Assembly (NCBI RefSeq): GCF_013347965.1
Contig: NZ_CP048810.1
Span: forward strand, 2,356,001-2,420,000
Length of the DNA stretch: 64,000 bases
Direction of reading: 5' to 3'
Source: Pseudomonas bijieensis
GTDB taxonomy: Bacteria > Pseudomonadota > Gammaproteobacteria > Pseudomonadales > Pseudomonadaceae
A program made the translations under genes and the position numbers. The notes below the pieces were generated by a model that had not been told where the DNA came from, searched no databases, and was given only the letters and a program-made list of their open reading frames with translations. This document shows positions 1 to 64,000 of the stretch, piece by piece; the stretch's first letter is position 1; each line of letters opens with the position of its first letter.

Positions 1-635
1 CGCTGGACGGTGAACAAGGCCAAGGCGTGGCAGTGGACCTGCGCACCATCGAGGAGGTGCAAAGCGCCATCGAAGCGGCTCGGCGGTTCGACAGCCGGGT
101 GCTGCTGGAAAGCTTCCACGAAGGATTGGACCTGCGGATCCTGGTAATCGGTTTTGAAGTGGTGGCGGCAGCGATCCGGCGCCCGGCGGAGGTGATCGGC
201 GATGGCCGGCACACCATCGGCGCGTTGATCGAAGCCCAGAGTCGCCGACGGCAAGCGGCCACGGGCGGCGAAAGCAAAATCCCGATGGATGCCGAAACCT
301 TGCGCACGCTCAGCGCGGCGGGGTTCGACTATGACAGCGTGTTGCCCGCCGGGGAGCATCTGTTCGTACGACGCACGGCGAACCTTCATACCGGAGGCGT
401 GCTGGAGGATGTCACCAGCATCCTGCATCCGACCCTTGTCGATGCGGCGGTGCGCGCCGCGCGGGCGCTGGACATCCCCATGGTCGGCCTCGACCTGCTG
501 GTGCCGGCGGCCGATCAACCCGAGTACGTATTCATCGAAGCCAACGAACGCGCAGGCCTGGCCAACCACGAACCACAACCCACCGCCGAGCGTTTTGTGG
601 ATTTGCTGTTTCCCCATAGCCAGGCGGTGGCCTAG
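1..635 (+). CDS. ngg: N-acetylglutaminylglutamine synthetase, C-terminal part (5' end outside window)
   Basis: The open frame is already running at base 3 (reading LDGEQGQGVAVDL), so the start lies before the window. The visible ~210 residues are an ATP-grasp C-terminal half. The segment ending VFIEANERAGLANHEPQPTAERF has the metal/ATP-binding E-x-N pattern of RimK- and cyanophycin-synthetase-like ligases. In this family the enzyme makes the osmoprotectant precursor N-acetylglutaminylglutamine, which is later amidated to NAGGN. The assignment rests mainly on the next gene, an M42-like peptidase that accompanies NAGGN loci in pseudomonads. Some other RimK-like ligase remains possible from this fragment alone. 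Confidence 0.8.
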   Translation, partial: LDGEQGQGVAVDLRTIEEVQSAIEAARRFDSRVLLESFHEGLDLRILVIGFEVVAAAIRRPAEVIGDGRHTIGALIEAQSRRRQAATGGESKIPMDAETLRTLSAAGFDYDSVLPAGEHLFVRRTANLHTGGVLEDVTSILHPTLVDAAVRAARALDIPMVGLDLLVPAADQPEYVFIEANERAGLANHEPQPTAERFVDLLFPHSQAVA

Positions 636-645
636 CCCTTCTTCC

Positions 646-773
646 GTGGCGAGGGAGCTTGCTCCCGCTGGGCTGCGAAGCGGCCCTTCTCCGCGGCCCT
701 CCGGGTTTTTGCATCGACCTGGAGCTCAAAAGGGACCGCTCCGCGGTCCAGCGGGAGCAAGCTCCCTCGCCAC
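646..773. repeat. REPIN: inverted pair of REP sequences
   Basis: A 26-base arm beginning GTGGCGAGGGAGCTTGCTCC (646-671) is repeated as its exact reverse complement at 748-773. About 76 bases lie between them, with their own complementary parts (GGACCGC / GCGGTCC). Each arm contains an internal GGGAGCTTGCTCCC palindrome. This is the usual layout of Pseudomonas REP doublets mobilised by a RAYT transposase. It fills the gap between the ligase and peptidase genes and could form a large hairpin in the transcript. Confidence 0.85.
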
Positions 774-813
774 AGGTTCCCTACTTCAATTTAATGTTCC
801 GTGAGGAGTTTCC

Positions 814-2004
814 ATGATCAGCAAAATTCCCGAACCGGATCTCGAATACCTGCAAAAGGTCCTGCTGGAGATGCTCGCCATTCCCAGCCCCACCGGATTC
901 ACCGACACCATCGTGCGCTATGTCGCCGAACGACTCGAAGAGCTGGGTATCGCTTTTGAAATGACCCGCCGCGGCACGATCCGCGCCACGCTCAAGGGCC
1001 GCAAGAGCAGCCCCGACCGAGCAGTATCGGCCCACTTGGACACCATTGGCGCTGCCGTGCGGGCCATCAAGGACAACGGCCGCCTGACCCTGGCCCCGGT
1101 GGGTTGCTGGTCCAGTCGGTTTGCCGAAGGCAGCCGGGTCAGCCTGTTTACCGACACCGGCGTGATTCGGGGCAGCGTGCTGCCGTTGATGGCTTCCGGG
1201 CACGCATTCAACACCGCCGTGGATGAAATGCCCATCAGTTGGGACCACATCGAGCTGCGCCTGGACGCCTATTGCGCCACCCGCGCCGATTGCGAAAGCC
1301 TGGGGGTGGGCATCGGCGATTACGTGGCCTTCGATCCCTTGCCGGAATTCACCGAAAGCGGTCATATCAGCGCCCGGCACCTGGACGACAAGGCCGGGGT
1401 CGCGGCGCTGCTGGCGGCGCTCAAGGCGATTGTCGACAGCGGCGAAGAACTGCTGATCGATTGTCACCCCCTGTTCACCATCACCGAGGAAACCGGCAGC
1501 GGTGCGGCGGCTGCACTGCCCTGGGATGTGAGCGAATTCGTCGGCATCGACATCGCGCCCGTCGCACCTGGCCAGCATTCGAGCGAACATGCGGTCAGCG
1601 TGGCGATGCAAGACTCCGGGGGCCCTTACGACTATCACCTGTCGCGACACTTGTTGAAACTGGCCAAGGAAAACGAGGTACCCGCACGCCGCGACCTGTT
1701 CCGCTACTACTTCAGCGACGCCCATTCGGCCATCACCGCCGGCCATGACATCCGCACCGCCCTGCTCGCCTTCGGCTGCGACGCCACCCATGGCTACGAA
1801 CGTACCCACATCGACAGCCTGGCCGCCCTCAGCCGCCTGCTCGGCGCCTACATCCTCAGCCCGCCGGTATTCGCCAGCGACGCGCAACCGGCCCAGGGCT
1901 CGCTGGACCGCTTCAGCCACCAGATCGAGCACGATGCACAGATGGAAAGCGATACCCGGGTACCGTCGGTGGATAGCCTGGTGGGGCAGCGTTCCGATAA
2001 CTGA
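814..2004 (+). CDS. Osmoprotectant NAGGN system M42-family peptidase
   Basis: This 396-residue zinc-peptidase-like protein carries the ordered metal ligands of the M42/M20 fold: His in SAHLDTIGA, Asp in HLDDKAG, the Glu pair in ITEETGSGAA, Asp in GIDIAP and His near the end in FSDAHSAITAGHD. The start follows a good GAGGAG ribosome site (803-808). Members of this subfamily sit beside NAGGN synthesis genes. Their substrate is not firmly known; turnover of the dipeptide osmolyte is an inference from context. The gene lies 178 bases after the ligase gene with a REPIN between them. Confidence 0.85.
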   Translation: MISKIPEPDLEYLQKVLLEMLAIPSPTGFTDTIVRYVAERLEELGIAFEMTRRGTIRATLKGRKSSPDRAVSAHLDTIGAAVRAIKDNGRLTLAPVGCWSSRFAEGSRVSLFTDTGVIRGSVLPLMASGHAFNTAVDEMPISWDHIELRLDAYCATRADCESLGVGIGDYVAFDPLPEFTESGHISARHLDDKAGVAALLAALKAIVDSGEELLIDCHPLFTITEETGSGAAAALPWDVSEFVGIDIAPVAPGQHSSEHAVSVAMQDSGGPYDYHLSRHLLKLAKENEVPARRDLFRYYFSDAHSAITAGHDIRTALLAFGCDATHGYERTHIDSLAALSRLLGAYILSPPVFASDAQPAQGSLDRFSHQIEHDAQMESDTRVPSVDSLVGQRSDN

Positions 2005-2031
2005 CCCAGCATTTTCACGGCCTGGAATATC

Positions 2032-2059
2032 GCCATCGCGAGCAGGCTCGCTCCCACAT
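2032..2059. repeat. Solitary REP sequence
   Basis: CATCGCGAGCAGGCTCGCTCCCAC is one arm of the REP type that occurs as inverted pairs elsewhere in this window. No mirror arm lies within 150 bases, so it is a single REP. A related but diverged GGGGAGCTTGCTCC core follows at about 2091-2104. The rest of the 2005-2209 gap shows nothing recognisable beyond the leader of the next gene. Confidence 0.7.
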
Positions 2060-2209
2060 TGAGTTTTCAGTGCGACTCAAAAACCCTGGGGGGAGCTTGC
2101 TCCGGGCGGCGTTCCGACGATGAGGCCGGGACAAACAACCGTAAAACCCAGGCTAGCCGCAAAAGCCCATTGGCCGTAGCATCGCCTCATTGTCTAGCCG
2201 AGGTACCCC

Positions 2210-2437
2210 ATGCTCATCCCCCACGACCAACTCGAAGTCGACACGCTCACTCGCCTGATCGAAGATTTCGTGACCCGCGACGGCACCGACAATGGTGACG
2301 ACACGCCCCTGGAAACACGGGTTCTACGAGTCAGACAAGCCCTGACCAAAGGCCAGGCGTTGATCGTCTTCGACCCCGAAAGTGAACAGTGCCAACTGAT
2401 GCTCAAGCACGACGTGCCCAAGCACCTATTCGACTGA
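2210..2437 (+). CDS. YheU/UPF0270 family protein
   Basis: This 75-residue acidic protein begins [29 protein letters not shown], the conserved N-terminus of the YheU (UPF0270) family: a short protein starting with the I-P-x-x-x-L pattern and followed by an E-D-F-V-x-R-x-G-T-D-Y/N-G stretch. Its function is unknown. A usable GAGGTA ribosome site lies just upstream (about 2199-2204). Its last 12 bases overlap the 3' end of the converging csrA-like gene, so the two transcripts must be complementary at their ends. Confidence 0.85.
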
Positions 2438-2626
2438 ACAGGCCTTGCGAGTGGCTTGGGCCTTTCTCTTCTGGATCTTGTCGTAGATTTCGGAACGATG
2501 GACATCGACGTGCCGTGGCGCTTCCACGCCAAAACGCACGGTGCCACCGCTGACCGACAGCACACGGACGGAAATATCGTCACCGATGGAAATCAACTCA
2601 CCTACAGCGCGGCTTAGTACAAGCAT
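2426..2626 (-). CDS. csrA: CsrA/RsmA-family RNA-binding regulator
   Basis: The 66-residue protein starts [20 protein letters not shown] and has the full CsrA core, including the RNA-contacting Leu4 and the Arg in [11 protein letters not shown]. Homodimers of this family bind GGA motifs in leaders and block or stabilise mRNA translation. In pseudomonads the Gac/Rsm system antagonises them with small RNAs. The sequence differs clearly from typical RsmA (MLILTRRVGE) and RsmE and probably represents the additional paralogue called RsmI/CsrA1; that finer assignment is from memory. An in-frame 20-codon upstream extension exists but lacks family similarity, so the MLVLS start was chosen. Confidence 0.9.
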
Positions 2627-2777
2627 GGTTCTTGTCCTTAAGAATGTCTGGACCCTGACCATGCCCGGCCTGTTTCCTGTTCTCAAGACACCCGCGAGAA
2701 TTCAGTAAGGCCCTACAAGCAAAGCTCCTGTGACTGACGGAAACTTCCTGCAAAACCCTGTCGGATCGCAGGTGGTT

Positions 2778-3110
2778 TCAGGGCGCCGAGAGTCGTGGGC
2801 CGAATAGAATCACACTCGCCCCCAACACGCAGAGCGCCACGCCAATCCAGTCGGAACCCAATGGCCGCACCCGCTCCACCATGGCCAGCCAGCCGATCGA
2901 GGCAATGATATAGATACCGCCATAGGCGGCGTAGGCGCGCCCGGCGTACGTCGCTTCGATGCGGGTCAGTAACAGGGCGAATAACGTGAGGCTGAGCAAT
3001 GCCGGGACGATCCACCAGGCGCTCTTGCCCTGGCGCAGCCACAACCAGAAGGCGTAGCAGCCCGCGATCTCAAACAGCGCGGCGAGAAAAAACCACAGGT
3101 AATTGAGCAT
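2778..3110 (-). CDS. YnfA/UPF0060 family small inner-membrane protein
   Basis: The 110-residue protein has four hydrophobic segments and the family patterns [14 protein letters not shown] near residue 15 and [14 protein letters not shown] near residue 65. UPF0060 proteins resemble half-size drug/metabolite transporter and SMR units; no substrate is established. The start MLNYLWFF matches family length (about 108 aa). An in-frame ATG 15 codons upstream gives a longer, less likely form. The neighbours do not suggest a function. Confidence 0.85.
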
Positions 3111-3167
3111 GCAGATGTCCATCAGGAAGGCCGAATGGCGCCATCCTGAGGACATCGGGCAGCCAGG

Positions 3168-3983
3168 TCAATTCAGGTTTTGCCGGGCCTTGGCGCGCAT
3201 CTTGTCGGCCATGACGGTCATTTCGTCGTACAGCAATTGTGGGTTCTTCTGCTTGAGGGCCCACGCCATGCGCCCCTGTTCATGAGGCAGGATCATGAAC
3301 TGGCCCTGGGCGACTTGCTGGTAGATGTAGTCGGCAATATCCGCGGCGCTGATCGGTGAGCTTTCCAGCAACTTGCCAACCTGGGCCTTCATGGCCGGGG
3401 TCGGGCCGCGGAAGGAGTCCAGCAGATTGGTCTGGAAGAACGACGGGCACACCACGTGTACGCCAATTTCCTGCTGCGCCAGTTCCACCAACAGGCTTTC
3501 CGACAATGCCACTACTCCAGCCTTGGCCACGTTGTAGTTGCTCATGGCAGGCCCCTGCATCAGGGCCGCCATGGAGGCGATGTTGATGATCTTGCCGCGG
3601 CTTTTCTCCAGCAGCGGCAAGAACGCCTTGCAGCCCTTGACCACGCCCATCAGGTTGATTGCGATCTGCCAGTCCCAATCCTCCAGGGAAAGCTCACTGA
3701 AGAACCCGCCCGAGGCAACGCCGGCATTGTTGACGATGATATCGATGCCACCGAGCTTCTCTTCGCAAGCCTGGGCGAACGCAGTCAATTGGCTGTAGTC
3801 GCGCACATCGCAACGCTGGGTGAAGCCGTCGCCACCGGCGGCGCGCACCAGCTTGAGGGTTTCCACAAGGCCTGGCTCGCTGACATCCGACAAGGCCAGA
3901 CGCCAGCCTTCGCGGGCCCAGCGCAGCGCGATTTCGCGACCCAGGCCGGAGCCGGCACCAGTGATCATCATGCGATTTTGCAT
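3168..3983 (-). CDS. Short-chain dehydrogenase/reductase (SDR family)
   Basis: The 271-residue classical SDR has the cofactor motif TGAGSGLG (residues 6-13), NNAG, the catalytic Ser in NIASMAA and the YNVAK catalytic Tyr-Lys pair. It should be an NAD(P)-dependent oxidoreductase of the soluble Rossmann type. The substrate cannot be read from the sequence. An in-frame upstream extension of 56 codons is discarded because the conserved N-terminal strand begins immediately after the MQNRMMITG start. Confidence 0.9.
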   Translation of the reverse strand: MQNRMMITGAGSGLGREIALRWAREGWRLALSDVSEPGLVETLKLVRAAGGDGFTQRCDVRDYSQLTAFAQACEEKLGGIDIIVNNAGVASGGFFSELSLEDWDWQIAINLMGVVKGCKAFLPLLEKSRGKIINIASMAALMQGPAMSNYNVAKAGVVALSESLLVELAQQEIGVHVVCPSFFQTNLLDSFRGPTPAMKAQVGKLLESSPISAADIADYIYQQVAQGQFMILPHEQGRMAWALKQKNPQLLYDEMTVMADKMRAKARQNLN

Positions 3984-4272
3984 AGCAAACAGCCTTGTTC
4001 CGGGAGAGATAGGCCGAGTGTAGCGAAGGAGTTCTGCGGACCCACGCTCCATCAGATTGCTGAATGGCGAGGGCAAACCGTAATGGGTTTTGATCGAGGA
4101 GCGCCCTTTGTGGGTATTGGGCTGCACAATTGCACTTTCATACGACCACAAAAAACTTTGAATTTTTTACAGGACGTTACGGTCGGACTTATTAAGCCGC
4201 CCGGATTTAACGCATGCGCGCTGGCAGTTGAAAGTTGTATCACCCCAGAACTGACCAATAAGGAAATCTACA

Positions 4273-4425
4273 ATGGGCACAATTCTTATCATCATCCTGA
4301 TCCTCCTGCTGATCGGTGGTCTTCCGGTCTTCCCGCACTCCAGAAGTTGGGGTTACGGTCCGTCCGGTATCATTGGTGTAGTGTTGGTGGTGCTGTTGGT
4401 CCTGCTATTACTGGGCAAGATATAA
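4273..4425 (+). CDS. DUF3309 small membrane protein
   Basis: A 50-codon frame reads MGTILIIILILLLIGGLPVF, then a short polar stretch (HSRSWGYGPSG), then a second hydrophobic helix ending LLLLGKI. This two-helix hairpin with a central W-G-Y-G-P-S-G is the DUF3309 pattern found in many pseudomonads. A TAAGGA ribosome site (4259-4264) is placed correctly. It is followed directly by a strong terminator. Function unknown. Confidence 0.85.
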   Translation: MGTILIIILILLLIGGLPVFPHSRSWGYGPSGIIGVVLVVLLVLLLLGKI

Positions 4426-4447
4426 ACCACCAAGTAAGTGCAAAAAA

Positions 4448-4474
4448 AAGAGGCCTCTAGAGGCCTCTTTTTAT
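4448..4474. terminator. Bidirectional rho-independent terminator
   Basis: AGAGGCCTCTAGAGGCCTCT is a near-perfect palindrome flanked by an A-run on the left and a T-run on the right. It can terminate both the DUF3309 gene (plus) and the LTA-synthase-like gene (minus), which converge on it. Confidence 0.9.
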
Positions 4475-4487
4475 GCTCGCTGTTTTA

Positions 4488-6581
4488 TCAATCCGGCTTG
4501 CCGTCAACGACGCCAGCGGTGTTATCCAACAGGCTTTTGGTCGCCGTTTGCAGGAACGATTCGAGCTTGAGTTTCATCTGCGCGGTATCCGCTGCATCCG
4601 GGATGATTTCCGCATGCGGGTTGGCGCCCAGCTCATAGCGATACATCTTCGGCGCCATTTCCTTCTCCTTCGGCAGTACCAGGATCTGGTCATCGCGGAT
4701 GATCGCCGTGGTCTGTTCGCTGCCCGACGGCTTGATCACACCAAAACCAGGGTCGCCTTGCGGCAGGTTCAGCAGGTCGCGGCCCCAGCACTGGTTGCGC
4801 ACTTGCCCGCCGATGCGGCCCATGATGGTCGGCACGATGTCGACTTGAGTGCCCACGGTATGGTTACGCTGGCCGAATTTTTCCTGGATGCCCGGGCCGA
4901 TCAGCAGCATCGGCACGTTGAAACGGCCCAGGTCCATTTCGGTGATCTGGCGTTCGTTGCCAAAACCATGATCGCCGACCACCACGAACAGGGTTTCCTT
5001 GAAGTACGGCTCCTTGCGGGCCTTCTCGAAGAACTGGCCCAGTGCCCAGTCGGCGTAGCGCATGGCGGTCAGGTGTTCGTTCAGGCTGCCGCGGTCGGTG
5101 ACCCGCTCCACGGGCAACGGTGTCGGCAGAGCATACGGCGTGTGGTTGGACAGGGTTTGCAGCAAGGCATAGAACGGCTTGCCGTTTTCCCGCGCCTTGA
5201 GCTCGATCAGGCCACGGTCGAACATGTCCTGGTCGGACACGCCCCAGGTCGGATCGGAGAACACCGGGTTCACGAAGTCGTTACGCCCGATGAAGTTGGT
5301 CATGCCCTGGCTGCTGAAGAACCCCGACTGGTTGTCCCAGGCGAAATCGCCGTTGTAGACATACACGTCGTCGTAGTCACGGGCGCTGAGCAGTTGCGGC
5401 AGGCCCGACAGCTTGTGGCTGCCCTCCGGCGTCTGCATCAGGTATTCGAAACCCGGCAGGTTCGGGAAGCACGCCATGGTAGCGAACATGCCTTGGTGGG
5501 TGTGGGTGCCGTTGGAGAAGAAACGGTCGAACAACAGGCCTTCCTTGGACAGCTTGTCCAGGTAAGGCGTGATGTTGCCCGGCGCGCCCAGGGCGCCCAC
5601 CGAGTGACCGGCCATGCTTTCCATGAGGATCACAACCACGTTCTTGATCGGCAGGGTCTTGTCCGCTGGCGGCGTGTAGTCGCGGCGCACGGCGGCGGTC
5701 TCGGTGTCCACGAGTTTATCGTCAGGCATCACCAGCATGTCCCGCACGGTCTGCTGTGCCAGCGGTTGTTCAAGGGTGGCTTTCCAGATGTTGTCGCGGT
5801 CTTCGGACATCCGGCTCTTGGCCGCCGCCACCAGCGACAACGTACCGTTGAGGCCCAACTGGTTGGCGAAGTTCGAATCGGTGGTGTAGACGTCACCCCA
5901 ACGCAGCGGCGGGCCTTGGCGCAGGGTGCCGCGTGCAGCGGCCACGGCCACCAGCAGGCAAACCATGAACACCGCGACACGCCCATACCACGGAGCGATC
6001 TGCCGGGTACCGATGGTGCCGCCACTGAACGGCCCACGGGGCCGAGTGGCGCGGTCAGCGCCCTTGAAAGCAAGGCTCAGGATGAGGGTGCCGCCGACCC
6101 AGGCCAGCAGGTAGCGCACCACCGGGAAACCGTACCAGAGCATGCTCATCACGGTTTTCGGGTCTTCCTTTACATACTGGAAGACCAGGCCGTTGAGGCG
6201 CTGGTGGAATTCACGGTAGAAATCCATCTCCATCAAGCCCAGGAACAGCGCGATGCTGGAGGTGACGGTCAGCCAGAAACGAAAGAACCCACGGGCCGCC
6301 ATGGCCCTGGCGCTGAACAACGCCAGCAGCAACGGGATGCAGAGGTAGACCACCAGGCGCAGGTCGAAACGCAGGCCGTTGACGAACGCTTCAACGAAGG
6401 TCGAGGCCGGGGTGTCGAGGATCATCTCGCGGTTATAGACCAGCAGCGCCACGCGCAGCAGGCTGAACATGACCATCATCACCAGGGCGCAAAGCAACGT
6501 ATAGGCCAGGTGCGATTTGACGGTCGGTTGCAGCAGGCGATGCGTATTGCGCTGCTGACTCAGGGCGTCCGGGATTGCCAT
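4488..6581 (-). CDS. LTA synthase-like membrane sulfatase
   Basis: The 697-residue protein has about five N-terminal membrane helices (residues 25-220) followed by an outer sulfatase/alkaline-phosphatase-fold domain. Expected metal and active-site residues are present: Glu near 321 in VVVILMESMAGHS, a likely nucleophile Thr near 359 in NGTHTHQG, and the Asp-His pair near 537-538 in VVVGDHGFGNE. Relatives are phosphoglycerol or phosphoethanolamine transferases acting on periplasmic glycans or lipids. A Gram-negative cell has no lipoteichoic acid, so the real acceptor is unknown; periplasmic glucan is one candidate. The ATG giving MAIPDALS was preferred over an upstream in-frame start. Confidence 0.85.
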   Translation of the reverse strand: MAIPDALSQQRNTHRLLQPTVKSHLAYTLLCALVMMVMFSLLRVALLVYNREMILDTPASTFVEAFVNGLRFDLRLVVYLCIPLLLALFSARAMAARGFFRFWLTVTSSIALFLGLMEMDFYREFHQRLNGLVFQYVKEDPKTVMSMLWYGFPVVRYLLAWVGGTLILSLAFKGADRATRPRGPFSGGTIGTRQIAPWYGRVAVFMVCLLVAVAAARGTLRQGPPLRWGDVYTTDSNFANQLGLNGTLSLVAAAKSRMSEDRDNIWKATLEQPLAQQTVRDMLVMPDDKLVDTETAAVRRDYTPPADKTLPIKNVVVILMESMAGHSVGALGAPGNITPYLDKLSKEGLLFDRFFSNGTHTHQGMFATMACFPNLPGFEYLMQTPEGSHKLSGLPQLLSARDYDDVYVYNGDFAWDNQSGFFSSQGMTNFIGRNDFVNPVFSDPTWGVSDQDMFDRGLIELKARENGKPFYALLQTLSNHTPYALPTPLPVERVTDRGSLNEHLTAMRYADWALGQFFEKARKEPYFKETLFVVVGDHGFGNERQITEMDLGRFNVPMLLIGPGIQEKFGQRNHTVGTQVDIVPTIMGRIGGQVRNQCWGRDLLNLPQGDPGFGVIKPSGSEQTTAIIRDDQILVLPKEKEMAPKMYRYELGANPHAEIIPDAADTAQMKLKLESFLQTATKSLLDNTAGVVDGKPD

Positions 6582-6850
6582 GTCGTTTAAGGACCCTATT
6601 GGAGTTGGAGTGACAAAAGAAACAACGGCGCGCCCTCTGTTGACCAAAGCCTGGCCTCGGGGCTTGCGCGAGAGCGCAAATGTTGCACGAACGGCTATGG
6701 CATTGCCATTAAATAACCGGCGGCGATATAAGCGCGGGGGATTGTCCGCAAGATTTTGTGAAAATTTCGTTCAAAGAATATCCGGAAACACAAAAAAGCC
6801 CGGCCGATTGATGAAGTTGAGCCGAACGCTATTGTGGCAAAAGGATTTAT

Positions 6851-6939
6851 CTGTGGGAGCAAAGCTTGCTCGCGAAACAGGCGCCTCGATTTCTGAAAGA
6901 CCGCATTGCCTTTATCGCGAGCAAGCTTTGCTCCCACAG
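6851..6939. repeat. REPIN (inverted REP pair) in a 385-base gap
   Basis: CTGTGGGAGCAAAGCTTGCT (6851-6870, continuing CGCGA) recurs as its reverse complement at 6915-6939. The gene-free stretch 6582-6966 holds this element and the unmarked leader of the LTA-synthase-like gene. I see no small gene in the remainder. Confidence 0.85.
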
Positions 6940-6966
6940 ATGCCCTCTGGCTCCAGGGGCCCGTGC

Positions 6967-7374
6967 TTAGTGGAATTGCCGCCCCAAGCCCGCCGGCACA
7001 CCTTCGATGGTGGTGTCTTCCCATGGGCCATTGGGGCTGACTGAACGGCTCCAACCGTTGTTCCAGCGGTAATAGGTACGCTGGCGATAGAACGTGTTCG
7101 TCTGGTTGTCCAGCACATAGACCCCAAGCTTGGCGTCCCAGTGGCTGTTACCACCCGGCGGCGGGGCGAAACTGGCGGAGGTACGTGGCACCGGCTTGGC
7201 CGGTTTGTTCGGGGTGACAGGCTTGCCCGGCGGTGTGGACGGGACCGGCTTGGTGGTCGGGGTCGACGGAGGGATCGGTGGCAGCGGCGCCGAGGGCTCC
7301 GACGGACGCTGGACCGCACAAGCGCTCAGGCCCATGACGAGCGTGAGCAGGGTGATACGAGCGATGGCGGTCAT
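6967..7374 (-). CDS. Proline-rich lipoprotein, unknown function
   Basis: The 135-residue protein has a type II signal peptide with lipobox GLSAC (Cys19). A proline/threonine-rich spacer (about residues 25-75) precedes a small C-terminal region with [21 protein letters not shown], a tyrosine/tryptophan-rich patch ([12 protein letters not shown]) and GPW. The architecture suggests a membrane-anchored periplasmic protein with an extended stalk. I do not recognise the C-terminal domain. It begins 14 bases beyond the ccmI stop and may be co-transcribed with the ccm operon. Confidence 0.7.
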
Positions 7375-7388
7375 GGTGCGAATTCCTG

Positions 7389-8591
7389 TTATTTGTCCGG
7401 GCTGTCGATGGTCAGTTGTTGCTGCGCCGTGGTGCTGCTCGCCAGGGGCTGGCTGCGACCGATCCACTCACCGGCGGTCGGCTGGCCGGCCCGGGAGATG
7501 CGCGCCACCAGTTGGACTTCGGGGAAGTTCGACAGTTTCAACTGCGGCATCATTGCGTCCGCGTCACCCAGCTCCACCGTGATCGGCAGATCGGCGACGG
7601 TCATGCGCTTGGCCGCCAGCGGCGCCGGCGGGCCGCTGACGGCGCGGGCGAAGATGAACACGCTGTCGCCCGGCTGCACCTTGGCCTTGAGTGCCGGCGC
7701 CAGGTCGACACGCACCTTGAGCAGTGCCGCAGCCTTGGTCACAGGAGCCTGGACGACCTTGCCGCCGCTGGCTTGCAGCTTCTCGGTGGCCCGGGTAATA
7801 CCGCCCTGCAGCGCCTCACGGGACTTGTCACCCTCCGGCAGTTCCACCAGCAGGCGCCCCCAGTAATCGATCGCATCCTGATAGCGCTCGCCTTCGAACG
7901 CGGCGATGCCCAGCAGGCCAAGACTGGTGACCTCCTTGGGATCGAGTTTCAGCGCTTCATCGGTCAGGGTCTGGACCTTGTCCGACCATTTCTTGCCATC
8001 GGCGAAATACTGCGCCTGGGCCCACTGCCCGAGCAGCTCGGGCTGGCGGCCGGCCACCGCCACGGTGCGCTCGAAGATCTTCGCCGCGTCTGCGGGTCGA
8101 TCCTGGGCCATGTAGGTACGGCCGAGGAAATACAAGCCCTCGGCGGAGTCCGGCTGCGCCGCCACCGCCCGTTCCAGGCGCTGAGTCATTTCCTCCATCG
8201 ACTGCGGCGCCTGGGCGAATTCACGGGTCAGCTCGACCTTGTCGCTGGCACCGAAGTGCAGGTACAGCGCCAGGCCCAACAGCGGCACCAGCACGGCGGC
8301 GAGCAACGGCAATGGCTTGCCCAATCGGGACTCCCGTGGCGCATCGGCGCCCTCGGTGTCGGCGAGCAGCTCGCGGGCGGCTTCGGCGCGACCAGTGTCC
8401 AGTTGCGCGGCGTTGAGCACGCCCTCCTCTTGCTCGGCCTGCAACTCGGCAATGCGTTCCTGGTACAGCGCCACGTTGAGCGCGGTACGGTCCTCCTCTC
8501 GTTGAGCGCGACGACCACGCAGCACAGGGATCAACAGAAAACTCAGGGCAACCAGAAGAAGCAGACCTGCGGCGAGCCAGAAATCAATCAT
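7389..8591 (-). CDS. ccmI: Cytochrome c maturation protein CcmI (apocytochrome chaperone)
   Basis: The 400-residue protein has two N-terminal membrane helices (about residues 4-24 and 95-112) around a cytoplasmic loop with coiled-coil character, then a periplasmic TPR region ([26 protein letters not shown]) and a C-terminal beta-rich domain. CcmI holds apocytochrome c for the heme ligation complex. It is the last ccm gene here and its start overlaps the ccmH stop by 8 bases. Confidence 0.92.
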
Positions 8592-9057
8592 GCTTGGTTT
8601 TATCCAACAGTTGGTCGAGGCGCTGGCGCTCTTCGACAGAAAGCGTGTCCGGGGCGGCCGTGCGCTGGACCCGGCGCCGACGCACGATCACCGCGATGAC
8701 CACGAAACCACCCAGCAGCAGCCCGGCGGGGCCGAACCAGAGCAGCGCGGTCTTGGAGGACAGGGCGGGGTTGTAGCGCACGAACTCACCGTAGCGATCG
8801 ACCATGAAGTCGATGATCTGCTGGTTGTCCTTGCCCTCGCCGAGCATGCGGAAGATTTCCTTGCGCAGGTCGGCGGCAATCGGTGCATTGGAGTCGGCGA
8901 TGTCCTGGTTCTGGCACTTGGGGCAGCGCAGTTCCTTGGTCAGTTCGCGAAACCGTTCGCGCTCGCCGTCGTTGGCGAATTCGTAGGTGTCGATGGCGGC
9001 ATGGGCCACACCGACCAGGCTCAAGCCGAGGACGGCAGCCGCTAACCAGCGCTTCAT
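8584..9057 (-). CDS. ccmH: Cytochrome c maturation protein CcmH (thioredox partner)
   Basis: The 157-residue protein has a cleavable signal sequence (to about VAHA), the redox motif LRCPKCQNQ near residue 43 and one C-terminal membrane helix ([21 protein letters not shown]). CcmH keeps the apocytochrome CXXCH cysteines reduced and works with CcmG, CcmF and CcmI. It corresponds to the short, CycL-type CcmH, with the TPR part encoded separately as CcmI. The coding region overlaps ccmG by 4 bases. Confidence 0.94.
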
Positions 9058-9590
9058 GGCTTGGCCTCGTCCACCAGGGCTTGATACTTGGCAGCCAGTT
9101 TCTCGCGCCAGACCTGTTCGTCGATCACGCCGACGAACTTGTCGCGGATGACACCCTTGGCATCGATGAGGAAAGTTTCCGGTGCGCCGTAGACCCCCAG
9201 GTTCAGGCCCAGGGAGCCGTCTTCGTCACGAATGTCCAGTTGATATGGATTGTGGAACTCGGCCAGCCACTTCAAGGCGTCGGCATTGACGTCCTTGTAA
9301 TTGACGCCGTAGATCACCACGCCGTTCTGGGCCAGCTTGTTCAACACCGGGTGCTCGACCCGGCAGGAAATGCACCAAGTGCCCCATACGTTGACCAGCG
9401 CCGGTTTGCCCAGCAGGTCGGCGCGGGTCAGGGTCTTGTCGCCTTGCACCGATGGCAGGGAAAACTCCGGGAACGGCTTGCCGATCATCGCCGAGGGCAA
9501 CTCGGTCGGATTCAGGTACAGCCCTCGGTACAAAAACACCGCCATCAGCAGGAACAGCGCCAGCGGCACCAACATCAACCAACGTTTCAT
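9054..9590 (-). CDS. ccmG: Thiol:disulfide interchange protein CcmG/DsbE
   Basis: The 178-residue membrane-anchored thioredoxin-fold protein has one N-terminal helix and the active site WGTWCISCRVEHP, with cysteines in CXXC spacing. It delivers electrons to CcmH/apocytochrome c in the periplasm. The family-specific E-x-P and G-A-P-E-T-F-L-I-D signatures are visible. It overlaps both ccmF and ccmH by 4 bases, indicating translational coupling. Confidence 0.94.
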   Translation of the reverse strand: MKRWLMLVPLALFLLMAVFLYRGLYLNPTELPSAMIGKPFPEFSLPSVQGDKTLTRADLLGKPALVNVWGTWCISCRVEHPVLNKLAQNGVVIYGVNYKDVNADALKWLAEFHNPYQLDIRDEDGSLGLNLGVYGAPETFLIDAKGVIRDKFVGVIDEQVWREKLAAKYQALVDEAKP

Positions 9591-11575
9591 GCAGTGGCTC
9601 CCGTCACGCCCAGGGCTTCACGCACCCGGGTTTTCACCTTGACTCGATATCGACGATCCAGCGCCGCCAGCACCCCACCCAGGCCGGTGAGCAAGCCACC
9701 GAACCAGATCCAGCGCACGAACGGCTTGACGTGGACTCGGACTGCCCACGCGCCGTCGCCCAGGGACTCGCCCAGCGCCACGTAGAGATCGCGGGTGAAA
9801 CCGGCATCGATCCCGGCTTCGGTCATGACCGAGTTCTGCACGGTATAGAGGCGCTTTTCCGGATGCAGCACGGTAATTTCCTCGCCGTTGCGAAGAACCC
9901 GCACAGTGCCTTTGTCGGACGTGAAATTCGGCCCCTCGAAGTGTTTGGCGCCCTCGAAAACGAACTGATAGCCGGCCAGGTCCATGGACTCTCCCGGCGC
10001 CAGGCGCAGGTCACGCTCGGCGCTGTTCTGGCTGGACAGCACCACGCCCAGGGCGCAGACGGCGATGCCCAGGTGGGCGACCTGCATGCCCCAGTAACTG
10101 CGGGTCAGGGTCGGCAGGCCCTTGATCAGGCCTTTGTGACGAGTCTTGTCGAAGATATCCCGTACGCCCGCCAGCAACACCCAGGCCGCCAGCACGAACG
10201 TCGCCAGCACCGCCCAATTGAAGTCGCCATAGGCCACGCCGGCCACCACGGCCAGGGCGGCCGTGCCCAGCAGTACCGGGGTCAACATGCCCAGCAGCCA
10301 CTTGAGCGGGGTGTCTTTCCAGCGCACCAGCACACCGATAGCCATGACCACCATCAGGATTGCCATCAGCGGGATAAACAGCGCATTGAAGTACGGCGGC
10401 CCGACCGACAGCTTGGCGCCGGACAACGCATCGAGTACCAGCGGGTACAACGTCCCCAGCAGAATCATCGACGCGGCCACCACCAGCACCAGGTTGTTGC
10501 CCAGCAGCAGGGTTTCCCGGGACCAGAGGTTGAAGCCGACCTGGCTCTTGACCACCGGTGCACGCAGGGCGAACAACGTCAGGGAACCGCCGACCACGAA
10601 CAACAGGAACATCAGGATGAACACGCCACGTTCAGGGTCCGAGGCGAAGGCATGCACCGACGTGAGCACGCCGGAACGCACCAGGAACGTCCCCAGCAGG
10701 CTCAGCGAGAACGCCGCGATGGCCAGCAGCACGGTCCAGCTCTTGAACACACCGCGTTTTTCCGTGACGGCCAGGGAGTGGATCAGTGCCGTGCCCACCA
10801 ACCAGGGCATGAACGAGGCGTTTTCCACCGGGTCCCAGAACCACCAGCCGCCCCAGCCGAGTTCGTAGTAGGCCCACCACGATCCCAAGGTGATGCCAAT
10901 GCCGAGGAAAGCCCAGGCGACGATGGTCCACGGACGCGACCAGCGTGCCCACGCGGCATCGAGGCGACCGCCAAGCAATGCGGCGATGGCGAAGGCGAAG
11001 GCCACGGAAAAACCGACGTAGCCCATGTAGAGCATCGGCGGGTGAACGATCAGGCCGATGTCTTGCAGCAATGGGTTGAGGTCGCGACCATCCATCGGCA
11101 TCTGCGGCAGGATGCGCTTGAACGGGTTGGACGTGACGATCAGGAATAGCAGGAAACCGGTGCTGATCATGCCCATCACCGCCAGCACCCGGGCCAGCAT
11201 CACCTGGGGCAACTGCCGGGAGAACACCGAGACGGCGAAGGTCCAGCCAGCGAGGATCAACGCCCAAAGCAACAGCGAGCCTTCGTGGGCGCCCCACACG
11301 GCACTGAACTTGTAGTACCAGGGCAAAGCACTGTTGGAGTTGCTGGCGACGTACTCCACGGAAAAGTCGTCGGCCATGAACGCATAGGTCAGGCAACCGA
11401 AGGCGAACAGCATAAAGACGAACTGGCCCCACGCCGCCGGCTGGGCCAGGCTCATCCACAATCGGTCACCACGCCAGGCCCCCAGCAACGGCACCACGGC
11501 TTGCACCAGGGCAAAGCACAGGGCCAGGATCATAGCCAGGTGGCCCAGCTCGGGAATAAAGATGCCGGTAGTCAT
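9587..11575 (-). CDS. ccmF: Heme lyase subunit CcmF
   Basis: The 662-residue polytopic membrane protein carries the tryptophan-rich heme-handling motif WGGWWFWDPVENASFMPWL and the conserved periplasmic region near YTVQNSVMTEAGI. CcmF ligates heme from holo-CcmE to apocytochrome c. It has full family length. The gene starts 3 bases after the ccmE stop. Confidence 0.95.
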   Translation of the reverse strand: MTTGIFIPELGHLAMILALCFALVQAVVPLLGAWRGDRLWMSLAQPAAWGQFVFMLFAFGCLTYAFMADDFSVEYVASNSNSALPWYYKFSAVWGAHEGSLLLWALILAGWTFAVSVFSRQLPQVMLARVLAVMGMISTGFLLFLIVTSNPFKRILPQMPMDGRDLNPLLQDIGLIVHPPMLYMGYVGFSVAFAFAIAALLGGRLDAAWARWSRPWTIVAWAFLGIGITLGSWWAYYELGWGGWWFWDPVENASFMPWLVGTALIHSLAVTEKRGVFKSWTVLLAIAAFSLSLLGTFLVRSGVLTSVHAFASDPERGVFILMFLLFVVGGSLTLFALRAPVVKSQVGFNLWSRETLLLGNNLVLVVAASMILLGTLYPLVLDALSGAKLSVGPPYFNALFIPLMAILMVVMAIGVLVRWKDTPLKWLLGMLTPVLLGTAALAVVAGVAYGDFNWAVLATFVLAAWVLLAGVRDIFDKTRHKGLIKGLPTLTRSYWGMQVAHLGIAVCALGVVLSSQNSAERDLRLAPGESMDLAGYQFVFEGAKHFEGPNFTSDKGTVRVLRNGEEITVLHPEKRLYTVQNSVMTEAGIDAGFTRDLYVALGESLGDGAWAVRVHVKPFVRWIWFGGLLTGLGGVLAALDRRYRVKVKTRVREALGVTGATA

Positions 11576-11578
11576 CGA

Positions 11579-12034
11579 TCAACCCTCCTTCACGGGAGCG
11601 GGCGCCGACTGGCCGCTGTCTTTCAAGGCCTTGGTCACTTCCGGCGGCATGTATTTTTCGTCGTGCTTGGCCAGCACTTCGTCGGCCACCACCACGCCGT
11701 CGGCGTTGAGCTTGCCCAGGGCGACGATGCCCTGCCCTTCGCGGAACAGGTCCGGGAGGATGCCGCGATAGCTGATGGTCACGGTCTTGTTGAAGTCGGT
11801 GACATTGAATTTCACGTCCAGCGAATCCCCGGAGCGCACCAGCGAGCCTTTTTCCACCATGCCGCCGGCGCGGATGCGGGTGTCCTTGGGCGCTTCGCCG
11901 TTGGCGATCTGGGTCGGGGTGTAGAACAGGTTGATATTCTGCTGCAAGGCACTCAGGGCCAGGGCGACCGCGGCACCGACACCCACCAGGATCGCAAGAA
12001 TGATGACAAGACGTTTTTTGCGCAGCGGATTCAC
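11579..12034 (-). CDS. ccmE: Heme chaperone CcmE
   Basis: The 151-residue protein has an N-terminal anchor ([20 protein letters not shown]) and an OB-fold domain. The H-x-x-x-Y signature [12 protein letters not shown] near the C-terminus supplies the His that binds heme covalently. The start overlaps the ccmD stop by 4 bases. Confidence 0.95.
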
Positions 12035-12207
12035 TGACCGTTCTCCCGGCGCAGACGACGCGCCTCTTGTTGCAGATACCGCTTGCGGGCCAGGATCGGC
12101 ACCGCCACGTTGAGGCCCAGCACCACCAGGCAGATGCCATAGGCTGACCAGACATACAGGCCATGATGGCCCATGGCGAGGAAATCGCCGAATGAAGCGA
12201 AACTCAT
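12031..12207 (-). CDS. ccmD: Heme exporter protein CcmD
   Basis: The 58-residue protein has the CcmD signature [19 protein letters not shown] followed by a basic tail ([15 protein letters not shown]). It stabilises the CcmABC complex that loads heme onto CcmE. The start MSFASFGDF was chosen because it overlaps the ccmC stop by 4 bases and fits family length. Confidence 0.92.
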
Positions 12208-12959
12208 CGAGCGACCTCCAGGCTGTTCTGTACTTCGGCCTTCACCCAACTGGTCCGGGACTCACGCTTGAGCACTTCCAGGCGCATGCGCAGCAGCAGC
12301 ACCGCGCCGAAGAAACAGTAGAAACCCAGCACGGTCAGCAACAGCGGCAGCCACATTTCGACGGGCATCGCCGGTTTTTCGGTGAGGGTGAAGGTCGCGC
12401 CCTGGTGCAGGGTGTTCCACCACTCCACCGAGTACTTGATGATCGGGATGTTGATCACGCCGACAATCGCCAGCACCGCACAGGCCTTGGCGGCACTGTC
12501 ACGATTGCTGATGGCGTTGCCCAGCGCAATAAGACCGAAGTACAGGAACAGCAGGATCAGCATCGACGTCAGTCGCGCATCCCAGACCCACCACGAACCC
12601 CAGGTCGGCTTGCCCCAGATCGCACCGGTGATCAGCGCCACCGCGGTCATCCAGGCACCGATGGGCGCGGCGCATTGCAGGGCCACGTCGGCCAGCTTCA
12701 TCTTCCACACCAGCCCGACCACACCGCACACCGCCAGCATCACGTAGACGGACTGGGCCAGCATCGCCGTGGGCACGTGGATGTAGATGATGCGGAAGCT
12801 GTTGCCTTGCTGGTAGTCCGGCGGTGCGAAGGCCAGGCCCCAGACCACGCCAGAACCAATCAGCAACAGTGCCGCGATGCTCAACCATGGGAGCAGTTTG
12901 CCGCTGATGCCGTAGAACCACTTGGGTGAGCCGAGCTTATGAAACCAGGTCCAGTTCAT
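12204..12959 (-). CDS. ccmC: Heme exporter protein CcmC
   Basis: The 251-residue protein has six membrane helices and the heme-binding WWD motif [13 protein letters not shown]. It transfers heme to CcmE. The [10 protein letters not shown] start has a GGAA ribosome site 6 bases upstream. In-frame GTG and ATG codons 4-5 residues earlier are alternatives. It follows ccmB after a gap of about 95 bases. Confidence 0.93.
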
Positions 12960-13053
12960 TACTGTTTCCATCACGGTTGCGGCTCGCCATCACGAACCGC
13001 CGGGGCGGCCTTTACTTCCAAAGAAGTGGTCAGTTTCTGACCAGGCCTCGTTA

Positions 13054-13722
13054 TTATTCGCCGACGCTGATCTTCAGGCCAGCGGCTATTGCAAAGGGTG
13101 TCAAGGTTATCGCCAGGGCGGTCAGGCTCCCAAGCCACAGCAGATAACCGATCGCGGGCATGCCTTGCAATGCCGCCTGCAAGGCACCACTGCCCAGGAT
13201 CAGGACCGGGATATACAACGGCAGGATCAGCAACGCCAGCAACAGGCCGCCGCGCTTCAACCCCACCGTCAACGCCGCGCCCACCGCACCAAGCAGGCTC
13301 AGCACCGGAGTGCCCAGCAGCAACGACACCAGCAACACCGGCATGCACGCGCCGGGCAGCCCCAGCATCATCGCCAGCAGCGGCGAGAGCAGCACCAGTG
13401 CCAGTCCGGAAAAAACCCAGTGTGCCAGTACCTTGGCCAAAACCAGAAGGGCCAGGGGGTGCGACGAAAGGACCCACTGTTCCAGTGAACCGTCTTCGAA
13501 ATCACTGCGGAAAAGCCCGTCCAGCGAGAGCAGGACCGATAAAAGCGCGGCGACCCAGACCAGTCCCGGAGACAAGGTTTGCAACAATTGAGTCTCTGGA
13601 CCGACCGCCAACGGGAACAGTGCGATGACGATCGCGAAGAACACCAGTGGATTGGCCAATTCGGCCGGACGACGGAACAGCAGGCGCGCCTCGCGGGCAA
13701 GCAACAGGCCAAACACACTCAT
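13054..13722 (-). CDS. ccmB: Heme exporter protein CcmB (ABC permease)
   Basis: The 222-residue membrane protein has six helices and the family N-terminus [26 protein letters not shown]. It is the permease partner of CcmA; the ABC unit releases holo-CcmE rather than exporting heme itself. Its start overlaps the ccmA stop by 4 bases. Confidence 0.94.
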
Positions 13723-14354
13723 ACGGCCCAGTTCCCCAGATCAATGTTGCGATAACCGGCTGGCATTCGCGCCAGCGTGTGGTGGGTGGTCAAGAGCACC
13801 ATGCCGCCGTTTTCACAGTGCCGGGCCAGGTGTTCCTCGAGCTGGGCGACGCCCTGCTTGTCCAGGGCGGTGAACGGTTCGTCGAGAATCCACAACGGCG
13901 GGCTGTCCAGGTACAACCGGGCCAGGGCCACTCGGCGCTGCTGACCGGCGGACAAGGTGTGGCTCGGCACGTCTTCGAAACCGCGCAGCCCTACAGCCGC
14001 CAACGCCTGCCAGATCGCCTCGCGCCCGACCGGCGTATGCAACGCGCACAGCCAACTGAGGTTTTCTTCGGGGGTCAGCAAATCCTTGATACCGGCGGCA
14101 TGGCCGATCCAGAGCAGGTTACGGGCCAGTTCGCTGCGCTGGCTGTGCAAGGGCTGGCCATTGAGCAACACCTGACCTGCGGTGGGCTGCATCAGGCCGG
14201 CCAGCAGGCGCAGCAGGCTGGTCTTGCCGCTGCCGTTGGGACCACTGATCTGCACCATATCGCCACGCGAGAGTCTCAATTCGAGATTTTCGAAAAGCAG
14301 TCGCAAGTCTCGCTCACAGGCGAGGCCAACGGTTTGCAGGAGAGGACTGGTCAA
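13719..14354 (-). CDS. ccmA: Heme exporter ATP-binding protein CcmA
   Basis: The 211-residue ABC ATPase has Walker [15 protein letters not shown], signature [14 protein letters not shown] and Walker [13 protein letters not shown] followed by an H-loop (TTHH). It is the first gene of the operon and diverges from the plus-strand fliK-like gene; the 14355-14551 gap must hold both promoters. Confidence 0.95.
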
Positions 14355-14551
14355 GGGATCGCGGGCCTTATACGGTTCAAGTCGGCGGTGCAGCGGCCGT
14401 TAAAGAGGTGCAGCATAGATGCTTTGACGACCTGTTCCACAGAGCTGCGTCAAACAATTGCAAGGTTTTCGCCACTCCCTGAAAGACGGGCGGCATTATA
14501 CATGTCATGCCCTACTCTAAAGAGGGCTTATTTTCCCAGGTAAGACCGCAA

Positions 14552-16123
14552 ATGACAGGCGACATGAACATCCTGCCGCTGCCCCAGCCCACCGCGACGA
14601 CGCGTACGCCAGTGGTCAGTGGCGAGCTGCTCAAACTGCTGGTGCCGACCGAAGGCCTGATCAGCTCGGGCCAGACCGCCCAGGCCGAAGTGCTCTCGCT
14701 CAAGCAGGCCGACCAGACTTTCCAGTTGCTGCTCAAGGTCACCCTGGAGAGCGGCCGCCAGACCACCGTGCAGGCCACCAGCAGCCAGCCACTGCCCCAG
14801 GGCACCAGCCTGGCCGTGACCCAGCCGTCCGCCAGCAACCTGGCGATCGCCGTGCAACAGGCCGTGGCCTCCAGCGTCGCCACCTTGACCCGCATCGACA
14901 CGGCGCAAATGCCGGTCGGCACGTTGCTGCAAGGCAAGGTACTGACCAGCCAGGCGCTGCCGTCATTGCCCGGGCAGCCGGCGGTCTATCGATCATTGGT
15001 GAGCCTGCTCAACACCGCCCAGGCTGGCAGCACCCTGGACATCGACAGCCCGCAACCGCTGCGCATCGGCACGCTCTTGAGCGCTCAGGTGCAAGATGCC
15101 CAGACGCTGAAATTCGTTCCTCTGAGCAACCGCCACGAGCAATTGGCGGTGAGCCAGCAACTGGTCACCCAAGTGAGCCGCCAGGGTTCGCTGGACAGCC
15201 TGATCACCGCCCTGCAAAACCTGCCGGTCACTGACGACACCGGCACCGAGCTGCGCGCCGCGGTGACTCGTTTGCTGGCTGGCCTGCCGGATGTCCAGCA
15301 ACTGAGCACGCCCAAAGGCCTGGCCCAGGCCATGGTCGCCAGCGGGGTGTTCCTGGAAAGCAAATTGCTCGCCGGGCAACCACCGAGCCTGGCGCCGGAC
15401 ATGAAAGGCGACCTGCTGAAACTGATCGCCCAACTGACACCGGCCCTGCCCGCCTCCACCAACCTCGGCGCCATCATTGCCGCCAACACGCTGGCCCAGG
15501 TCCTGCCCAGTTTCGTGCGCAGCGCCCTGGGGATGCTCGGCCAGGTCAGCGCCAAACCGCAACCCACCAGCTTTCCACTGCCCTCGCGCCTGTTGAAAGA
15601 GCAGGACGAAGGCGGCGACCTGGAACACCTGCTACGCCTGGCCGCAGCTGCTGTGTCACGCCTGCAAAGCCATCAGTTGTCGAGCCTGGAACAGACCGGC
15701 CTGACCGACGACGGTCGGCTGATGAGCACCTGGCAATTGGAAATCCCGATGCGCAACCTGCAGGACATCGTGCCGTTGCAGGTCAAGTTCCAGCGCGAGG
15801 AAACCCCGCCCCGGGAGCAACCACAGGATCGCCGGGAAGAACGCGAGCCGAAACAGCAGCTCTGGCGGGTGGAATTGGCGTTCGACATGGAACCGCTCGG
15901 CCCGTTGCAGGTTCAGGCACAGTTGCTCAGCGGCAGCCTGTCCAGCCAGTTGTGGGCAGAGCGGCCGTACACCGCAAGCCTGATCGAAAGCAACCTGACC
16001 GCATTACGCGAGCGCCTGGTAACCTGCGGCCTGAACGTCGGCGAACTGGACTGCCACCTCGGCACCCCGCCCCAAGGCCCCAAGACTCGCCTGGAACAAC
16101 GCTGGGTGGACGAAACCGCATGA
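14552..16123 (+). CDS. Second FliK-like hook-length/secretion-switch protein
   Basis: The 523-residue protein has a long Ala/Gln/Ser-rich region and a C-terminal hook-control-like domain (about residues 390-510; LWRVELAFDMEPLGPLQVQ...LRERLVTCGLNVGELDCH) resembling the FliK C-terminal domain that contacts FlhB. It is not the main fliK, which lies in the flagellar cluster. It is followed by an FlhB C-terminal-like gene whose ATG overlaps its TGA. Together they look like a length-sensor/switch pair. MTGDMNILPL is taken as the start because of an upstream AGG-rich site; an in-frame ATG 15 codons earlier is possible. Confidence 0.8.
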   Translation: MTGDMNILPLPQPTATTRTPVVSGELLKLLVPTEGLISSGQTAQAEVLSLKQADQTFQLLLKVTLESGRQTTVQATSSQPLPQGTSLAVTQPSASNLAIAVQQAVASSVATLTRIDTAQMPVGTLLQGKVLTSQALPSLPGQPAVYRSLVSLLNTAQAGSTLDIDSPQPLRIGTLLSAQVQDAQTLKFVPLSNRHEQLAVSQQLVTQVSRQGSLDSLITALQNLPVTDDTGTELRAAVTRLLAGLPDVQQLSTPKGLAQAMVASGVFLESKLLAGQPPSLAPDMKGDLLKLIAQLTPALPASTNLGAIIAANTLAQVLPSFVRSALGMLGQVSAKPQPTSFPLPSRLLKEQDEGGDLEHLLRLAAAAVSRLQSHQLSSLEQTGLTDDGRLMSTWQLEIPMRNLQDIVPLQVKFQREETPPREQPQDRREEREPKQQLWRVELAFDMEPLGPLQVQAQLLSGSLSSQLWAERPYTASLIESNLTALRERLVTCGLNVGELDCHLGTPPQGPKTRLEQRWVDETA

Positions 16124-16449
16124 CAACCCACACCGAACCCCGCCAGGCCATCGCCCTCAAGTACGATGGCCATCACGCCCCGACCCTCACCGCCAAGGGC
16201 GACGAAGCCCTGGCCGAGGAAATCCTGCGCATCGCCCGCGAAAGCGAAGTACCGATCTATGAAAACGCCGAGTTGGTGAAGTTGTTGGCGCGGATGGAAC
16301 TGGGGGACAGCATTCCAGAAGAGCTGTACCGCACGATTGCCGAGATCATCGCGTTTGCCTGGAACCTCAAGGGCAAGTTTCCCCAGGGCTATGACCCGAA
16401 TGCGCCGAGTGTCGAGAAGGATGTGACCGAGCGTGGCGATGATTACTGA
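16120..16449 (+). CDS. FlhB C-terminal-domain protein (FlhX-like)
   Basis: The 109-residue soluble protein aligns by eye with the part of FlhB downstream of its NPTH self-cleavage site: RQAIALKYDGHHAPTLTAKGDE here versus HYAVALKYDPEKGNAPVLLAKG in the FlhB of this window. No membrane helices and no Asn-Pro-Thr-His motif are present, so it resembles a ready-cleaved FlhB tail. FlhX in epsilonproteobacteria is a comparable stand-alone tail. It overlaps the fliK-like gene by 4 bases (ATGA), implying coupled translation. Confidence 0.85.
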   Translation: MTTHTEPRQAIALKYDGHHAPTLTAKGDEALAEEILRIARESEVPIYENAELVKLLARMELGDSIPEELYRTIAEIIAFAWNLKGKFPQGYDPNAPSVEKDVTERGDDY

Positions 16450-16510
16450 TCACAGCCACCAGGGCGGTGTGCTGGCTGGAACGATCAGTGTGTGAGCACT
16501 AGAAAAACCT

Positions 16511-16599
16511 GTGGGAGCGAGCTCGCTCGCGATGAGGTCCTGCCAGCCAACATTGATATTGACTGACACACCGCTATCGCGAGCAGGCTCGCTCCCACA
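16511..16599. repeat. REPIN (inverted REP pair)
   Basis: GTGGGAGCGAGCTCGCTCGC (16511-16530) and its mirror CGCGAGCAGGCTCGCTCCCAC (16579-16599) flank a short spacer. It lies downstream of the FlhX-like gene and next to the inserted IS element. Nothing else recognisable is seen between it and the IS end. Confidence 0.85.
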
Positions 16600-16732
16600 T
16601 CTATGGTTATCCCCTTTTCTGCAATACTGTTTTTGATGCGTGGTTGGCTTGCTTTCATCTATCCGGCGTCTGAGTGGGGTTGTGGCCCCGCGCCTCGATG
16701 AGAATCGATGCCCGACGATCCTAATTAATTGG

Positions 16733-16846
16733 ACGGCCTTTCAGCCGTGTGGGAGCTCAGGGTTGTCGTCAGGCCGGTTGGCCGTTCACGTCATCAGTTA
16801 TCCAGCATCGCAAAACCAGGTGGGTGGTGCTCGGATGACAGCAGGG
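16733..16846 (-). ncRNA. Candidate guide (bridge/seek) RNA region of the IS element
   Basis: About 115 non-coding bases follow the transposase stop inside the element. Read on the minus strand they can form hairpins such as ACGGC-TGAAAG-GCCGT and GGCC-AACC-GGCC. In the IS1111 subgroup the recombination-guiding RNA is encoded downstream of the transposase, so this is where it should lie. Location and structure are inferred; no transcript boundary can be seen. Confidence 0.4.
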
Positions 16847-17872
16847 TCAGGTGTTCATCGCAGCTGGCCCTGCATCGAATTCAGTGTGGTGTGCCGCAAT
16901 CGCCCAAGCGATCCTCGCCATCTTATTGGCCAGCGCGCAGACCACATGGTTGGAGTGATGGTGGGCCAACAGCTGCCGGACCCAGTCCGCCAGCCAGCCT
17001 CTTTGGCGCTCCAGCTGCATTAAGTAGACTCGGGCACACTGGATGAGCAGACGCCTCTGATTCCGATCACCGCGCTTGCTGATGCCCAGCAGTACCGTCT
17101 TGTCGCCCGTGGAATGCTGTTTGGGCACCAGCCCGATTGAGGCCGCATAGTTTCGCCCGCACTTGAACTGTTTACCATCGCCCAACTCAGCAGCCAGGGC
17201 GCTGGAGGTGATCGGCCCGACACAGGGCATAGTCATCAAACGAGCCGCCAGATCATCTTCAGCGGCCTGGCTCTCCACGTCCTTGTCCAGTGTCTTGACC
17301 TGCTCATCCAGGTGGTTGAAGTGCTCATGCAGCTTCATCAGAATTTTTTTGAAGCGTTCAGAAAGTGAACTCGCCTCCAGCCACGCCGGAAGCTCTTTGA
17401 TGGATTTGAAGCCTGGGGCCAGGCTGATGCCCACCTCTAGAAGGGCGGCATGAATCCGATTGGCGGTCGCGGTGCGGTCTTTGATGAACGAATCGCGGGT
17501 CGAGTTGAGCATGGCTAGCGCCTGCTGAGCTTGGTTTTTTGGCGGCACAAAGCGCATCGTTGGGCGAGTCGCTGCCTCGCAGATCGCCTCGGCATCAGCG
17601 AAGTCGTTCTTGTTGCTCTTCACGTAAGGACGCACGAGATGAGGAGCAATGAGCTTGGGCGTATGTCCCAGCTTCGCGACCTCCTGCGCCATGAAGTGGG
17701 CTCCGCCACAAGCTTCCATCACGACGGTGCAAGGTTCGAGATTCGCCAGGTGTTGAGCGAGCGTCACTCGAGTAAATTTTTTGCGATAAAGCTCATGACC
17801 ACGATCATCTTGAGCATGCAGGTGAAAGGAGTGTTTTCCCAAATCGATGGCGGCAATAGCTACTTTGTTCAT
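16847..17872 (-). CDS. IS110-family transposase
   Basis: The 341-residue DEDD recombinase has an N-terminal RuvC-like domain (AAIDLGKHSFHLHAQD with the first Asp, VVMEACGGAHF with Glu, KNDFADAEAI with the last two Asp) and a C-terminal transposase-20 domain (MPCVGPITSSALAAELGD...GLVPKQHSTGDKTVLLGISKRGD) that includes the conserved catalytic Ser region. Length is normal and no stop or frameshift is seen, so it appears functional. An 11-base inverted repeat lies just upstream of its start. Confidence 0.95.
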   Translation of the reverse strand: MNKVAIAAIDLGKHSFHLHAQDDRGHELYRKKFTRVTLAQHLANLEPCTVVMEACGGAHFMAQEVAKLGHTPKLIAPHLVRPYVKSNKNDFADAEAICEAATRPTMRFVPPKNQAQQALAMLNSTRDSFIKDRTATANRIHAALLEVGISLAPGFKSIKELPAWLEASSLSERFKKILMKLHEHFNHLDEQVKTLDKDVESQAAEDDLAARLMTMPCVGPITSSALAAELGDGKQFKCGRNYAASIGLVPKQHSTGDKTVLLGISKRGDRNQRRLLIQCARVYLMQLERQRGWLADWVRQLLAHHHSNHVVCALANKMARIAWAIAAHHTEFDAGPAAMNT

Positions 17873-17890
17873 GGCAACAGTCTCCGATGA

Positions 17891-17927
17891 GCCCCCTGCG
17901 AAAGCTTAGTGGGCGATCGCAGGGGGC
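17891..17927. repeat. Hairpin in the transposase leader
   Basis: GCCCCCTGCGA (17891-17901) and TCGCAGGGGGC (17917-17927) are exact reverse complements separated by 15 bases. The position, about 20 bases before the transposase ATG on the minus strand, would place a strong stem in the mRNA leader next to the start. This suggests translational damping or an IS end structure. Confidence 0.6.
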
Positions 17928-17969
17928 GGTGGGGGTAGCCATTTCATTAGTTGGATCGAGGTAAAGCGA

Positions 17970-18365
17970 TCAGCCGCCCCGGTGCAGCTTGCTCATCAAC
18001 TCCGCCTCGGCCTGGGTCAGGCCGCAGGCTTGGGTCAGTTCATCGACGCTGGCGCCCATGCCCACCAGGCGGGCGGCCTGGGCGAAGGACAGGCTGGAGG
18101 GGTCGCGCTGTTCCAGCTGGGCAAGTTTATCCGGCAACGGCGCGACCACGGCACGCAGCTCATGGAGCGCTTCGCCCATGCGCACGGTGCCGTTCTGGTA
18201 ATCATCGACGCGCTTGGCCAGGTCCTTGATGCGCTGGTCGCGCAGCGCATCGCCCTGGGCCTGTTGAGCGGCGATCTGCCGCTGGCCGCGTATGTACGCC
18301 AGGAACATCGCCAGCGTGCCTGCCCAGAAAAGGAACAGGACAATGACTGCTACCTCAAGAATCAA
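17970..18365 (-). CDS. DUF2802 domain protein at the end of the chemotaxis cluster
   Basis: The 131-residue protein has one N-terminal membrane helix (EVAVIVLFLFWAGTLAMFLAYI), a coiled-coil segment (about residues 28-90) and a C-terminal helix-turn-helix-like region (SFAQAARLVGMGASVDELTQACGLTQAEAELMSKLH). It follows cheW directly, with no gap, in the usual pseudomonad order. Function is unknown; a membrane-anchored link to the chemotaxis apparatus is only suggested by position. Confidence 0.8.
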   Translation of the reverse strand: MILEVAVIVLFLFWAGTLAMFLAYIRGQRQIAAQQAQGDALRDQRIKDLAKRVDDYQNGTVRMGEALHELRAVVAPLPDKLAQLEQRDPSSLSFAQAARLVGMGASVDELTQACGLTQAEAELMSKLHRGG

Positions 18366-18851
18366 TCAGATACTCTCCAGTTCCGACCACTCTTCTTCGC
18401 TCATCATCTTGTCCAGCTCAACCAGGATCAGCAACTCGTTGTTCTTGTTGCACACGCCCTGGATGAACTTGGCCGACTCTTCGTTACCCACGTTCGGCGC
18501 AGTCTCTATTTCCGACTGGCGCAGGTAAACCACTTCGGCGACGCTGTCGACCATGATGCCAACCACTTGCTTGTCGGCTTCGATGATGACGATCCGGGTG
18601 TTGTCGCTGATCTCGGCATTCATCAGGCCGAAGCGCTGGCGAGTATCGATCACCGTGACCACATTGCCACGCAGGTTGATGATCCCCAGCACGTAGCTCG
18701 GTGCACCCGGTACCGGGGCGATCTCGGTATAGCGCAGCACTTCCTGAACGCGCATCACGTTGATGCCGTAGGTTTCGTTATCGAGCTTGAAGGTCACCCA
18801 TTGCAGAATCGGATCTTCAGAACCCTTTTGAGACGACGCCTTATCATTCAT
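18366..18851 (-). CDS. cheW: Chemotaxis coupling protein CheW
   Basis: The 161-residue protein is a single CheW domain: LQWVTFKLDNETYGINVMRVQEVLRY, PGAPSYVLGIINLRGNVVTVIDTRQRFGL and the late VDSVAEVV. CheW couples chemoreceptors to the kinase CheA in the polar array. It is the last canonical che gene of the minus-strand block. Confidence 0.95.
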   Translation of the reverse strand: MNDKASSQKGSEDPILQWVTFKLDNETYGINVMRVQEVLRYTEIAPVPGAPSYVLGIINLRGNVVTVIDTRQRFGLMNAEISDNTRIVIIEADKQVVGIMVDSVAEVVYLRQSEIETAPNVGNEESAKFIQGVCNKNNELLILVELDKMMSEEEWSELESI

Positions 18852-18923
18852 ACCCTGACCCCTCGAAAAACCGCCTGTGGCGGCGTGTATTCTGTCCGGC
18901 GACGCTGCGCGCCACCGGTTGTC

Positions 18924-19796
18924 TTATTTCGGTTTCCGGACCGGCTTGCTGCCGCCCAGGTGTTTTGCCCCGCCGCTGGCGATCAGTTCCGCCAGTTCGG
19001 AAACGTCCAGCAAGGCGCACATGTGTTCGATCACCGTACCGGCCAGCCATGGCCGTTGCCCTCGATGGCTGCGCCACTTGATCTCGTTCGGGTCCAGGCG
19101 CAGCGAACGGCTGACCTGATGCACCGCCAACCCCCACTCGTACCCCTGCACCGAAATCACGTATTGCAGGCCCTGGCGAAAGTCATCGCGATAACGGTCC
19201 GGCATGACCCAGCGCGCGGTATCCAGCACCTTCAGGTTGCCGGCCTGGCTCGGCAGGATCCCGAGGAACCATTCCGGCTGGCCGAACAACGGCGTCAATT
19301 CCTGCCCGGCCAGGGAATAAATCGATCCCAGGCATACCAGCGGTACCGCCAGGGTCAACCCGGCCACATCGAACAACAAACACTCGAACGGCTCGGCAGC
19401 CCAGGCCGGACGGTCGTCGCCCGGCACCGGTGGCGGCGGATTGCTCGGCGGCAAGTGGACTTCCACTACCGGCGTCACCAGGCCCTGCAACAGCGGGGCA
19501 ACGGTGGAGACCGGCGCCAGGATCGGCGCAGGCGCATCCATTACCGCCACCTGAGGCTTGATAAACGGTGCCTCGACCGCTGCCGCCATTACTGATTTCT
19601 GTGCGTCACGGGCCTGCTCTTCGAGCACGGCCGCTTGAAATTCGTCCAGCACACCCTTGGCTTCGACGTGCTCGGGCAACGCCTCGATCACGCTTGGCTG
19701 CGGTGGCAATTCTTCGGTCGCTTCCTGCAACAGCCCATCCAGATAGGATTGCAGGGCCATTTGCGGACGCGAGGTTGTCTTAATCGGGCGGCTCAT
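18924..19796 (-). CDS. CheW-domain protein, ParP-like array localisation factor
   Basis: The 290-residue protein has an acidic, proline-containing N-terminal half (residues 1-150) and a C-terminal CheW-like domain (CLLFDVAGLTLAVPLVCLGSIYSL...WFLGILPSQAGNLKVLDTARWVM). It stands directly after a ParA-type ATPase gene. In Vibrio and Pseudomonas such ParC/ParP pairs place chemotaxis arrays at the pole, with ParP binding CheA and receptors. The start MSRPIKTTSRPQ was preferred over an upstream in-frame start because the family begins with this short basic segment. Confidence 0.82.
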   Translation of the reverse strand: MSRPIKTTSRPQMALQSYLDGLLQEATEELPPQPSVIEALPEHVEAKGVLDEFQAAVLEEQARDAQKSVMAAAVEAPFIKPQVAVMDAPAPILAPVSTVAPLLQGLVTPVVEVHLPPSNPPPPVPGDDRPAWAAEPFECLLFDVAGLTLAVPLVCLGSIYSLAGQELTPLFGQPEWFLGILPSQAGNLKVLDTARWVMPDRYRDDFRQGLQYVISVQGYEWGLAVHQVSRSLRLDPNEIKWRSHRGQRPWLAGTVIEHMCALLDVSELAELIASGGAKHLGGSKPVRKPK

Positions 19797-19892
19797 GGGA
19801 ACAGTGCGCCACTTGAAGAGGTTATCGGCATGAATGCGGTAGGACTTGAGCGTTCGCAAGCGAACACAGTGCCAGTGGAAAGCCTCGTCACG

Positions 19893-20684
19893 TTAAGCCA
19901 CCTGCTGCGGAACAAGCTGCTGGGCCAGCAGGTGCTTGAGCAGCGCCCGGTAGGCCAACACGCCACGGCTCTTGCCATCGAACTGCGAAGGGGTCACTCC
20001 GGCACGACTGGCGTCGCGCAGGCGGGTATCGACGGGGATATAGCCTTGCCAGATGTCATCCGGGTACATGTCCCGCAACACACGCAGGGTACCCAGGGAC
20101 GCCTGGGTGCGACGATCGAACAAGGTCGGCACGATGTTGAAAGCCAGCGTCTGCTTGCGCGAGCGGTTGACCATCGCCAGGGTATTGACCATGCGCTCCA
20201 GGCCTTTGACCGCCAAGTGCTCGGTCTGTACCGGGATCACCAGTTGCTGGCTGGCAGCCAAGGCATTGACCATCAGCAAACCCAGCAACGGCGGGCTGTC
20301 GATAATCGCGTAATCGAAATCCTGCCACAGCTGCGCCAGACTCTTGGCGATCACCAGGCCCAGGCCGCTCTGCCCGGGCGACTGTCGCTCCAGGGTGGCC
20401 AAGGCGGTGCTCGAGGGCAACAGGGAAATTCGCTCGTCGCTGGTGGACAACAGCAACTGCCCCGGCAGGCCCTCGGGCACAACGCCCTTGTGCAGGAACA
20501 GGTCGTAGTTGCTGTGCTCCAGGCTGTCGGGATCGTAGCCGAAATAGCTGGTCATCGAGCCATGGGGGTCCAGGTCGACGATGACCACGCGCTTGCCCGC
20601 CTCGGCCAGCAACCCGGCTAAAGCGATGGAAGATGTGGTCTTGCCCACACCACCTTTTTGATTGGCGACTGCCCAGACTCTCAT
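19893..20684 (-). CDS. ParA-family ATPase (ParC-like, polar positioning of chemotaxis arrays)
   Basis: The 263-residue ATPase has the deviant Walker A NQKGGVGKTT (residues 8-17), the D-L-D-P-H-G switch region and YAIIDSPPLLGLL as Walker B. It is a chromosomal ParA homologue located between motD and the ParP-like gene, where the pseudomonad and Vibrio ParC protein is encoded. The role in array placement follows from that context. A plasmid-partition role is unlikely because no ParB gene is nearby. Confidence 0.85.
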   Translation of the reverse strand: MRVWAVANQKGGVGKTTSSIALAGLLAEAGKRVVIVDLDPHGSMTSYFGYDPDSLEHSNYDLFLHKGVVPEGLPGQLLLSTSDERISLLPSSTALATLERQSPGQSGLGLVIAKSLAQLWQDFDYAIIDSPPLLGLLMVNALAASQQLVIPVQTEHLAVKGLERMVNTLAMVNRSRKQTLAFNIVPTLFDRRTQASLGTLRVLRDMYPDDIWQGYIPVDTRLRDASRAGVTPSQFDGKSRGVLAYRALLKHLLAQQLVPQQVA

Positions 20685-20733
20685 TCGGATCGTTCCTCCC
20701 GGCCGAAACAGGCTCGACCGAGAAATAGCTCGG

Positions 20734-21618
20734 TTATAAAGCGGGTGACGGAGAATTGACGGCACTCTGTCTTCCCGGCGGCTTGACCGGAGCCGGTGCA
20801 GTTTGTGTGCCAGCCCGCTTCAATGCCGCATCCGGGGTTGCATTGGCCGTACCGGTACCGGTCAGGCTACGACGCACATCGAGGTTACGCGACACCACCA
20901 GCACCACCCGCCGGTTGCGCGCACGCCCCTCGGCAGTGGCGTTGTTGGCGACCGGCTGGAACTCGCCGTAGCCCACCGATGCCAGGCGCCCAGGGTTCAC
21001 ACCCTGCATCGCCAGCATGCGCACGATGCTCGCCGAACGGGCCGAGGACAGTTCCCAGTTGGTCGGGTACTGCGCAGTACGGATCGGCTGGTCGTCGGTA
21101 AAGCCTTCGACATGGATCGGATTGTCAAAGGGCCTCAGGATCGCCGCCACCTTGTCGATGATGTTGAAGGCCATGTCGCTGGGCATCGCGTCGCCGCTGC
21201 CGAACAACAGGCTGGAATTGAGCTCGATCTCGACCCACAACTCGTTGCCGCGTACGGTCATCTGGTTGGAGCTGATCAAGTCACCGAACGCGGCGCTGAT
21301 GTCGTCGGCGATGCTTTTCAACGGGTCGCTGCCACCGGCGATACCGGCATCGACCTGTTCGCTGTCCTTGATCAAAGGTTTGGCCGGGGTGCTGCTCTTG
21401 GGCCGCTCGTCGCCGATAGGGATGGGCTTGAGGGCGCGGTCGGAGTCGGTAAAAACGCCGATCAACGCCTCGGAAATGACTTTGTACTTGCCTTCGTTGA
21501 CCGACGAAATCGAATACATGACCACGAAAAAGGCGAACAGCAACGTAATGAAATCGGCATAGGAAACCAGCCAGCGTTCATGGTTGACGTGTTCTTCACG
21601 ATGCCTGCGACGTGCCAT
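20734..21618 (-). CDS. motD: Flagellar stator protein MotD (MotB type)
   Basis: The 294-residue protein has the MotB plug/helix region with the proton-carrying Asp in WLVSYADFITLLFAFFVVMYS and a C-terminal OmpA-like peptidoglycan-binding domain (IHVEGFTDDQPI...NWELSSARSASIVRML...GYGEFQPVANN). Together with MotC it forms the second stator set of pseudomonads, important for swarming and viscous media in P. aeruginosa. It lies 15 bases after motC. Confidence 0.93.
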   Translation of the reverse strand: MARRRHREEHVNHERWLVSYADFITLLFAFFVVMYSISSVNEGKYKVISEALIGVFTDSDRALKPIPIGDERPKSSTPAKPLIKDSEQVDAGIAGGSDPLKSIADDISAAFGDLISSNQMTVRGNELWVEIELNSSLLFGSGDAMPSDMAFNIIDKVAAILRPFDNPIHVEGFTDDQPIRTAQYPTNWELSSARSASIVRMLAMQGVNPGRLASVGYGEFQPVANNATAEGRARNRRVVLVVSRNLDVRRSLTGTGTANATPDAALKRAGTQTAPAPVKPPGRQSAVNSPSPAL

Positions 21619-21633
21619 GGTCCATGCTCCCCA

Positions 21634-22374
21634 TCAGTCCATGAAGCCTTGCAGCTTCAATTCAATGGAACGTGGGTTTTCACCTTCGGCGATCGACAGG
21701 ATCCCTTCCAGCAGCATTTCGCGATAGCGCGACTGGCGTAACGCGATGGACTTGAGCTTGGCCGCGATGGGCAACAGCACCAGGTTGGCACTCGCCACAC
21801 CGTAGATCGTGGCGACGAACGCCACGGCAATGCCGCTGCCCAGCTGCGACGGATCGGCCAGGTTGCCCATTACATGGATCAGCCCCATCACCGCACCGAT
21901 AATACCAATGGTCGGCGCGTAGCCGCCCATGCTCTCGAATACCTTGGCCGCCTCGATATCGCGGCTTTCCTGGGTGTAGAAGTCCACTTCCAGGATGCTG
22001 CGGATGGCTTCCGGCTCGGCACCGTCCACCAGCAATTGCAGGCCTTTGCGCGAATAGCTGTCGGGTTCGGCATCGGCCACCCCTTCCAGCCCCAGCAAGC
22101 CTTCCTTGCGAGCGGTCAGGCTCCAGTTCACTACCCGGTCGATACCGCCGGCCAGGTCGACCCGCGGCGGGAACAGGATCCAGATAAGCACTTGCATGGC
22201 GCGCTTGAAAGCACTCATGGGCGACTGCAACAACGCAGCGCCAATGGTGCCACCGAGCACGATCAATGCCGCCGGGCCGTTGGCCAGCGCCCCCAGGTGA
22301 CCGCCTTCCAGATAATTGCCGCCAATGATGGCGACGAACGCCATGATGATGCCGATCAGGCTAAGCACATCCAT
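21634..22374 (-). CDS. motC: Flagellar stator protein MotC (MotA type)
   Basis: The 246-residue protein has four membrane helices and the MotA signatures GGYAPTIGIIGAVMGLIHVM and ATIYGVASANLVLLPIA. The cytoplasmic loop with torque-generating charged residues is present (about residues 60-150). Its ATG overlaps the cheB stop (TAATG), indicating coupled translation in the cheB-motC-motD run. Confidence 0.93.
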   Translation of the reverse strand: MDVLSLIGIIMAFVAIIGGNYLEGGHLGALANGPAALIVLGGTIGAALLQSPMSAFKRAMQVLIWILFPPRVDLAGGIDRVVNWSLTARKEGLLGLEGVADAEPDSYSRKGLQLLVDGAEPEAIRSILEVDFYTQESRDIEAAKVFESMGGYAPTIGIIGAVMGLIHVMGNLADPSQLGSGIAVAFVATIYGVASANLVLLPIAAKLKSIALRQSRYREMLLEGILSIAEGENPRSIELKLQGFMD

Positions 22375-23504
22375 TACAGGCAGGCCTCGACCAGGTGTCT
22401 ACCGATGTCGTCCAACCCGTACACTGCGTCGGCAAGATCAGCTTTTACGATGGCCATCGGCATGCCGTAGATCACGCAGCTGGCTTCGTCCTGGGCCCAG
22501 ATCGCACTGCCGCCCTGCTTGAGCAGGCGCGCACCTTCACGACCGTCGGCGCCCATGCCGGTGAGCACCACCGCCAGAACTTTGTCACCGTAGGACTTGG
22601 CCGCGGAACCGAAGGTAATGTCCACGCAAGGCTTGTAGTTCAGGCGCTCGTCGCCCGGCAGGATTTTCACCGCGCCACGGCCGTCGATCATCATCTGCTT
22701 GCCACCTGGCGCCAACAACGCCAGGCCGGGACGCAGGATGTCGCCATCCTCGGCTTCCTTGACGCTGATGTTGCACAGCTTGTCCAGGCGTTCGGCAAAA
22801 GCCTTGGTGAACGCCGCCGGCATGTGCTGGATCAACACGATGGGGGCCGGGAAATTGGCCGGCAACTGGGTCAGGACCCGTTGCAGCGCCACCGGACCAC
22901 CCGTGGACGTGCCGATGGCGACCAGCTTGTAGGCTTTACGCTTGGGGGCCGGCGACGACGCAGTGGCGGCGGGCGCCGGACGGGCAGGAGTCGGTGCCGG
23001 AGCGCTGCGTACCGGGGCTGGATTGAAGCTGCCCGACGACGTCGGCGCCGGGCTTGGCGCCACGACAGGGGCTGGCGCGGGTACGCTGTAGGCACTGACA
23101 CGCCGGTTGCTGCGGGAAATACTGTGGACCTTTTCGCACAGCAACTGCCGGACCTTGTCGGGGTTGCGCGAAATGTCTTCGAAATTTTTCGGCAGGAAAT
23201 CCACCGCCCCGGCATCCAGCGCATCGAGGGTTACCCGGGCGCCTTCATGAGTCAGGGACGAGAACATCAATACCGGAGTCGGGCAGCGCTGCATGATATG
23301 CCGCACGGCCGTGATGCCATCCATCATCGGCATCTCGTAGTCCATGGTAATCACGTCCGGCTTGAGTGCCAGGGCCTGATCGATCGCCTCTTTGCCGTTG
23401 GTCGCGGTACCGACGACCTGAATGCTCGTGTCCGCCGAAAGAATTTCCGAGACGCGGCGGCGGAAAAACCCCGAATCGTCCACCACCAGGACTTTAACTA
23501 CCAT
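22374..23504 (-). CDS. cheB: Chemotaxis methylesterase CheB
   Basis: The 376-residue protein has an N-terminal receiver domain ([18 protein letters not shown], phospho-Asp in [12 protein letters not shown]), an Ala/Pro-rich linker (about residues 135-185) and a C-terminal methylesterase domain with the catalytic Ser in IGTSTGGP, His in IQHMPAAF and Asp in GMGADGREG. It demethylates and deamidates receptors for adaptation. The second ATG (MVVKV) has a proper GGAG site and is taken as start. Confidence 0.95.
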
Positions 23505-23552
23505 AAACACTCCGTTAGACGAGGCGCGGCCCTGGGCCCCGCCCCTCCAGAA

Positions 23553-25808
23553 TCAAATACGCCGTGCGGCGTAACGCTTGAGCATGCTTGGCACATCGAG
23601 AATCAACGCGATGCGGCCGTCGCCGGTGATGGTGGCGCCGGACATGCCCGGGGTGCCCTGGAGCATCTTGCCCAACGGCTTGATGACCACTTCTTCCTGG
23701 CCCACCAACTGGTCGACGACGAAGCCGATCCGCTGGGTGCCCACCGAAAGGATCACCACATGGCCTTCGCCCTGCTCCACATGGGCCGCGGAGCTGACCA
23801 GCCAGCGCTTGAGGTAGAACAGTGGCAGTGCCTTGTCCCGTACGATCACCACTTCCTGGCCGTCCACCACGTTGGTGCGCGACAGGTCGAGGTGGAAGAT
23901 CTCGTTGACGTTGACCAGCGGGAAGGCAAACGCCTGGTTGCCCAGCATCACCATCAGGGTTGGCATGATCGCCAGGGTCAACGGAACCTTGATGACAATC
24001 TTCGAGCCCTGACCCTTGGTCGAGTAGATATTGATCGAACCGTTGAGCTGGGAAATCTTGGTTTTCACCACGTCCATGCCCACGCCACGGCCCGACACGT
24101 CGGAAATCTCGGTCTTGGTCGAGAAGCCCGGGGCAAAGATCAGGTTGTAGCACTCAGTGTCGCTCAGGCGGTCGGCGGCATCCTTGTCCATCACACCGCG
24201 TTTCACCGCGATGGAACGCAATACGTTCGGGTCCATGCCTTTGCCATCGTCGGAGATCGACAGCAGGATGTGGTCGCCCTCCTGCTCGGCAGCCAGGATC
24301 ACCCTGCCGCTGCGGACCTTGCCTGAAGCTTCGCGCTCTTCCGGCGACTCGATACCGTGGTCGACCGCGTTGCGCACCAAGTGGACCAACGGGTCGGCCA
24401 GGGCCTCGACAAGGTTCTTGTCGAGATCGGTCTCTTCACCCACCAGTTCCAGGTTGATTTCTTTCTTGAGCTGGCGAGCCAAGTCACGAACCAGGCGCGG
24501 GAAGCGCCCGAAGACTTTCTTGATCGGCTGCATGCGGGTCTTCATGACCGCGGTCTGCAGGTCCGCCGTGACCACGTCGAGGTTCGACACGGCCTTGGAC
24601 ATGGCTTCGTCCTGGCTGTTGAGGCCCAGGCGCACCAGACGGTTACGCACCAGCACCAGCTCGCCGACCATGTTCATGATCTCGTCCAGGCGTGCGGTAT
24701 CGACCCGAACGGTGGTTTCGGCTTCGCTGGCCGGTTTTTCCGCTGGCGCAGCCGCTGGAGCGCGGGCGGGTGCCGGGGCAGCAGCGGCGGGCTTGGCGGG
24801 CTCGGCCTTGGGTTCCGGTGCCTTGGCCGCGGGTTTGGGCACAGCCTTGGCCGCGGGTGCTGCCGCAGTGGCGGCGGCAGGCGCGGCAGAAGCGGTACCG
24901 ACTTCGCTGAACTTGCCCTTGCCATGCAGCTCATCGAGCAGTGATTCGAATTCGTGGTCGCTGATCAGGTCGCTACCCGCGGCAGCGGCAGCAGGCTTGG
25001 CCGGTGTCGGCGCCGAAGCGATGGCCGAATCCAGTGCGTCCACGGCAAAGGTGCCCTTGCCATGCAACTGATCGAGCAATGCTTCGAATTCATCGTCGGT
25101 GATGTCCGAGCTGTCGCCCGCGGCTTTCGGGGCGGCCGGGGCCGCCGACGGGACGACGGCATCAGGTGCGAACTGGCCCTTGCCATGGAGCTGGTCGAGC
25201 AGCGACTCGAACTCGGCATCGGTGATTTCATCGCTGGCAGCTCCATCGGCGGCCGGCGCAGCGGGTGCAACCGGAGCGGCCGGCGCCTCGGCCTGGGCCT
25301 TGACGGTGTTGAGGGAGTCCAGCAGTTGTTCGAATTCGTTATCGGTGATGTCGCCCGATTCCTCGGCGACCGGTTCTTCGACCACTGCCTCGGCAACCGG
25401 CGCCGCTTCGTCAGCCGATTGCGGCTCGGCCAGGCGCGACAGCGCGGCGAGCAGCTCGGGGGTGGCAGGGGTAATCGGCGAGCGCTCACGCACTTCGCTG
25501 AACATACTGTTGACCGCATCCAGCGCTTCAAGCACCACGTCCATCAGTTCCGAATCAACGCGACGCTCACCCTTGCGCAGGATGTCGAACACGTTCTCGG
25601 CAATGTGACAGCACTCCACCAGCTCGTTGAGCTGGAGGAAGCCGGCGCCTCCTTTTACAGTGTGGAAACCGCGAAAAATTGCATTGAGCAGATCCGCATC
25701 ATCAGGTCGGCTTTCCAGCTCGACCAGCTGTTCGGACAGTTGCTCTAGAATCTCGCCGGCCTCAACCAGGAAATCCTGAAGGATCTCTTCATCGGCGCCG
25801 AAGCTCAT
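23553..25808 (-). CDS. cheA: Chemotaxis histidine kinase CheA with repeated linker motifs
   Basis: The 751-residue kinase has an N-terminal Hpt domain (phospho-His49 in FRGFHTVKGGAGFL), an unusual linker, then the dimerisation helices (VDTARLDEIMNMVGELVLVRNRL from about 369), the ATPase domain (HLVRNAVDHGIESP, ISDDGKGM, GRGVGMDVVK) and a CheW-like C-terminus. The linker, where a CheY-docking P2 domain sits in enteric CheA, shows no P2-like fold by eye. It contains four copies of a D-x-E-F-E-x-L-L motif separated by Ala/Pro-rich stretches. The gene sits between cheZ and cheB. Confidence 0.95.
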   Translation of the reverse strand: MSFGADEEILQDFLVEAGEILEQLSEQLVELESRPDDADLLNAIFRGFHTVKGGAGFLQLNELVECCHIAENVFDILRKGERRVDSELMDVVLEALDAVNSMFSEVRERSPITPATPELLAALSRLAEPQSADEAAPVAEAVVEEPVAEESGDITDNEFEQLLDSLNTVKAQAEAPAAPVAPAAPAADGAASDEITDAEFESLLDQLHGKGQFAPDAVVPSAAPAAPKAAGDSSDITDDEFEALLDQLHGKGTFAVDALDSAIASAPTPAKPAAAAAGSDLISDHEFESLLDELHGKGKFSEVGTASAAPAAATAAAPAAKAVPKPAAKAPEPKAEPAKPAAAAPAPARAPAAAPAEKPASEAETTVRVDTARLDEIMNMVGELVLVRNRLVRLGLNSQDEAMSKAVSNLDVVTADLQTAVMKTRMQPIKKVFGRFPRLVRDLARQLKKEINLELVGEETDLDKNLVEALADPLVHLVRNAVDHGIESPEEREASGKVRSGRVILAAEQEGDHILLSISDDGKGMDPNVLRSIAVKRGVMDKDAADRLSDTECYNLIFAPGFSTKTEISDVSGRGVGMDVVKTKISQLNGSINIYSTKGQGSKIVIKVPLTLAIMPTLMVMLGNQAFAFPLVNVNEIFHLDLSRTNVVDGQEVVIVRDKALPLFYLKRWLVSSAAHVEQGEGHVVILSVGTQRIGFVVDQLVGQEEVVIKPLGKMLQGTPGMSGATITGDGRIALILDVPSMLKRYAARRI
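24909..25355 (-). repeat. Four degenerate FliM-like motif repeats in the CheA linker
   Basis: Protein-level repeats at residues 152-168, 193-213, 234-254 and 279-300 of CheA share I-T/S-D-x-E-F-E-x-L-L-D-x-L. The last three continue H-G-K-G-x-F. The motif starts are 41, 41 and 46 residues apart. The DNA copies are similar but not identical (TTGCCATGCAGCTCATCGAG, TTGCCATGCAACTGATCGAG and TTGCCATGGAGCTGGTCGAG on the plus strand), indicating old duplication under selection. Confidence 0.9.
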
Positions 25809-25838
25809 TAATGGCTGCTCCTAAAACAGGGCTAAAAC

Positions 25839-26624
25839 TCAGAATCCAAGGCTGGACAGCAAATCGTCCACATCGTCCTGACCGGACATAACGTCTTCTC
25901 TTTTATCGGCATGAATTTGCGGACCTTCACCCTGAGAGAGATGTTTTTGTGGATCTTTTTCAGCAAGCATCGCTTCACGGTCGTGTTCGATACCTGCAAA
26001 GCGGTCGACCTGGCTGGCCATCAACACCAGTTTGAGCAGGTTGCTTTCCACTTCGGTGACCAGTTGGGTCACACGCTTGATCACTTGGCCGGTCAGGTCC
26101 TGATAGTCCTGGGCCAGCAGAATGTCGTTGAGGTTGCTTGCTACGGCGCGGTTCTCGGTGCTGCTGCGCGTCAGGAAACCGTCGACCCGACGGGCCAGTT
26201 CCCGAAACTCTTCAGCGCCGACTTCTCGACGCATGAACCGACCCCAGTCGGTGCTCAAGGCCTGGGCTTCTTCGCTCAGGCCATTGACCAGCGGCGTTGC
26301 GCTTTCCACCAGGTCCATGGTGCGGTTGGCCGCGGCCTCGGTCAGCTTGACCACATACCCCAGACGCTCGGTGGCGTCGGTGATCTGCGAGACTTCCTCG
26401 GCCTGCGGCATATGCGGGTCGATCTGGAAATTGACAATCGCGCTGTGCAGTTCACGCGTGAGCTTGCCCACTTCCTGATACAGACCGCGGTCACGGGTCT
26501 GGTTGAGCTCATGGATCATTTGAACCGCATCGCCAAAGCGACCTTTTTCAAGGCTGTCGACCAGTTCGCGGGCATGTTTTTTCAGGGTCGATTCGAAATC
26601 GCCCATTGAAGATTCGTTGTCCAT
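25839..26624 (-). CDS. cheZ: Chemotaxis phosphatase CheZ
   Basis: The 261-residue mostly helical protein contains the CheZ core (ILLAQDYQDLTGQVIKRV, with the Gln/Asp residues that dephosphorylate CheY-P) and ends with the CheY-tethering helix GQDDVDDLLSSLGF (residues 248-261). It speeds decay of the motor-switching signal. The start follows a strong GGGGGAG site. It lies 18 bases after cheY. Confidence 0.94.
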   Translation of the reverse strand: MDNESSMGDFESTLKKHARELVDSLEKGRFGDAVQMIHELNQTRDRGLYQEVGKLTRELHSAIVNFQIDPHMPQAEEVSQITDATERLGYVVKLTEAAANRTMDLVESATPLVNGLSEEAQALSTDWGRFMRREVGAEEFRELARRVDGFLTRSSTENRAVASNLNDILLAQDYQDLTGQVIKRVTQLVTEVESNLLKLVLMASQVDRFAGIEHDREAMLAEKDPQKHLSQGEGPQIHADKREDVMSGQDDVDDLLSSLGF

Positions 26625-26642
26625 AGCTCCCCCGTGGCGCCG

Positions 26643-27014
26643 TTAACCGATGCGTTCGAAGATTTTTTCGATCTTCTCTTTCAACGCCTGGGCCGTGAAG
26701 GGTTTGACCACATAGCCGTTGACACCGGCCTGGGCCGCTTCGATGATCTGCTCGCGCTTGGCTTCGGCAGTGACCATCAGCACCGGAAGATGCTTGAGTT
26801 TTTCGTCGGCACGCACCTGACGCAGCAGGTCGATACCGGTCATGCCCGGCATGTTCCAGTCGGTGACCAGAAAATCGAAGTTGCCACTGTGCAACATCGG
26901 GAGCGCAGTGGTCCCGTCATCTGCCTCGGCCGTGTTGGTGAACCCAAGGTCACGCAACAGGTTTTTTATGATCCGCCGCATCGTTGAGAAGTCATCAACG
27001 ATGAGGATTTTCAT
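26643..27014 (-). CDS. cheY: Chemotaxis response regulator CheY
   Basis: The 123-residue single receiver domain has the acidic pair Asp7/Asp8, phospho-acceptor Asp52 ([10 protein letters not shown]), Thr82 and Lys104. Phosphorylated by CheA, it binds FliM/FliN at the motor. The MKILIVDD start matches family length; an in-frame upstream start eight codons earlier is unnecessary. About 170 bases separate it from fliA, so it may have its own promoter; I could not identify one with confidence. Confidence 0.95.
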
Positions 27015-27181
27015 GTTCTTGTCCAATTCGACCTCCAAGCAGTCTTAAACGCGCCCAGCACCTGGACGCGCCATTTCAATCAATCCGGCACAACACTCGA
27101 CAACGGTCTGGAGCACAACGGATGGAGACTGGCGCAGTACTTGCCAGGCCAGCCTCGTTCGCAGTGTCCCCACACTGCCTG

Positions 27182-27928
27182 TCAACGCGCTCGCCACTCC
27201 CCCAAACGCCCCCGCAAACGGGCCGCGCACTGGCTGTGTAACTGGCTGACCCGCGATTCGCTGACCCCCAGGACCTCACCGATTTCCTTGAGGTTCAGCT
27301 CTTCGTCGTAGTACAGCGCCAAGACCAGTCGCTCACGCTCCGGCAAATTGGCAATCGCATCCGCCAGCGCGCTCTGGAAACGTTCATCTTCCAGGTCACG
27401 CGATGGCTCCATGTGAGCACTCGCGCCATCCTCGTGCAGTCCCTCGTGTTCACCACCGTCCTGCAACAGGTCGTCGAAACTGAACAGGCGGCTGCCCAAG
27501 GTATCGTTCAAAATCCCGTAATAATCATCGAGACTCAACTGGAGTTCGGCCGCAACCTCGTGATCTTTAGCGTCACGCCCGGTTTTAGCTTCAATTGCCC
27601 GAATTGCATCGCTGACCATGCGGGTATTGCGGTGCACCGAGCGTGGCGCCCAATCGCCCTTGCGGACTTCATCGAGCATGGCCCCGCGAATGCGAATACC
27701 GGCATACGTCTCGAAACTGGCGCCCTTGCTCGCGTCGTATTTGTTCGACACTTCGAGCAGGCCGATCATGCCCGCCTGGATCAAGTCTTCGACCTGGACA
27801 CTGGCCGGCAACCGCGCCAGCAAGTGGTAGGCGATACGCTTGACCAGTGGCGCGTAACGCTCGATCAATTCGTACTGGGCGTCCCGTGCCGATTTTTTGT
27901 AGAGATGGTTGTAACCGCTGGCTGTCAT
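27182..27928 (-). CDS. fliA: Flagellar sigma factor FliA (sigma-28)
   Basis: The 248-residue sigma factor has region 2 (LVKRIAYHLLARLP...DLIQAGMIGLLEVSNKYD) and region 4 with its helix-turn-helix (LNLKEIGEVLGVSESRVSQLHSQ). It directs late genes such as fliC and, by the promoters visible here, fliST. It is held by the anti-sigma factor FlgM, not encoded in this window. Its start overlaps the fleN stop (ATGA). Confidence 0.95.
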   Translation of the reverse strand: MTASGYNHLYKKSARDAQYELIERYAPLVKRIAYHLLARLPASVQVEDLIQAGMIGLLEVSNKYDASKGASFETYAGIRIRGAMLDEVRKGDWAPRSVHRNTRMVSDAIRAIEAKTGRDAKDHEVAAELQLSLDDYYGILNDTLGSRLFSFDDLLQDGGEHEGLHEDGASAHMEPSRDLEDERFQSALADAIANLPERERLVLALYYDEELNLKEIGEVLGVSESRVSQLHSQCAARLRGRLGEWRAR

Positions 27929-28755
27929 AGCACGGGCCCTGCTGTTTGTTGCACAAGACGCTCGACGAAAAATTCCAGATGCCCGCGCGGGTTGGCCGGC
28001 AACGGCCAGGTATCGACCTTCTGGGCGATCGCCTTGAACGCCAGCGCGCATTTGGAACGTGGAAAGGCTTCATAAACGGCACGTTGCTTCTGGACGGCCT
28101 TGCGTACGCTTTCGTCGTAGGGCACGGCGCCGACGTATTGTAGGGCGACGTCCAGGAAGCGATCCGTGACCTTTGTCAACTTGGCGAACAGGTTGCGGCC
28201 CTCCTGCGGGCTCTGGGCCATGTTGGCCAGGACGCGGAAGCGATTCATGCCATAGTCGCGGTTCAGCAGCTTGATCAAGGCATAGGCGTCGGTGATGGAC
28301 GTCGGTTCGTCGCAGACCACCAGCAACACTTCCTGGGCCGCGCGTACGAAACTGACGACCGAGTCGCCGATACCGGCCGCGGTGTCGATCACCAGCACAT
28401 CGAGGTTGTCGCCGATGTCGCTGAAAGCCTGGATCAGGCCGGCGTGCTGGGCCGGGGTCAGGTGAACCATGCTCTGGGTGCCGGAGGCAGCCGGCACGAT
28501 GCGAATCCCGCCTGGCCCCTGCAACAGCACGTCGCGCAATTCGCAACGGCCTTCGATCACGTCCGCCAGGGTGCGTTTGGGTGTAAGCCCCAAGAGCACG
28601 TCGACGTTCGCCAGGCCCAGGTCGGCGTCCAGCAGCATGACCCGTCGGCCAAGCTCTGCCAGAGCCAGGGACAAGTTCACTGACACGTTAGTCTTCCCGA
28701 CGCCACCTTTGCCGCCGGTCACCGCGATCACCTGTACGGGATGCATGCTGCCCAT
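27925..28755 (-). CDS. fleN: Flagellar number regulator FleN (FlhG)
   Basis: The 276-residue MinD/ParA-type ATPase has Walker A TGGKGGVGKTN near residue 14, LLDADLGLANVDVLLG and VLVIDTAAGIGDSVV. FleN binds FleQ and restrains its activity so the cell keeps its normal flagellar number. It stands between flhF and fliA, the standard order. The first of two close in-frame ATG codons is used. Confidence 0.95.
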   Translation of the reverse strand: MGSMHPVQVIAVTGGKGGVGKTNVSVNLSLALAELGRRVMLLDADLGLANVDVLLGLTPKRTLADVIEGRCELRDVLLQGPGGIRIVPAASGTQSMVHLTPAQHAGLIQAFSDIGDNLDVLVIDTAAGIGDSVVSFVRAAQEVLLVVCDEPTSITDAYALIKLLNRDYGMNRFRVLANMAQSPQEGRNLFAKLTKVTDRFLDVALQYVGAVPYDESVRKAVQKQRAVYEAFPRSKCALAFKAIAQKVDTWPLPANPRGHLEFFVERLVQQTAGPVL

Positions 28756-28871
28756 GTTCGTTCTTTACCTTGTCTTACTTAGACGGAGGCCACATTACTG
28801 GCTGCGCGTTCGCATACGGAACAATGCATGGCAGACCATCGATGTAGGTACAAAAAATATTCATGATTACC

Positions 28872-30221
28872 TCAGCCAACCTGCTTGGTCGGGCTGTGGT
28901 AGATATCAGCGAACATATCAGCCATGGCTTCTTCGCTGGGTTCTTCCTGCATTTGCACACTCACGGCACGGCTGACCAGTTGATGACGGCGCGGCAGATG
29001 CAAATCATCCGGGATCCGCGGCCCGTCGGTCAGGTAGGCCACCGGTAGTTCATGACCGATCGCCAGGCTCAACACCTCGCCCAGGCTTGCCGTTTCGTCC
29101 AGCTTAGTCAGGATGCAGCCGGCCAGCCCGCAGCGTTTGTAGCTGTGGTATGCGGCGGTTAGAACCTGTTTCTGGCTGGTGGTTGCCAACACGAGATAAT
29201 TTTTTGACTTGATGCCGCGTCCGGCCAGGCTTTCGAGCTGCATGCGCAGGGCCGGATCGCTGGCTTGCAGGCCGGCGGTATCGATCAGTACGACGCGCTT
29301 GCGCAGCAACGGTTCCAATGCCTGGGCCAGGGACTGGCCCGGATCCACATGGGTCACCGACACGTTGAGGATCCGTCCCAGGGTCTTGAGTTGCTCCTGG
29401 GCACCGATGCGGAAACTGTCCATGCTCACCAGGGCGATGCTCTGGGCGCCGTACTTGAGTACGTAGCGGGCGGCGAGCTTGGCCAGGGTGGTGGTCTTGC
29501 CCATGCCGGCAGGACCGACCATGGCAATCACCCCGCCCTCTTCCAGCGGCTCGACTTCCGGCGTGGCAATCATCCGCGCCAGGTGCGCCAGCAACATGCG
29601 CCAGGCCTGGCGAGGTTCTTCGATACCATTGATCAATGCCAGCAGGTCCCGGGACAACGGACCGGACAGGCCGATGCGTTGCAGGCGACGCCACAGGTTG
29701 GCCTGGGCCGGACGGCTGCCTTGCAACTGGTTCCAGGCCAGGGAGCCGAGCTGGACTTCCATCAGCTCGCGCAGGCTGTTGAGCTCGAAGCGCATCGAGT
29801 CCAGGGCGCGCGGATCGACCCCACGGGCAGGCGCGGCGGGTGCCGGCTCTGGACGACGCGGTTCGGCCTGGGCCTGCTCGATCAGCGGCTCGGCAGCGGT
29901 CAACGGCAAGCCGGCGGTCAGTGGCTGACCGGCGAACAATTGACGATTGGTGCCCGCGGCACCCTCGCCTTCGCTGCTACGCAGGCTCAGTTCGGCCTGG
30001 GCGCTGGCGATGCGCGATTGGGTCTTGCGCAGCTCATCTTCGAGTTCCATGTTCGGAACCCGCGGGGCCAGCGCAGACAGTTTGTAATCCAGGGCCGCCG
30101 TCAGCTCGACACCGCCGGCGATACGACGGTTGCCAATGATGGCTGCTTCAGCGCCCAGCTCGTCACGAACCAGTTTCATGGCCTGACGCATGTCGGCGGC
30201 GAAAAAACGCTTCACTTGCAT
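28872..30221 (-). CDS. flhF: Flagellar placement GTPase FlhF
   Basis: The 449-residue SRP-type GTPase has a basic N-terminus (MQVKRFFAADMRQAMKLVRDELG), a variable B region, and the NG domain with G1 MVGPAGMGKTTTLAKLAA, VLIDTAGLQASD and TKLDETASLG. It marks the pole where the flagellum is assembled. It lies 12 bases after flhA and is probably in the same transcript. Confidence 0.95.
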   Translation of the reverse strand: MQVKRFFAADMRQAMKLVRDELGAEAAIIGNRRIAGGVELTAALDYKLSALAPRVPNMELEDELRKTQSRIASAQAELSLRSSEGEGAAGTNRQLFAGQPLTAGLPLTAAEPLIEQAQAEPRRPEPAPAAPARGVDPRALDSMRFELNSLRELMEVQLGSLAWNQLQGSRPAQANLWRRLQRIGLSGPLSRDLLALINGIEEPRQAWRMLLAHLARMIATPEVEPLEEGGVIAMVGPAGMGKTTTLAKLAARYVLKYGAQSIALVSMDSFRIGAQEQLKTLGRILNVSVTHVDPGQSLAQALEPLLRKRVVLIDTAGLQASDPALRMQLESLAGRGIKSKNYLVLATTSQKQVLTAAYHSYKRCGLAGCILTKLDETASLGEVLSLAIGHELPVAYLTDGPRIPDDLHLPRRHQLVSRAVSVQMQEEPSEEAMADMFADIYHSPTKQVG

Positions 30222-30232
30222 AAACCACTACC

Positions 30233-32362
30233 TCAGCCGTTGGGCCCTACTGTCGCAACGATGGTCACTTGCTTGTTGTCCGGTATTTCCTGGTACGCCA
30301 GCACATGCAGCCCCGGGACCGCGAGGCGCCCGAATCGCGAGAGCATCGCGCGAATCGGACCGGCCACCAGCAGGATCACCGGCTGGCCTTGCATCTCTTG
30401 CCGCTGGGCTGCTTCGATCAGCGAACGCTGCAGCTTCTCGGCCATACTTGGCTCCAGCAGGACACCCTCTTCCGAGCCTTGCCCTGCCTTCTGCAGACTA
30501 TTGAGCAATATCTGTTCCAACCTTGGTTCCAGAGTGATCACAGGCAGCTCGGACTCAGTGCCTACAATGCTTTGGACGATTGCGCGGGACACGCCGACCC
30601 GAACAGCTGCCACCAAGGCGGCGGTATCTTGACTCTTGGAAGCGTTGTTGGCGATAGCTTCGGCAATACTGCGTATGTCGCGCACAGGCACTTGTTCGGC
30701 CAACAGCGCCTGCAGCACCTTGAGCAACTGCGACAACGAAACCACACCCGGCACCAGCTCTTCGGCCAGCTTCGGCGAGCCTTTTGCCAGTACTTGCAGG
30801 AGCTGCTGGACTTCTTCGTGGCCGATCAGCTCGCTGGAGTGCTTGTACAGAATCTGATTCAAGTGGGTCGCCACCACCGTACTGGCGTCTACGACGGTAT
30901 AGCCGAGAGACTGGGCCTGGGCCCGCTGGCTGATTTCGATCCACACCGCTTCCAGGCCGAAAGCCGGATCCTTGGCGGTGATGCCGTTGAGGCTGCCGTA
31001 GACCTGTCCGGGGTTGATCGCCAGTTCGCGGTCGGGGTAGATCTCGGCTTCGGCCAGGATCACCCCCATCAAGGTCAGGCGATAAGCGCTCGGCGCCAGG
31101 TCGAGGTTGTCGCGGATATGCACGGTGGGCATCAGGAAGCCCAGGTCCTGGGAGAGCTTCTTGCGCACCCCCTTGATCCGCGCCAGCAATTGCCCCCCCT
31201 GGTTGCGATCGACCAAAGGAATCAGGCGATAGCCGACTTCCAGGCCGATCATGTCGATCGGGGTCACGTCATCCCAGCCCAGTTCCTTGGTTTCCATGGC
31301 GCGAGCCGGCGACGGCAGCAGTTCCTGCTGGCGCTTGACCTCTTGCAGGGCCTGGACTTTCTGCACGTTCTGCTTCTTCCAGAACAGGTAGGCGCCACCG
31401 GCCGCCAGGGCAGCCATGGTCAGAAAGGAAAAGTGCGGCATGCCAGGCACCAGGCCCATCACCGCCATCAGGCCGGCAGCAACGGCCAGGGCCTTGGGCG
31501 AGGCGAACATTTGCCGGCCGATCTGCTTGCCCATGTCTTCGGAGCCCGAAGCACGGGTCACCATGATCGCGGCCGCTGTGGATAACAACAGTGATGGCAA
31601 TTGCGCCACCAAACCGTCACCGATGGTCAACAAGGCGTAAACCCTGCCAGCGTCGCCGAAGGTCATGTCGTGCTGGAAGATACCGACGGCCATGCCGCCG
31701 ATCAGGTTGATGAACAGAATCAGCAGGCCGGCGATGGCGTCACCGCGCACGAACTTGCTGGCACCGTCCATGGAACCGTAGAACTCGGCTTCCTGGGCCA
31801 CTTCCAGGCGACGCAGCTTGGCCTGGCTCTGGTCGATCAGGCCGGCGTTGAGATCGGCGTCGATCGCCATCTGCTTGCCCGGCATCGCATCGAGGGTGAA
31901 ACGCGCGCTCACCTCGGAAATCCGCCCGGCGCCCTTGGTCACCACGACGAAGTTGATGATCATCAAGATGGCGAAGACCACGATACCGACCACGTAGTTA
32001 CCGCCGATCACCACCTCACCGAAGGCCTGGATCACCTTACCGGCGGCAGCGTGCCCGTCCTGGCCGTGGAGCATGACCACCCGGGTGGACGCCACGTTCA
32101 GCGCCAGGCGCAACAGCGTGGCCACCAGCAGGATGGTCGGGAATACGGCGAAATCCAGCGGCCGCAGGGCGTATACGCACACCAGCAGCACGACAATCGA
32201 CAGGGCGATGTTGAACGTGAAAAACACGTCCAGCAGGAACGGTGGTACCGGCAGCATCATCATGGCGAGCATGACCAGCAGCAACAGCGGCACGCCCAGA
32301 TTACCCCGGCTGAGGTCTACGACATTGCTGCGCGCGGTGCTGAGTAACTGAGAGCGATCCAC
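30233..32362 (-). CDS. flhA: Flagellar export gate protein FlhA
   Basis: The 709-residue protein has eight N-terminal membrane helices with the FHIPEP-family signature (RISEVSARFTLDAMPGKQMAIDADLNAG) and a large cytoplasmic domain that docks chaperone-substrate complexes. The start is a GTG (VDRSQLLSTARSN, 32360-32362) with a GGGGAA site just upstream. A much longer in-frame reading exists but lacks family similarity. A sigma-54 site lies about 63-76 bases upstream. Confidence 0.95.
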   Translation of the reverse strand: MDRSQLLSTARSNVVDLSRGNLGVPLLLLVMLAMMMLPVPPFLLDVFFTFNIALSIVVLLVCVYALRPLDFAVFPTILLVATLLRLALNVASTRVVMLHGQDGHAAAGKVIQAFGEVVIGGNYVVGIVVFAILMIINFVVVTKGAGRISEVSARFTLDAMPGKQMAIDADLNAGLIDQSQAKLRRLEVAQEAEFYGSMDGASKFVRGDAIAGLLILFINLIGGMAVGIFQHDMTFGDAGRVYALLTIGDGLVAQLPSLLLSTAAAIMVTRASGSEDMGKQIGRQMFASPKALAVAAGLMAVMGLVPGMPHFSFLTMAALAAGGAYLFWKKQNVQKVQALQEVKRQQELLPSPARAMETKELGWDDVTPIDMIGLEVGYRLIPLVDRNQGGQLLARIKGVRKKLSQDLGFLMPTVHIRDNLDLAPSAYRLTLMGVILAEAEIYPDRELAINPGQVYGSLNGITAKDPAFGLEAVWIEISQRAQAQSLGYTVVDASTVVATHLNQILYKHSSELIGHEEVQQLLQVLAKGSPKLAEELVPGVVSLSQLLKVLQALLAEQVPVRDIRSIAEAIANNASKSQDTAALVAAVRVGVSRAIVQSIVGTESELPVITLEPRLEQILLNSLQKAGQGSEEGVLLEPSMAEKLQRSLIEAAQRQEMQGQPVILLVAGPIRAMLSRFGRLAVPGLHVLAYQEIPDNKQVTIVATVGPNG

Positions 32363-32424
32363 CAATATTCCCCGTTCCTGTGAAGCAAACTTTTGACGCC
32401 CTGGACGGGCGCAGACGGGGTATT

Positions 32425-32438
32425 GCAAGAAGCCTTCC
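32425..32438 (-). promoter_or_regulatory. Sigma-54 promoter of flhA
   Basis: On the minus strand GGAAGGCTTCTTGC gives GG-N10-GC with a TTGC -12 box, ending 63 bases before the flhA GTG. The -24 box departs from GGCAC, so it is weaker than the fleSR site. Confidence 0.65.
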
Positions 32439-32496
32439 AACTTGCAGTCAAGATTCGCAACGGCGTGCATTCATTCGGCGCGATGCACCCGGTGAA

Positions 32497-33180
32497 TCAC
32501 TGCGCTGTAAGTATTTGCGCCGGTGTGATTGGGCCAAAATTCAATTTCCAGCCCCTGACGTAACGCGCGCCCCGGAACATTTGCACACCATCGACTTCAA
32601 CCTGGTCTTGATTGGCGTACATGAACACCACCATCGAAGAAGGCGCCTTGACGTCGGCCAAGGGCTCTTCAGGCGCGTTGATCTGGTGGCCCTCCATCAC
32701 ATTGAGCGCCCATTGAAACTGGATGATCGGAAGATCCGCGATCGTGATGATCTGCTTGGGATCCTCCCACCGAAAATCCGTGCGCGCGGCAAGCCTCAAT
32801 TTCCCATCAAGGATCTGGAAAATCGGCTTGTGATAACGCCGCTCCAGCCCCCCACTCGACCATCCATCGAAATAACTATCAGGGTGGGTGAAGATACGGA
32901 ACAGCGCCTCGTTATTACCGATCTTGCCGGCCTGACCAGCGAAGTAATCGTAGGAAATGTGATAAGCCAGGCCCTCCAATTCAGGCCGAATGGCATTGAC
33001 CTCACCCTCCAGGTAATTGGGCACATACTTGTTCGCCGCGTCCCTGAAGCGCGCAAACTCGAGCATCAGGTCAAACGTGAACGCACAAGCGATGGCTCGT
33101 TCACCGGCATTGGCCTCGACCGCCCCTGACACGAAGTTCAGTTCCATGCCGCCGAGTTTTTTGTATTCGCGCATTGTCAT
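32497..33180 (-). CDS. Unknown protein inserted between flhB and flhA
   Basis: The 227-residue protein is not recognised. It has no signal peptide, membrane helix or repeat. It is rich in aromatic residues (HISYDYFAGQ, PDSYFDGWSSGGLERRYHKPIFQI) and ends RGWKLNFGPITPAQILTAQ, suggesting a soluble globular fold. An AGGGG ribosome site precedes the ATG giving MTMREYKKLGG. Its base composition looks lower in GC than the flanking flagellar genes. It lies downstream of flhB on the same strand with 179 bases between. Position is the only hint of a flagellar link; it may be a cargo gene. Confidence 0.7.
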   Translation of the reverse strand: MTMREYKKLGGMELNFVSGAVEANAGERAIACAFTFDLMLEFARFRDAANKYVPNYLEGEVNAIRPELEGLAYHISYDYFAGQAGKIGNNEALFRIFTHPDSYFDGWSSGGLERRYHKPIFQILDGKLRLAARTDFRWEDPKQIITIADLPIIQFQWALNVMEGHQINAPEEPLADVKAPSSMVVFMYANQDQVEVDGVQMFRGARYVRGWKLNFGPITPAQILTAQ

Positions 33181-33359
33181 GGCACACCCCTGGATTGAGT
33201 AGTCATCCAGAAGCATTACATTGCCATGGGAAGCGGCTGTCTACTGTCAGGACTGACAGGTACCGGGGATACCTGACGCCTATCGCAGGCCGTAGTACAG
33301 ACCTTCCAAGCCGATCCAGGCACTCAATCGACGCCAATGTTTCTCTGCGCCAGCGTGAC

Positions 33360-34496
33360 TCAGGAATCGCGCCGCAAATCCGGCGGAATCGGCAAGTCCT
33401 TGAGCGGCTCTGGACGCTTGCCTTTACCCGCGCGGTGCTGGCGGATCTGGTAGACATACGCCAGCACCTGGGCCACAGCCAGGTACAAGCCTCCAGGGAT
33501 TTCCTGGTCGAGTTCGGTGGAGTAGTAGATCGACCGCGCCAACGCCGGGGATTCGAGCAGCATCACCTCGTTAGCCACGGCGATTTCACGAATCTTCAGC
33601 GCCAGGAAATCACTGCCCTTGGCCAGCAACACGGGGGCGTTGCCTTTTTCGGGGTCGTACTTGAGGGCGACGGCGTAGTGGGTCGGGTTGGTGATGACCA
33701 CATCGGCATCGGGAATTGCCGCCATCATCCGCCGCTGGGAGACCTCGCGCTGCAACTGCCGGATCCGCTGCTTGACCTCCGGCTTGCCTTCCGAGTCCTT
33801 GTGCTCGTCGCGCACTTCCTGCTTGGTCATCATCAGCTTCTGCTTGCTCTGATACAGCTGGATCGGCACGTCGATGGCGGCGATCAGGATCAGGCCGCAA
33901 GCCATCCACAACGTGCTCCAGCCCACCAACTGCACGCTGTGGATAATCGCCTGCTCCAGCGGTTCGTGAGCAATGCGCAGCAGATCGTCGATATCGGCCT
34001 GCAACACTGTCAGCGCGACAAACAAGACCAGCAGGAACTTCCCGAAAGCCTTGAGCAACTCCATCAGCGCCGAGGTAGAAAACATGCGCTTGAGGCCTGC
34101 GGCCGGGTTCATTCGACTGAATTTGGGGGCCAGGCTACCGGCGGCGAACAACCAGCCGCCCAGTGAAATCGGGCCAATCACGGCGGCCAGCAGCAAACAG
34201 ATCAGCACCGGCTGCACCGCCAGGATCGCGATCTTGCCCGAGTGCAGCAGATGCTGGGACATGGCGCCCGGGGAGAGCAGCACCTCACGGGGCAGGGAGA
34301 AATTCAGGCGCATGATTTCCAGCAGGTCCAGGGCCAACCCACCGCCATAGACCAGTAACCCGCCCGCCCCGGCCAGCATCACCGCCAGCGTGTTAAGTTC
34401 CTTGGACCGGGCAGTCTCACCCTTTTCCCGGGATTCGCGCAGGCGCTTTTCCGTGGGGTCTTCTGTCTTGTCCTGACCACTCTCGCTCTCGGCCAT
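33360..34496 (-). CDS. flhB: Flagellar export switch protein FlhB
   Basis: The 378-residue protein has a charged N-terminus, four membrane helices and a cytoplasmic tail with the self-cleavage motif NPTH at residues 270-273 (ITNPTHYAVALKYDP). Cleavage after Asn lets the export gate switch from rod/hook to filament substrates when FliK signals. The gene starts 3 bases after the fliR stop. Confidence 0.95.
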   Translation of the reverse strand: MAESESGQDKTEDPTEKRLRESREKGETARSKELNTLAVMLAGAGGLLVYGGGLALDLLEIMRLNFSLPREVLLSPGAMSQHLLHSGKIAILAVQPVLICLLLAAVIGPISLGGWLFAAGSLAPKFSRMNPAAGLKRMFSTSALMELLKAFGKFLLVLFVALTVLQADIDDLLRIAHEPLEQAIIHSVQLVGWSTLWMACGLILIAAIDVPIQLYQSKQKLMMTKQEVRDEHKDSEGKPEVKQRIRQLQREVSQRRMMAAIPDADVVITNPTHYAVALKYDPEKGNAPVLLAKGSDFLALKIREIAVANEVMLLESPALARSIYYSTELDQEIPGGLYLAVAQVLAYVYQIRQHRAGKGKRPEPLKDLPIPPDLRRDS

Positions 34497-34499
34497 GGT

Positions 34500-35282
34500 T
34501 CAGCGTGCCTGCGCCATGTCGCGTAAAAGCTGCAAGGCCTGGGTGGCCAGCGGCTGATACTGGTTGAGGATATCCCCCAGGCTGACCCAGAAAATCACCA
34601 TGCCCAGCACGAGGGTCAGCGGAAAGCCGATGGAGAAAATATTCAATTGCGGTGCCGCCCGGGTCATCACGCCAAAGGCGATGTTGACCACCAGCAACGC
34701 GGTGATCGCCGGCAATACCAGCACCATCGCCGCGCCCAGGACCCAGCCGAGCTTGCCGGCGATTTCCCAGAAATGATTGATCAGGAACGCATTGCCCACC
34801 GGCATGGTGGTAAAGCTCTCGGTCAAGACCTCGAAGACCACCAGATGCCCATTCATGGCGAGGAACAACAGGGTCACCAGCATCGTCAGGAACTGACCGA
34901 TCACTGCCGTCGTCACGCCATTGGTGGGGTCGACCATGGACGCGAAGGCCATGCCCATCTGGATCGAAATGATTTGCCCAGCCACCACGAAGGCCTGGAA
35001 GAACAGCTGTAGCGAGAAGCCCATCAAGGCGCCGATGAGAATTTGCTCGGCCACCAGCATCAGTGCACTGAGGTCCAGGGCATGGACCGGCGGCATCGGC
35101 GGGAGCCCGGGCGCGATGACAACCGTGATCGCCAGGGCGAAATACAGGCGCACGCGCCGGGGCACAAGGGTCGTGCCGAAGACCGGCATGCTCATCAGCA
35201 CCGCGGTGACGCGAAACAGCGGCAGGATGAACGATGCCACCCAGGAACTGATCTGAGTGTCCGTCAGCTCGAGCATCGACAT
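34500..35282 (-). CDS. fliR: Flagellar export gate protein FliR
   Basis: The 260-residue protein has about six hydrophobic helices and the family N-terminal patterns FRVTAVLMSMPVFG and VRLYFALAITVVIAPGLP. It is part of the FliPQR core channel. It follows fliQ by 4 bases. Confidence 0.94.
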   Translation of the reverse strand: MSMLELTDTQISSWVASFILPLFRVTAVLMSMPVFGTTLVPRRVRLYFALAITVVIAPGLPPMPPVHALDLSALMLVAEQILIGALMGFSLQLFFQAFVVAGQIISIQMGMAFASMVDPTNGVTTAVIGQFLTMLVTLLFLAMNGHLVVFEVLTESFTTMPVGNAFLINHFWEIAGKLGWVLGAAMVLVLPAITALLVVNIAFGVMTRAAPQLNIFSIGFPLTLVLGMVIFWVSLGDILNQYQPLATQALQLLRDMAQAR

Positions 35283-35286
35283 GCGG

Positions 35287-35556
35287 TCAGCCGATCAACT
35301 GCGGAATACTGCCGTACAACTGCAGGATGTATTCCATGAAGGTTTGTACCATCCAGGGGCCGGCGACGATCAGCGTCACCAGCATCACCAACAGGCGTGG
35401 CAGGAAGCTCAAGGTCTGTTCGTTGATCTGGGTCGCGGCCTGGAACATCGCCACCAGCAACCCGACCAGGAGGCTGGGGATCACCAGGATGGCAACCATC
35501 ATGGTCGTCAACCAGAGCGCTTCACGGAACAGGTCTACCGCTACTTCAGGCGTCAT
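35287..35556 (-). CDS. fliQ: Flagellar export gate protein FliQ
   Basis: The 89-residue protein has two membrane helices and the family pattern ALWLTTMMVAILVIPSLLVGLLVAMFQAATQINEQTL. It is part of the FliPQR channel and follows fliP closely. Confidence 0.94.
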   Translation of the reverse strand: MTPEVAVDLFREALWLTTMMVAILVIPSLLVGLLVAMFQAATQINEQTLSFLPRLLVMLVTLIVAGPWMVQTFMEYILQLYGSIPQLIG

Positions 35557-35579
35557 ATCGTCCTACCCGCACAAAAGGC

Positions 35580-36329
35580 CTAAACACCGCCGAAACTGCC
35601 CGCCAGGGTACCGATGATCAACGCCCAGCCATCCACCAGCACAAACAGCATGATCTTGAACGGCAGGGAAATGATCAGCGGCGAGAGCATCATCATGCCC
35701 ATGGCCATCAGTACGCTGGCGACCACCAGGTCGATGATCAGGAACGGGATGAAAATCATGAAGCCGATCTGGAAAGCGGTCTTGAGCTCGGAGGTCACGA
35801 ACGCCGGCACCAGGATGGTCAATGGCGCCTGATCGGCACTGGGGATATCGGTGCGCTTGGACAGGCGCATGAACAGCTCCAGGTCGCTGCTGCGAGTCTG
35901 GGCCAGCATGAAATCCTTGATCGGCACTTCAGCCTTGGCCACGGCATCCTGAGCAGTGATTTTTTCCGCCAGGTAGGGTTGCAGCGCATCCTGGTTCACC
36001 CGGTCGAACACCGGCGCCATGATGAACATGGTCAGGAACAGCGCCATGCCAGTGAGGATCTGGTTCGAGGGGGTCTGTTGCAGGCCCAGGGCCTGGCGCA
36101 GGATCGAAAAGACAATGATGATCCGGGTGAAACTGGTCATCAGCATGACGAACGCCGGGATGAAACTCAGCGCGGTCATGATCAGCAGGATCTGCAGGCT
36201 GACCGAGTATTCCTGGGCCCCTTCGGCGTTGGTTCCGAGGGTGATCGCCGGAATCGACAGTGGATCGGCGGCAAACGCCAACGGTGCGGCCAGCATCAGG
36301 GCCAATGCCAACAGAATGCGCAACGGCAT
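35580..36329 (-). CDS. fliP: Flagellar export gate protein FliP
   Basis: The 249-residue protein has a cleavable signal sequence (to about AFAAD) and four later helices with the signatures [21 protein letters not shown] and [20 protein letters not shown]. It nucleates the export gate. Its ATG overlaps the fliO stop by one base. Confidence 0.95.
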
Positions 36330-36766
36330 TACTTTTTATCCTTCTGGTCTTTACCCAACAGTTCCATGAGGCGCTGGGCAAACTCGGGACTTGCCTGCTC
36401 GGCGGAGGGCACCTGCACCGGCTCCTTGAGGACATGCAAGGCGGTAATGGTGCCCGGGCTCAGGCCTAGGAGAATCTGCTCGTTGCCGACCTGCACCAGC
36501 ACCAGCCGGTCCCGCGGACCGAGCGCGCGGGAGCCGATGATGTCGATGACCTGGCCTTTGCCGGCTGGCCCGGCCTGCTGCACCCGACGCAGCATCCAGG
36601 CGAGGAAGAAGATCAAGCCCAGCACCAGCAGCAAACCCAGCACCAGCTGTGCCAGTTGCCCGGCCACGCCACTGCCGGCAGCCGGCGCAGCGGCGGCCGT
36701 GGCAACCGGTTCGGCCGCCAGCACGCTCAATGGCAGCATCGCGGCGGCTGCGAAGAAACCTTTCAC
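36329..36766 (-). CDS. fliO: Flagellar assembly protein FliO
   Basis: The 145-residue protein has a signal-like N-terminus, one membrane helix ([21 protein letters not shown]) and a cytoplasmic tail ([30 protein letters not shown]) of the FliO/FliZ type. It assists FliP assembly and abuts fliN. Confidence 0.92.
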
Positions 36767-37225
36767 TCAGCGCAGCTTCTTGATGCGTTCGCTCGGACTG
36801 ATCACGTCCGTCAGGCGAATGCCGAACTTCTCGTTGACCACCACCACTTCGCCATGGGCGATCAAGGTACCGTTGACCAGCACGTCGAGTGGTTCGCCGG
36901 CCAGGCGGTCCAGCTCGATCACCGAGCCCTGGTTGAGCTGCAGCAGGTTGCGGATGTTGATGTCGGTGCTGCCCACTTCCATGGAAATCGACACCGGGAT
37001 ATCGAGGATCACATCCAGGTTCGGGCCATCGAGCGTTACCGGCTCATGACTCTTCGGCACGCTGCCAAATTCTTCCATCTGCAGGCGGCTGGACGCATGA
37101 GCGCCACTGTCGGCCGCCAGCAAGGCGTCGATGTCGGCTTGCCCGGCATCACCGGTTTCTTCCAGGGCTGCGGCCCATTCGTCGGCAAGCGCCTGGTCAT
37201 CCTGGGTATTCATATCGTCAGCCAT
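36767..37225 (-). CDS. fliN: Motor switch protein FliN
   Basis: The 152-residue protein has an acidic N-terminal segment with a QADIDALL motif (residues 29-36) and a C-terminal SpoA domain (LDVILDIPVSISMEVGSTDINI...LIAHGEVVVVNEKFGIRLTDVI). It completes the C-ring with FliG and FliM. Of two tandem ATGs the second has a GAGGA site at proper spacing and is used. Confidence 0.94.
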   Translation of the reverse strand: MADDMNTQDDQALADEWAAALEETGDAGQADIDALLAADSGAHASSRLQMEEFGSVPKSHEPVTLDGPNLDVILDIPVSISMEVGSTDINIRNLLQLNQGSVIELDRLAGEPLDVLVNGTLIAHGEVVVVNEKFGIRLTDVISPSERIKKLR

Positions 37226-37297
37226 CATTTGTCCTCGGCGGGCAAAAATCAGTTAAAAACGTAAAATCCGTTACAAACTCAAGGGGTTCGACCCCGC

Positions 37298-38266
37298 TCA
37301 GCGGCGTTCGATCGGCTCGATCACCTGCAACGCCAGGTTGCCTTTGTGAGAGCCCATCTTGACCTTGAAGGCCGGTACGCCATTGGCGCGCATGATCATG
37401 TCTTCCGGCATCTCGACGGGGATGATGTCACCCGGCTGCATGTGCAGGATGTCCCGCAGGCGCAGTTGGCGCCGGGCAACCGTCGCGCCGATCGGCACGT
37501 CGACATCCAGCACATCCTGGCGCAGCGCATTGATCCAGCGCTCGTCCTGGTCGTCGAGGTCCGACTGGAAACCGGCATCGAGCATTTCTCGCACCGGCTC
37601 GATCATCGAGTACGGCATGGTCACGTGCAGGTCGCCGCCACCGCCATCGAGCTCGATGTGGAAGGTCGAGACCACGATGGCCTCGCTCGGGCCGACGATG
37701 TTGGCCATGGCCGGGTTCACTTCCGAGTTGATGTACTCGAAGTTCACTTCCATGATCGCTTGCCAGGCTTCCTTCAAGTCGACGAAAGCCTGCTCCAGCA
37801 CCATGCGCACGACCCGCAGCTCGGTCGGGGTGAATTCACGCCCCTCGATCTTGGCGTGACGACCGTCGCCGCCGAAGAAGTTGTCCACCAGCTTGAACAC
37901 CAGCTTGGCGTCAAGAATGAACAATGCGGTGCCGCGCAACGGCTTGATCTTCACCAGGTTGAGGCTGGTAGGCACGTACAGCGAGTGCACGTACTCACCG
38001 AACTTCATCACCTGCACGCCACCGACGGCCACGTCGGCCGAGCGGCGCAGCATGTTGAACATGCTGATGCGGGTATAGCGGGCGAAACGCTCGTTGATCA
38101 TTTCCAGGGTCGGCATGCGTCCGCGAACGATGCGATCCTGGCTGGTCAGGTCGTAGCTTTTGACGCTGCCCGGTTCAGCAGCGTTTTCGGTCTGCACCAG
38201 GCCATCGTCGACACCATGTAGCAGCGCGTCGATTTCGTCCTGGGACAACAGGTCCTGCACGGCCAT
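37298..38266 (-). CDS. fliM: Motor switch protein FliM
   Basis: The 322-residue protein begins with the CheY-binding peptide LLSQDEIDALLHG (residues 6-18), followed by the CheC-like middle domain (GGDGR near residue 135) and a C-terminal SpoA domain. CheY-P binding to the N-terminal peptide changes rotation. It lies 9 bases after the fliL stop. Confidence 0.95.
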   Translation of the reverse strand: MAVQDLLSQDEIDALLHGVDDGLVQTENAAEPGSVKSYDLTSQDRIVRGRMPTLEMINERFARYTRISMFNMLRRSADVAVGGVQVMKFGEYVHSLYVPTSLNLVKIKPLRGTALFILDAKLVFKLVDNFFGGDGRHAKIEGREFTPTELRVVRMVLEQAFVDLKEAWQAIMEVNFEYINSEVNPAMANIVGPSEAIVVSTFHIELDGGGGDLHVTMPYSMIEPVREMLDAGFQSDLDDQDERWINALRQDVLDVDVPIGATVARRQLRLRDILHMQPGDIIPVEMPEDMIMRANGVPAFKVKMGSHKGNLALQVIEPIERR

Positions 38267-38275
38267 GTCGTGTTC

Positions 38276-38780
38276 CTACTGCAATACGAAGTTAGTGAAA
38301 AGCAGCTGTTCGATCACCACTTTGCCGAGCTCTTTCTGAGCCACTTCCTGCACACTGGCCGTGGCTTTCTGACGCAGCATTTCCTGACCGACCGGGGTGG
38401 CCAGGGTGTCGAAATTCTGTCCGGAAAACAGCATCACCAGGTTATTGCGGATCAGCGGCATGTGCACCCGCAGCGCTTCCAGGTCAGCCTGGTTGCGACC
38501 CAGCAGGGTGATGCTGACCTGCATGTAGCGTTGACGACCGTTCTGGGTGTAGTTGGCCACGAAGGCTGGCGCCATCGGCTCGAAAATCGCCGGTTGCTTG
38601 CCCACTGGTGCGGCTTCGACCGCCACCGCCGGCTTGCTTTGGGCGCTGTGCATGAAATACCAGGTCGCCCCCACCGAAACGCCGATCGCCAGGAGCAAAC
38701 CCACCACGATCATGATGATCAGCTTGAGTTTGCCTTTGGTTGCAGGGTCTTTTTACAGCTGCTGCTTCACTCTTCGCCAT
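38276..38780 (-). pseudogene. fliL: fliL, broken by a +1 frameshift near its start
   Basis: The 5' part from 38780 reads MAKSEAAAVK and then runs out of frame. The rest of FliL is in another frame: KLKLIIMIVVGLLLAIGVSVGATWYF membrane helix, then a periplasmic stomatin-like domain to FTNFVLQ. Removing one A from the A5 run (T5 at 38750-38754 on the plus strand) restores one continuous 167-residue protein beginning MAKSEAAAVKDPATKGKLKL. FliL stabilises stators at the motor. As written, only an internal ATG at 38713 could give a product, lacking the cytoplasmic head. A sequencing error is quite possible. Confidence 0.85.
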
Positions 38781-38832
38781 GCCAATAATCCGTCACTAAT
38801 CGGGGTTTTCACTGTTGCACGGCAAGGCTGGA

Positions 38833-38846
38833 GCAAGTGTTATGCC
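38833..38846 (-). promoter_or_regulatory. Sigma-54 promoter of fliLMNOPQR-flhB
   Basis: The minus strand reads GGCATAACACTTGC: GG-N10-GC with perfect GGCA and TTGC boxes, about 53 bases before the fliL ATG. FleQ would be the enhancer-binding activator. Confidence 0.8.
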
Positions 38847-38905
38847 AGAAGTGTCGGCGCTTAAGATGACGGGCAGACGCGATCTTCAATCCCCATAAAA
38901 ACAAA

Positions 38906-38992
38906 GTGGGAGCGAGCCTGCTCGCGATAGCAGTGGATCAGCCCACGCAAGGGTGACTGACAATCCGCTATCGCGAGCAGGCTCGCTCCCAC
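38906..38992. repeat. REPIN between fliK and the fliL promoter
   Basis: GTGGGAGCGAGCCTGCTCGC and its mirror GCGAGCAGGCTCGCTCCCAC flank a spacer of about 40 bases. It separates the fliK stop from the fliL sigma-54 promoter, which starts 60 bases away. Confidence 0.88.
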
Positions 38993-39011
38993 AGGGGCGA
39001 GCATCGTTGGG

Positions 39012-40395
39012 TCAGGCGTAGTAATCGACCGCGCTGGTGCCGATGACACTGGTCGTGCTGACGGCCGCTTCAGCAATGCTGGCCGTGCCAGCGTCGTCCG
39101 CCGAATCCACCCGCCCACCGGACGACGTGGTGCGCCCCGCCTGGGCTTGCTGCTGGGCCTGCTGCCCCCTGGTTCTGCGAGCCACGGGACTGGTCCGATA
39201 CACTGACGTCGACCTGGCCCATGCCCTGCTGGGCAAAACTGTCCCGCAGGCGATGCAACTGACCTTCGAGGGCTTCGCGAACGCCGGAGTGGGCGCTCAT
39301 GAACGTGACCTGGGTCTGCTGGTCCGGAACCATGTTCACCCGGATATCCAGGCGCCCGAGCTCGGCGGGTTGCAACTGGATATCGGCCGCCTTGAGATTG
39401 ACGCTGGACAGGTACATCACCCGGTTGACCACCTCTTCGGTCCAACCGTTCTGATTCATTGCGATAGGCTGGTTGACCGGCACCGCATTGGCGGTTTTAG
39501 GCGTAGCGGCCTGGGTCAGTGCGGCCAAGCGGTTGGCGAAATCGTCCACGCGAGTGTCACTGGAAGCGGCGCCCAGGTCCTTGAGGCCTTCGCTGATCAA
39601 GCCACCGAATGCCTTGTCGCCACCCTGGCTGCCGGGCCCGGTACTGTTCTGGTCGGCTTGCACAGTAAGCATGCTCGCCATACCGGCGGCAAAGGTTTGT
39701 GCCGAAGTCGGCTCACCATCGAGCGACGCCGGGGCCGCGCTCTTGGGTTGGGCCTGGCTGGTGGCGGAAACATGGCCGCCCTGCTCCATCGCCAAGCGCA
39801 AGGCTGGCAACGCGTCGAGTGGGTCTGCTTCAGGATCGAAGGCGGGATCATCCACCGGGACCGCCGCCTGGGTCACCTGGACCGGTGCGGCCAAGGGGGC
39901 AACCGGCGCCGCTACTGCCGTACCCAGCTGGGTGTCAGTCGTGACCGCCACAGGTGCAGGTTCCGCCGTGGCTGTCGCCACCGGCACCGCCATGTCCGGC
40001 AGCAGTCCTGGATCAAGGCTCGGATCGATAGGCGCAGCATCGGCAACTGGCGTTTGCGCAGGGTCGGCGTTGTCGTCACTGGCGGCGTTATCGTCGGCGC
40101 TGGCCGGTTTTTCCGTGGGCAAGGGTTTGCCGCTATCGGCAACCGTCGGCTCCGGGGCGGCAGGGGTCTGGTTGCCAGTGTCTTTTTTGACGGTGTTGTC
40201 GGCAGCCTTGTCGCGTACCGATTTCACCGATGGCTCAGGGGCCGCAGCCGATTTGGCAGGCGCCTGCTTGGCGAAGACTTGAGCGAAGCTGGAGGCTCTA
40301 TCCCCGAGTTCCGGGGCCGCTGCCGGTGAATTGACGGCGACCTGGGGCTTGGCCTGGACAGAGGCCTGAAGCAGTGTGTTGGGGGTAACAGGCAT
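39012..40395 (-). pseudogene. fliK: fliK, C-terminus broken by a +1 frameshift
   Basis: The hook-length control protein reads normally through the Ala/Pro/Asp-rich N-terminal two-thirds and the hook domain (ELGRLDIRVNMVPDQQTQVTFMSAHSGVREALEGQLHRLRD...GMGQVDVSVSD), then ends on an atypical tail to 39070. Removing one G from the G5 run (C5 at 39165-39169, plus strand) restores QNQGQQAQQQ...GRTTSSGGRVDSADD...VIGTSAVDYYA, ending at 39012. That ending is what I expect for pseudomonad FliK. The FlhB-contacting core is intact, so even the shifted protein might function. Sequencing error possible. Confidence 0.82.
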
Positions 40396-40446
40396 AAAAG
40401 GGTCTCCGCTGCACTGGAATCATAGGTACAGTCGAGACTAGGCAAT

Positions 40447-40460
40447 GCAAGGCACGGGCC
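40447..40460 (-). promoter_or_regulatory. Sigma-54 promoter of fliK
   Basis: The minus strand reads GGCCCGTGCCTTGC, GG-N10-GC with a TTGC -12 box and one mismatch in the -24 box, 52 bases before the fliK ATG. Confidence 0.7.
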
Positions 40461-40483
40461 AACGTCTGCCCGACCGTCGAATC

Positions 40484-40828
40484 TCAGCAGTGAAAGCCTT
40501 CACGCTCTTCCCTGCAAAGCTTGCGGACATGAGCAAATTCATTGTCGATTTCGTTGACCAGCTTTTCGATACCGCCCAATGACGGTTGCTTGGCACGCTG
40601 TTCCAGCTCGCCGCACAGCTCGGCCAGGCGGATGGCGCCCATGTTGCTGCTGCTGCCCTTGAAGCTGTGGGCCGTGGCGCTCAGTTTTTCAGCATCCCGT
40701 GCTTCATGCAGCACCCGCAGGCGAGCCTCGGAGTCGTTGAGAAACGTATCCAGCAACTCCAGATACCCCTCCTCCATGACTTCCTTCAACGTGCTGAGCA
40801 CGTCGCGGTCCAGATGAATCTCGTTCAC
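40484..40828 (-). CDS. hptB: Histidine phosphotransfer protein HptB
   Basis: The 114-residue Hpt domain has the phospho-His in ATAHSFKGSSSNMGA and a helical-bundle pattern. In P. aeruginosa HptB receives phosphate from several hybrid kinases and passes it to the HsbR receiver. It lies directly downstream of hsbR in the order hsbA-hsbR-hptB, supporting this identity over a generic Hpt protein. Confidence 0.88.
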   Translation of the reverse strand: MNEIHLDRDVLSTLKEVMEEGYLELLDTFLNDSEARLRVLHEARDAEKLSATAHSFKGSSSNMGAIRLAELCGELEQRAKQPSLGGIEKLVNEIDNEFAHVRKLCREEREGFHC

Positions 40829-40859
40829 TTGTTCGCTCCCTGATCAAGAATGGCCCCGA

Positions 40860-42575
40860 TTATGCCAGAGCCTCCCAGAAAAACTCCACGCGCGCACTAC
40901 GACCATCGTCTGACCAACTGGCCTGGTGGCTCAACTGGCGTACCAGGCTCACGCCGCGCCCCGACAACCGATCACTGTCCACGGGCCGCGCCAGCACCCT
41001 GGCGACATCAAAACCCTCGCCACTGTCTTCGACTTCGATGGCCAGGCGACCACCCTCGCCATCTGGCGAGACATGCAAGTGCACCCGAACGTAACCGTCG
41101 CTCAGTTCATCCAGGCGCGTATTGCGCTCCCGGTAGTAGCGGGCAAAACCCGCCGCGTCACGCTTGAGGCTCGAGTCGAGCCCCAGCACCCCATGATCCA
41201 GGGCATTGGAGTAGAGCTCCGACATGACGCTGTAAAGGGCGCCACTCTGCGCCCTGAGTCCATGGACCTCGAGCAACAACTGCAACAGGTAAGGCATCGG
41301 GTTGAAGCGCTTGAGTGTCTGCGCCCGGAACTCGAAGCTCACCGACCAATCCAGCGGGCTGGACTGGCCGCTATCGGAATAGACCGGCGGCGGCGGATTG
41401 AGTTGCGTCGGTGCGACCAGCCGTACCTCGACCATACTGAAGTCGTCCCGAGCCTCGCCGCGAAAGTCCCGCAGGGCCTGCTGGATATCTTCGAAAAGAA
41501 GATCGGGCTCACGGTTGGCTGCAAACACCTGCTGCAACCCCTCCACGCCAAACGGCCGATCATGGTCGTCACTGGTTTCGATTACGCCGTCAGACAACAG
41601 GAACACCCGGTCCCCCAACGACATGGCGTGCACTTCGGTGCGATCATCGAATAGCTGGGGCGAGAGCACACCCAACGGCAGGTGCCGTGCCGGCAATGGC
41701 GTGCGCACGCCGCTGAGGCTGTCATGCAGGTAACCCTCGGGCATGCCGCCATTCCAGACTTCCACCGTGCACCGCTGGAAACTCAGGCATAGCAACGTCG
41801 CGCAACAGAACATGTCCACTGGCAGGATGCGTTTAAGCTTGGCATTCATCTCCCGCAGGATCTGCGCCAGGCCGTAGCCCTTGGCGGTCATCCCGTAGAA
41901 CACTTCCGCCAGCGGCATCGCACCGACCGCCGCCGGCAAACCGTGCCCGGTGAAATCCCCCAGCAGGACGTGCATGTCGCCGGCCGGGTTGAACGCCGCC
42001 AGCAGCAGGTCACCGTTGAACAAGGCATAAGGCGATTGCAAGTAGCGGATGTTCGGCGCGCTCAGGCAGCCGGAGTGGGCGATCTTGTCGAATACAGCCT
42101 TGGCGACCCGTTGTTCGTTGAGCAGGTAGTCATGGTGCCTGGCGATCTGGTCGCGCTGCTCCACCACCGTGGCCTGCAACCGACGCAAGCGGTCCATGGC
42201 CTTGATCTTGGCCGCCAGGATCACTTGGTTGTAGGGTTTGGCCAGGAAATCGTCACCGCCCGCTTCCAGGCAACGGGCCAGGGCTTCGCTCTCGGTCAAC
42301 GAGGTGAGGAAAATGATCGGGACCAACTGGTCCCCGGCCAACTGCTTGATTTTCTGCGCGGCTTCAAAGCCGTCCATCACTGGCATCATCGCATCCATCA
42401 GCACCAGGTGCGGACGTTGCTCCAGATAGACATCGACCGCTTCGGCGCCATCGGCCGCAGTGAGCACATGATGCCCCTGGCGGCGGACAATGGTCGACAA
42501 CAGCAGTCGATCAGCGGCACTGTCTTCGGCAATCAGGACCGTCAGCGGCTCCGACGACGATTGCATGGCCGTCAA
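40860..42575 (-). CDS. hsbR: Response regulator/phosphatase HsbR
   Basis: The 571-residue protein combines a receiver domain (IAEDSAADR, phospho-Asp in VLMDAMMPVMDG), a PP2C/SpoIIE phosphatase domain (about residues 190-380; GDFTGHGLPAAVGAMPLAEVFYGM, FLLSDGVIE) and a C-terminal GHKL anti-sigma kinase-like domain (SELYSNALDHGVLGLD, EDSGEGFD). HsbR switches between dephosphorylating and phosphorylating HsbA according to HptB input. Its start overlaps the hsbA stop by 4 bases. Confidence 0.9.
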   Translation of the reverse strand: MTAMQSSSEPLTVLIAEDSAADRLLLSTIVRRQGHHVLTAADGAEAVDVYLEQRPHLVLMDAMMPVMDGFEAAQKIKQLAGDQLVPIIFLTSLTESEALARCLEAGGDDFLAKPYNQVILAAKIKAMDRLRRLQATVVEQRDQIARHHDYLLNEQRVAKAVFDKIAHSGCLSAPNIRYLQSPYALFNGDLLLAAFNPAGDMHVLLGDFTGHGLPAAVGAMPLAEVFYGMTAKGYGLAQILREMNAKLKRILPVDMFCCATLLCLSFQRCTVEVWNGGMPEGYLHDSLSGVRTPLPARHLPLGVLSPQLFDDRTEVHAMSLGDRVFLLSDGVIETSDDHDRPFGVEGLQQVFAANREPDLLFEDIQQALRDFRGEARDDFSMVEVRLVAPTQLNPPPPVYSDSGQSSPLDWSVSFEFRAQTLKRFNPMPYLLQLLLEVHGLRAQSGALYSVMSELYSNALDHGVLGLDSSLKRDAAGFARYYRERNTRLDELSDGYVRVHLHVSPDGEGGRLAIEVEDSGEGFDVARVLARPVDSDRLSGRGVSLVRQLSHQASWSDDGRSARVEFFWEALA

Positions 42576-42877
42576 CTGATGTCGAACAGCTTGTCGAAAT
42601 TGGAGATCGCGAGGATTTTCTTGACGTCATTGCTGCTGTTGACGACACGGATATCCGACTGGTCGCCACCGGCATGATCGCGCAACAACAAAAGCATGCC
42701 CAAGGCGGAACTGTCGAGATAAGTGGCTTCTTTCAAATCCACCACGATGGAGTCAGGTTTCTGATTGAGCCGTTCATAGGACTCACGAAACTCCTGATGC
42801 CGTCCGAAATCGAATCGACCTTTGATCGAGATCGTCAGCTTGTGCCCATCGGGAGATACTTCGGTAACGACTGACAT
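42572..42877 (-). CDS. hsbA: Anti-sigma factor antagonist HsbA (STAS domain)
   Basis: The 101-residue STAS protein has the phosphorylatable Ser region in ATYLDSSALGMLLLLRD. In P. aeruginosa unphosphorylated HsbA binds the anti-sigma factor FlgM and phosphorylated HsbA acts with a diguanylate cyclase, linking motility to biofilm. The MSVVTEVSPDG start matches family length. About 100 bases separate it from fliJ, so an own promoter is possible. Confidence 0.88.
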   Translation of the reverse strand: MSVVTEVSPDGHKLTISIKGRFDFGRHQEFRESYERLNQKPDSIVVDLKEATYLDSSALGMLLLLRDHAGGDQSDIRVVNSSNDVKKILAISNFDKLFDIS

Positions 42878-42979
42878 GATCGGCTTCCTTGTCATGGACA
42901 TACGTGTACAAGGTGTAGCATCTGGTAAAGGTCTGAGCAAGGTTTTGTCAGAATCTGCCGACAAAATCCCGGTTTCGCA

Positions 42980-43429
42980 TCAATAGGGATTCTGCCGCGG
43001 CAGGCGCTGGGACAACTCATCGAGCAGTTTCTGTTCGCGCTTGTCTTCCAGTTGCCGTGCCTCATCGATATAGCGCTGCACCAACTTGCGCAACCCTTCG
43101 ACCCGGGCAAACGCCTCTTGCCAGCTCTGGCGAGCCTTCTCCAGGTTGTTCTGGTGCCAGACCAGGCTCTGGCGCTGCTGGTCGATAGCGGTACCCAACT
43201 GCGCAAGAAAGCCTTGGTAGCCCAACAACCACTGCCCGGAAACCCCGTGGGCACCACGGGCGATCCACTGTTCCTGATATTCGAGTCGAAAGTTTTCGAG
43301 GTCTGCCAGCTTGCTTTCGGCGACTTTGACCTGGCCCTGGAAATACGCCAGTCGCTGGACGGCGGTCTTCTCGGCCTTTTCCGCCATGTCCACCACGGGC
43401 GCCAGGCGGGCCGCACGACTCGTGGCCAT
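42980..43429 (-). CDS. fliJ: Flagellar export chaperone FliJ
   Basis: The 149-residue protein is an almost continuous coiled coil rich in Gln, Glu, Lys and Arg (MATSRAARLAPVVDMAEKAE at the N-terminus). FliJ works with the ATPase FliI and FlhA during export. It follows fliI by 6 bases. Confidence 0.93.
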   Translation of the reverse strand: MATSRAARLAPVVDMAEKAEKTAVQRLAYFQGQVKVAESKLADLENFRLEYQEQWIARGAHGVSGQWLLGYQGFLAQLGTAIDQQRQSLVWHQNNLEKARQSWQEAFARVEGLRKLVQRYIDEARQLEDKREQKLLDELSQRLPRQNPY

Positions 43430-43435
43430 GGTCGG

Positions 43436-44794
43436 TTAAGTGCCTGAGATCGGGGCGAAAAGAGTCTGCAAGTGCGCCTCACTGGCGCCCATGCCGATGT
43501 TGTCGTTCAGGCTCTGGCGCAGGTAGACGGCCATCGACGGGTGCAGGTTGATCGCGGTGTCGGTCTCGCGGTCGCCGCCAGGCACATAGGCGCCGACGCT
43601 GATCAAGTCACGGCTTTGCTGGTAGCGCGACCAATACTGCTTGAACTGCTGGGCCCGCTTCATGTGTTCGGCACTGATGACCGACGGCATGACCCGGCTG
43701 ATGGAAGCCTCGATATCGATGGCCGGGTAATGCCCTTCTTCGGCCAGGCGCCTGGACAGCACGATGTGGCCGTCGAGTACGCCCCGGGCCGAGTCAGCGA
43801 TAGGGTCTTGCTGGTCATCGCCTTCGGACAGCACGGTATAGAACGCGGTGATCGAACCACCGCCCTTTTCCGCATTGCCGGCACGTTCCACCAGTTTCGG
43901 CAGCTTGGCGAATACCGAAGGCGGATAGCCCTTGGTGGCTGGCGGTTCGCCGATGGCCAGGGCGATTTCCCGCTGGGCCTGAGCGAAACGGGTCAGCGAA
44001 TCCATCAGCAACAGGACGTTCTTGCCCTTGTCACGGAAATACTCGGCGATACGTGTGCAATACATGGCCGCTCGCAAGCGCATCAACGGCGCATCATCCG
44101 CTGGCGAAGCCACCACCACCGAACGCTTGAGCCCTTCCTCGCCAAGGATGTGCTCGATGAACTCCTTCACCTCACGACCCCGTTCGCCGATCAGCCCCAC
44201 CACGATGATGTCGGCTTCGGTGAAACGGGTCATCATGCCCAGCAGCACGCTCTTGCCCACCCCGGTACCGGCGAACAGGCCCAGGCGCTGGCCGCGTCCG
44301 ACCGTCAATAAGCCGTTGATGCAGCGGATACCCACGTCCAGCGGTACGCTGATGGGGTCGCGCTTGAGCGGGTTGATCGTCGGGCCGTCCATCGGCACCC
44401 AGTCTTCAGCCTTCATACCGCCCTTGCCGTCCAAGGCCCGCCCGGCTCCGTCCAGCACGCGCCCGAGCATGCTCATGCCCATGGGCAGGCGACCGTTGTC
44501 GGCCAAGGGCACCACGCGCGCGCCGGGGGCGATGCCGGCGACACTGCCCACCGGCATCAAGAAAACCTTGCTGCCAGAGAAGCCCATGACTTCGGCTTCG
44601 ACTTGCACCGGGTGATAACTGTCGTCGTTGATCACCATGCAGCGGCTGCCCATGGCGGCACGCAGGCCTTCGGCTTCGAGGGTCAGGCCGACCATGCGCA
44701 GCAGACGCCCTTCCAGGATCGGTTGACCGGCCAGTTCGCTGGCCTCGGCGTAGCTGCCCAGGCGCTTGCCGAAGCTGGTTCGCTCAAGGCGCAT
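43436..44794 (-). CDS. fliI: Flagellar export ATPase FliI
   Basis: The 452-residue F1-beta-like ATPase has Walker [17 protein letters not shown], Walker [19 protein letters not shown] and the [15 protein letters not shown] region. It energises substrate entry into the export apparatus. The [12 protein letters not shown] start overlaps the fliH 3' end by 11 bases, typical of this gene pair. Confidence 0.95.
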
Positions 44795-45629
44795 CGCGGC
44801 TGTCCGGTGCAGAAGCGTCAAATTCAGGTACATCCAACCCGGCATCGGTCGGCGCGGCATCCGCACTGACCGGAGGTTCGTCCGGCAACTCCAGGCTCAG
44901 GTCGGCAGCGGCCGGGTGCAAGGCCTGTTCGTGCAACTGGTCGAACAATTTGGCCATGATCTGGCTGATGCGAGTTTCAACGGTTGCGTCGATGCGGCTG
45001 TGTTCGGTTTCCACCCGGCAACCGCCCGGCAGCAGCGCCGCGTCCTCGACGATGCGCCAGGTTTCTTCATGGCGTTCGCGCAGGGCCTTGACCAGTTCGA
45101 AGTCCTGGGGATTGATGTACAACCGCACGTTACCCACGCCCAACGGCAACAACTTGAGCGCTTCACGCATGACATGTTCGATCTGGCTCGAATCGATAGC
45201 CAGTTCGCGCTGGATCACTTGTTTGGCGATGTGTTGCACCAGCCCCACCAGGGATTTCTCGATCTGGGTGTCCTGCTCGGCGATGGGGTCGAACAGGTTG
45301 AGCATCAGCGATTCCAGCGCGCGAAGCTTGGCCGTCAGCGCCACGTCGGCTTCCTGGCGGACCTTGAGCGTGGTGCTGTGGAAGCCTTCCTTTTCGCCCA
45401 CGGCAAAGCCTTCGTTGTAGGCTTCCTGGCGAATGCTCTCGACTTCCTCGAGGGTCAGTGGCTGGACTTCCTCCAGCGGCACTTCCTCCATTTCCGGCAG
45501 CTCTTCCTCCGGCTCAGGCTCAGGCTCGGGCACGTGGGGATCGAAGCTGGGCAGCGACCAGACGTCGAAACCACCGACGTCCCGGGCGCGGATCAGGTCG
45601 CTGGGTGCTTCATCACTCTTGGCAGACAT
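44784..45629 (-). CDS. fliH: Flagellar assembly protein FliH
   Basis: The 281-residue protein has a Pro/Glu-rich N-terminal section ([16 protein letters not shown]), a central helix region and a C-terminal stator-like domain ([20 protein letters not shown]...[18 protein letters not shown]). It regulates FliI and links it to the C-ring. Confidence 0.93.
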
Positions 45630-45636
45630 AACGACC

Positions 45637-46656
45637 TTAGATCATCTCTTCGCCGCCCTTGCCACCGAGAACGATCTCCCCGGCTTCGGCCATGCGGCGG
45701 GCGATGGTGAGGATTTCCTTCTGTGCGGTTTCCACGTCGCTGACGCGCACCGGGCCCTTGGCCTCGAGATCGTCGCGCAACAGTTCGGCCGCCCGTTTGG
45801 ACATGTTCTTGAAGATCTTTTCCTTGACGCCTTCGTCCGAGCCCTTGAGGGCCAGTACCAGCACGTCGGACGACACTTCGCGCAACAGGGCCTGGATGCC
45901 ACGATCGTCGACATCGGACAGGTTGTTGAACACGAACATGAGGTCTTCGATCTGACCGGACAGGTCTTCGTCGAACTCGCGGATCGAGTCCATCAACTGA
46001 CCTTCGATCGAACTGTCGAGGAAGTTCATGATGTCCGCCGCACGCTTGATACCACCCAAGGTGGTGCGCGAGGCATTGGAGTTGCCCGAGAACTGCTTCT
46101 CGAGAATCTGGTTCAATTCTTTCAGGGCCGCCGGCTGCACGGTGTTGAGCGAAGACACCCGCAGGATGATGTCCAGGCGCACCTTGTGGTCGAAGTTGCC
46201 CAGGACTTCACCGGCCTGGTCCGGGTCGAGGTAAGCCACCACGATCGCCTGGATCTGCGGGTGCTCGTAACGGATCACGTCGGCAACCGCCCGCGGTTCC
46301 ATCCACTTGAGGCTGTCCAGGCCGCTGGTATTGCCACCCAGCAGGATCCGGTCGATGAGGCCGTTGGCCTTGTCCTCGCCCAGTGCCTGGGTGAGCATCT
46401 TGCGCACGTAGTCGTCGGAACCGACGCCGAGGCTGGTCTGATCGCCGACGATGTCGACGAACTCGCTCATCACCTGCTCGACCTGCTCGCGGTGCACGTT
46501 GCCCATCTGGGCCATTGCCACGCCCACGCGCTGGACCTCCTTGGGCCCCATGTGGCGCAGCACTTGGGCAGCATCGGTAGAACCCAGGGACAGCAGCAGG
46601 ATCGCGGCTTTGTCGACCCGGGACAATTTGGCAACAGCGGCTCGATTATCACTCAT
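45637..46656 (-). CDS. fliG: Motor switch protein FliG
   Basis: The 339-residue protein shows the armadillo-type FliG domains with the EHPQ motif (IRYEHPQIQAIVVAYL) and a C-terminal torque region (VLVLALKGSDEGVKEKIFKNMSKRAAELLRDDLEAKG). It couples stator force to the rotor. Its ATG overlaps the fliF stop region by 8 bases. Confidence 0.95.
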   Translation of the reverse strand: MSDNRAAVAKLSRVDKAAILLLSLGSTDAAQVLRHMGPKEVQRVGVAMAQMGNVHREQVEQVMSEFVDIVGDQTSLGVGSDDYVRKMLTQALGEDKANGLIDRILLGGNTSGLDSLKWMEPRAVADVIRYEHPQIQAIVVAYLDPDQAGEVLGNFDHKVRLDIILRVSSLNTVQPAALKELNQILEKQFSGNSNASRTTLGGIKRAADIMNFLDSSIEGQLMDSIREFDEDLSGQIEDLMFVFNNLSDVDDRGIQALLREVSSDVLVLALKGSDEGVKEKIFKNMSKRAAELLRDDLEAKGPVRVSDVETAQKEILTIARRMAEAGEIVLGGKGGEEMI

Positions 46657-48433
46657 CTGCGTTAATCCACTCTTTCACGACCTGGGCCACACGACCCGGG
46701 TCTTCTGCCACCAGACTCTTGATGGCGTTCAACTGAGCGTCATAGCCTTCGCTCGGGCTTGGCAGCAGGATGCTCTGCGGCCCGCCGAGGCTGACGCGAT
46801 CGTTGGCCAATTCGCCATCCAGGCCGCCCATGCCTCCCAGCTCGACATCACCAAAACCTGCCAATTGCTTGTTCTTGCCGCCACCGGTGATGTTGTTGAG
46901 CACCGGACGCAGCACGCCAAACACCAGTACCAGGATGAACAGCACACCCAATACTTGCTTGACCACATCCCAGAACCAGGGTTGCGAATAAAACGGAATA
47001 TCGGCGACCACTTCACCGCGCTCGAGGGAGAACGGTACGTTGATCACGCTGACGCTGTCGCCGCGGCTGGCGTCAAAACCGACGGCGTCCTGCACCAGGC
47101 GAGTGAAACGCGCCAATTCGTCGGCGCTCCACGGCGCACGACTGGTTTCGCCATTGGCCGGGTTGACCTTGACCTGATCGTCCACCACCACGGCGACCGA
47201 CAGGCGATTCAAACGACCCTGTTGTTGCTTGGTGTGACTGATGGAACGGTCGAGCTCGAAGTTCTTGGTCGACTGCTGACGCTTGTCGGCCGGGTACGGC
47301 GCCAACATCGGCTGACCGGTGGCCGGGTCCATGATCTGCTGGCCATTGGCATCGATCAGCGGCTGGCCTGGCTGCACCATGCCAGCGGCCGCGGTGGCGC
47401 CCCCGGTGGTCTGCGGCGCGCTGGCCGGCGACGGCGGCTGGTTGCTCAGGGCTCCCGGTACGCCTTGCGGGCCATTGCTGGCGGTGCGTTGTTCATTGAC
47501 CGACTGCTCGCTGCGCAACGCCGGCTGGTCCGGGTTGAACTGCTCGGAAGTCGACTCGACGGCACTGAAGTCGACATCGGCCGACACTTCGGCCTTATAG
47601 CGATCATTGCCCAGGATCGGTTGCAGGATGTTGTGCACCCGCTGGGTCAGCATGCCTTCCATGCGACGGCTGTAATCGAATTGCTTGCCGGCCATGGTCA
47701 GTTCGGAGTTCTCCGCCTGATCGGACAGCAGGTTGCCTTTCTGGTCGACCACGGTGATCTGCGACTTGCTCAGCTCAGGTACGCTGGTCGCCACCAGATT
47801 GACGATGGCAACGACCTGGCCTGGCTCCAGGGAGCGGCCCGAATACAGCTCGACCAGTACCGAAGCGCTGGGCTTGCGCTCATCGCGCACGAACACCGAG
47901 CTTTTCGGAATCGCCAGGTGCACGCGGGCACCCTTGACATTGTTCAGGCTGGAAATGGTCCGCGCCAGCTCACCTTCCAGGCCGCGACGATAACGGGTCG
48001 CTTCCATGAATTGGCTGGTGCCCAGGCCCTGGTCCTTGTCGAGGATCTCAAAACCGATGTTGCCATCGGTAGGCGTCACGCCGGCCGCGGCGAGCTTTAG
48101 GCGCGCACGGGCGACGTCATCGGCCTTGACCAGCAAGGCGCCGGAATTAGGTTCGACGGTATAAGGAATGTCGGCGGAAGCCAGGGTTTCCATGACTTGC
48201 TTGGCGTCCATGCCCGCCAAGCTGCCGTACAGCGGACGGTAGTCCGGCTGCTGGGACCACAGTACCACGGCAAAACCAATCGCCACGCTGGCAGCCAGGC
48301 CGACCAACAGGCCTACCTGACGCAGCATGGTCATCTCGGAGAGATTTTCCAGGAAGGACAGACCGAACAGCGGCGGTTTGCCGTCTACCGGAGTGGCCTT
48401 GGCTGGAACGTTATCAACGGCTGCTTCTGCCAT
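46649..48433 (-). CDS. fliF: Flagellar MS-ring protein FliF
   Basis: The 594-residue protein has two membrane helices (about residues 37-55 and 475-495), two YscJ-like ring-building modules (YRPLYGSLAGMDAKQVMETL...; LEGELARTISSLNNVKGARVHLA) and a disordered Pro/Ala/Gln region, ending in a FliG-binding tail (EDPGRVAQVVKEWINADE). Confidence 0.95.
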   Translation of the reverse strand: MAEAAVDNVPAKATPVDGKPPLFGLSFLENLSEMTMLRQVGLLVGLAASVAIGFAVVLWSQQPDYRPLYGSLAGMDAKQVMETLASADIPYTVEPNSGALLVKADDVARARLKLAAAGVTPTDGNIGFEILDKDQGLGTSQFMEATRYRRGLEGELARTISSLNNVKGARVHLAIPKSSVFVRDERKPSASVLVELYSGRSLEPGQVVAIVNLVATSVPELSKSQITVVDQKGNLLSDQAENSELTMAGKQFDYSRRMEGMLTQRVHNILQPILGNDRYKAEVSADVDFSAVESTSEQFNPDQPALRSEQSVNEQRTASNGPQGVPGALSNQPPSPASAPQTTGGATAAAGMVQPGQPLIDANGQQIMDPATGQPMLAPYPADKRQQSTKNFELDRSISHTKQQQGRLNRLSVAVVVDDQVKVNPANGETSRAPWSADELARFTRLVQDAVGFDASRGDSVSVINVPFSLERGEVVADIPFYSQPWFWDVVKQVLGVLFILVLVFGVLRPVLNNITGGGKNKQLAGFGDVELGGMGGLDGELANDRVSLGGPQSILLPSPSEGYDAQLNAIKSLVAEDPGRVAQVVKEWINADE

Positions 48434-48448
48434 GACTCAATAATTTCC

Positions 48449-48775
48449 TTAGACCGGCATCTGCATGATGTCTTGGTAGGCTTGAACCAGTTTGTTGCGA
48501 ACCTGGGTCAACGCCTGAAACGAGACACTGGCTTTCTGCGAGGAGATCATTACATCCGTCAGGTCGACGCCACTTTTGCCAATCTCGAAAGCACTGGCCA
48601 ACTGATTCGATGCCTGCTGGGTATCGTTCACTTTATTGACGGCCTGACCGAGCAAGTCGGAAAAGCTGCTGCCACCCACCTGGGGGACCGCGACCGATTT
48701 AGGCTGGGCCATGGCGTCCATCTGCATGGCCCGCATGTCCAACATCAACCGATTAAATTCAATACCTTGGCTCAT
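48449..48775 (-). CDS. fliE: Flagellar rod/MS-ring junction protein FliE
   Basis: The 108-residue protein has the family C-terminal pattern [56 protein letters not shown]. It joins the export gate and rod. It is the first gene of the fliEFGHIJ transcript, 15 bases before fliF. Confidence 0.94.
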
Positions 48776-48837
48776 GGTCTACTCTCTCTGGCGGCCCGCA
48801 TTTTTTTGACACTTACTCAGCGGGTATTCAGGTATTA

Positions 48838-48851
48838 GCAACAAGGGTGCC
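48838..48851 (-). promoter_or_regulatory. Sigma-54 promoter of fliEFGHIJ
   Basis: The minus strand reads GGCACCCTTGTTGC, GG-N10-GC with intact GGCAC and TTGC boxes, 63 bases before the fliE ATG. Confidence 0.82.
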
Positions 48852-48880
48852 AGCTCCATGGCCGCAAAAAACAAATGCGT

Positions 48881-48967
48881 GTGGGAGCGGGCTTGCTCGC
48901 GAAAGCGGTGGTTCAGTCAATGCAACGGTGACTGGTAAATCGCTTTCGCGAGCAAGCCCGCTCCCAC
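48881..48967. repeat. REPIN between fleR and the fliE promoter
   Basis: GTGGGAGCGGGCTTGCTCGC and its mirror GCGAGCAAGCCCGCTCCCAC bound a spacer of about 40 bases. It lies 24 bases after the fleR stop and 30 bases from the sigma-54 site. Confidence 0.88.
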
Positions 48968-48990
48968 AAGGGGTATTCGGTGCACATCAC

Positions 48991-50385
48991 TCAACTGGCG
49001 AACAGATAGGCCTCGACATCCATTCCGGCGTCACGCATCTGCGCCAACTTGTAGCGCAGGGTGCGCGGGCTGATGCCCAGGCGTTCGGCCGCCTCCTTGC
49101 GACGACCGCGCTCGGCGCGCAGGGTGTCGATGATCATCTGGAACTCGCGACGACGCAGGTCATCGCCCAAGGCGCCGGCCGACTCACCCTCGACTTCCAG
49201 CGGGGGCGCGAAGGCCGCTGTTGGTACCGGCGACAATGCAGGCAATGGTGCACAAGCGACCGGACCGGCCAGGCAGAAGTCCTCCGGCTGGATCAAGCCG
49301 CCCTGCTGCAGGATCAAGGCCCGCTGAATGGCGTTATCGAGCTCTCGGACATTGCCCGGCCATGGGTAGGCAACCAGGCAGGCCTGAGCCTCGGCCGAAA
49401 GCCGGGCCGCCGCATGCTTCATTTTATTGACGTGCTTGTTCAGCAGACGCTCGGCCAGCGGCAGGATATCGGCGGTGCGCTCGCGCAGCGGACGCCAAGC
49501 CAGCGGGAAGACCGACAGACGGTAATAGAGGTCTTCACGGAAACGTCCCGCCGCCACTTCGCCGGCCAGGTCGCGGTTGGTGGTTGCCACCACGCGAATA
49601 TCCAGGCTGATGGGTTTGCGCGCACCGACCCGCTCCACTTCCCGCTCCTGCAATACGCGCAACAGCTTGGCCTGCAGGCCCAACGGCATTTCGGAAATCT
49701 CATCGAGCAGAATCGTGCCGCCGTCAGCCTGCTCGAACTTGCCAGCCTGGGCCGCAATGGCCCCCGTGAACGAGCCCTTTTCGTGGCCGAACAGCGTCGC
49801 CTCGAGCATGTTGTCAGGGATTGCCGCGCAATTGATGGCAATGAACGGTTCGTTGGCGCGCCGGGACTGTTGATGAATGTAGCGCGCCAGCACTTCCTTG
49901 CCCGTACCGGACTCGCCGGAAATCAACACAGTTGAATCGCTGCGGGCCACCCGCGCGGCCAACTCCAGCAATTGCGCACTGGCCGGTTCGATGGCCACCG
50001 GACCTTCACCCTCGACCGCGAGACTACCCAAGGCATGGCGCGCGACCAGATCCAGCAGTGCTTTGGGCTCGAACGGCTTGACCAGGTAATCCGCGGCACC
50101 TTGACGCATGGCATCCACCGCTCGCTCGACGGCGCCGTGGGCGGTCATCAGCAAGACCGGCAGTTGCGGCTGACGGGCGCGCAACAGGCCGAGCAATTGA
50201 TGGCCATCCATGCCCGGCATGTTGACGTCACTGACCACCAGGCCGAACGCTTCGCGGCCCACGGCAAGCAGCGCCTCTTCCGCCGAACCGACGGCGGCGT
50301 AGTCGTGGCCAGCCAAGACCAGCGTATCGGCCAGCGCCTCACGCAGCGCCCGGTCATCCTCAACCAGCAACACCTTGATCGCCAT
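48991..50385 (-). CDS. fleR: Flagellar response regulator FleR (sigma-54 activator)
   Basis: The 464-residue NtrC-type regulator has a receiver (VLLVEDDRALREA, phospho-Asp in VVSDVNMPGMDG), an AAA+ domain with Walker [15 protein letters not shown] and a C-terminal Fis-type helix-turn-helix (RRKEAAERLGISPRTLRYKLAQ). The sigma-54 contact loop reads GSFTGA rather than the commoner GAFTGA. With FleS it activates the next tier of flagellar genes. The MAIKVLLVED start fits the family; the gap to fleS is 5 bases. Confidence 0.94.
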   Translation of the reverse strand: MAIKVLLVEDDRALREALADTLVLAGHDYAAVGSAEEALLAVGREAFGLVVSDVNMPGMDGHQLLGLLRARQPQLPVLLMTAHGAVERAVDAMRQGAADYLVKPFEPKALLDLVARHALGSLAVEGEGPVAIEPASAQLLELAARVARSDSTVLISGESGTGKEVLARYIHQQSRRANEPFIAINCAAIPDNMLEATLFGHEKGSFTGAIAAQAGKFEQADGGTILLDEISEMPLGLQAKLLRVLQEREVERVGARKPISLDIRVVATTNRDLAGEVAAGRFREDLYYRLSVFPLAWRPLRERTADILPLAERLLNKHVNKMKHAAARLSAEAQACLVAYPWPGNVRELDNAIQRALILQQGGLIQPEDFCLAGPVACAPLPALSPVPTAAFAPPLEVEGESAGALGDDLRRREFQMIIDTLRAERGRRKEAAERLGISPRTLRYKLAQMRDAGMDVEAYLFAS

Positions 50386-50390
50386 TGCTT

Positions 50391-51599
50391 TCACTCCACC
50401 CCTGGCGCATTGGAAAACAACGGCAAGCACACCGTCGCACAAGTGCCACGCCCCAGCCGCGAGCGCAGTTGCAATTCTCCCTGATGGGCACGGGCCACAG
50501 CCTTGACCACGGTCAGGCCCAAGCCGGTGCCGGTGGTCTTGGTGGTAAAGAATGGCTCACCCAGGCGTGCCAGCACGACCGGCTCGATACCACTGCCGCT
50601 GTCGCTGACACACAGGCGCAAGATGTTGTCGCGGGTATACAAGTGCACTTTCAGCCGGACGTAGCCGCCGCTGGCCTGGATCGCGTTTTCGATGAGATTC
50701 AACACCGCGCCCACCAACGTGTCGCGGTTACACAACACTTCGCCGACATGGCTGTCGCACTGCCAGCGAATCGGCAGATCCTGCACATGAGTCAACGCCG
50801 CGGCCTGCAACGATTGCAGCAAGGCCTTGGGGGTGACACGGTCGGTCAACGGCAGCTCGCCGCGAGCGAAGACCAGCATGTCGCGCACCTGGTGCTCCAG
50901 CTCATGCAGGCGCTCTTTCAAGCGTCCGGCAAAGCGTTGCTGGGTTTCCATCGGCAATTGCTGTTCAGTCAGGTGACTGGCATAGAGCAGCGCGGCGGAA
51001 AGCGGCGTACGAATCTGGTGGGCCAACGAGGCCACCATCCGCCCCAGGGAAGACAGACGCTCATGGCGAGCCAACTGGTCTTGCAGGTGACGGGTTTCAG
51101 TCAAGTCATTGAGCAGCACCAACTGCCCAGGCTCGGCATCCAGCGAGCGCGTCGAGATGGACAGGCGCCGACCGTCCTTGAGGGACACTTCATGGCCGTC
51201 GTCTTCACGGGGAGCAAAGCAACGGGCGATGACATGCCGCCACAGCTCCCCCTCCAACGGCAGGCCGAGCAATTCGCAAGCCGCCGGGTTGGCTTCGCGC
51301 ACACGGCCGTGGGCATCGATGACGATCACGCCACCGGGCAACAGGTCGAGGAGATTTTGCAGGCGATTGGCCAAGCGTTCCTTTTCCGCCAGCTCCTGCA
51401 TGCGCTGGGCGCTGACCACGGCCAATTCACCCTTGAGCTCGGTGACCCGGGCTTCGAGCAGGCTGTAGGAATCAGTCAGTTGGCTGGACATCTGGTTGAA
51501 CAGCGAAAATGCCTGCTCAAGTCCAAGCCGGCTTGCCTGCTCGGCGGACGGCCTGTGTTCCAGCTCGGGGACAGGAGACATCTGGGCGGCTTGGGTCAT
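50391..51599 (-). CDS. fleS: Flagellar sensor kinase FleS
   Basis: The 402-residue kinase has no membrane helices, a PAS domain (about residues 90-190), a dimerisation/H-box (MVASLAHQIRTPLSAALLYASHL) and an ATPase domain (NLIENAIQASGG, DSGSGIEPVVLARLGEPFFTTKTTGTGLGL). It phosphorylates FleR. The signal is unknown. The gene begins about 55 bases downstream of a strong sigma-54 promoter. Confidence 0.94.
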   Translation of the reverse strand: MTQAAQMSPVPELEHRPSAEQASRLGLEQAFSLFNQMSSQLTDSYSLLEARVTELKGELAVVSAQRMQELAEKERLANRLQNLLDLLPGGVIVIDAHGRVREANPAACELLGLPLEGELWRHVIARCFAPREDDGHEVSLKDGRRLSISTRSLDAEPGQLVLLNDLTETRHLQDQLARHERLSSLGRMVASLAHQIRTPLSAALLYASHLTEQQLPMETQQRFAGRLKERLHELEHQVRDMLVFARGELPLTDRVTPKALLQSLQAAALTHVQDLPIRWQCDSHVGEVLCNRDTLVGAVLNLIENAIQASGGYVRLKVHLYTRDNILRLCVSDSGSGIEPVVLARLGEPFFTTKTTGTGLGLTVVKAVARAHQGELQLRSRLGRGTCATVCLPLFSNAPGVE

Positions 51600-51653
51600 C
51601 GGGCTCTCTCGCTTGGCTGACCGTCAGTTAAACGGAACGTTGCGAGGGCTATA

Positions 51654-51667
51654 GCAATACCCGTGCC
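51654..51667 (-). promoter_or_regulatory. Sigma-54 promoter of fleSR
   Basis: The minus strand reads GGCACGGGTATTGC, matching the -24/-12 consensus in full. It abuts the fleQ terminator with no spare bases. Confidence 0.88.
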
Positions 51668-51698
51668 GAAAAAAAACCGCCTGAAAATCAGGCGGTTG
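51668..51698 (-). terminator. Rho-independent terminator of fleQ
   Basis: On the minus strand CCGCCTGATTTTCAGGCGG forms a stem with an ATTT-type loop and is followed by an eight-T run, 12 bases after the fleQ stop. Confidence 0.9.
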
Positions 51699-51709
51699 GA
51701 AAACAGGCG

Positions 51710-53185
51710 TCAATCATCCGCCTGTTCATCTCCTTCGCGACGGCTCATGCCGTACTTGCGCATCTTCTCCACCAGGGTGGTACGACGGATGCGCAGGCGT
51801 TCTGCGGCGCGGGCCACGATACCGTTGGCATCGTCCAGCGCCTGCTGGATCAACCCTTGCTCCAGGCCTCCCAGGTAATCCTTGAGATCCAGGCCTTCGG
51901 GCGGCAGCAAGGCATTGGCAGTGAAATCCGGCGTGTGGCCGTTGATTGCCACCCGCTCCTCCAGATCGCTGCGCAGGCTATCGACCATTTGCTCGTCTTC
52001 GTCGTCGACGTAGCGGAATTTCTTCGGTAGCTCGTTCACGCCGATCACCCCGTACGGGTGCATGATCGCCATGCGCTCCACCAGGTTGGCCAGCTCACGG
52101 ACGTTGCCCGGCCAGCCATGGCGGCACAGGGACATGATCGCCGCCGAATTGAAGCGGATCGAACCGCGCTTTTCGTGCTCCATGCGCGAGATCAGCTCGT
52201 TCATCAGCAACGGAATGTCTTCGACCCGCTCACGCAGCGGCGCCATTTCGATCGGGAAAACATTGAGGCGGTAATAGAGATCTTCGCGGAAACTGCCGAC
52301 CTCGATCATGCTCTCGAGATTCTTGTGCGTGGCGGCAATGATTCGTACATCGACGCTCTGGGTCTTGTTGCTGCCCACGCGTTCGAAGGTGCGCTCCTGC
52401 AGCACTCGCAGCAGCTTGACCTGCATCGGCAACGGCATGTCGCCGATTTCGTCGAGAAACAGCGTGCCGCCGTTGGCCAGTTCGAAACGCCCGGCGCGGC
52501 TGGTGATCGCGCCGGTGAAGGCACCCTTCTCATGACCAAACAGCTCGCTCTCCAGCAACTCGGCCGGGATCGCGCCGCAGTTGACCGGCACGAACGGCGC
52601 TTCGCGGCGCTTGGAGTGGTAATGCAGGTTGCGCGCGACCACTTCCTTGCCGGTGCCCGACTCGCCCAGGATCAGCACGCTGGCGTCGGTATCGGCGACC
52701 TGCTGCATCATCTGGCGCACATGCTGGATCGCCCGGCTGGTGCCGACAAGGCTGCGGAACAGGTTGGGTTCGCGATGCCGGCCGCGCTCGCGAGCCTGAT
52801 CGTACATCTCGCGATAAACCTGCGCGCGATGCAGCGAATCGAGAAGCTTGCTGTAGCTGGGCGGCATTTCGAGCGTGGAAAGTACCCGTCGGCGCTGGTC
52901 TTCAGGCAAGTCAAGGGAAGAATTTTCGCCCATTAACAAAACCGGAAGGAACTCATCCCAGGTTGAGAGTGTCTTTAGCAAGCCCAAAAGCGTTGCGGGA
53001 GCATTCACGGTCCCGATAAGGACACAAATGACTTCACGACTGGACGACAAAGAGCCGACGGCCTGCTGCCAGTCATGGCTTCCGCAGGGTAAATTTTCTT
53101 CGCCAAGAAAATTTAAGATCACCGCCAAGTCGCGGCGGCGGACGCTATCGTCATCGATCAGGAGAATTTTGGTTTCACGCCACAT
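51710..53185 (-). CDS. fleQ: Flagellar master regulator FleQ
   Basis: The 491-residue protein has an N-terminal FleQ-type receiver-like domain, an AAA+ domain (Walker [16 protein letters not shown], sigma-54 loop [15 protein letters not shown]) and a C-terminal Fis-type helix-turn-helix ([22 protein letters not shown]). It activates sigma-54 flagellar promoters, is restrained by FleN and responds to cyclic di-GMP, which also relieves repression of exopolysaccharide genes. It is a single gene with its own terminator. Confidence 0.95.
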
Positions 53186-53354
53186 GCAATAGCAACTTCC
53201 CTAGTCAACCCAATGCCCGAAATTAGGGGGCAAGCTAGACGCTTGCAGACTTGTCATGCCTGTAGACGCCTTAAATCTGTAAACAGCTACTAGTTAAGTC
53301 AAAAAACCGTGCACAGTCAAATTTATGGCGCAACGGGCTCGGATTAACTGAGCA

Positions 53355-53651
53355 TTAACCGAACAGATGGTAAACCTTTGCCGCGTTCTGTGCTTGATGG
53401 ATCTGTTGCATCTCGTCGACGATCGCCTGACGCTCCCCCGTCGCCGCCTCCAGCAATTGCCGATATACCCCCAGCAACTCCTCAAGATTTGTCCGCAAGG
53501 CTGCCTCATCCACCTGAGGCTCGCCCAGGACGTCTTCCATGCAGGAACGGCAAGCCAGGTCCAACTGACCGATGGCTTCCCAGTTACGCTCGGCCAGGGC
53601 ATCAACCAGGGCGTCACGGGTTTGTTCGATTCGCTGCAGGACAAGACTCAT
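53355..53651 (-). CDS. fliT: Flagellar chaperone FliT
   Basis: The 98-residue small helical protein (MSLVLQRIEQTRDALVDALAERNWEAIGQLD) lies directly downstream of fliS, where pseudomonads encode the FliD chaperone FliT. Sequence conservation in this family is low, so context carries much of the call. Confidence 0.8.
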   Translation of the reverse strand: MSLVLQRIEQTRDALVDALAERNWEAIGQLDLACRSCMEDVLGEPQVDEAALRTNLEELLGVYRQLLEAATGERQAIVDEMQQIHQAQNAAKVYHLFG

Positions 53652-53662
53652 GAGAGCACTCC

Positions 53663-54058
53663 TTAGAATTGCGGACCAGGCGCGGCAATGGCATCCCAGC
53701 CTTCCTTGACCGTGCGAAGCAGATCGGTGACTTCGTCGAGGATCTTCGGATCGGCCTTGACGTTGGCTTCGGCCAGACGTTTCATCATGTAAGCGTAAAG
53801 AGCATCCAACTCAGTGACCGACTCGGCCTGGTTTTCCAGGTCCAGGCCTTCACGCAAACCACCGACGATGCCGATGGCCTTGCTGATCAGAATGCCTCTG
53901 TTTGCAATATCCTTGCGCTCCATCGCGCCCTTGGCCTGGGCAATACGATCCAGCCCGCCTTCCATGAGCATCTGCACCAGACGATGGGGACTTGCTTCGG
54001 AGGTTTGCGCCTGGGCGCCAATCTTCTGGTATTGGCGAAGGGCTAACATCGGATTCAT
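53663..54058 (-). CDS. fliS: Flagellin chaperone FliS
   Basis: The 131-residue helical protein has the family pattern NPMLALRQYQKIGAQAQTSEASPHRLVQMLMEG and the late AYMMKRLAEAN. It keeps flagellin unfolded before export. It follows a clear sigma-28 promoter, 41 bases upstream, and is co-transcribed with fliT. Confidence 0.93.
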   Translation of the reverse strand: MNPMLALRQYQKIGAQAQTSEASPHRLVQMLMEGGLDRIAQAKGAMERKDIANRGILISKAIGIVGGLREGLDLENQAESVTELDALYAYMMKRLAEANVKADPKILDEVTDLLRTVKEGWDAIAAPGPQF

Positions 54059-54098
54059 GTTCTACCTCATCAAAAAACTTCGGTTCGTATAAACAGCG

Positions 54099-54125
54099 TA
54101 TCGACGCTGCGTCAAAAAACTTTAG
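54099..54125 (-). promoter_or_regulatory. Sigma-28 (FliA) promoter of fliST
   Basis: The minus strand reads TAAAGTTT-N11-GTCGATAC, a perfect -35 and near-perfect -10 (consensus GCCGATAA). It sits between the fliD terminator and fliS. Confidence 0.8.
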
Positions 54126-54137
54126 GTCGAAAAGCCG

Positions 54138-54177
54138 AAAGCCCGGAACGTTGTCAAAACGTTGCCGGGCTTTTTTC
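54138..54177. terminator. Terminator between fliD and fliS
   Basis: GCCCGGAACGTT and AACGTTGCCGGGC form a long stem with a short loop and one bulge. The run of T on the plus strand is longer than on the minus strand (TTTCGGCTTTT), so it may work in both directions. It lies 14 bases after the fliD stop. Confidence 0.75.
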
Positions 54178-54190
54178 GCATCAGTCAGAA

Positions 54191-55621
54191 TCAGCTGTTT
54201 TTCTGCTGCGCTGTCAACGCTTCGAACATGGAAGTGATGTTGCTGGCAGTGGCCTTCAACTTGCCGACCAGGGTATCCATGTCGTTGTATTTCTTGGTCA
54301 GCACGTCGGTGAGTGTCTGGACCCGGCGATCCAGGGCCGCCTGATCGTTCGTCAGACGGGTCTGGGTCTTGTTCAGCGCCGTGGTCCGCTGATCCAGGAT
54401 ACCGCCGGTCTGGGAGTAGGGTTCGATAGCATTGCCCATACGCTCCAGCAGACCATTGGTACCGGTGAACAGCGTCTGGACTTCACCGCTGAGCTTCTTG
54501 TCGTTCATCGCCGTGGTGAACTTGGTGGTATTGAAATCCAAGGCACCGGTCTTCTGGTTGGTGGTGATACCCAGTTGCGCCAATACGGTGAGCTTGTCGC
54601 CAGAGCCTGTCTCCGAAAGCGGACCGCGAATCGACGCCAGCAGCGAACGAGGCAACGCGTCACCGGTCAACTTTGCCGGCACGGTCGGGTTACCGTCAGC
54701 ATCGAGCGAAGGCTTGGTCAGCGCGGTGATACTGGTGGCAATGGCGTTATAGGCGTCGACGAATTTCTGGATGGACGCTTTCAGACCATCATTGTTCGGC
54801 GCGACAGTAATGGTTGAAGTAGCACTCGCTCCCCCGCTAAGCAAATTCAACGTCAGTCCGGAAATAGCCGTGCTTACGGTATTGCTTTTACTGGTCAGCG
54901 CCATGCCGTCGATGGAGAACGCGGCATCCTGCGCCACAGCACCGATCGCGCCCGCCGACGTCGCTGTCAGCGCGGTGCCGCCAGCACCCACGACGTTCGT
55001 CCCATCTATCTCAAGTCCGGCTATGCCGCTGACCGAGATGTCGGATCCGGCCCCCGTAGTCGTCGAACCTAACACCAGGCGCGAACCAAAGGAGTCGGTC
55101 ACGATGTTGGCACTGAAACCCGCCGCCTTAAGGGACACGTCGGCGTTGATCGAGTCACGAACCGATTGCAGGGTCGCGCCTGCCCCCACGTTGAGGTTGT
55201 AGTCGACGCCGTTCTGCTTGATGGTCAGCGTTCCGGTCGGGATGGCACTGCTGGCACCACCGGCAAAGGCCGCTGTGGTGACCTTGGAAGCCGTTGCAAT
55301 TTTATCGACCTTGATCGAATAGGTACCGCCCACTGCAGAGTTGCTGGCGGTGGCCGTAAGGACACTGGGGGAGGAGGATGTCGCAGCAAAACCCGCAAAT
55401 TGCGGGTTGGTTGTACTACCCAAGTCCTTCATGGCGGTGTTGAAAGCTGCCAATAGCGACTTCAAGGATCCGATCCCGGAGATGCTGTTGGTAGTCGTCG
55501 TCGTCGCTCGGGTGATCTGACCTTGCTTGGCAGCCTTGTCGGAGTCGACCAGGGCCTTGACGATCGCGGTTGTATCAAGGCCAGAGCCTAGACCCAAGCC
55601 AGGTAGAATTGGACTTGCCAT
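54191..55621 (-). CDS. fliD: Filament cap protein FliD
   Basis: The 476-residue protein has the FliD N-terminal domain (ILPGLGLGSGLDTTAIVKALVDSDKAAK) and C-terminal domain with coiled coil (LERMGNAIEPYSQTGGILDQRTTALNKTQ...KYNDMDTLVGKLKATASNITSMFEALTAQQKNS). The middle is Ala/Ser/Thr-rich, as is common in pseudomonads. FliD caps the filament and helps adhesion. Confidence 0.94.
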   Translation of the reverse strand: MASPILPGLGLGSGLDTTAIVKALVDSDKAAKQGQITRATTTTTNSISGIGSLKSLLAAFNTAMKDLGSTTNPQFAGFAATSSSPSVLTATASNSAVGGTYSIKVDKIATASKVTTAAFAGGASSAIPTGTLTIKQNGVDYNLNVGAGATLQSVRDSINADVSLKAAGFSANIVTDSFGSRLVLGSTTTGAGSDISVSGIAGLEIDGTNVVGAGGTALTATSAGAIGAVAQDAAFSIDGMALTSKSNTVSTAISGLTLNLLSGGASATSTITVAPNNDGLKASIQKFVDAYNAIATSITALTKPSLDADGNPTVPAKLTGDALPRSLLASIRGPLSETGSGDKLTVLAQLGITTNQKTGALDFNTTKFTTAMNDKKLSGEVQTLFTGTNGLLERMGNAIEPYSQTGGILDQRTTALNKTQTRLTNDQAALDRRVQTLTDVLTKKYNDMDTLVGKLKATASNITSMFEALTAQQKNS

Positions 55622-55684
55622 GTGGGACTCCCTTCAGTGTGTCGCCGGCCTTTTGACCTTTACAACGCCCAAAAGAACATAACA

Positions 55685-55698
55685 ACAAAATTCGTGCC
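55685..55698 (-). promoter_or_regulatory. Possible sigma-54 promoter of fliD
   Basis: The minus strand reads GGCACGAATTTTGT. The -24 box is perfect, but the -12 element is TTGT instead of TTGC. It lies 64 bases before the fliD ATG. Confidence 0.5.
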
Positions 55699-55703
55699 GG
55701 TTT

Positions 55704-56069
55704 TCAGGCTTCAGCGCTGAACAACAAGCTGTTTGCATCATTCAAACTGTTGGCCAGCTTCAGAACTTCTTCGTTCGGGATCTGGCGAATCACTTCACCG
55801 GAACCGCTGGCAATCACTTTGACCACTACTTTGCCTGAAGGCTCATCAATAGAGAACTCCAGGTTGCGCTTGACCGACTGAACGAACTTCTCGATTTCCT
55901 GAACGGCCTTCTTGAGTTTGTCCTGCTCGGCGGCAGCGTCTTTAGGCGCTTGCTTGACCGGGGTTACGTTAGCAACCTCGGCTTGAGGCTTCTCCACGGG
56001 CTTGTCGACCACTGTGGGTACCGGCTTCGCCGCTGGATAAGACAAGTTCAGCTTCACGCTCATATCCAT
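55704..56069 (-). CDS. flaG: FlaG protein
   Basis: The 121-residue protein has a variable Pro/Val/Lys-rich N-terminal half and the conserved FlaG domain NLEFSIDEPSGKVVVKVIASGSGEVIRQIPNEEVLKLA. It influences filament length. Several tandem in-frame start codons exist; the ATG giving MDMSVKLNL has an AAGAGG site at the best spacing. It follows fliC by 72 bases without a visible terminator. Confidence 0.9.
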   Translation of the reverse strand: MDMSVKLNLSYPAAKPVPTVVDKPVEKPQAEVANVTPVKQAPKDAAAEQDKLKKAVQEIEKFVQSVKRNLEFSIDEPSGKVVVKVIASGSGEVIRQIPNEEVLKLANSLNDANSLLFSAEA

Positions 56070-56141
56070 GTCCATCACCTCTTGAACGGAAAAAGCGAGA
56101 GAGCACGCAAGCGCACTCCCCCGCTAAAACTCATCCGGCTA

Positions 56142-56990
56142 TTACTGAAGCAGCTTCAGCACAGCGGATGGCAGTTGGTTGGCCTGGGCCAGAACCGAAG
56201 TAGACGCTTGCTGCAGAGTCTGCTGCTTGGTCAGTTGTGCAGTTTCAGCAGCAAAGTCGGTATCTTGTACGCGACCCAGTGCAGCACTGGCGTTTTCGTT
56301 GATGTTCTGCAGGTTGGAGATGGTGCTGGCGAAACGGTTTTGTGCAGCACCGAGGTCAGCACGGGAGCTGTTGATGGTTGCCAGTGCCGAGTCGATCGCA
56401 GTGATGGCAGCCGAGAAGTTGGTTTCAGCAATGGCGCTGGTGGAGCCAGCGATGGTGATTGCCGAACCTACACCCATGGTGTCAGCATCGAAGCTGGCGC
56501 TCAGGGTCAGCGTGATCTGGTTGGAGGCACCAGAGTTGGAGCCGACCTGGAAGGTCATGGTGCTGGCGGTACCGTCAAGCAGGTTCTTGCCGTTCAAGTT
56601 GGTGCTGTTGGCAATACGGGTCAGCTCGGCGCTCATCTGCGAGAACTCTTTGTTCAGAGCGTCACGATCGGTTGAGCTGTTGCTGTCGTTGCGAGACTGA
56701 ACAGCCAGTTCACGCATACGTTGCAGGATGTTGGTTTGTTCCTGCATCGCGCCTTCAGCGGTCTGCGCCATCGAAATACCATCGTTGGCGTTCTTGATCG
56801 CCATGGTCTGACCGCGGATTTGCGAGGTCATGCGGGTAGCGATCTGCAGGCCGGCAGCGTCGTCTTTGGCGCTGTTGATTTTCAGGCCGGAAGACAGACG
56901 GGTCATCGAAGTGGACAGAGCATCGGAAGCCTTGTTCAGGTTCTTCTGAACGTTCAACGATGTGACGTTAGTGTTTACTGTTAAAGCCAT
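56142..56990 (-). CDS. fliC: Flagellin FliC
   Basis: The 282-residue flagellin has conserved D0/D1 ends and a short, Ser/Thr-rich central domain (about residues 145-205), typical of the small pseudomonad flagellin type. The N-terminal D1 region contains the plant-immunity epitope flg22 core RLSSGLKINSAKDDAAGLQ (residues 31-49). The C-terminus ends QLPSAVLKLLQ. A sigma-28 promoter precedes it. The serines and threonines of the centre are the likely glycosylation sites. Confidence 0.96.
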   Translation of the reverse strand: MALTVNTNVTSLNVQKNLNKASDALSTSMTRLSSGLKINSAKDDAAGLQIATRMTSQIRGQTMAIKNANDGISMAQTAEGAMQEQTNILQRMRELAVQSRNDSNSSTDRDALNKEFSQMSAELTRIANSTNLNGKNLLDGTASTMTFQVGSNSGASNQITLTLSASFDADTMGVGSAITIAGSTSAIAETNFSAAITAIDSALATINSSRADLGAAQNRFASTISNLQNINENASAALGRVQDTDFAAETAQLTKQQTLQQASTSVLAQANQLPSAVLKLLQ

Positions 56991-57070
56991 GACGAATTCC
57001 TCGTTGGTTGGGTACTGCGGCTTCCGGCCCTGGCAACCGCCGGGTGTGGCCTAGAGAACCTTCGTAATAG

Positions 57071-57097
57071 TTATCGTCGGGTTGGGAACTTGCTTGA
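57071..57097 (-). promoter_or_regulatory. Sigma-28 (FliA) promoter of fliC
   Basis: The minus strand reads TCAAGCAA-N11-GACGATAA, fitting the FliA consensus TAAAGTTT-N11-GCCGATAA in spacing and most -10 positions, about 81 bases before the fliC ATG. Confidence 0.72.
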
Positions 57098-57211
57098 GGG
57101 CTTTTTTCCAAAAATTTGCTAGCAGACTGCCACCCCTTGTGAAACAAGGGCTTAGCCACTGAAAAAAGCCCGAAAAGTGACGTCAAGAAACCGCTCGACA
57201 AAATTGCGGAC

Positions 57212-57248
57212 AAAAAAATAGCGCTGCAGGTCAAACCCGAAGCGCTAT
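57212..57248 (-). terminator. Terminator after the ketoacyl synthase gene
   Basis: On the minus strand ATAGCGCT...AGCGCTAT followed by seven T forms a textbook terminator 18 bases downstream of the stop. It isolates the glycosylation genes from fliC. Confidence 0.88.
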
Positions 57249-57265
57249 ACAGGAGGTGTTTTCAA

Positions 57266-58192
57266 TCAGTCGCGATAAAGAATGGCGGAGCCCCACGACA
57301 GGCCGACACCGAAACCGCTGATCGCCACGCGCTTCCAGTCGGCATCCAGGACGTGTTTTTCCAGCAGCAGTGGAATGCTCGACGACACGGTATTCCCGGT
57401 CTCGACCATGTCCTTGATGAACTTCTCCGGCTCGCCTTCGAAACGACGCGCCACGGCATCGACAATCGCCGCGCTGCCCTGGTGAATACAGAACGCATCA
57501 ATGTCGCTGGCCAGCAGTGACGATTCGCTCAGCAGCTCGTGCAAATGAGCCGGCACTTTCAGTAAGGCGAAATTGAACACCTGGCGACCATTCATGAAGA
57601 ACACGCCGTCGCTGACCTTCAGGTGCGGCGCGCCGGAACCATCGGTACCGAACTTGGCCTTGCCCAGTTGCCAAGTGGCGTCCTCGGCCATCCAGGTAGC
57701 GGTGGCAGCGTCGCCAAACAACATCGTGGTATTGCGATCTTCAGGGTCAACGATTTTCGAATAGGGATCGGCCGTCACCAGCAGGCCGTTCTTCAAGCCC
57801 GTCGCTTCCATGAAACCCTTCAAGGCATAAATGCCATATACGTAGCCCGAGCAGCCCAGGGAGATATCAAACGCCGCGACATGAGTCGGCAGGCCCAGCT
57901 TGTCCTGCACGATCGCGGCGGTATGAGGCAAGCCCTCTTCGTCACCGTTTTGCGTCACCACAATCAGCGCATCGATGGACTCACGCTTGAGGTCCGGATT
58001 ATTGGCGAACAAGGCGTTCACCGCTTCGACACACAAGTCCGAAGTTTCCTGCTCGGCACTTTTGCGTGGCAGGAAGGCTGAACCGATCTTTCCAAGGATG
58101 AACTCTTCATCCTTCTCGAATTTGGCACCCTGAGCGTAGTTATCCACACCAGCGGTCGGCACGTAACTCGCTATGCTTTTTATGCCAATCAT
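57266..58192 (-). CDS. 3-oxoacyl-ACP synthase III-like enzyme of the flagellin glycosylation island
   Basis: The 308-residue thiolase-fold protein has the FabH triad Cys114 (DISLGCSGYVYG), His237 (CIHQGSAAIVDAV) and Asn267 (ETGNTVSSSIP). It lies next to fliC, where pseudomonads keep a FabH-like gene inside the flagellin-glycosylation island. There it is thought to help make an acyl group for the modified sugar rather than membrane fatty acid; that role is inferred. The second of two adjacent ATGs has a GGGAA site at proper spacing. Confidence 0.85.
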   Translation of the reverse strand: MIGIKSIASYVPTAGVDNYAQGAKFEKDEEFILGKIGSAFLPRKSAEQETSDLCVEAVNALFANNPDLKRESIDALIVVTQNGDEEGLPHTAAIVQDKLGLPTHVAAFDISLGCSGYVYGIYALKGFMEATGLKNGLLVTADPYSKIVDPEDRNTTMLFGDAATATWMAEDATWQLGKAKFGTDGSGAPHLKVSDGVFFMNGRQVFNFALLKVPAHLHELLSESSLLASDIDAFCIHQGSAAIVDAVARRFEGEPEKFIKDMVETGNTVSSSIPLLLEKHVLDADWKRVAISGFGVGLSWGSAILYRD

Positions 58193-58431
58193 CATGGCTT
58201 CCCGATCATAAATAGCTACTGAATATGTACCCCAGCAACGCGGAGGGGGTGCTTCAACGATTGAACCTCGGACCTGCATACGACGCTCGATGAGCTGAAC
58301 GCCTATTCGATCCGGGAGACACAATACAATGAAGATGCACTTTATGACCTATGCGTCACGCCGTTTTGTTCATCAAGTGATTTATCAAGCTGCATGGGCT
58401 CGTATCACAGCGGGAGGAGAACCCGAGTATT

Positions 58432-59478
58432 TCAGGGATTTTCGCGGATCCATCGGGCCATGCAATCGATGGATTGATCCAGCGATGTCCAATCATCCAG
58501 CCCCAACGCTCGGGCCTTTTCAATATCAGGCACATAATAGGAGCGCGCCTGGGCGGCATCGTCGACACCCAGTATCCTCACCGATTTGCCCGGCGCGATG
58601 CGGTCAACGACTTTATAGGCCAGCTCCGCTATCGTGAGTCCTTTGTCCGACCCAACGTTGTAAGCATTTGCCGCAGCCCCCCGCGCCAACAAAGTCAACA
58701 ACCAACCCGCCAAGTCAGCCCCATGAAGATAGCTTCGCACTGCCCGGCCACTTGACTGAAGCAACAACTCGTCCTTCCACAACGCATCCCTGACGAAGTT
58801 ACCGATTGCAAAATGCGCGTCAAGCGCGATTCCCGGCCCGGAAAAAGCAAAACAACGCGCCAGGATGACGTCCAGTCCGTAGCGCTGACCGTAAATGACC
58901 GCCAGGGTCTCCTGAGCACGCTTGGCCTCGGCATAGGCGCTGCTGACCAGATGGCTGGCGCAGGACGACGGGTTGTCTTCCGAAACCGGCCGACCAAATT
59001 CGAGAGGCCCGTATTGCGCTCCCGTTCCGGTAAATAGAACGCGCCGTACCCCCGTCCGTAGAGCCAGATCGAGTACATGACGGGCCCCATTCAGGATTGT
59101 GTCAAAGATTCGCAAGGGATCAGCTTGAGCCCCCGCCAGAGTGTCGGTAGCCGCGTGCAGTACAAGGTCGAAATGACGCGCCTGTATGAAATCCAGAGGC
59201 GACTGGACATCATGCTGCAACCAGGTGATCCAGCCCGGATCGCTGTACTCGGGGTATTCAGACAAAAACGCCCGAGGCGATCGCGAAATCGCCGTCACGT
59301 CGATACACGCTCCCCCAAGATTCAGATGGGCAATCGTGGCAAGTATCCATTTGCCAAAAAAACCCGTGCAACCTGTGAGCAGGATCCGTTGGCCCGCCAG
59401 CAGATCCCGCGGCTGCAGATGACAAACGATTCGCTGGATATCGGCAGCGACGACAGAGGATCCCAGGCTCACTTTCAT
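58432..59478 (-). CDS. NAD-dependent sugar epimerase/dehydratase
   Basis: The 348-residue extended SDR has the NAD motif TGCTGFFG (residues 35-42), the catalytic Tyr182/Lys186 (SAYAEAK) and a substrate region ending YYVPDIEKARALGLDDWTSLDQSI. It is related to dTDP-glucose 4,6-dehydratases and UDP-sugar epimerases and probably supplies the sugar for flagellin glycosylation. The exact reaction is not readable. The ATG has no well-spaced ribosome site; a GTG two codons later fits GAGG better. The start is 2 bases from the upstream gene's stop. Confidence 0.8.
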   Translation of the reverse strand: MKVSLGSSVVAADIQRIVCHLQPRDLLAGQRILLTGCTGFFGKWILATIAHLNLGGACIDVTAISRSPRAFLSEYPEYSDPGWITWLQHDVQSPLDFIQARHFDLVLHAATDTLAGAQADPLRIFDTILNGARHVLDLALRTGVRRVLFTGTGAQYGPLEFGRPVSEDNPSSCASHLVSSAYAEAKRAQETLAVIYGQRYGLDVILARCFAFSGPGIALDAHFAIGNFVRDALWKDELLLQSSGRAVRSYLHGADLAGWLLTLLARGAAANAYNVGSDKGLTIAELAYKVVDRIAPGKSVRILGVDDAAQARSYYVPDIEKARALGLDDWTSLDQSIDCMARWIRENP

Positions 59479-59480
59479 CC

Positions 59481-62400
59481 TCAATGAACCAACCAGCTGT
59501 CACGCCACACGGCAAGCGCTGCGCCATCAAGCATCCAGTCCTGGCGGACGCGGGCCTGCAACACATCCCCGAGCGCTGCTGCAGCGTCGAGATCCTGTAT
59601 ATGGGCACGGATGGCGCCCACCCAAGCCTCGAAACGGTTTTCGACCCTCTTGGCAGGCAAGTCACCGCGATAAGCCTCGATATCGGAGCAAATAACCGGC
59701 ACACCGCACGCTCCGAACTCAAGCAGGCGGATATTTCCCTTGCATCGATTGAACAAGTTGTCCTCGAGCGGAGCCAGGGCCAGATCGAGGTCCAACGAAG
59801 CCAGTTTCGCTGGGTATTCATCGATAGCCACCGCGTCATGATATTCACGAATAAACGAACGCAGATGCACCGGGCAGGCCCCCTAGAATCACCCAGTCGA
59901 CTTCACTGGCAAGCTCCTTGATGACATTAGAGAGCATTTCCAGCTCACCAGTGCTGTGTAATGTCCCGACCCAGCCCACCCTCGGCTTGCCAGCACGACG
60001 ACGCCCCCCTTGCAGTTCCTTCCAATCAAGGGGATCGAGCCGCGTCTTTACAATTTTGATGTCGGCATTGAAGCCATCGAATACCTGGGCCATGAAATCA
60101 GTGGAGACCACCAGTCGGTCCATATACGAAAGCCCTTGGCGCAAGGCACCGAGTACATCCGGTGGCAGTTGTCGATAGTGAGGACTCTTGGCCGACAGAT
60201 TGGGCAGGTAGAGATCCAGGTCAAAAACCTTGAAGGACTGGGTAAAAAGCCTTCACCTGGCGCATGGTTTCCAGTTGCTCGGCACGCACGTATTGTTGGA
60301 ACACCACCACGTCCGGGTTGTAGCGCTCCACATCAACCACTGACAGCGCCTGGTTGGCCAGAGCCCCCTCCAGAGCACCTGTATCACGCATGGCATTGAA
60401 TGGTTGGACGATTCGATGCCGGACGCTGTCAGGCTCGCCCGCCGGGTGCGCCAGAACGGAGGGAATCGAGGCAAACGTCGACAAAGGCTGCCAGGACAGC
60501 GACGACTCCCCAACGCGGAACGTGCGTTCGTTCTCCAGGGAAAAATTTGGATTGTAGGCACGATCCCGGGCCAGCGCTGGCAACCAGCGCTGGTAGAGGC
60601 GGTCCAACTGAGCCGGTGTCACCTCAACCGCTCCAGACTCACCGACAAGCATTTGTACACGAGGCGTCCATACGTTCAGATAACCGGCTCGCTGAAGTTT
60701 CAGGCAAAGATCGACATCCGCCCAAGGAACCAGCTCCTCATCGAAACCACCCACCTCGGCAAACAGCGCCTGACGCACCATCAAGCACTGACCACTGAGC
60801 GCCGAATAATTCTGGTCGACCTGCAGACGCTGCATGTAGCCATCCGAGTCGCCTGGCATCCGGGCGAAAGGGCTCGAAACCGTCCCACCCACCCCTAGCA
60901 CCAGGCCGGCATGGCGAATAGTGCCGTCTCCGGCAATCAACTTGGCGCCAACGCACCCCACTTCAGGGCGCATGGCATGGTTAAGTAACTGCTCCAGCCA
61001 GCCATTGGCAATGACTCCGATACTGGCATCCAAAAACAACAGGAACTCACCGCGCGCGTCACTCACCGCCTGGTTTCGAATGACTTCAGGTGAAAAGGCC
61101 GCAGGGAATCGCAGCACCCGTAAATGGCCAATACCCAGTTGTTCGATACCCGACAACCAGCTACACATGGTCGCGTCTTCATTGCCGCGATCCAATAGCA
61201 GCAGCTCGTAGTTACCGTAGCCGGTGTTCTCCAGCAAGCTGTCCACGCAACGCTGTAGATGCGCCAGTTGTCCGTCCGCCACAATCAGGATACTGACCGC
61301 AGGCGCGGTCGAGTGTCCATAATCCACTTCGTAGCGTCCGGGCAATCGAGAGCCAACCTGCGACGCTTCGAAACCGCGCGCACGCAGATGGCGCTCGATG
61401 ACTTGCCGCTCCTGAACATTATCCTCAAGCAGCAAAACGTCACCGACGATCAGCGGCTCGCTCATGTGCCCCAACCCCTCGAACCCGGATGCCTCAATCA
61501 TCCGAAGGATGAATTCGAGTTCAAAAGCATCGGGAAACGCTGTCGTGAAGCCACCCATTTTCAGCCAGACATCGCGGCGCAACAGCCAATGTCGCGCCAT
61601 GCTGGCCGGGAAACTGAGCAGCAGATCGAGGTTGATATCCGGACGCAACGCCAAACTCAGGCTGCCGTCTTCAAAACGCATAACTTCATCAGCATAGATC
61701 GCCCGGCAATCAGGCGTAGCCGTCATCTCCAGTGCTGCGCTCAGCAGACCGCTGGCGGTAAACGTTTCACCGGCATGGACAATGACGAATACATCGCATA
61801 CCTGTTCACCAATGACCCGATTCAAGGTTTCGACCGCCTCAAGCGGGTCGAACTTGAAAACCCGCTTGTTGTCGCAAGCAATATCGGCAGTGGTCAATAC
61901 GACGGGCTGGAATGTCGCAGGCAAGCCATTGTGTTGGGCAAGGCTTTCAAGGGTTTCGTTCAGCCGCAGGAGCGCACCGTCCGGATCCAGGATAAAAATG
62001 CCGAAAACAGGTGTCTGGGAGTGCCCCAGATGCTGGTCGACCAACCTGCGTTGCACCACATTTGGCTGGCGAGCCGCGAGCCAATGGGCGTCGTGGCACT
62101 TGATGGGACGGGCAGCATAGGCCAACGCGGCGGTCTGTGTTACCTCGATGAAGTAATCGAGCGAGGTCCAGAAGTTTTCCTGATGCTTCAACAGGCTTTG
62201 ACGCAGAAGCGGTGCCGTCTGGCGAGCCGTCTCGATGGCCTGCGGTGTATTGCCCCACGCTACGCCATAACTATTGTTTTCATGATTGGACAACGGCCGG
62301 GGGGCGTATTGACTGGGAATCACCACCGCAACGCAACCGCATAAGGCGGCTTCAGCAGCCAGGCCCGAAGGCTCCGAGCAATAGAAGAATTCGCACTGCT

Positions 62401-62992
62401 GGAAAACTGCCGCCAGTTCCTCCCAGGAGCCCGGACTTCCCGGGGTGATTTCGATCGAGTCCGCCGCCAGCAGTGCCGGGTCGATGAGGGCCTTGCCCTG
62501 TCGGCCCTGGTAATAACAGACTTTCCCCGGGATGCGTTGCGTGGGATCCACCGGCGGGCAGAAAATGCTGACATCGACGGCGGGCATGTACAGCACGCGG
62601 TCTTGCGTCATGCCCGGTTGCAACAACTCTCGGGTATAGGAAAACAGGATGTCGTCTTTTTCGAACGGACTGATCGCCCGAAGAAAACCGGGTTGATTGA
62701 GTAGGTAGCGCACAACCACATTGGCGCCCATTGGGTTGCCGTCCACCACCTCGGGATAGATGACGATCGGCTCCACCTTTTGCGCCTTGTGCAATGCCGT
62801 CACGTCGTTGGTCAGGCGCGGCGTCATCAGTCGCGGGTTCAGGACCGCGGACGAAATATAGGCTTCATAACCCGAACGAACCAATGCATCGCACAGCATG
62901 TGCAGAACACGAATACCCGCTGAGTTGCGCCGGTAATCCGGCGACATGATGTAGTAGGGACTCGGCCTCTCGGCAAACAATGAACGATGCAT
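59481..62992 (-). pseudogene. Large multi-domain flagellin glycosyltransferase gene with two frameshifts
   Basis: Three overlapping-frame segments join into one protein of about 1,170 residues. The first (923 residues) has a GT-B-like domain (YYIMSPDYRRNSAGIRVLHML...FFYCSEPSGLAAEAALCGC), a family-2-like domain and a second family-2 domain (VSILIVADG...GEFLLFLDASIG). It leaves frame near 60240, where the sequence should continue SFKVFDLDLYLPNLSAKSPH. The second segment runs to about 59880 and the third starts VHLRSFIREYHD and ends at the GT-1 tail (EFGACGVPVICSDIEAYRG). The size and position resemble Fgt1-type flagellin glycosyltransferases of P. syringae. If the breaks are real, the C-terminal glycosyltransferase domain is lost. 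Confidence 0.75.
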
Positions 62993-63142
62993 CTAAGCGC
63001 TCCTGACTTCCTGGTACCACATCAAAACCAATGCAATTGTCCGGTCGCCTATCAGCAACGACACCTTCGACAATCTAATCCTGTCCAGCCTGAACATTTG
63101 CCGTGACGTCGGCAGGACCGATACGTCACTTCGCAGCGGTCA

Positions 63143-64000
63143 TCAGAGCTGTCTGATGGAGTTGTCGTAGTGCTCGAATACCACTTCTCCGGAGTGGTTG
63201 TAATCGGCAAACGACATGTCTTTTTTAGGCACACGCCATTCGCCATACACGAAGTCGAGATAGCCGAAAGCATCATTGGGCGCTTTCAACGACACGCCGA
63301 ATAATTGGAGGTCGTCGAAGCCTTCGAAATGCGCTTGCGGGCAAAACCATTCAGGCATGGCGCCAATCACTACCGCCGATCCATCACGCCGCACACGACG
63401 GGCAATGTCCGTCTCGAACGGGATGATCTGGTCGCCCCCTTCGGCGTTCTCGCAAGTAATCCTGATGGCAAAATCAAACCCATGGGTGGCGATCAGTTCA
63501 ACATTCCACACCACGCCGTCGCGTTGCGGCAGGCGGTGCTTATTGCTACGTACCAGCGCAACAAGGGCCTCGAATTGAGCATCGTTTACCGAGAAGTCAA
63601 TGTCGTCATCCCAAGGAATGAAATCACCTTCACGTAGCGCCCCCAACAACGTACCGAAGTCGAGGTAGAGGTCGATCCCGGCAGCGTCCGTCAGCGCGCC
63701 CAGCGTCACGACCAGCTCGCGGGCAACTGCCTTGGTTTGTGGGTGGGAGAACGGGTGCACATCGCGCATGCCCTTCATCTCACGCTTACCCGGAATGACG
63801 GTAGGTATGTCTCCCAAGCCCAGCGTTTCAAGCTGAGCCAGGATGCTTTGCGACCAGACGCTGGTGATGACGATCACTTCACACCCACTGGCGACGATCT
63901 GATCGGCAGCGATAACCGGATAACCAAAGAATGCCTGCCCCTGCTTTTGTGGGTCGTTATCCACGATCGCGAGAATGTCCAGGTCGCGGTTTTGTTCGAT
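63143..64000 (-). CDS. LicD-family protein (5' end beyond the window)
   Basis: The frame is open to the window edge (IEQNRDLDILAIVDND), so the N-terminus is missing. The visible 285 residues include a Rossmann-like piece (VDNDPQKQGQAFFGYPVI), a linker, and a LicD nucleotidyl/phosphotransferase domain with the signature LYLDFGTLLGALREGDFIPWDDDIDFSV. LicD proteins transfer phosphocholine-type groups to sugars. In this cluster it may decorate the flagellin glycan, which is an inference. About 150 bases without a clear signal separate its stop from the glycosyltransferase start. Confidence 0.82.
   Translation of the reverse strand: MEQNRDLDILAIVDNDPQKQGQAFFGYPVIAADQIVASGCEVIVITSVWSQSILAQLETLGLGDIPTVIPGKREMKGMRDVHPFSHPQTKAVARELVVTLGALTDAAGIDLYLDFGTLLGALREGDFIPWDDDIDFSVNDAQFEALVALVRSNKHRLPQRDGVVWNVELIATHGFDFAIRITCENAEGGDQIIPFETDIARRVRRDGSAVVIGAMPEWFCPQAHFEGFDDLQLFGVSLKAPNDAFGYLDFVYGEWRVPKKDMSFADYNHSGEVVFEHYDNSIRQL

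Follow-up and report, generated by a model that had tools for sequence, protein, structure and literature searches.

About half of all CheA kinases are reported to lack the P2 domain and their linkers are described as unstructured, and the mode of CheY docking by such kinases is not stated in the accessible parts of the survey concerned (PMC10542144). The question of what does the work of P2 in these proteins is raised by a cheA gene of Pseudomonas bijieensis, which lies in a stretch of 64,000 nucleotides that was analysed as a whole and is referred to below as the window; at protein identities of 98–99% the genome sits close to records of P. ogarae, P. kilonensis, and P. fluorescens. In the linker between P1 and P3 of its product the first-pass annotation had noticed a repeated short motif and proposed a peptide array for docking either CheY or the ParP/ParC localisation system. 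The reading favoured here, with a probability of roughly 0.6, is that the linker is a multivalent, FliM- and CheZ-like docking array for CheY in place of a folded P2.

From gene order and the literature the window's CheA is tentatively assigned to the F6 class. Its linker is acidic, rich in alanine and proline, and carries four copies of a 13-residue core with the consensus I-[ST]-D-x-E-F-E-x-L-L-D-x-L, which start at residues 154, 195, 236, and 282 at spacings of 41, 41, and 46 residues (Table 1). The first ten positions of this pattern (I-T/S-D-x-E-F-E-x-L-L) had been reported from this place before, together with a continuation D-x-L-H-G-K-G-x-F in three of the copies, and both observations proved right, the continuation being present in copies 2–4 and missing from copy 1. 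Over 57 bases copies 2–4 are 74–77% identical to one another and copy 1 reaches 54–58%; at such DNA identities the copies are not fresh duplications.

Table 1. Features of the window that bear on the CheA linker motif and its candidate partners.
Feature	Position	Strand	Description	Basis or match
cheA	23553..25808	(-)	751 aa: Hpt (P1), four-motif linker, H-kinase_dim (P3), HATPase_c (P4), CheW (P5); P2 not found	ORF and Pfam
P1–P3 linker, about residues 133–370	24699..25412	(-)	predicted disordered (low confidence) apart from four short helices	AlphaFold2 pLDDT and secondary structure
Motif copy 1, core ITDNEFEQLLDSL, residues 154–166	25311..25349	(-)	without LHGKG tail	predicted helix 156–171
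Motif copy 2, core ITDAEFESLLDQL, residues 195–207	25188..25226	(-)	followed by HGKGQF	predicted helix 197–207
Motif copy 3, core ITDDEFEALLDQL, residues 236–248	25065..25103	(-)	followed by HGKGTF	predicted helix 238–249
Motif copy 4, core ISDHEFESLLDEL, residues 282–294	24927..24965	(-)	followed by HGKGKF	predicted helix 284–294
CheZ C-terminal tail DDVDDLLSSLGF	25842..25877	(-)		rank 7 of 19,127 for motif positions 4–13
cheY	26643..27038	(-)	proposed ligand	Response_reg (Pfam); closest solved chain 3to5 'CheY homolog'
FliN QADIDALL, residues 30–37	37118..37141	(-)		rank 11 of 19,319 for motif positions 4–10
FliM N-terminal peptide LSQDEIDALL, residues 7–16	38219..38248	(-)	CheY-binding peptide of FliM	best non-CheA match to motif positions 1–10
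ParP-like protein	18924..19859	(-)	rival ligand; C-terminal CheW-like domain (CheW, 159–291)	Pfam; taken to be ParP from gene order and description
ParC-like protein	19893..20765	(-)	ParA-type ATPase (AAA_31)	Pfam; named ParC by gene order

That this linker lacks a folded P2, as the first-pass annotation had supposed, is supported by both Pfam and AlphaFold2. No P2 or CheY-binding domain was found by Pfam in the window's CheA at E values up to 1, nor (E up to 0.1) in the CheA of Vibrio fortis or in the remaining 22 sequences of alignment A2, which comprises 23 CheAs of the motif-bearing type, the window's CheA included, and also served as AlphaFold2 input. As a test for P2 Pfam is insensitive: it missed a P2-like block in 10 CheAs of other types, and for this reason the structure model is the stronger evidence. 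In the model obtained from the 23 sequences residues 11–130 of CheA reach block means of 91–96, and residues 133–371 stay mostly below a pLDDT of 50 with the exception of four helices, one per motif, with block means of 54–73; these are the only linker helices of at least four residues, and the modelled linker contains no folded domain. In hhalign a profile of 18 motif linkers failed to align to either the Pfam-positive or the P2-like blocks (E 0.11 over 8 columns and 0.098 over 10 columns). When the models of the window's CheA and its paralog were compared with the PDB by VIA-align, a search in which one domain can account for all matches listed, these included chains of P1, P3, P4, and P5, and none of them lay over the linker or the P2-like block. 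A Pfam-based CheY-binding domain is named in P. putida CheA in the accessible part of one study (PMC11978298); in the Pseudomonas CheA of the window the Pfam copy used here detects no such domain.

Twenty CheAs of other types, hand-picked from an order-level search, served as a comparison set, and none of them carries the linker motif at 3 bits or more. The Pfam CheY-binding domain is present in five, and the linker alignment of ten further CheAs aligns to that of these five (hhalign probability 66%, E 5.5e-5). Five others of the 20 have no P2 block and no motif, so a P2-less CheA need not carry the motif; two of these five have a different repeat. A seven-row model of the FGFFDD repeat matched 1 of 248 genomes and missed G094, where one such repeat had been seen, so its count carries little weight. 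The second CheA of the window's own genome, modelled in the same way as a control, has no motif and is predicted by AlphaFold2 to contain a folded strand-helix-strand-strand-helix-strand block at residues 156–244.

The four-motif pattern exceeds chance. Against 770 shuffled linkers the profile HMM of the motif gave no match at 8 bits or above and one at 5 bits or above; all 77 CheAs that supplied its seed copies have 2–4 matches, and 80 Pseudomonas CheAs outside the seed set have 3–4 each. The HMM was seeded by a pattern demanding EF[EDQ]xLL, and its own column percentages at these positions are no independent evidence. In the window's genome a model of the four copies returns, by construction, these copies as the top four matches, the next one having E 0.33, and no match outside CheA lies below E 0.3. 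Throughout the 171 genomes of the class the listed matches sit at the CheA locus, as read from coordinates, except for three frames, one of 257 aa on another contig (G190), one of 277 aa adjoining CheA (G196), and one of 676 aa (G264). The linker motif is a real, conserved feature, and no description of it in a CheA linker was found in the titles, abstracts, and passages of the open-licence literature covered.

It is highly improbable that the repeats serve structure or solubility only and that their likeness to FliM is a convergence of acidic amphipathic helices. The acidic, alanine- and proline-rich composition of the linker and a similar EEFExxxxLL half-motif in the SHOCT family would suit this explanation, against which stand the absence of 8-bit matches from the shuffled linkers, the absence of the motif from the 20 CheAs of other types, and a conservation of 0.93 in the four cores versus 0.65 in the rest of the linker among 81 Pseudomonas CheAs. 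Homology of the motif to SHOCT was likewise set aside, the match being partial, non-C-terminal, and below the gathering score of 27, a cut-off reached by 1 of 23 other CheAs scanned (L019, 28.0). In public Pfam annotation SHOCT occurs among the matches listed, without position, in a part of 120 Pseudomonas and 120 Vibrio-type CheAs, and among such matches a partial SHOCT hit is the only form in which the linker motif can show up.

In Gammaproteobacteria 117 CheAs of this type were collected by similarity to CheA, and 114 of them have at least one copy at 8 bits, a share that the class-search profile, which covers the linker, may slightly favour. One copy is found in 7 of them, two in 36, three in 43, four in 27, and eight in one, and the three without a match are L168 with one sub-threshold copy, L170 with a frame break and two copies in the other reading frame, and L202, a fragment without linker. 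The denominator combines 52 of 53 CheAs from the order search (minus G011, which is partial) and 65 of 67 from the class search (minus G196 and G156) after removal of the duplicates L136, L137, and L161 (equal to L001, L004, and L043); ten CheAs chosen by their motif matches, Vibrio fortis among them, and the 80 Pseudomonas CheAs were left out. Counted by genome, the motif search was positive in 66 of 171 genomes in the class and in 30 of 249 in the phylum, where all 30 belong to the window's class, to which part of the other 219 may belong as well. Four copies occur in 78 and three copies in 2 of 80 named loci, which are nearly all from Pseudomonas. In the linker of Vibrio fortis CheA (L246, identical to P0121) there are three copies; Vibrio was recognised by protein identity, as LuxQ (NF041947), intended as a marker, was found in none of 369 genomes and none of 14 controls.

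The spacing between copies is 30–54 residues in 199 of 230 cases. The HG tail is missing from 54 of 105 first copies, 10 of 111 middle copies, and 18 of 117 last copies, and since it is mostly the first copies that lack it, the copies differ among themselves. Copies 2 and 3, with their tails, contain the sole columns of A2 that are conserved to at least 90% between residues 120 and 365. These columns, together with the values for Pseudomonas given above, bear out the expected conservation across species, and the spread of the motif over Gammaproteobacteria marks it as old. A P2 fold in the linker and a lack of such conservation were two of the three findings that the first-pass annotation had named as contrary to a docking array; both were looked for, and neither result refuted the idea.

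The peptides to which the motif had been likened, namely residues 8–18 of FliM (SQDEIDALLHG), QADIDALL of FliN, and the CheZ tail QDDVDDLLSSLGF, are present in the window as described, and the resemblance stands and is measurable by ranking over the other proteins of the window. For this ranking a position matrix built from the seed copies was run along the remaining non-overlapping ORFs and along FliN, which was added because the overlap filter had removed it. The registers were chosen after the first run, so the ranks are descriptive, FliM, CheZ, and FliN having been named beforehand: for motif positions 4–10 FliM is 1st, the CheZ tail 10th, and FliN 11th of 19,319 heptamers; for positions 1–10 FliM is 1st, FliN 36th, and CheZ 43rd of 19,127 decamers; and for positions 4–13 an unrelated decamer comes 1st, followed by FliM (2nd), CheZ (7th), and FliN (86th). 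The FliM-type pattern L/I-S/T-x-x-E-I/V/F-D/E-x-L-L is satisfied by the linker motif. The N-terminal CheY-binding peptide of FliM has been solved with CheY, for example in entry 1f4v, and the C-terminal CheY-binding tail of CheZ is represented by entries such as 2fmk and 2pmc; the solved chains nearest to the window's CheY are 3to5 and 4hns, then 2che. According to the accessible part of one report, FliM and CheZ use a common face of CheY, and V. cholerae FliM was placed by pull-down and docking on alpha4-beta5-alpha5 of CheY3 (PMC3774744).

The proposal of CheY docking starts from the motif and its conservation, from the helices predicted for it, from the failure to detect a P2, and from the resemblance to CheY-binding peptides. 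In the array that we infer, the job of the absent folded P2 would fall to short linear motifs spread along the flexible linker, each forming a short amphipathic helix with a FliM-like first half (hydrophobic, S/T cap, x, x, E, hydrophobic, acidic, A, L, L) and a second half like the CheZ tail (LL-x-x-L). The most probable binding site of these helices would be the alpha4-beta5-alpha5 face of CheY, which FliM and CheZ also use. Several weak sites on one tether would act multivalently and raise the local concentration of CheY beside phospho-P1, with a probable effect on phosphotransfer, and these sites might also retain CheY-P or vie with FliM and CheZ for it. CheY would then be shared among the kinase linker, the motor, and the phosphatase.

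Several points count against the docking of CheY. The FliM and CheZ peptides favour phosphorylated CheY, and a site in the kinase should also take the unphosphorylated form. The conserved HGKG tail exceeds the likeness to FliM, other registers lower the ranks of CheZ (43rd) and FliN (36th, 86th), and the motif is shared by Vibrio fortis, which belongs to a genus reported, in the accessible literature, to have a ParP-binding CheA linker. In favour of docking, an outside hint is that CheY-eYFP coincides with CheA-CFP at the cell pole of P. aeruginosa, according to the part of one study available (PMC12410967).

The main rival of CheY docking is that the motifs are, wholly or partly, the CheA LID, which binds the CheW-like AIF of ParP and ties the arrays to the pole, and this we regard as unlikely. 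As stated in the accessible parts of two papers, the LID of V. cholerae CheA is located between P2 and P3 and occurs only with ParC and ParP (PMC7534058, PMC5706961). Such a role would agree with the three linker copies and the absence of a Pfam P2 in Vibrio fortis CheA, with the motif columns being the only highly conserved ones of that linker region in 23 relatives, and with the ParP-like ORF downstream of CheA in 78 of the 80 loci from Pseudomonas, the remaining two being incomplete. In a search that covered 75 of the 120 genomes with a motif-type CheA, ParP matches at E 1e-4 or better were obtained in 57, the weakest of which may be CheW and several of which lie on non-CheA contigs.

Against this role, a 15-row ParP profile gave no ParP-grade match (best E 6e-14 or weaker, or none) in 17 of the 75 genomes, and 16 of these 17 keep 1–4 motif copies, the copy in the other one (G138) being sub-threshold. 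The CheW of ParP-bearing G240 scores 3.6e-11, within the range of the best matches in the ParP-negative genomes, and the ParPs of G240 (9e-73) and G183 (6e-30) are the only independent positive controls, those of G035, G251, and G232 being rows of the profile. G232, at first negative, was counted as ParP-bearing on weak grounds (39 bits versus 22 for CheW, and a place between ParC and CheW), which changed the number of negatives from 18 to 17, and two of the negatives (G125 and G169) have one ambiguous CheW-like match each. In the stretches after CheA of the 17 genomes, the only place where ParC was sought, some have ParC without ParP, and others, for example, G115, G282, G284, G123, and G267, have neither; in G115 four motif copies are accompanied by CheB, MotC, MotD, and CheW.

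Because 16 of these 17 genomes retain the motif, it is unlikely that ParP is its sole partner; a ParP-only role was not upheld in this comparison and is weakened. Retention of the motif without ParP is consistent with a partner common to all such systems, CheY for example. ParP may use the motif as well, in Vibrio or in the window's CheA.

Slightly less likely still is docking of a different receiver or array component by the motif, namely, CheB, CheW, CheZ, or the linker of a neighbouring CheA; the likeness is to CheY-binding peptides, and to our knowledge there is no such peptide for CheB or CheW. A CheB gene closely follows CheA in 12 of 20 downstream stretches examined, and P2 is said to bind both CheY and CheB in the accessible parts of the survey (PMC10542144). 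In G261, G169, and G009, on the other side, the stretch after CheA, to which this observation refers, contains no CheB, and 1–2 copies are kept.

With CheY as the preferred ligand, the FliM-like array is a direct, testable answer to the question of CheY docking for one large type of CheA that includes Pseudomonas and Vibrio, and it would tie kinase docking to the motor and the phosphatase via one shared peptide code. The motif is also a sequence feature that can be compared with the ParP-binding region of Vibrio. As a tentative generalisation, somewhat more doubtful than not, P2-less CheAs might use arrays of short motifs that copy the CheY-binding peptides of motor and phosphatase, with kinase, motor, and phosphatase competing for one face of CheY and the copy number (1 to 8) tuning the retention of CheY at the array. 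In other P2-less CheAs the same replacement may be made by a different repeat (FGFFDD).

Compared with known systems, the linker motif shares with the FliM peptide ten consecutive similar positions (L/I, S/T, x, x, E, I/F, D/E, A, L, L) and differs from it by Phe in place of Ile, by the extra D-x-L-H-G-K-G tail, and by being internal and repeated in a kinase rather than a motor. The acidic-hydrophobic-acidic-x-LL-x-x-L arrangement of the CheZ tail is found in the motif too, whereas CheZ has a single copy at the chain end and lacks the S/T-capped first half. SHOCT (PF09851) is alike in the second half of its model (I-T-x-E-E-F-E) and unlike in that the window's CheA scores 23.6 bits versus a cut-off of 27 and covers model positions 14–27 of 28 only, at residues 235–248 of 751, which is not C-terminal. 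With the LID of Vibrio CheA, known here by description, the motif shares the linker region before P3, Vibrio fortis having three copies, but the LID is said, in the accessible sources, to accompany ParC/ParP only and the linker motif does not. Finally, the array resembles P2 of CheA in its placement between P1 and P3 and, presumably, in its job of docking CheY, while P2 (Pfam P2, PF09078) is one folded domain and the linker offers short predicted helices in 1–8 copies. A docking array of this kind would be a variation on the known docking of CheY on CheA and no new kind of system.

The EFExLL motif (I-[ST]-D-x-E-F-E-x-L-L-D-x-L) of the P1-P3 linker is present in eight copies in L201, a CheA encoded in genome G146 on a frame of 1073 aa. 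In the CheA L170 (G284) two motif copies lie on a 441-aa frame and the kinase part lies in a different one, so the cheA of this genome is frame-broken in the assembly used. When decamers of the other window proteins were scored for motif positions 1-10, VNDAQFEALV ranked second to FliM, a likeness probably due to chance.

Two CheAs of another type, L256 (G094) and L260 (G048), gave no P2 match, and at the same linker position they carry a different, acidic-aromatic repeat (FGFFDDAPG, GFGFFDESE, and YGFFD), which may be a second solution of the same kind as the EFExLL motif array.

Features located in the window
Feature	Position	Remark
ParC- and ParP-like genes	18924-20765	adjoin cheW
Frame containing VNDAQFEALV	63146-64000	residues 138-147; unrelated protein

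Passages of a 2025 paper (PMC12410967) describe genes related to ParC/ParP as absent from P. aeruginosa; in contrast, the window has its ParC- and ParP-like genes, and a ParP-like ORF is present at 78 of the 80 named CheA loci, nearly all of them from Pseudomonas.
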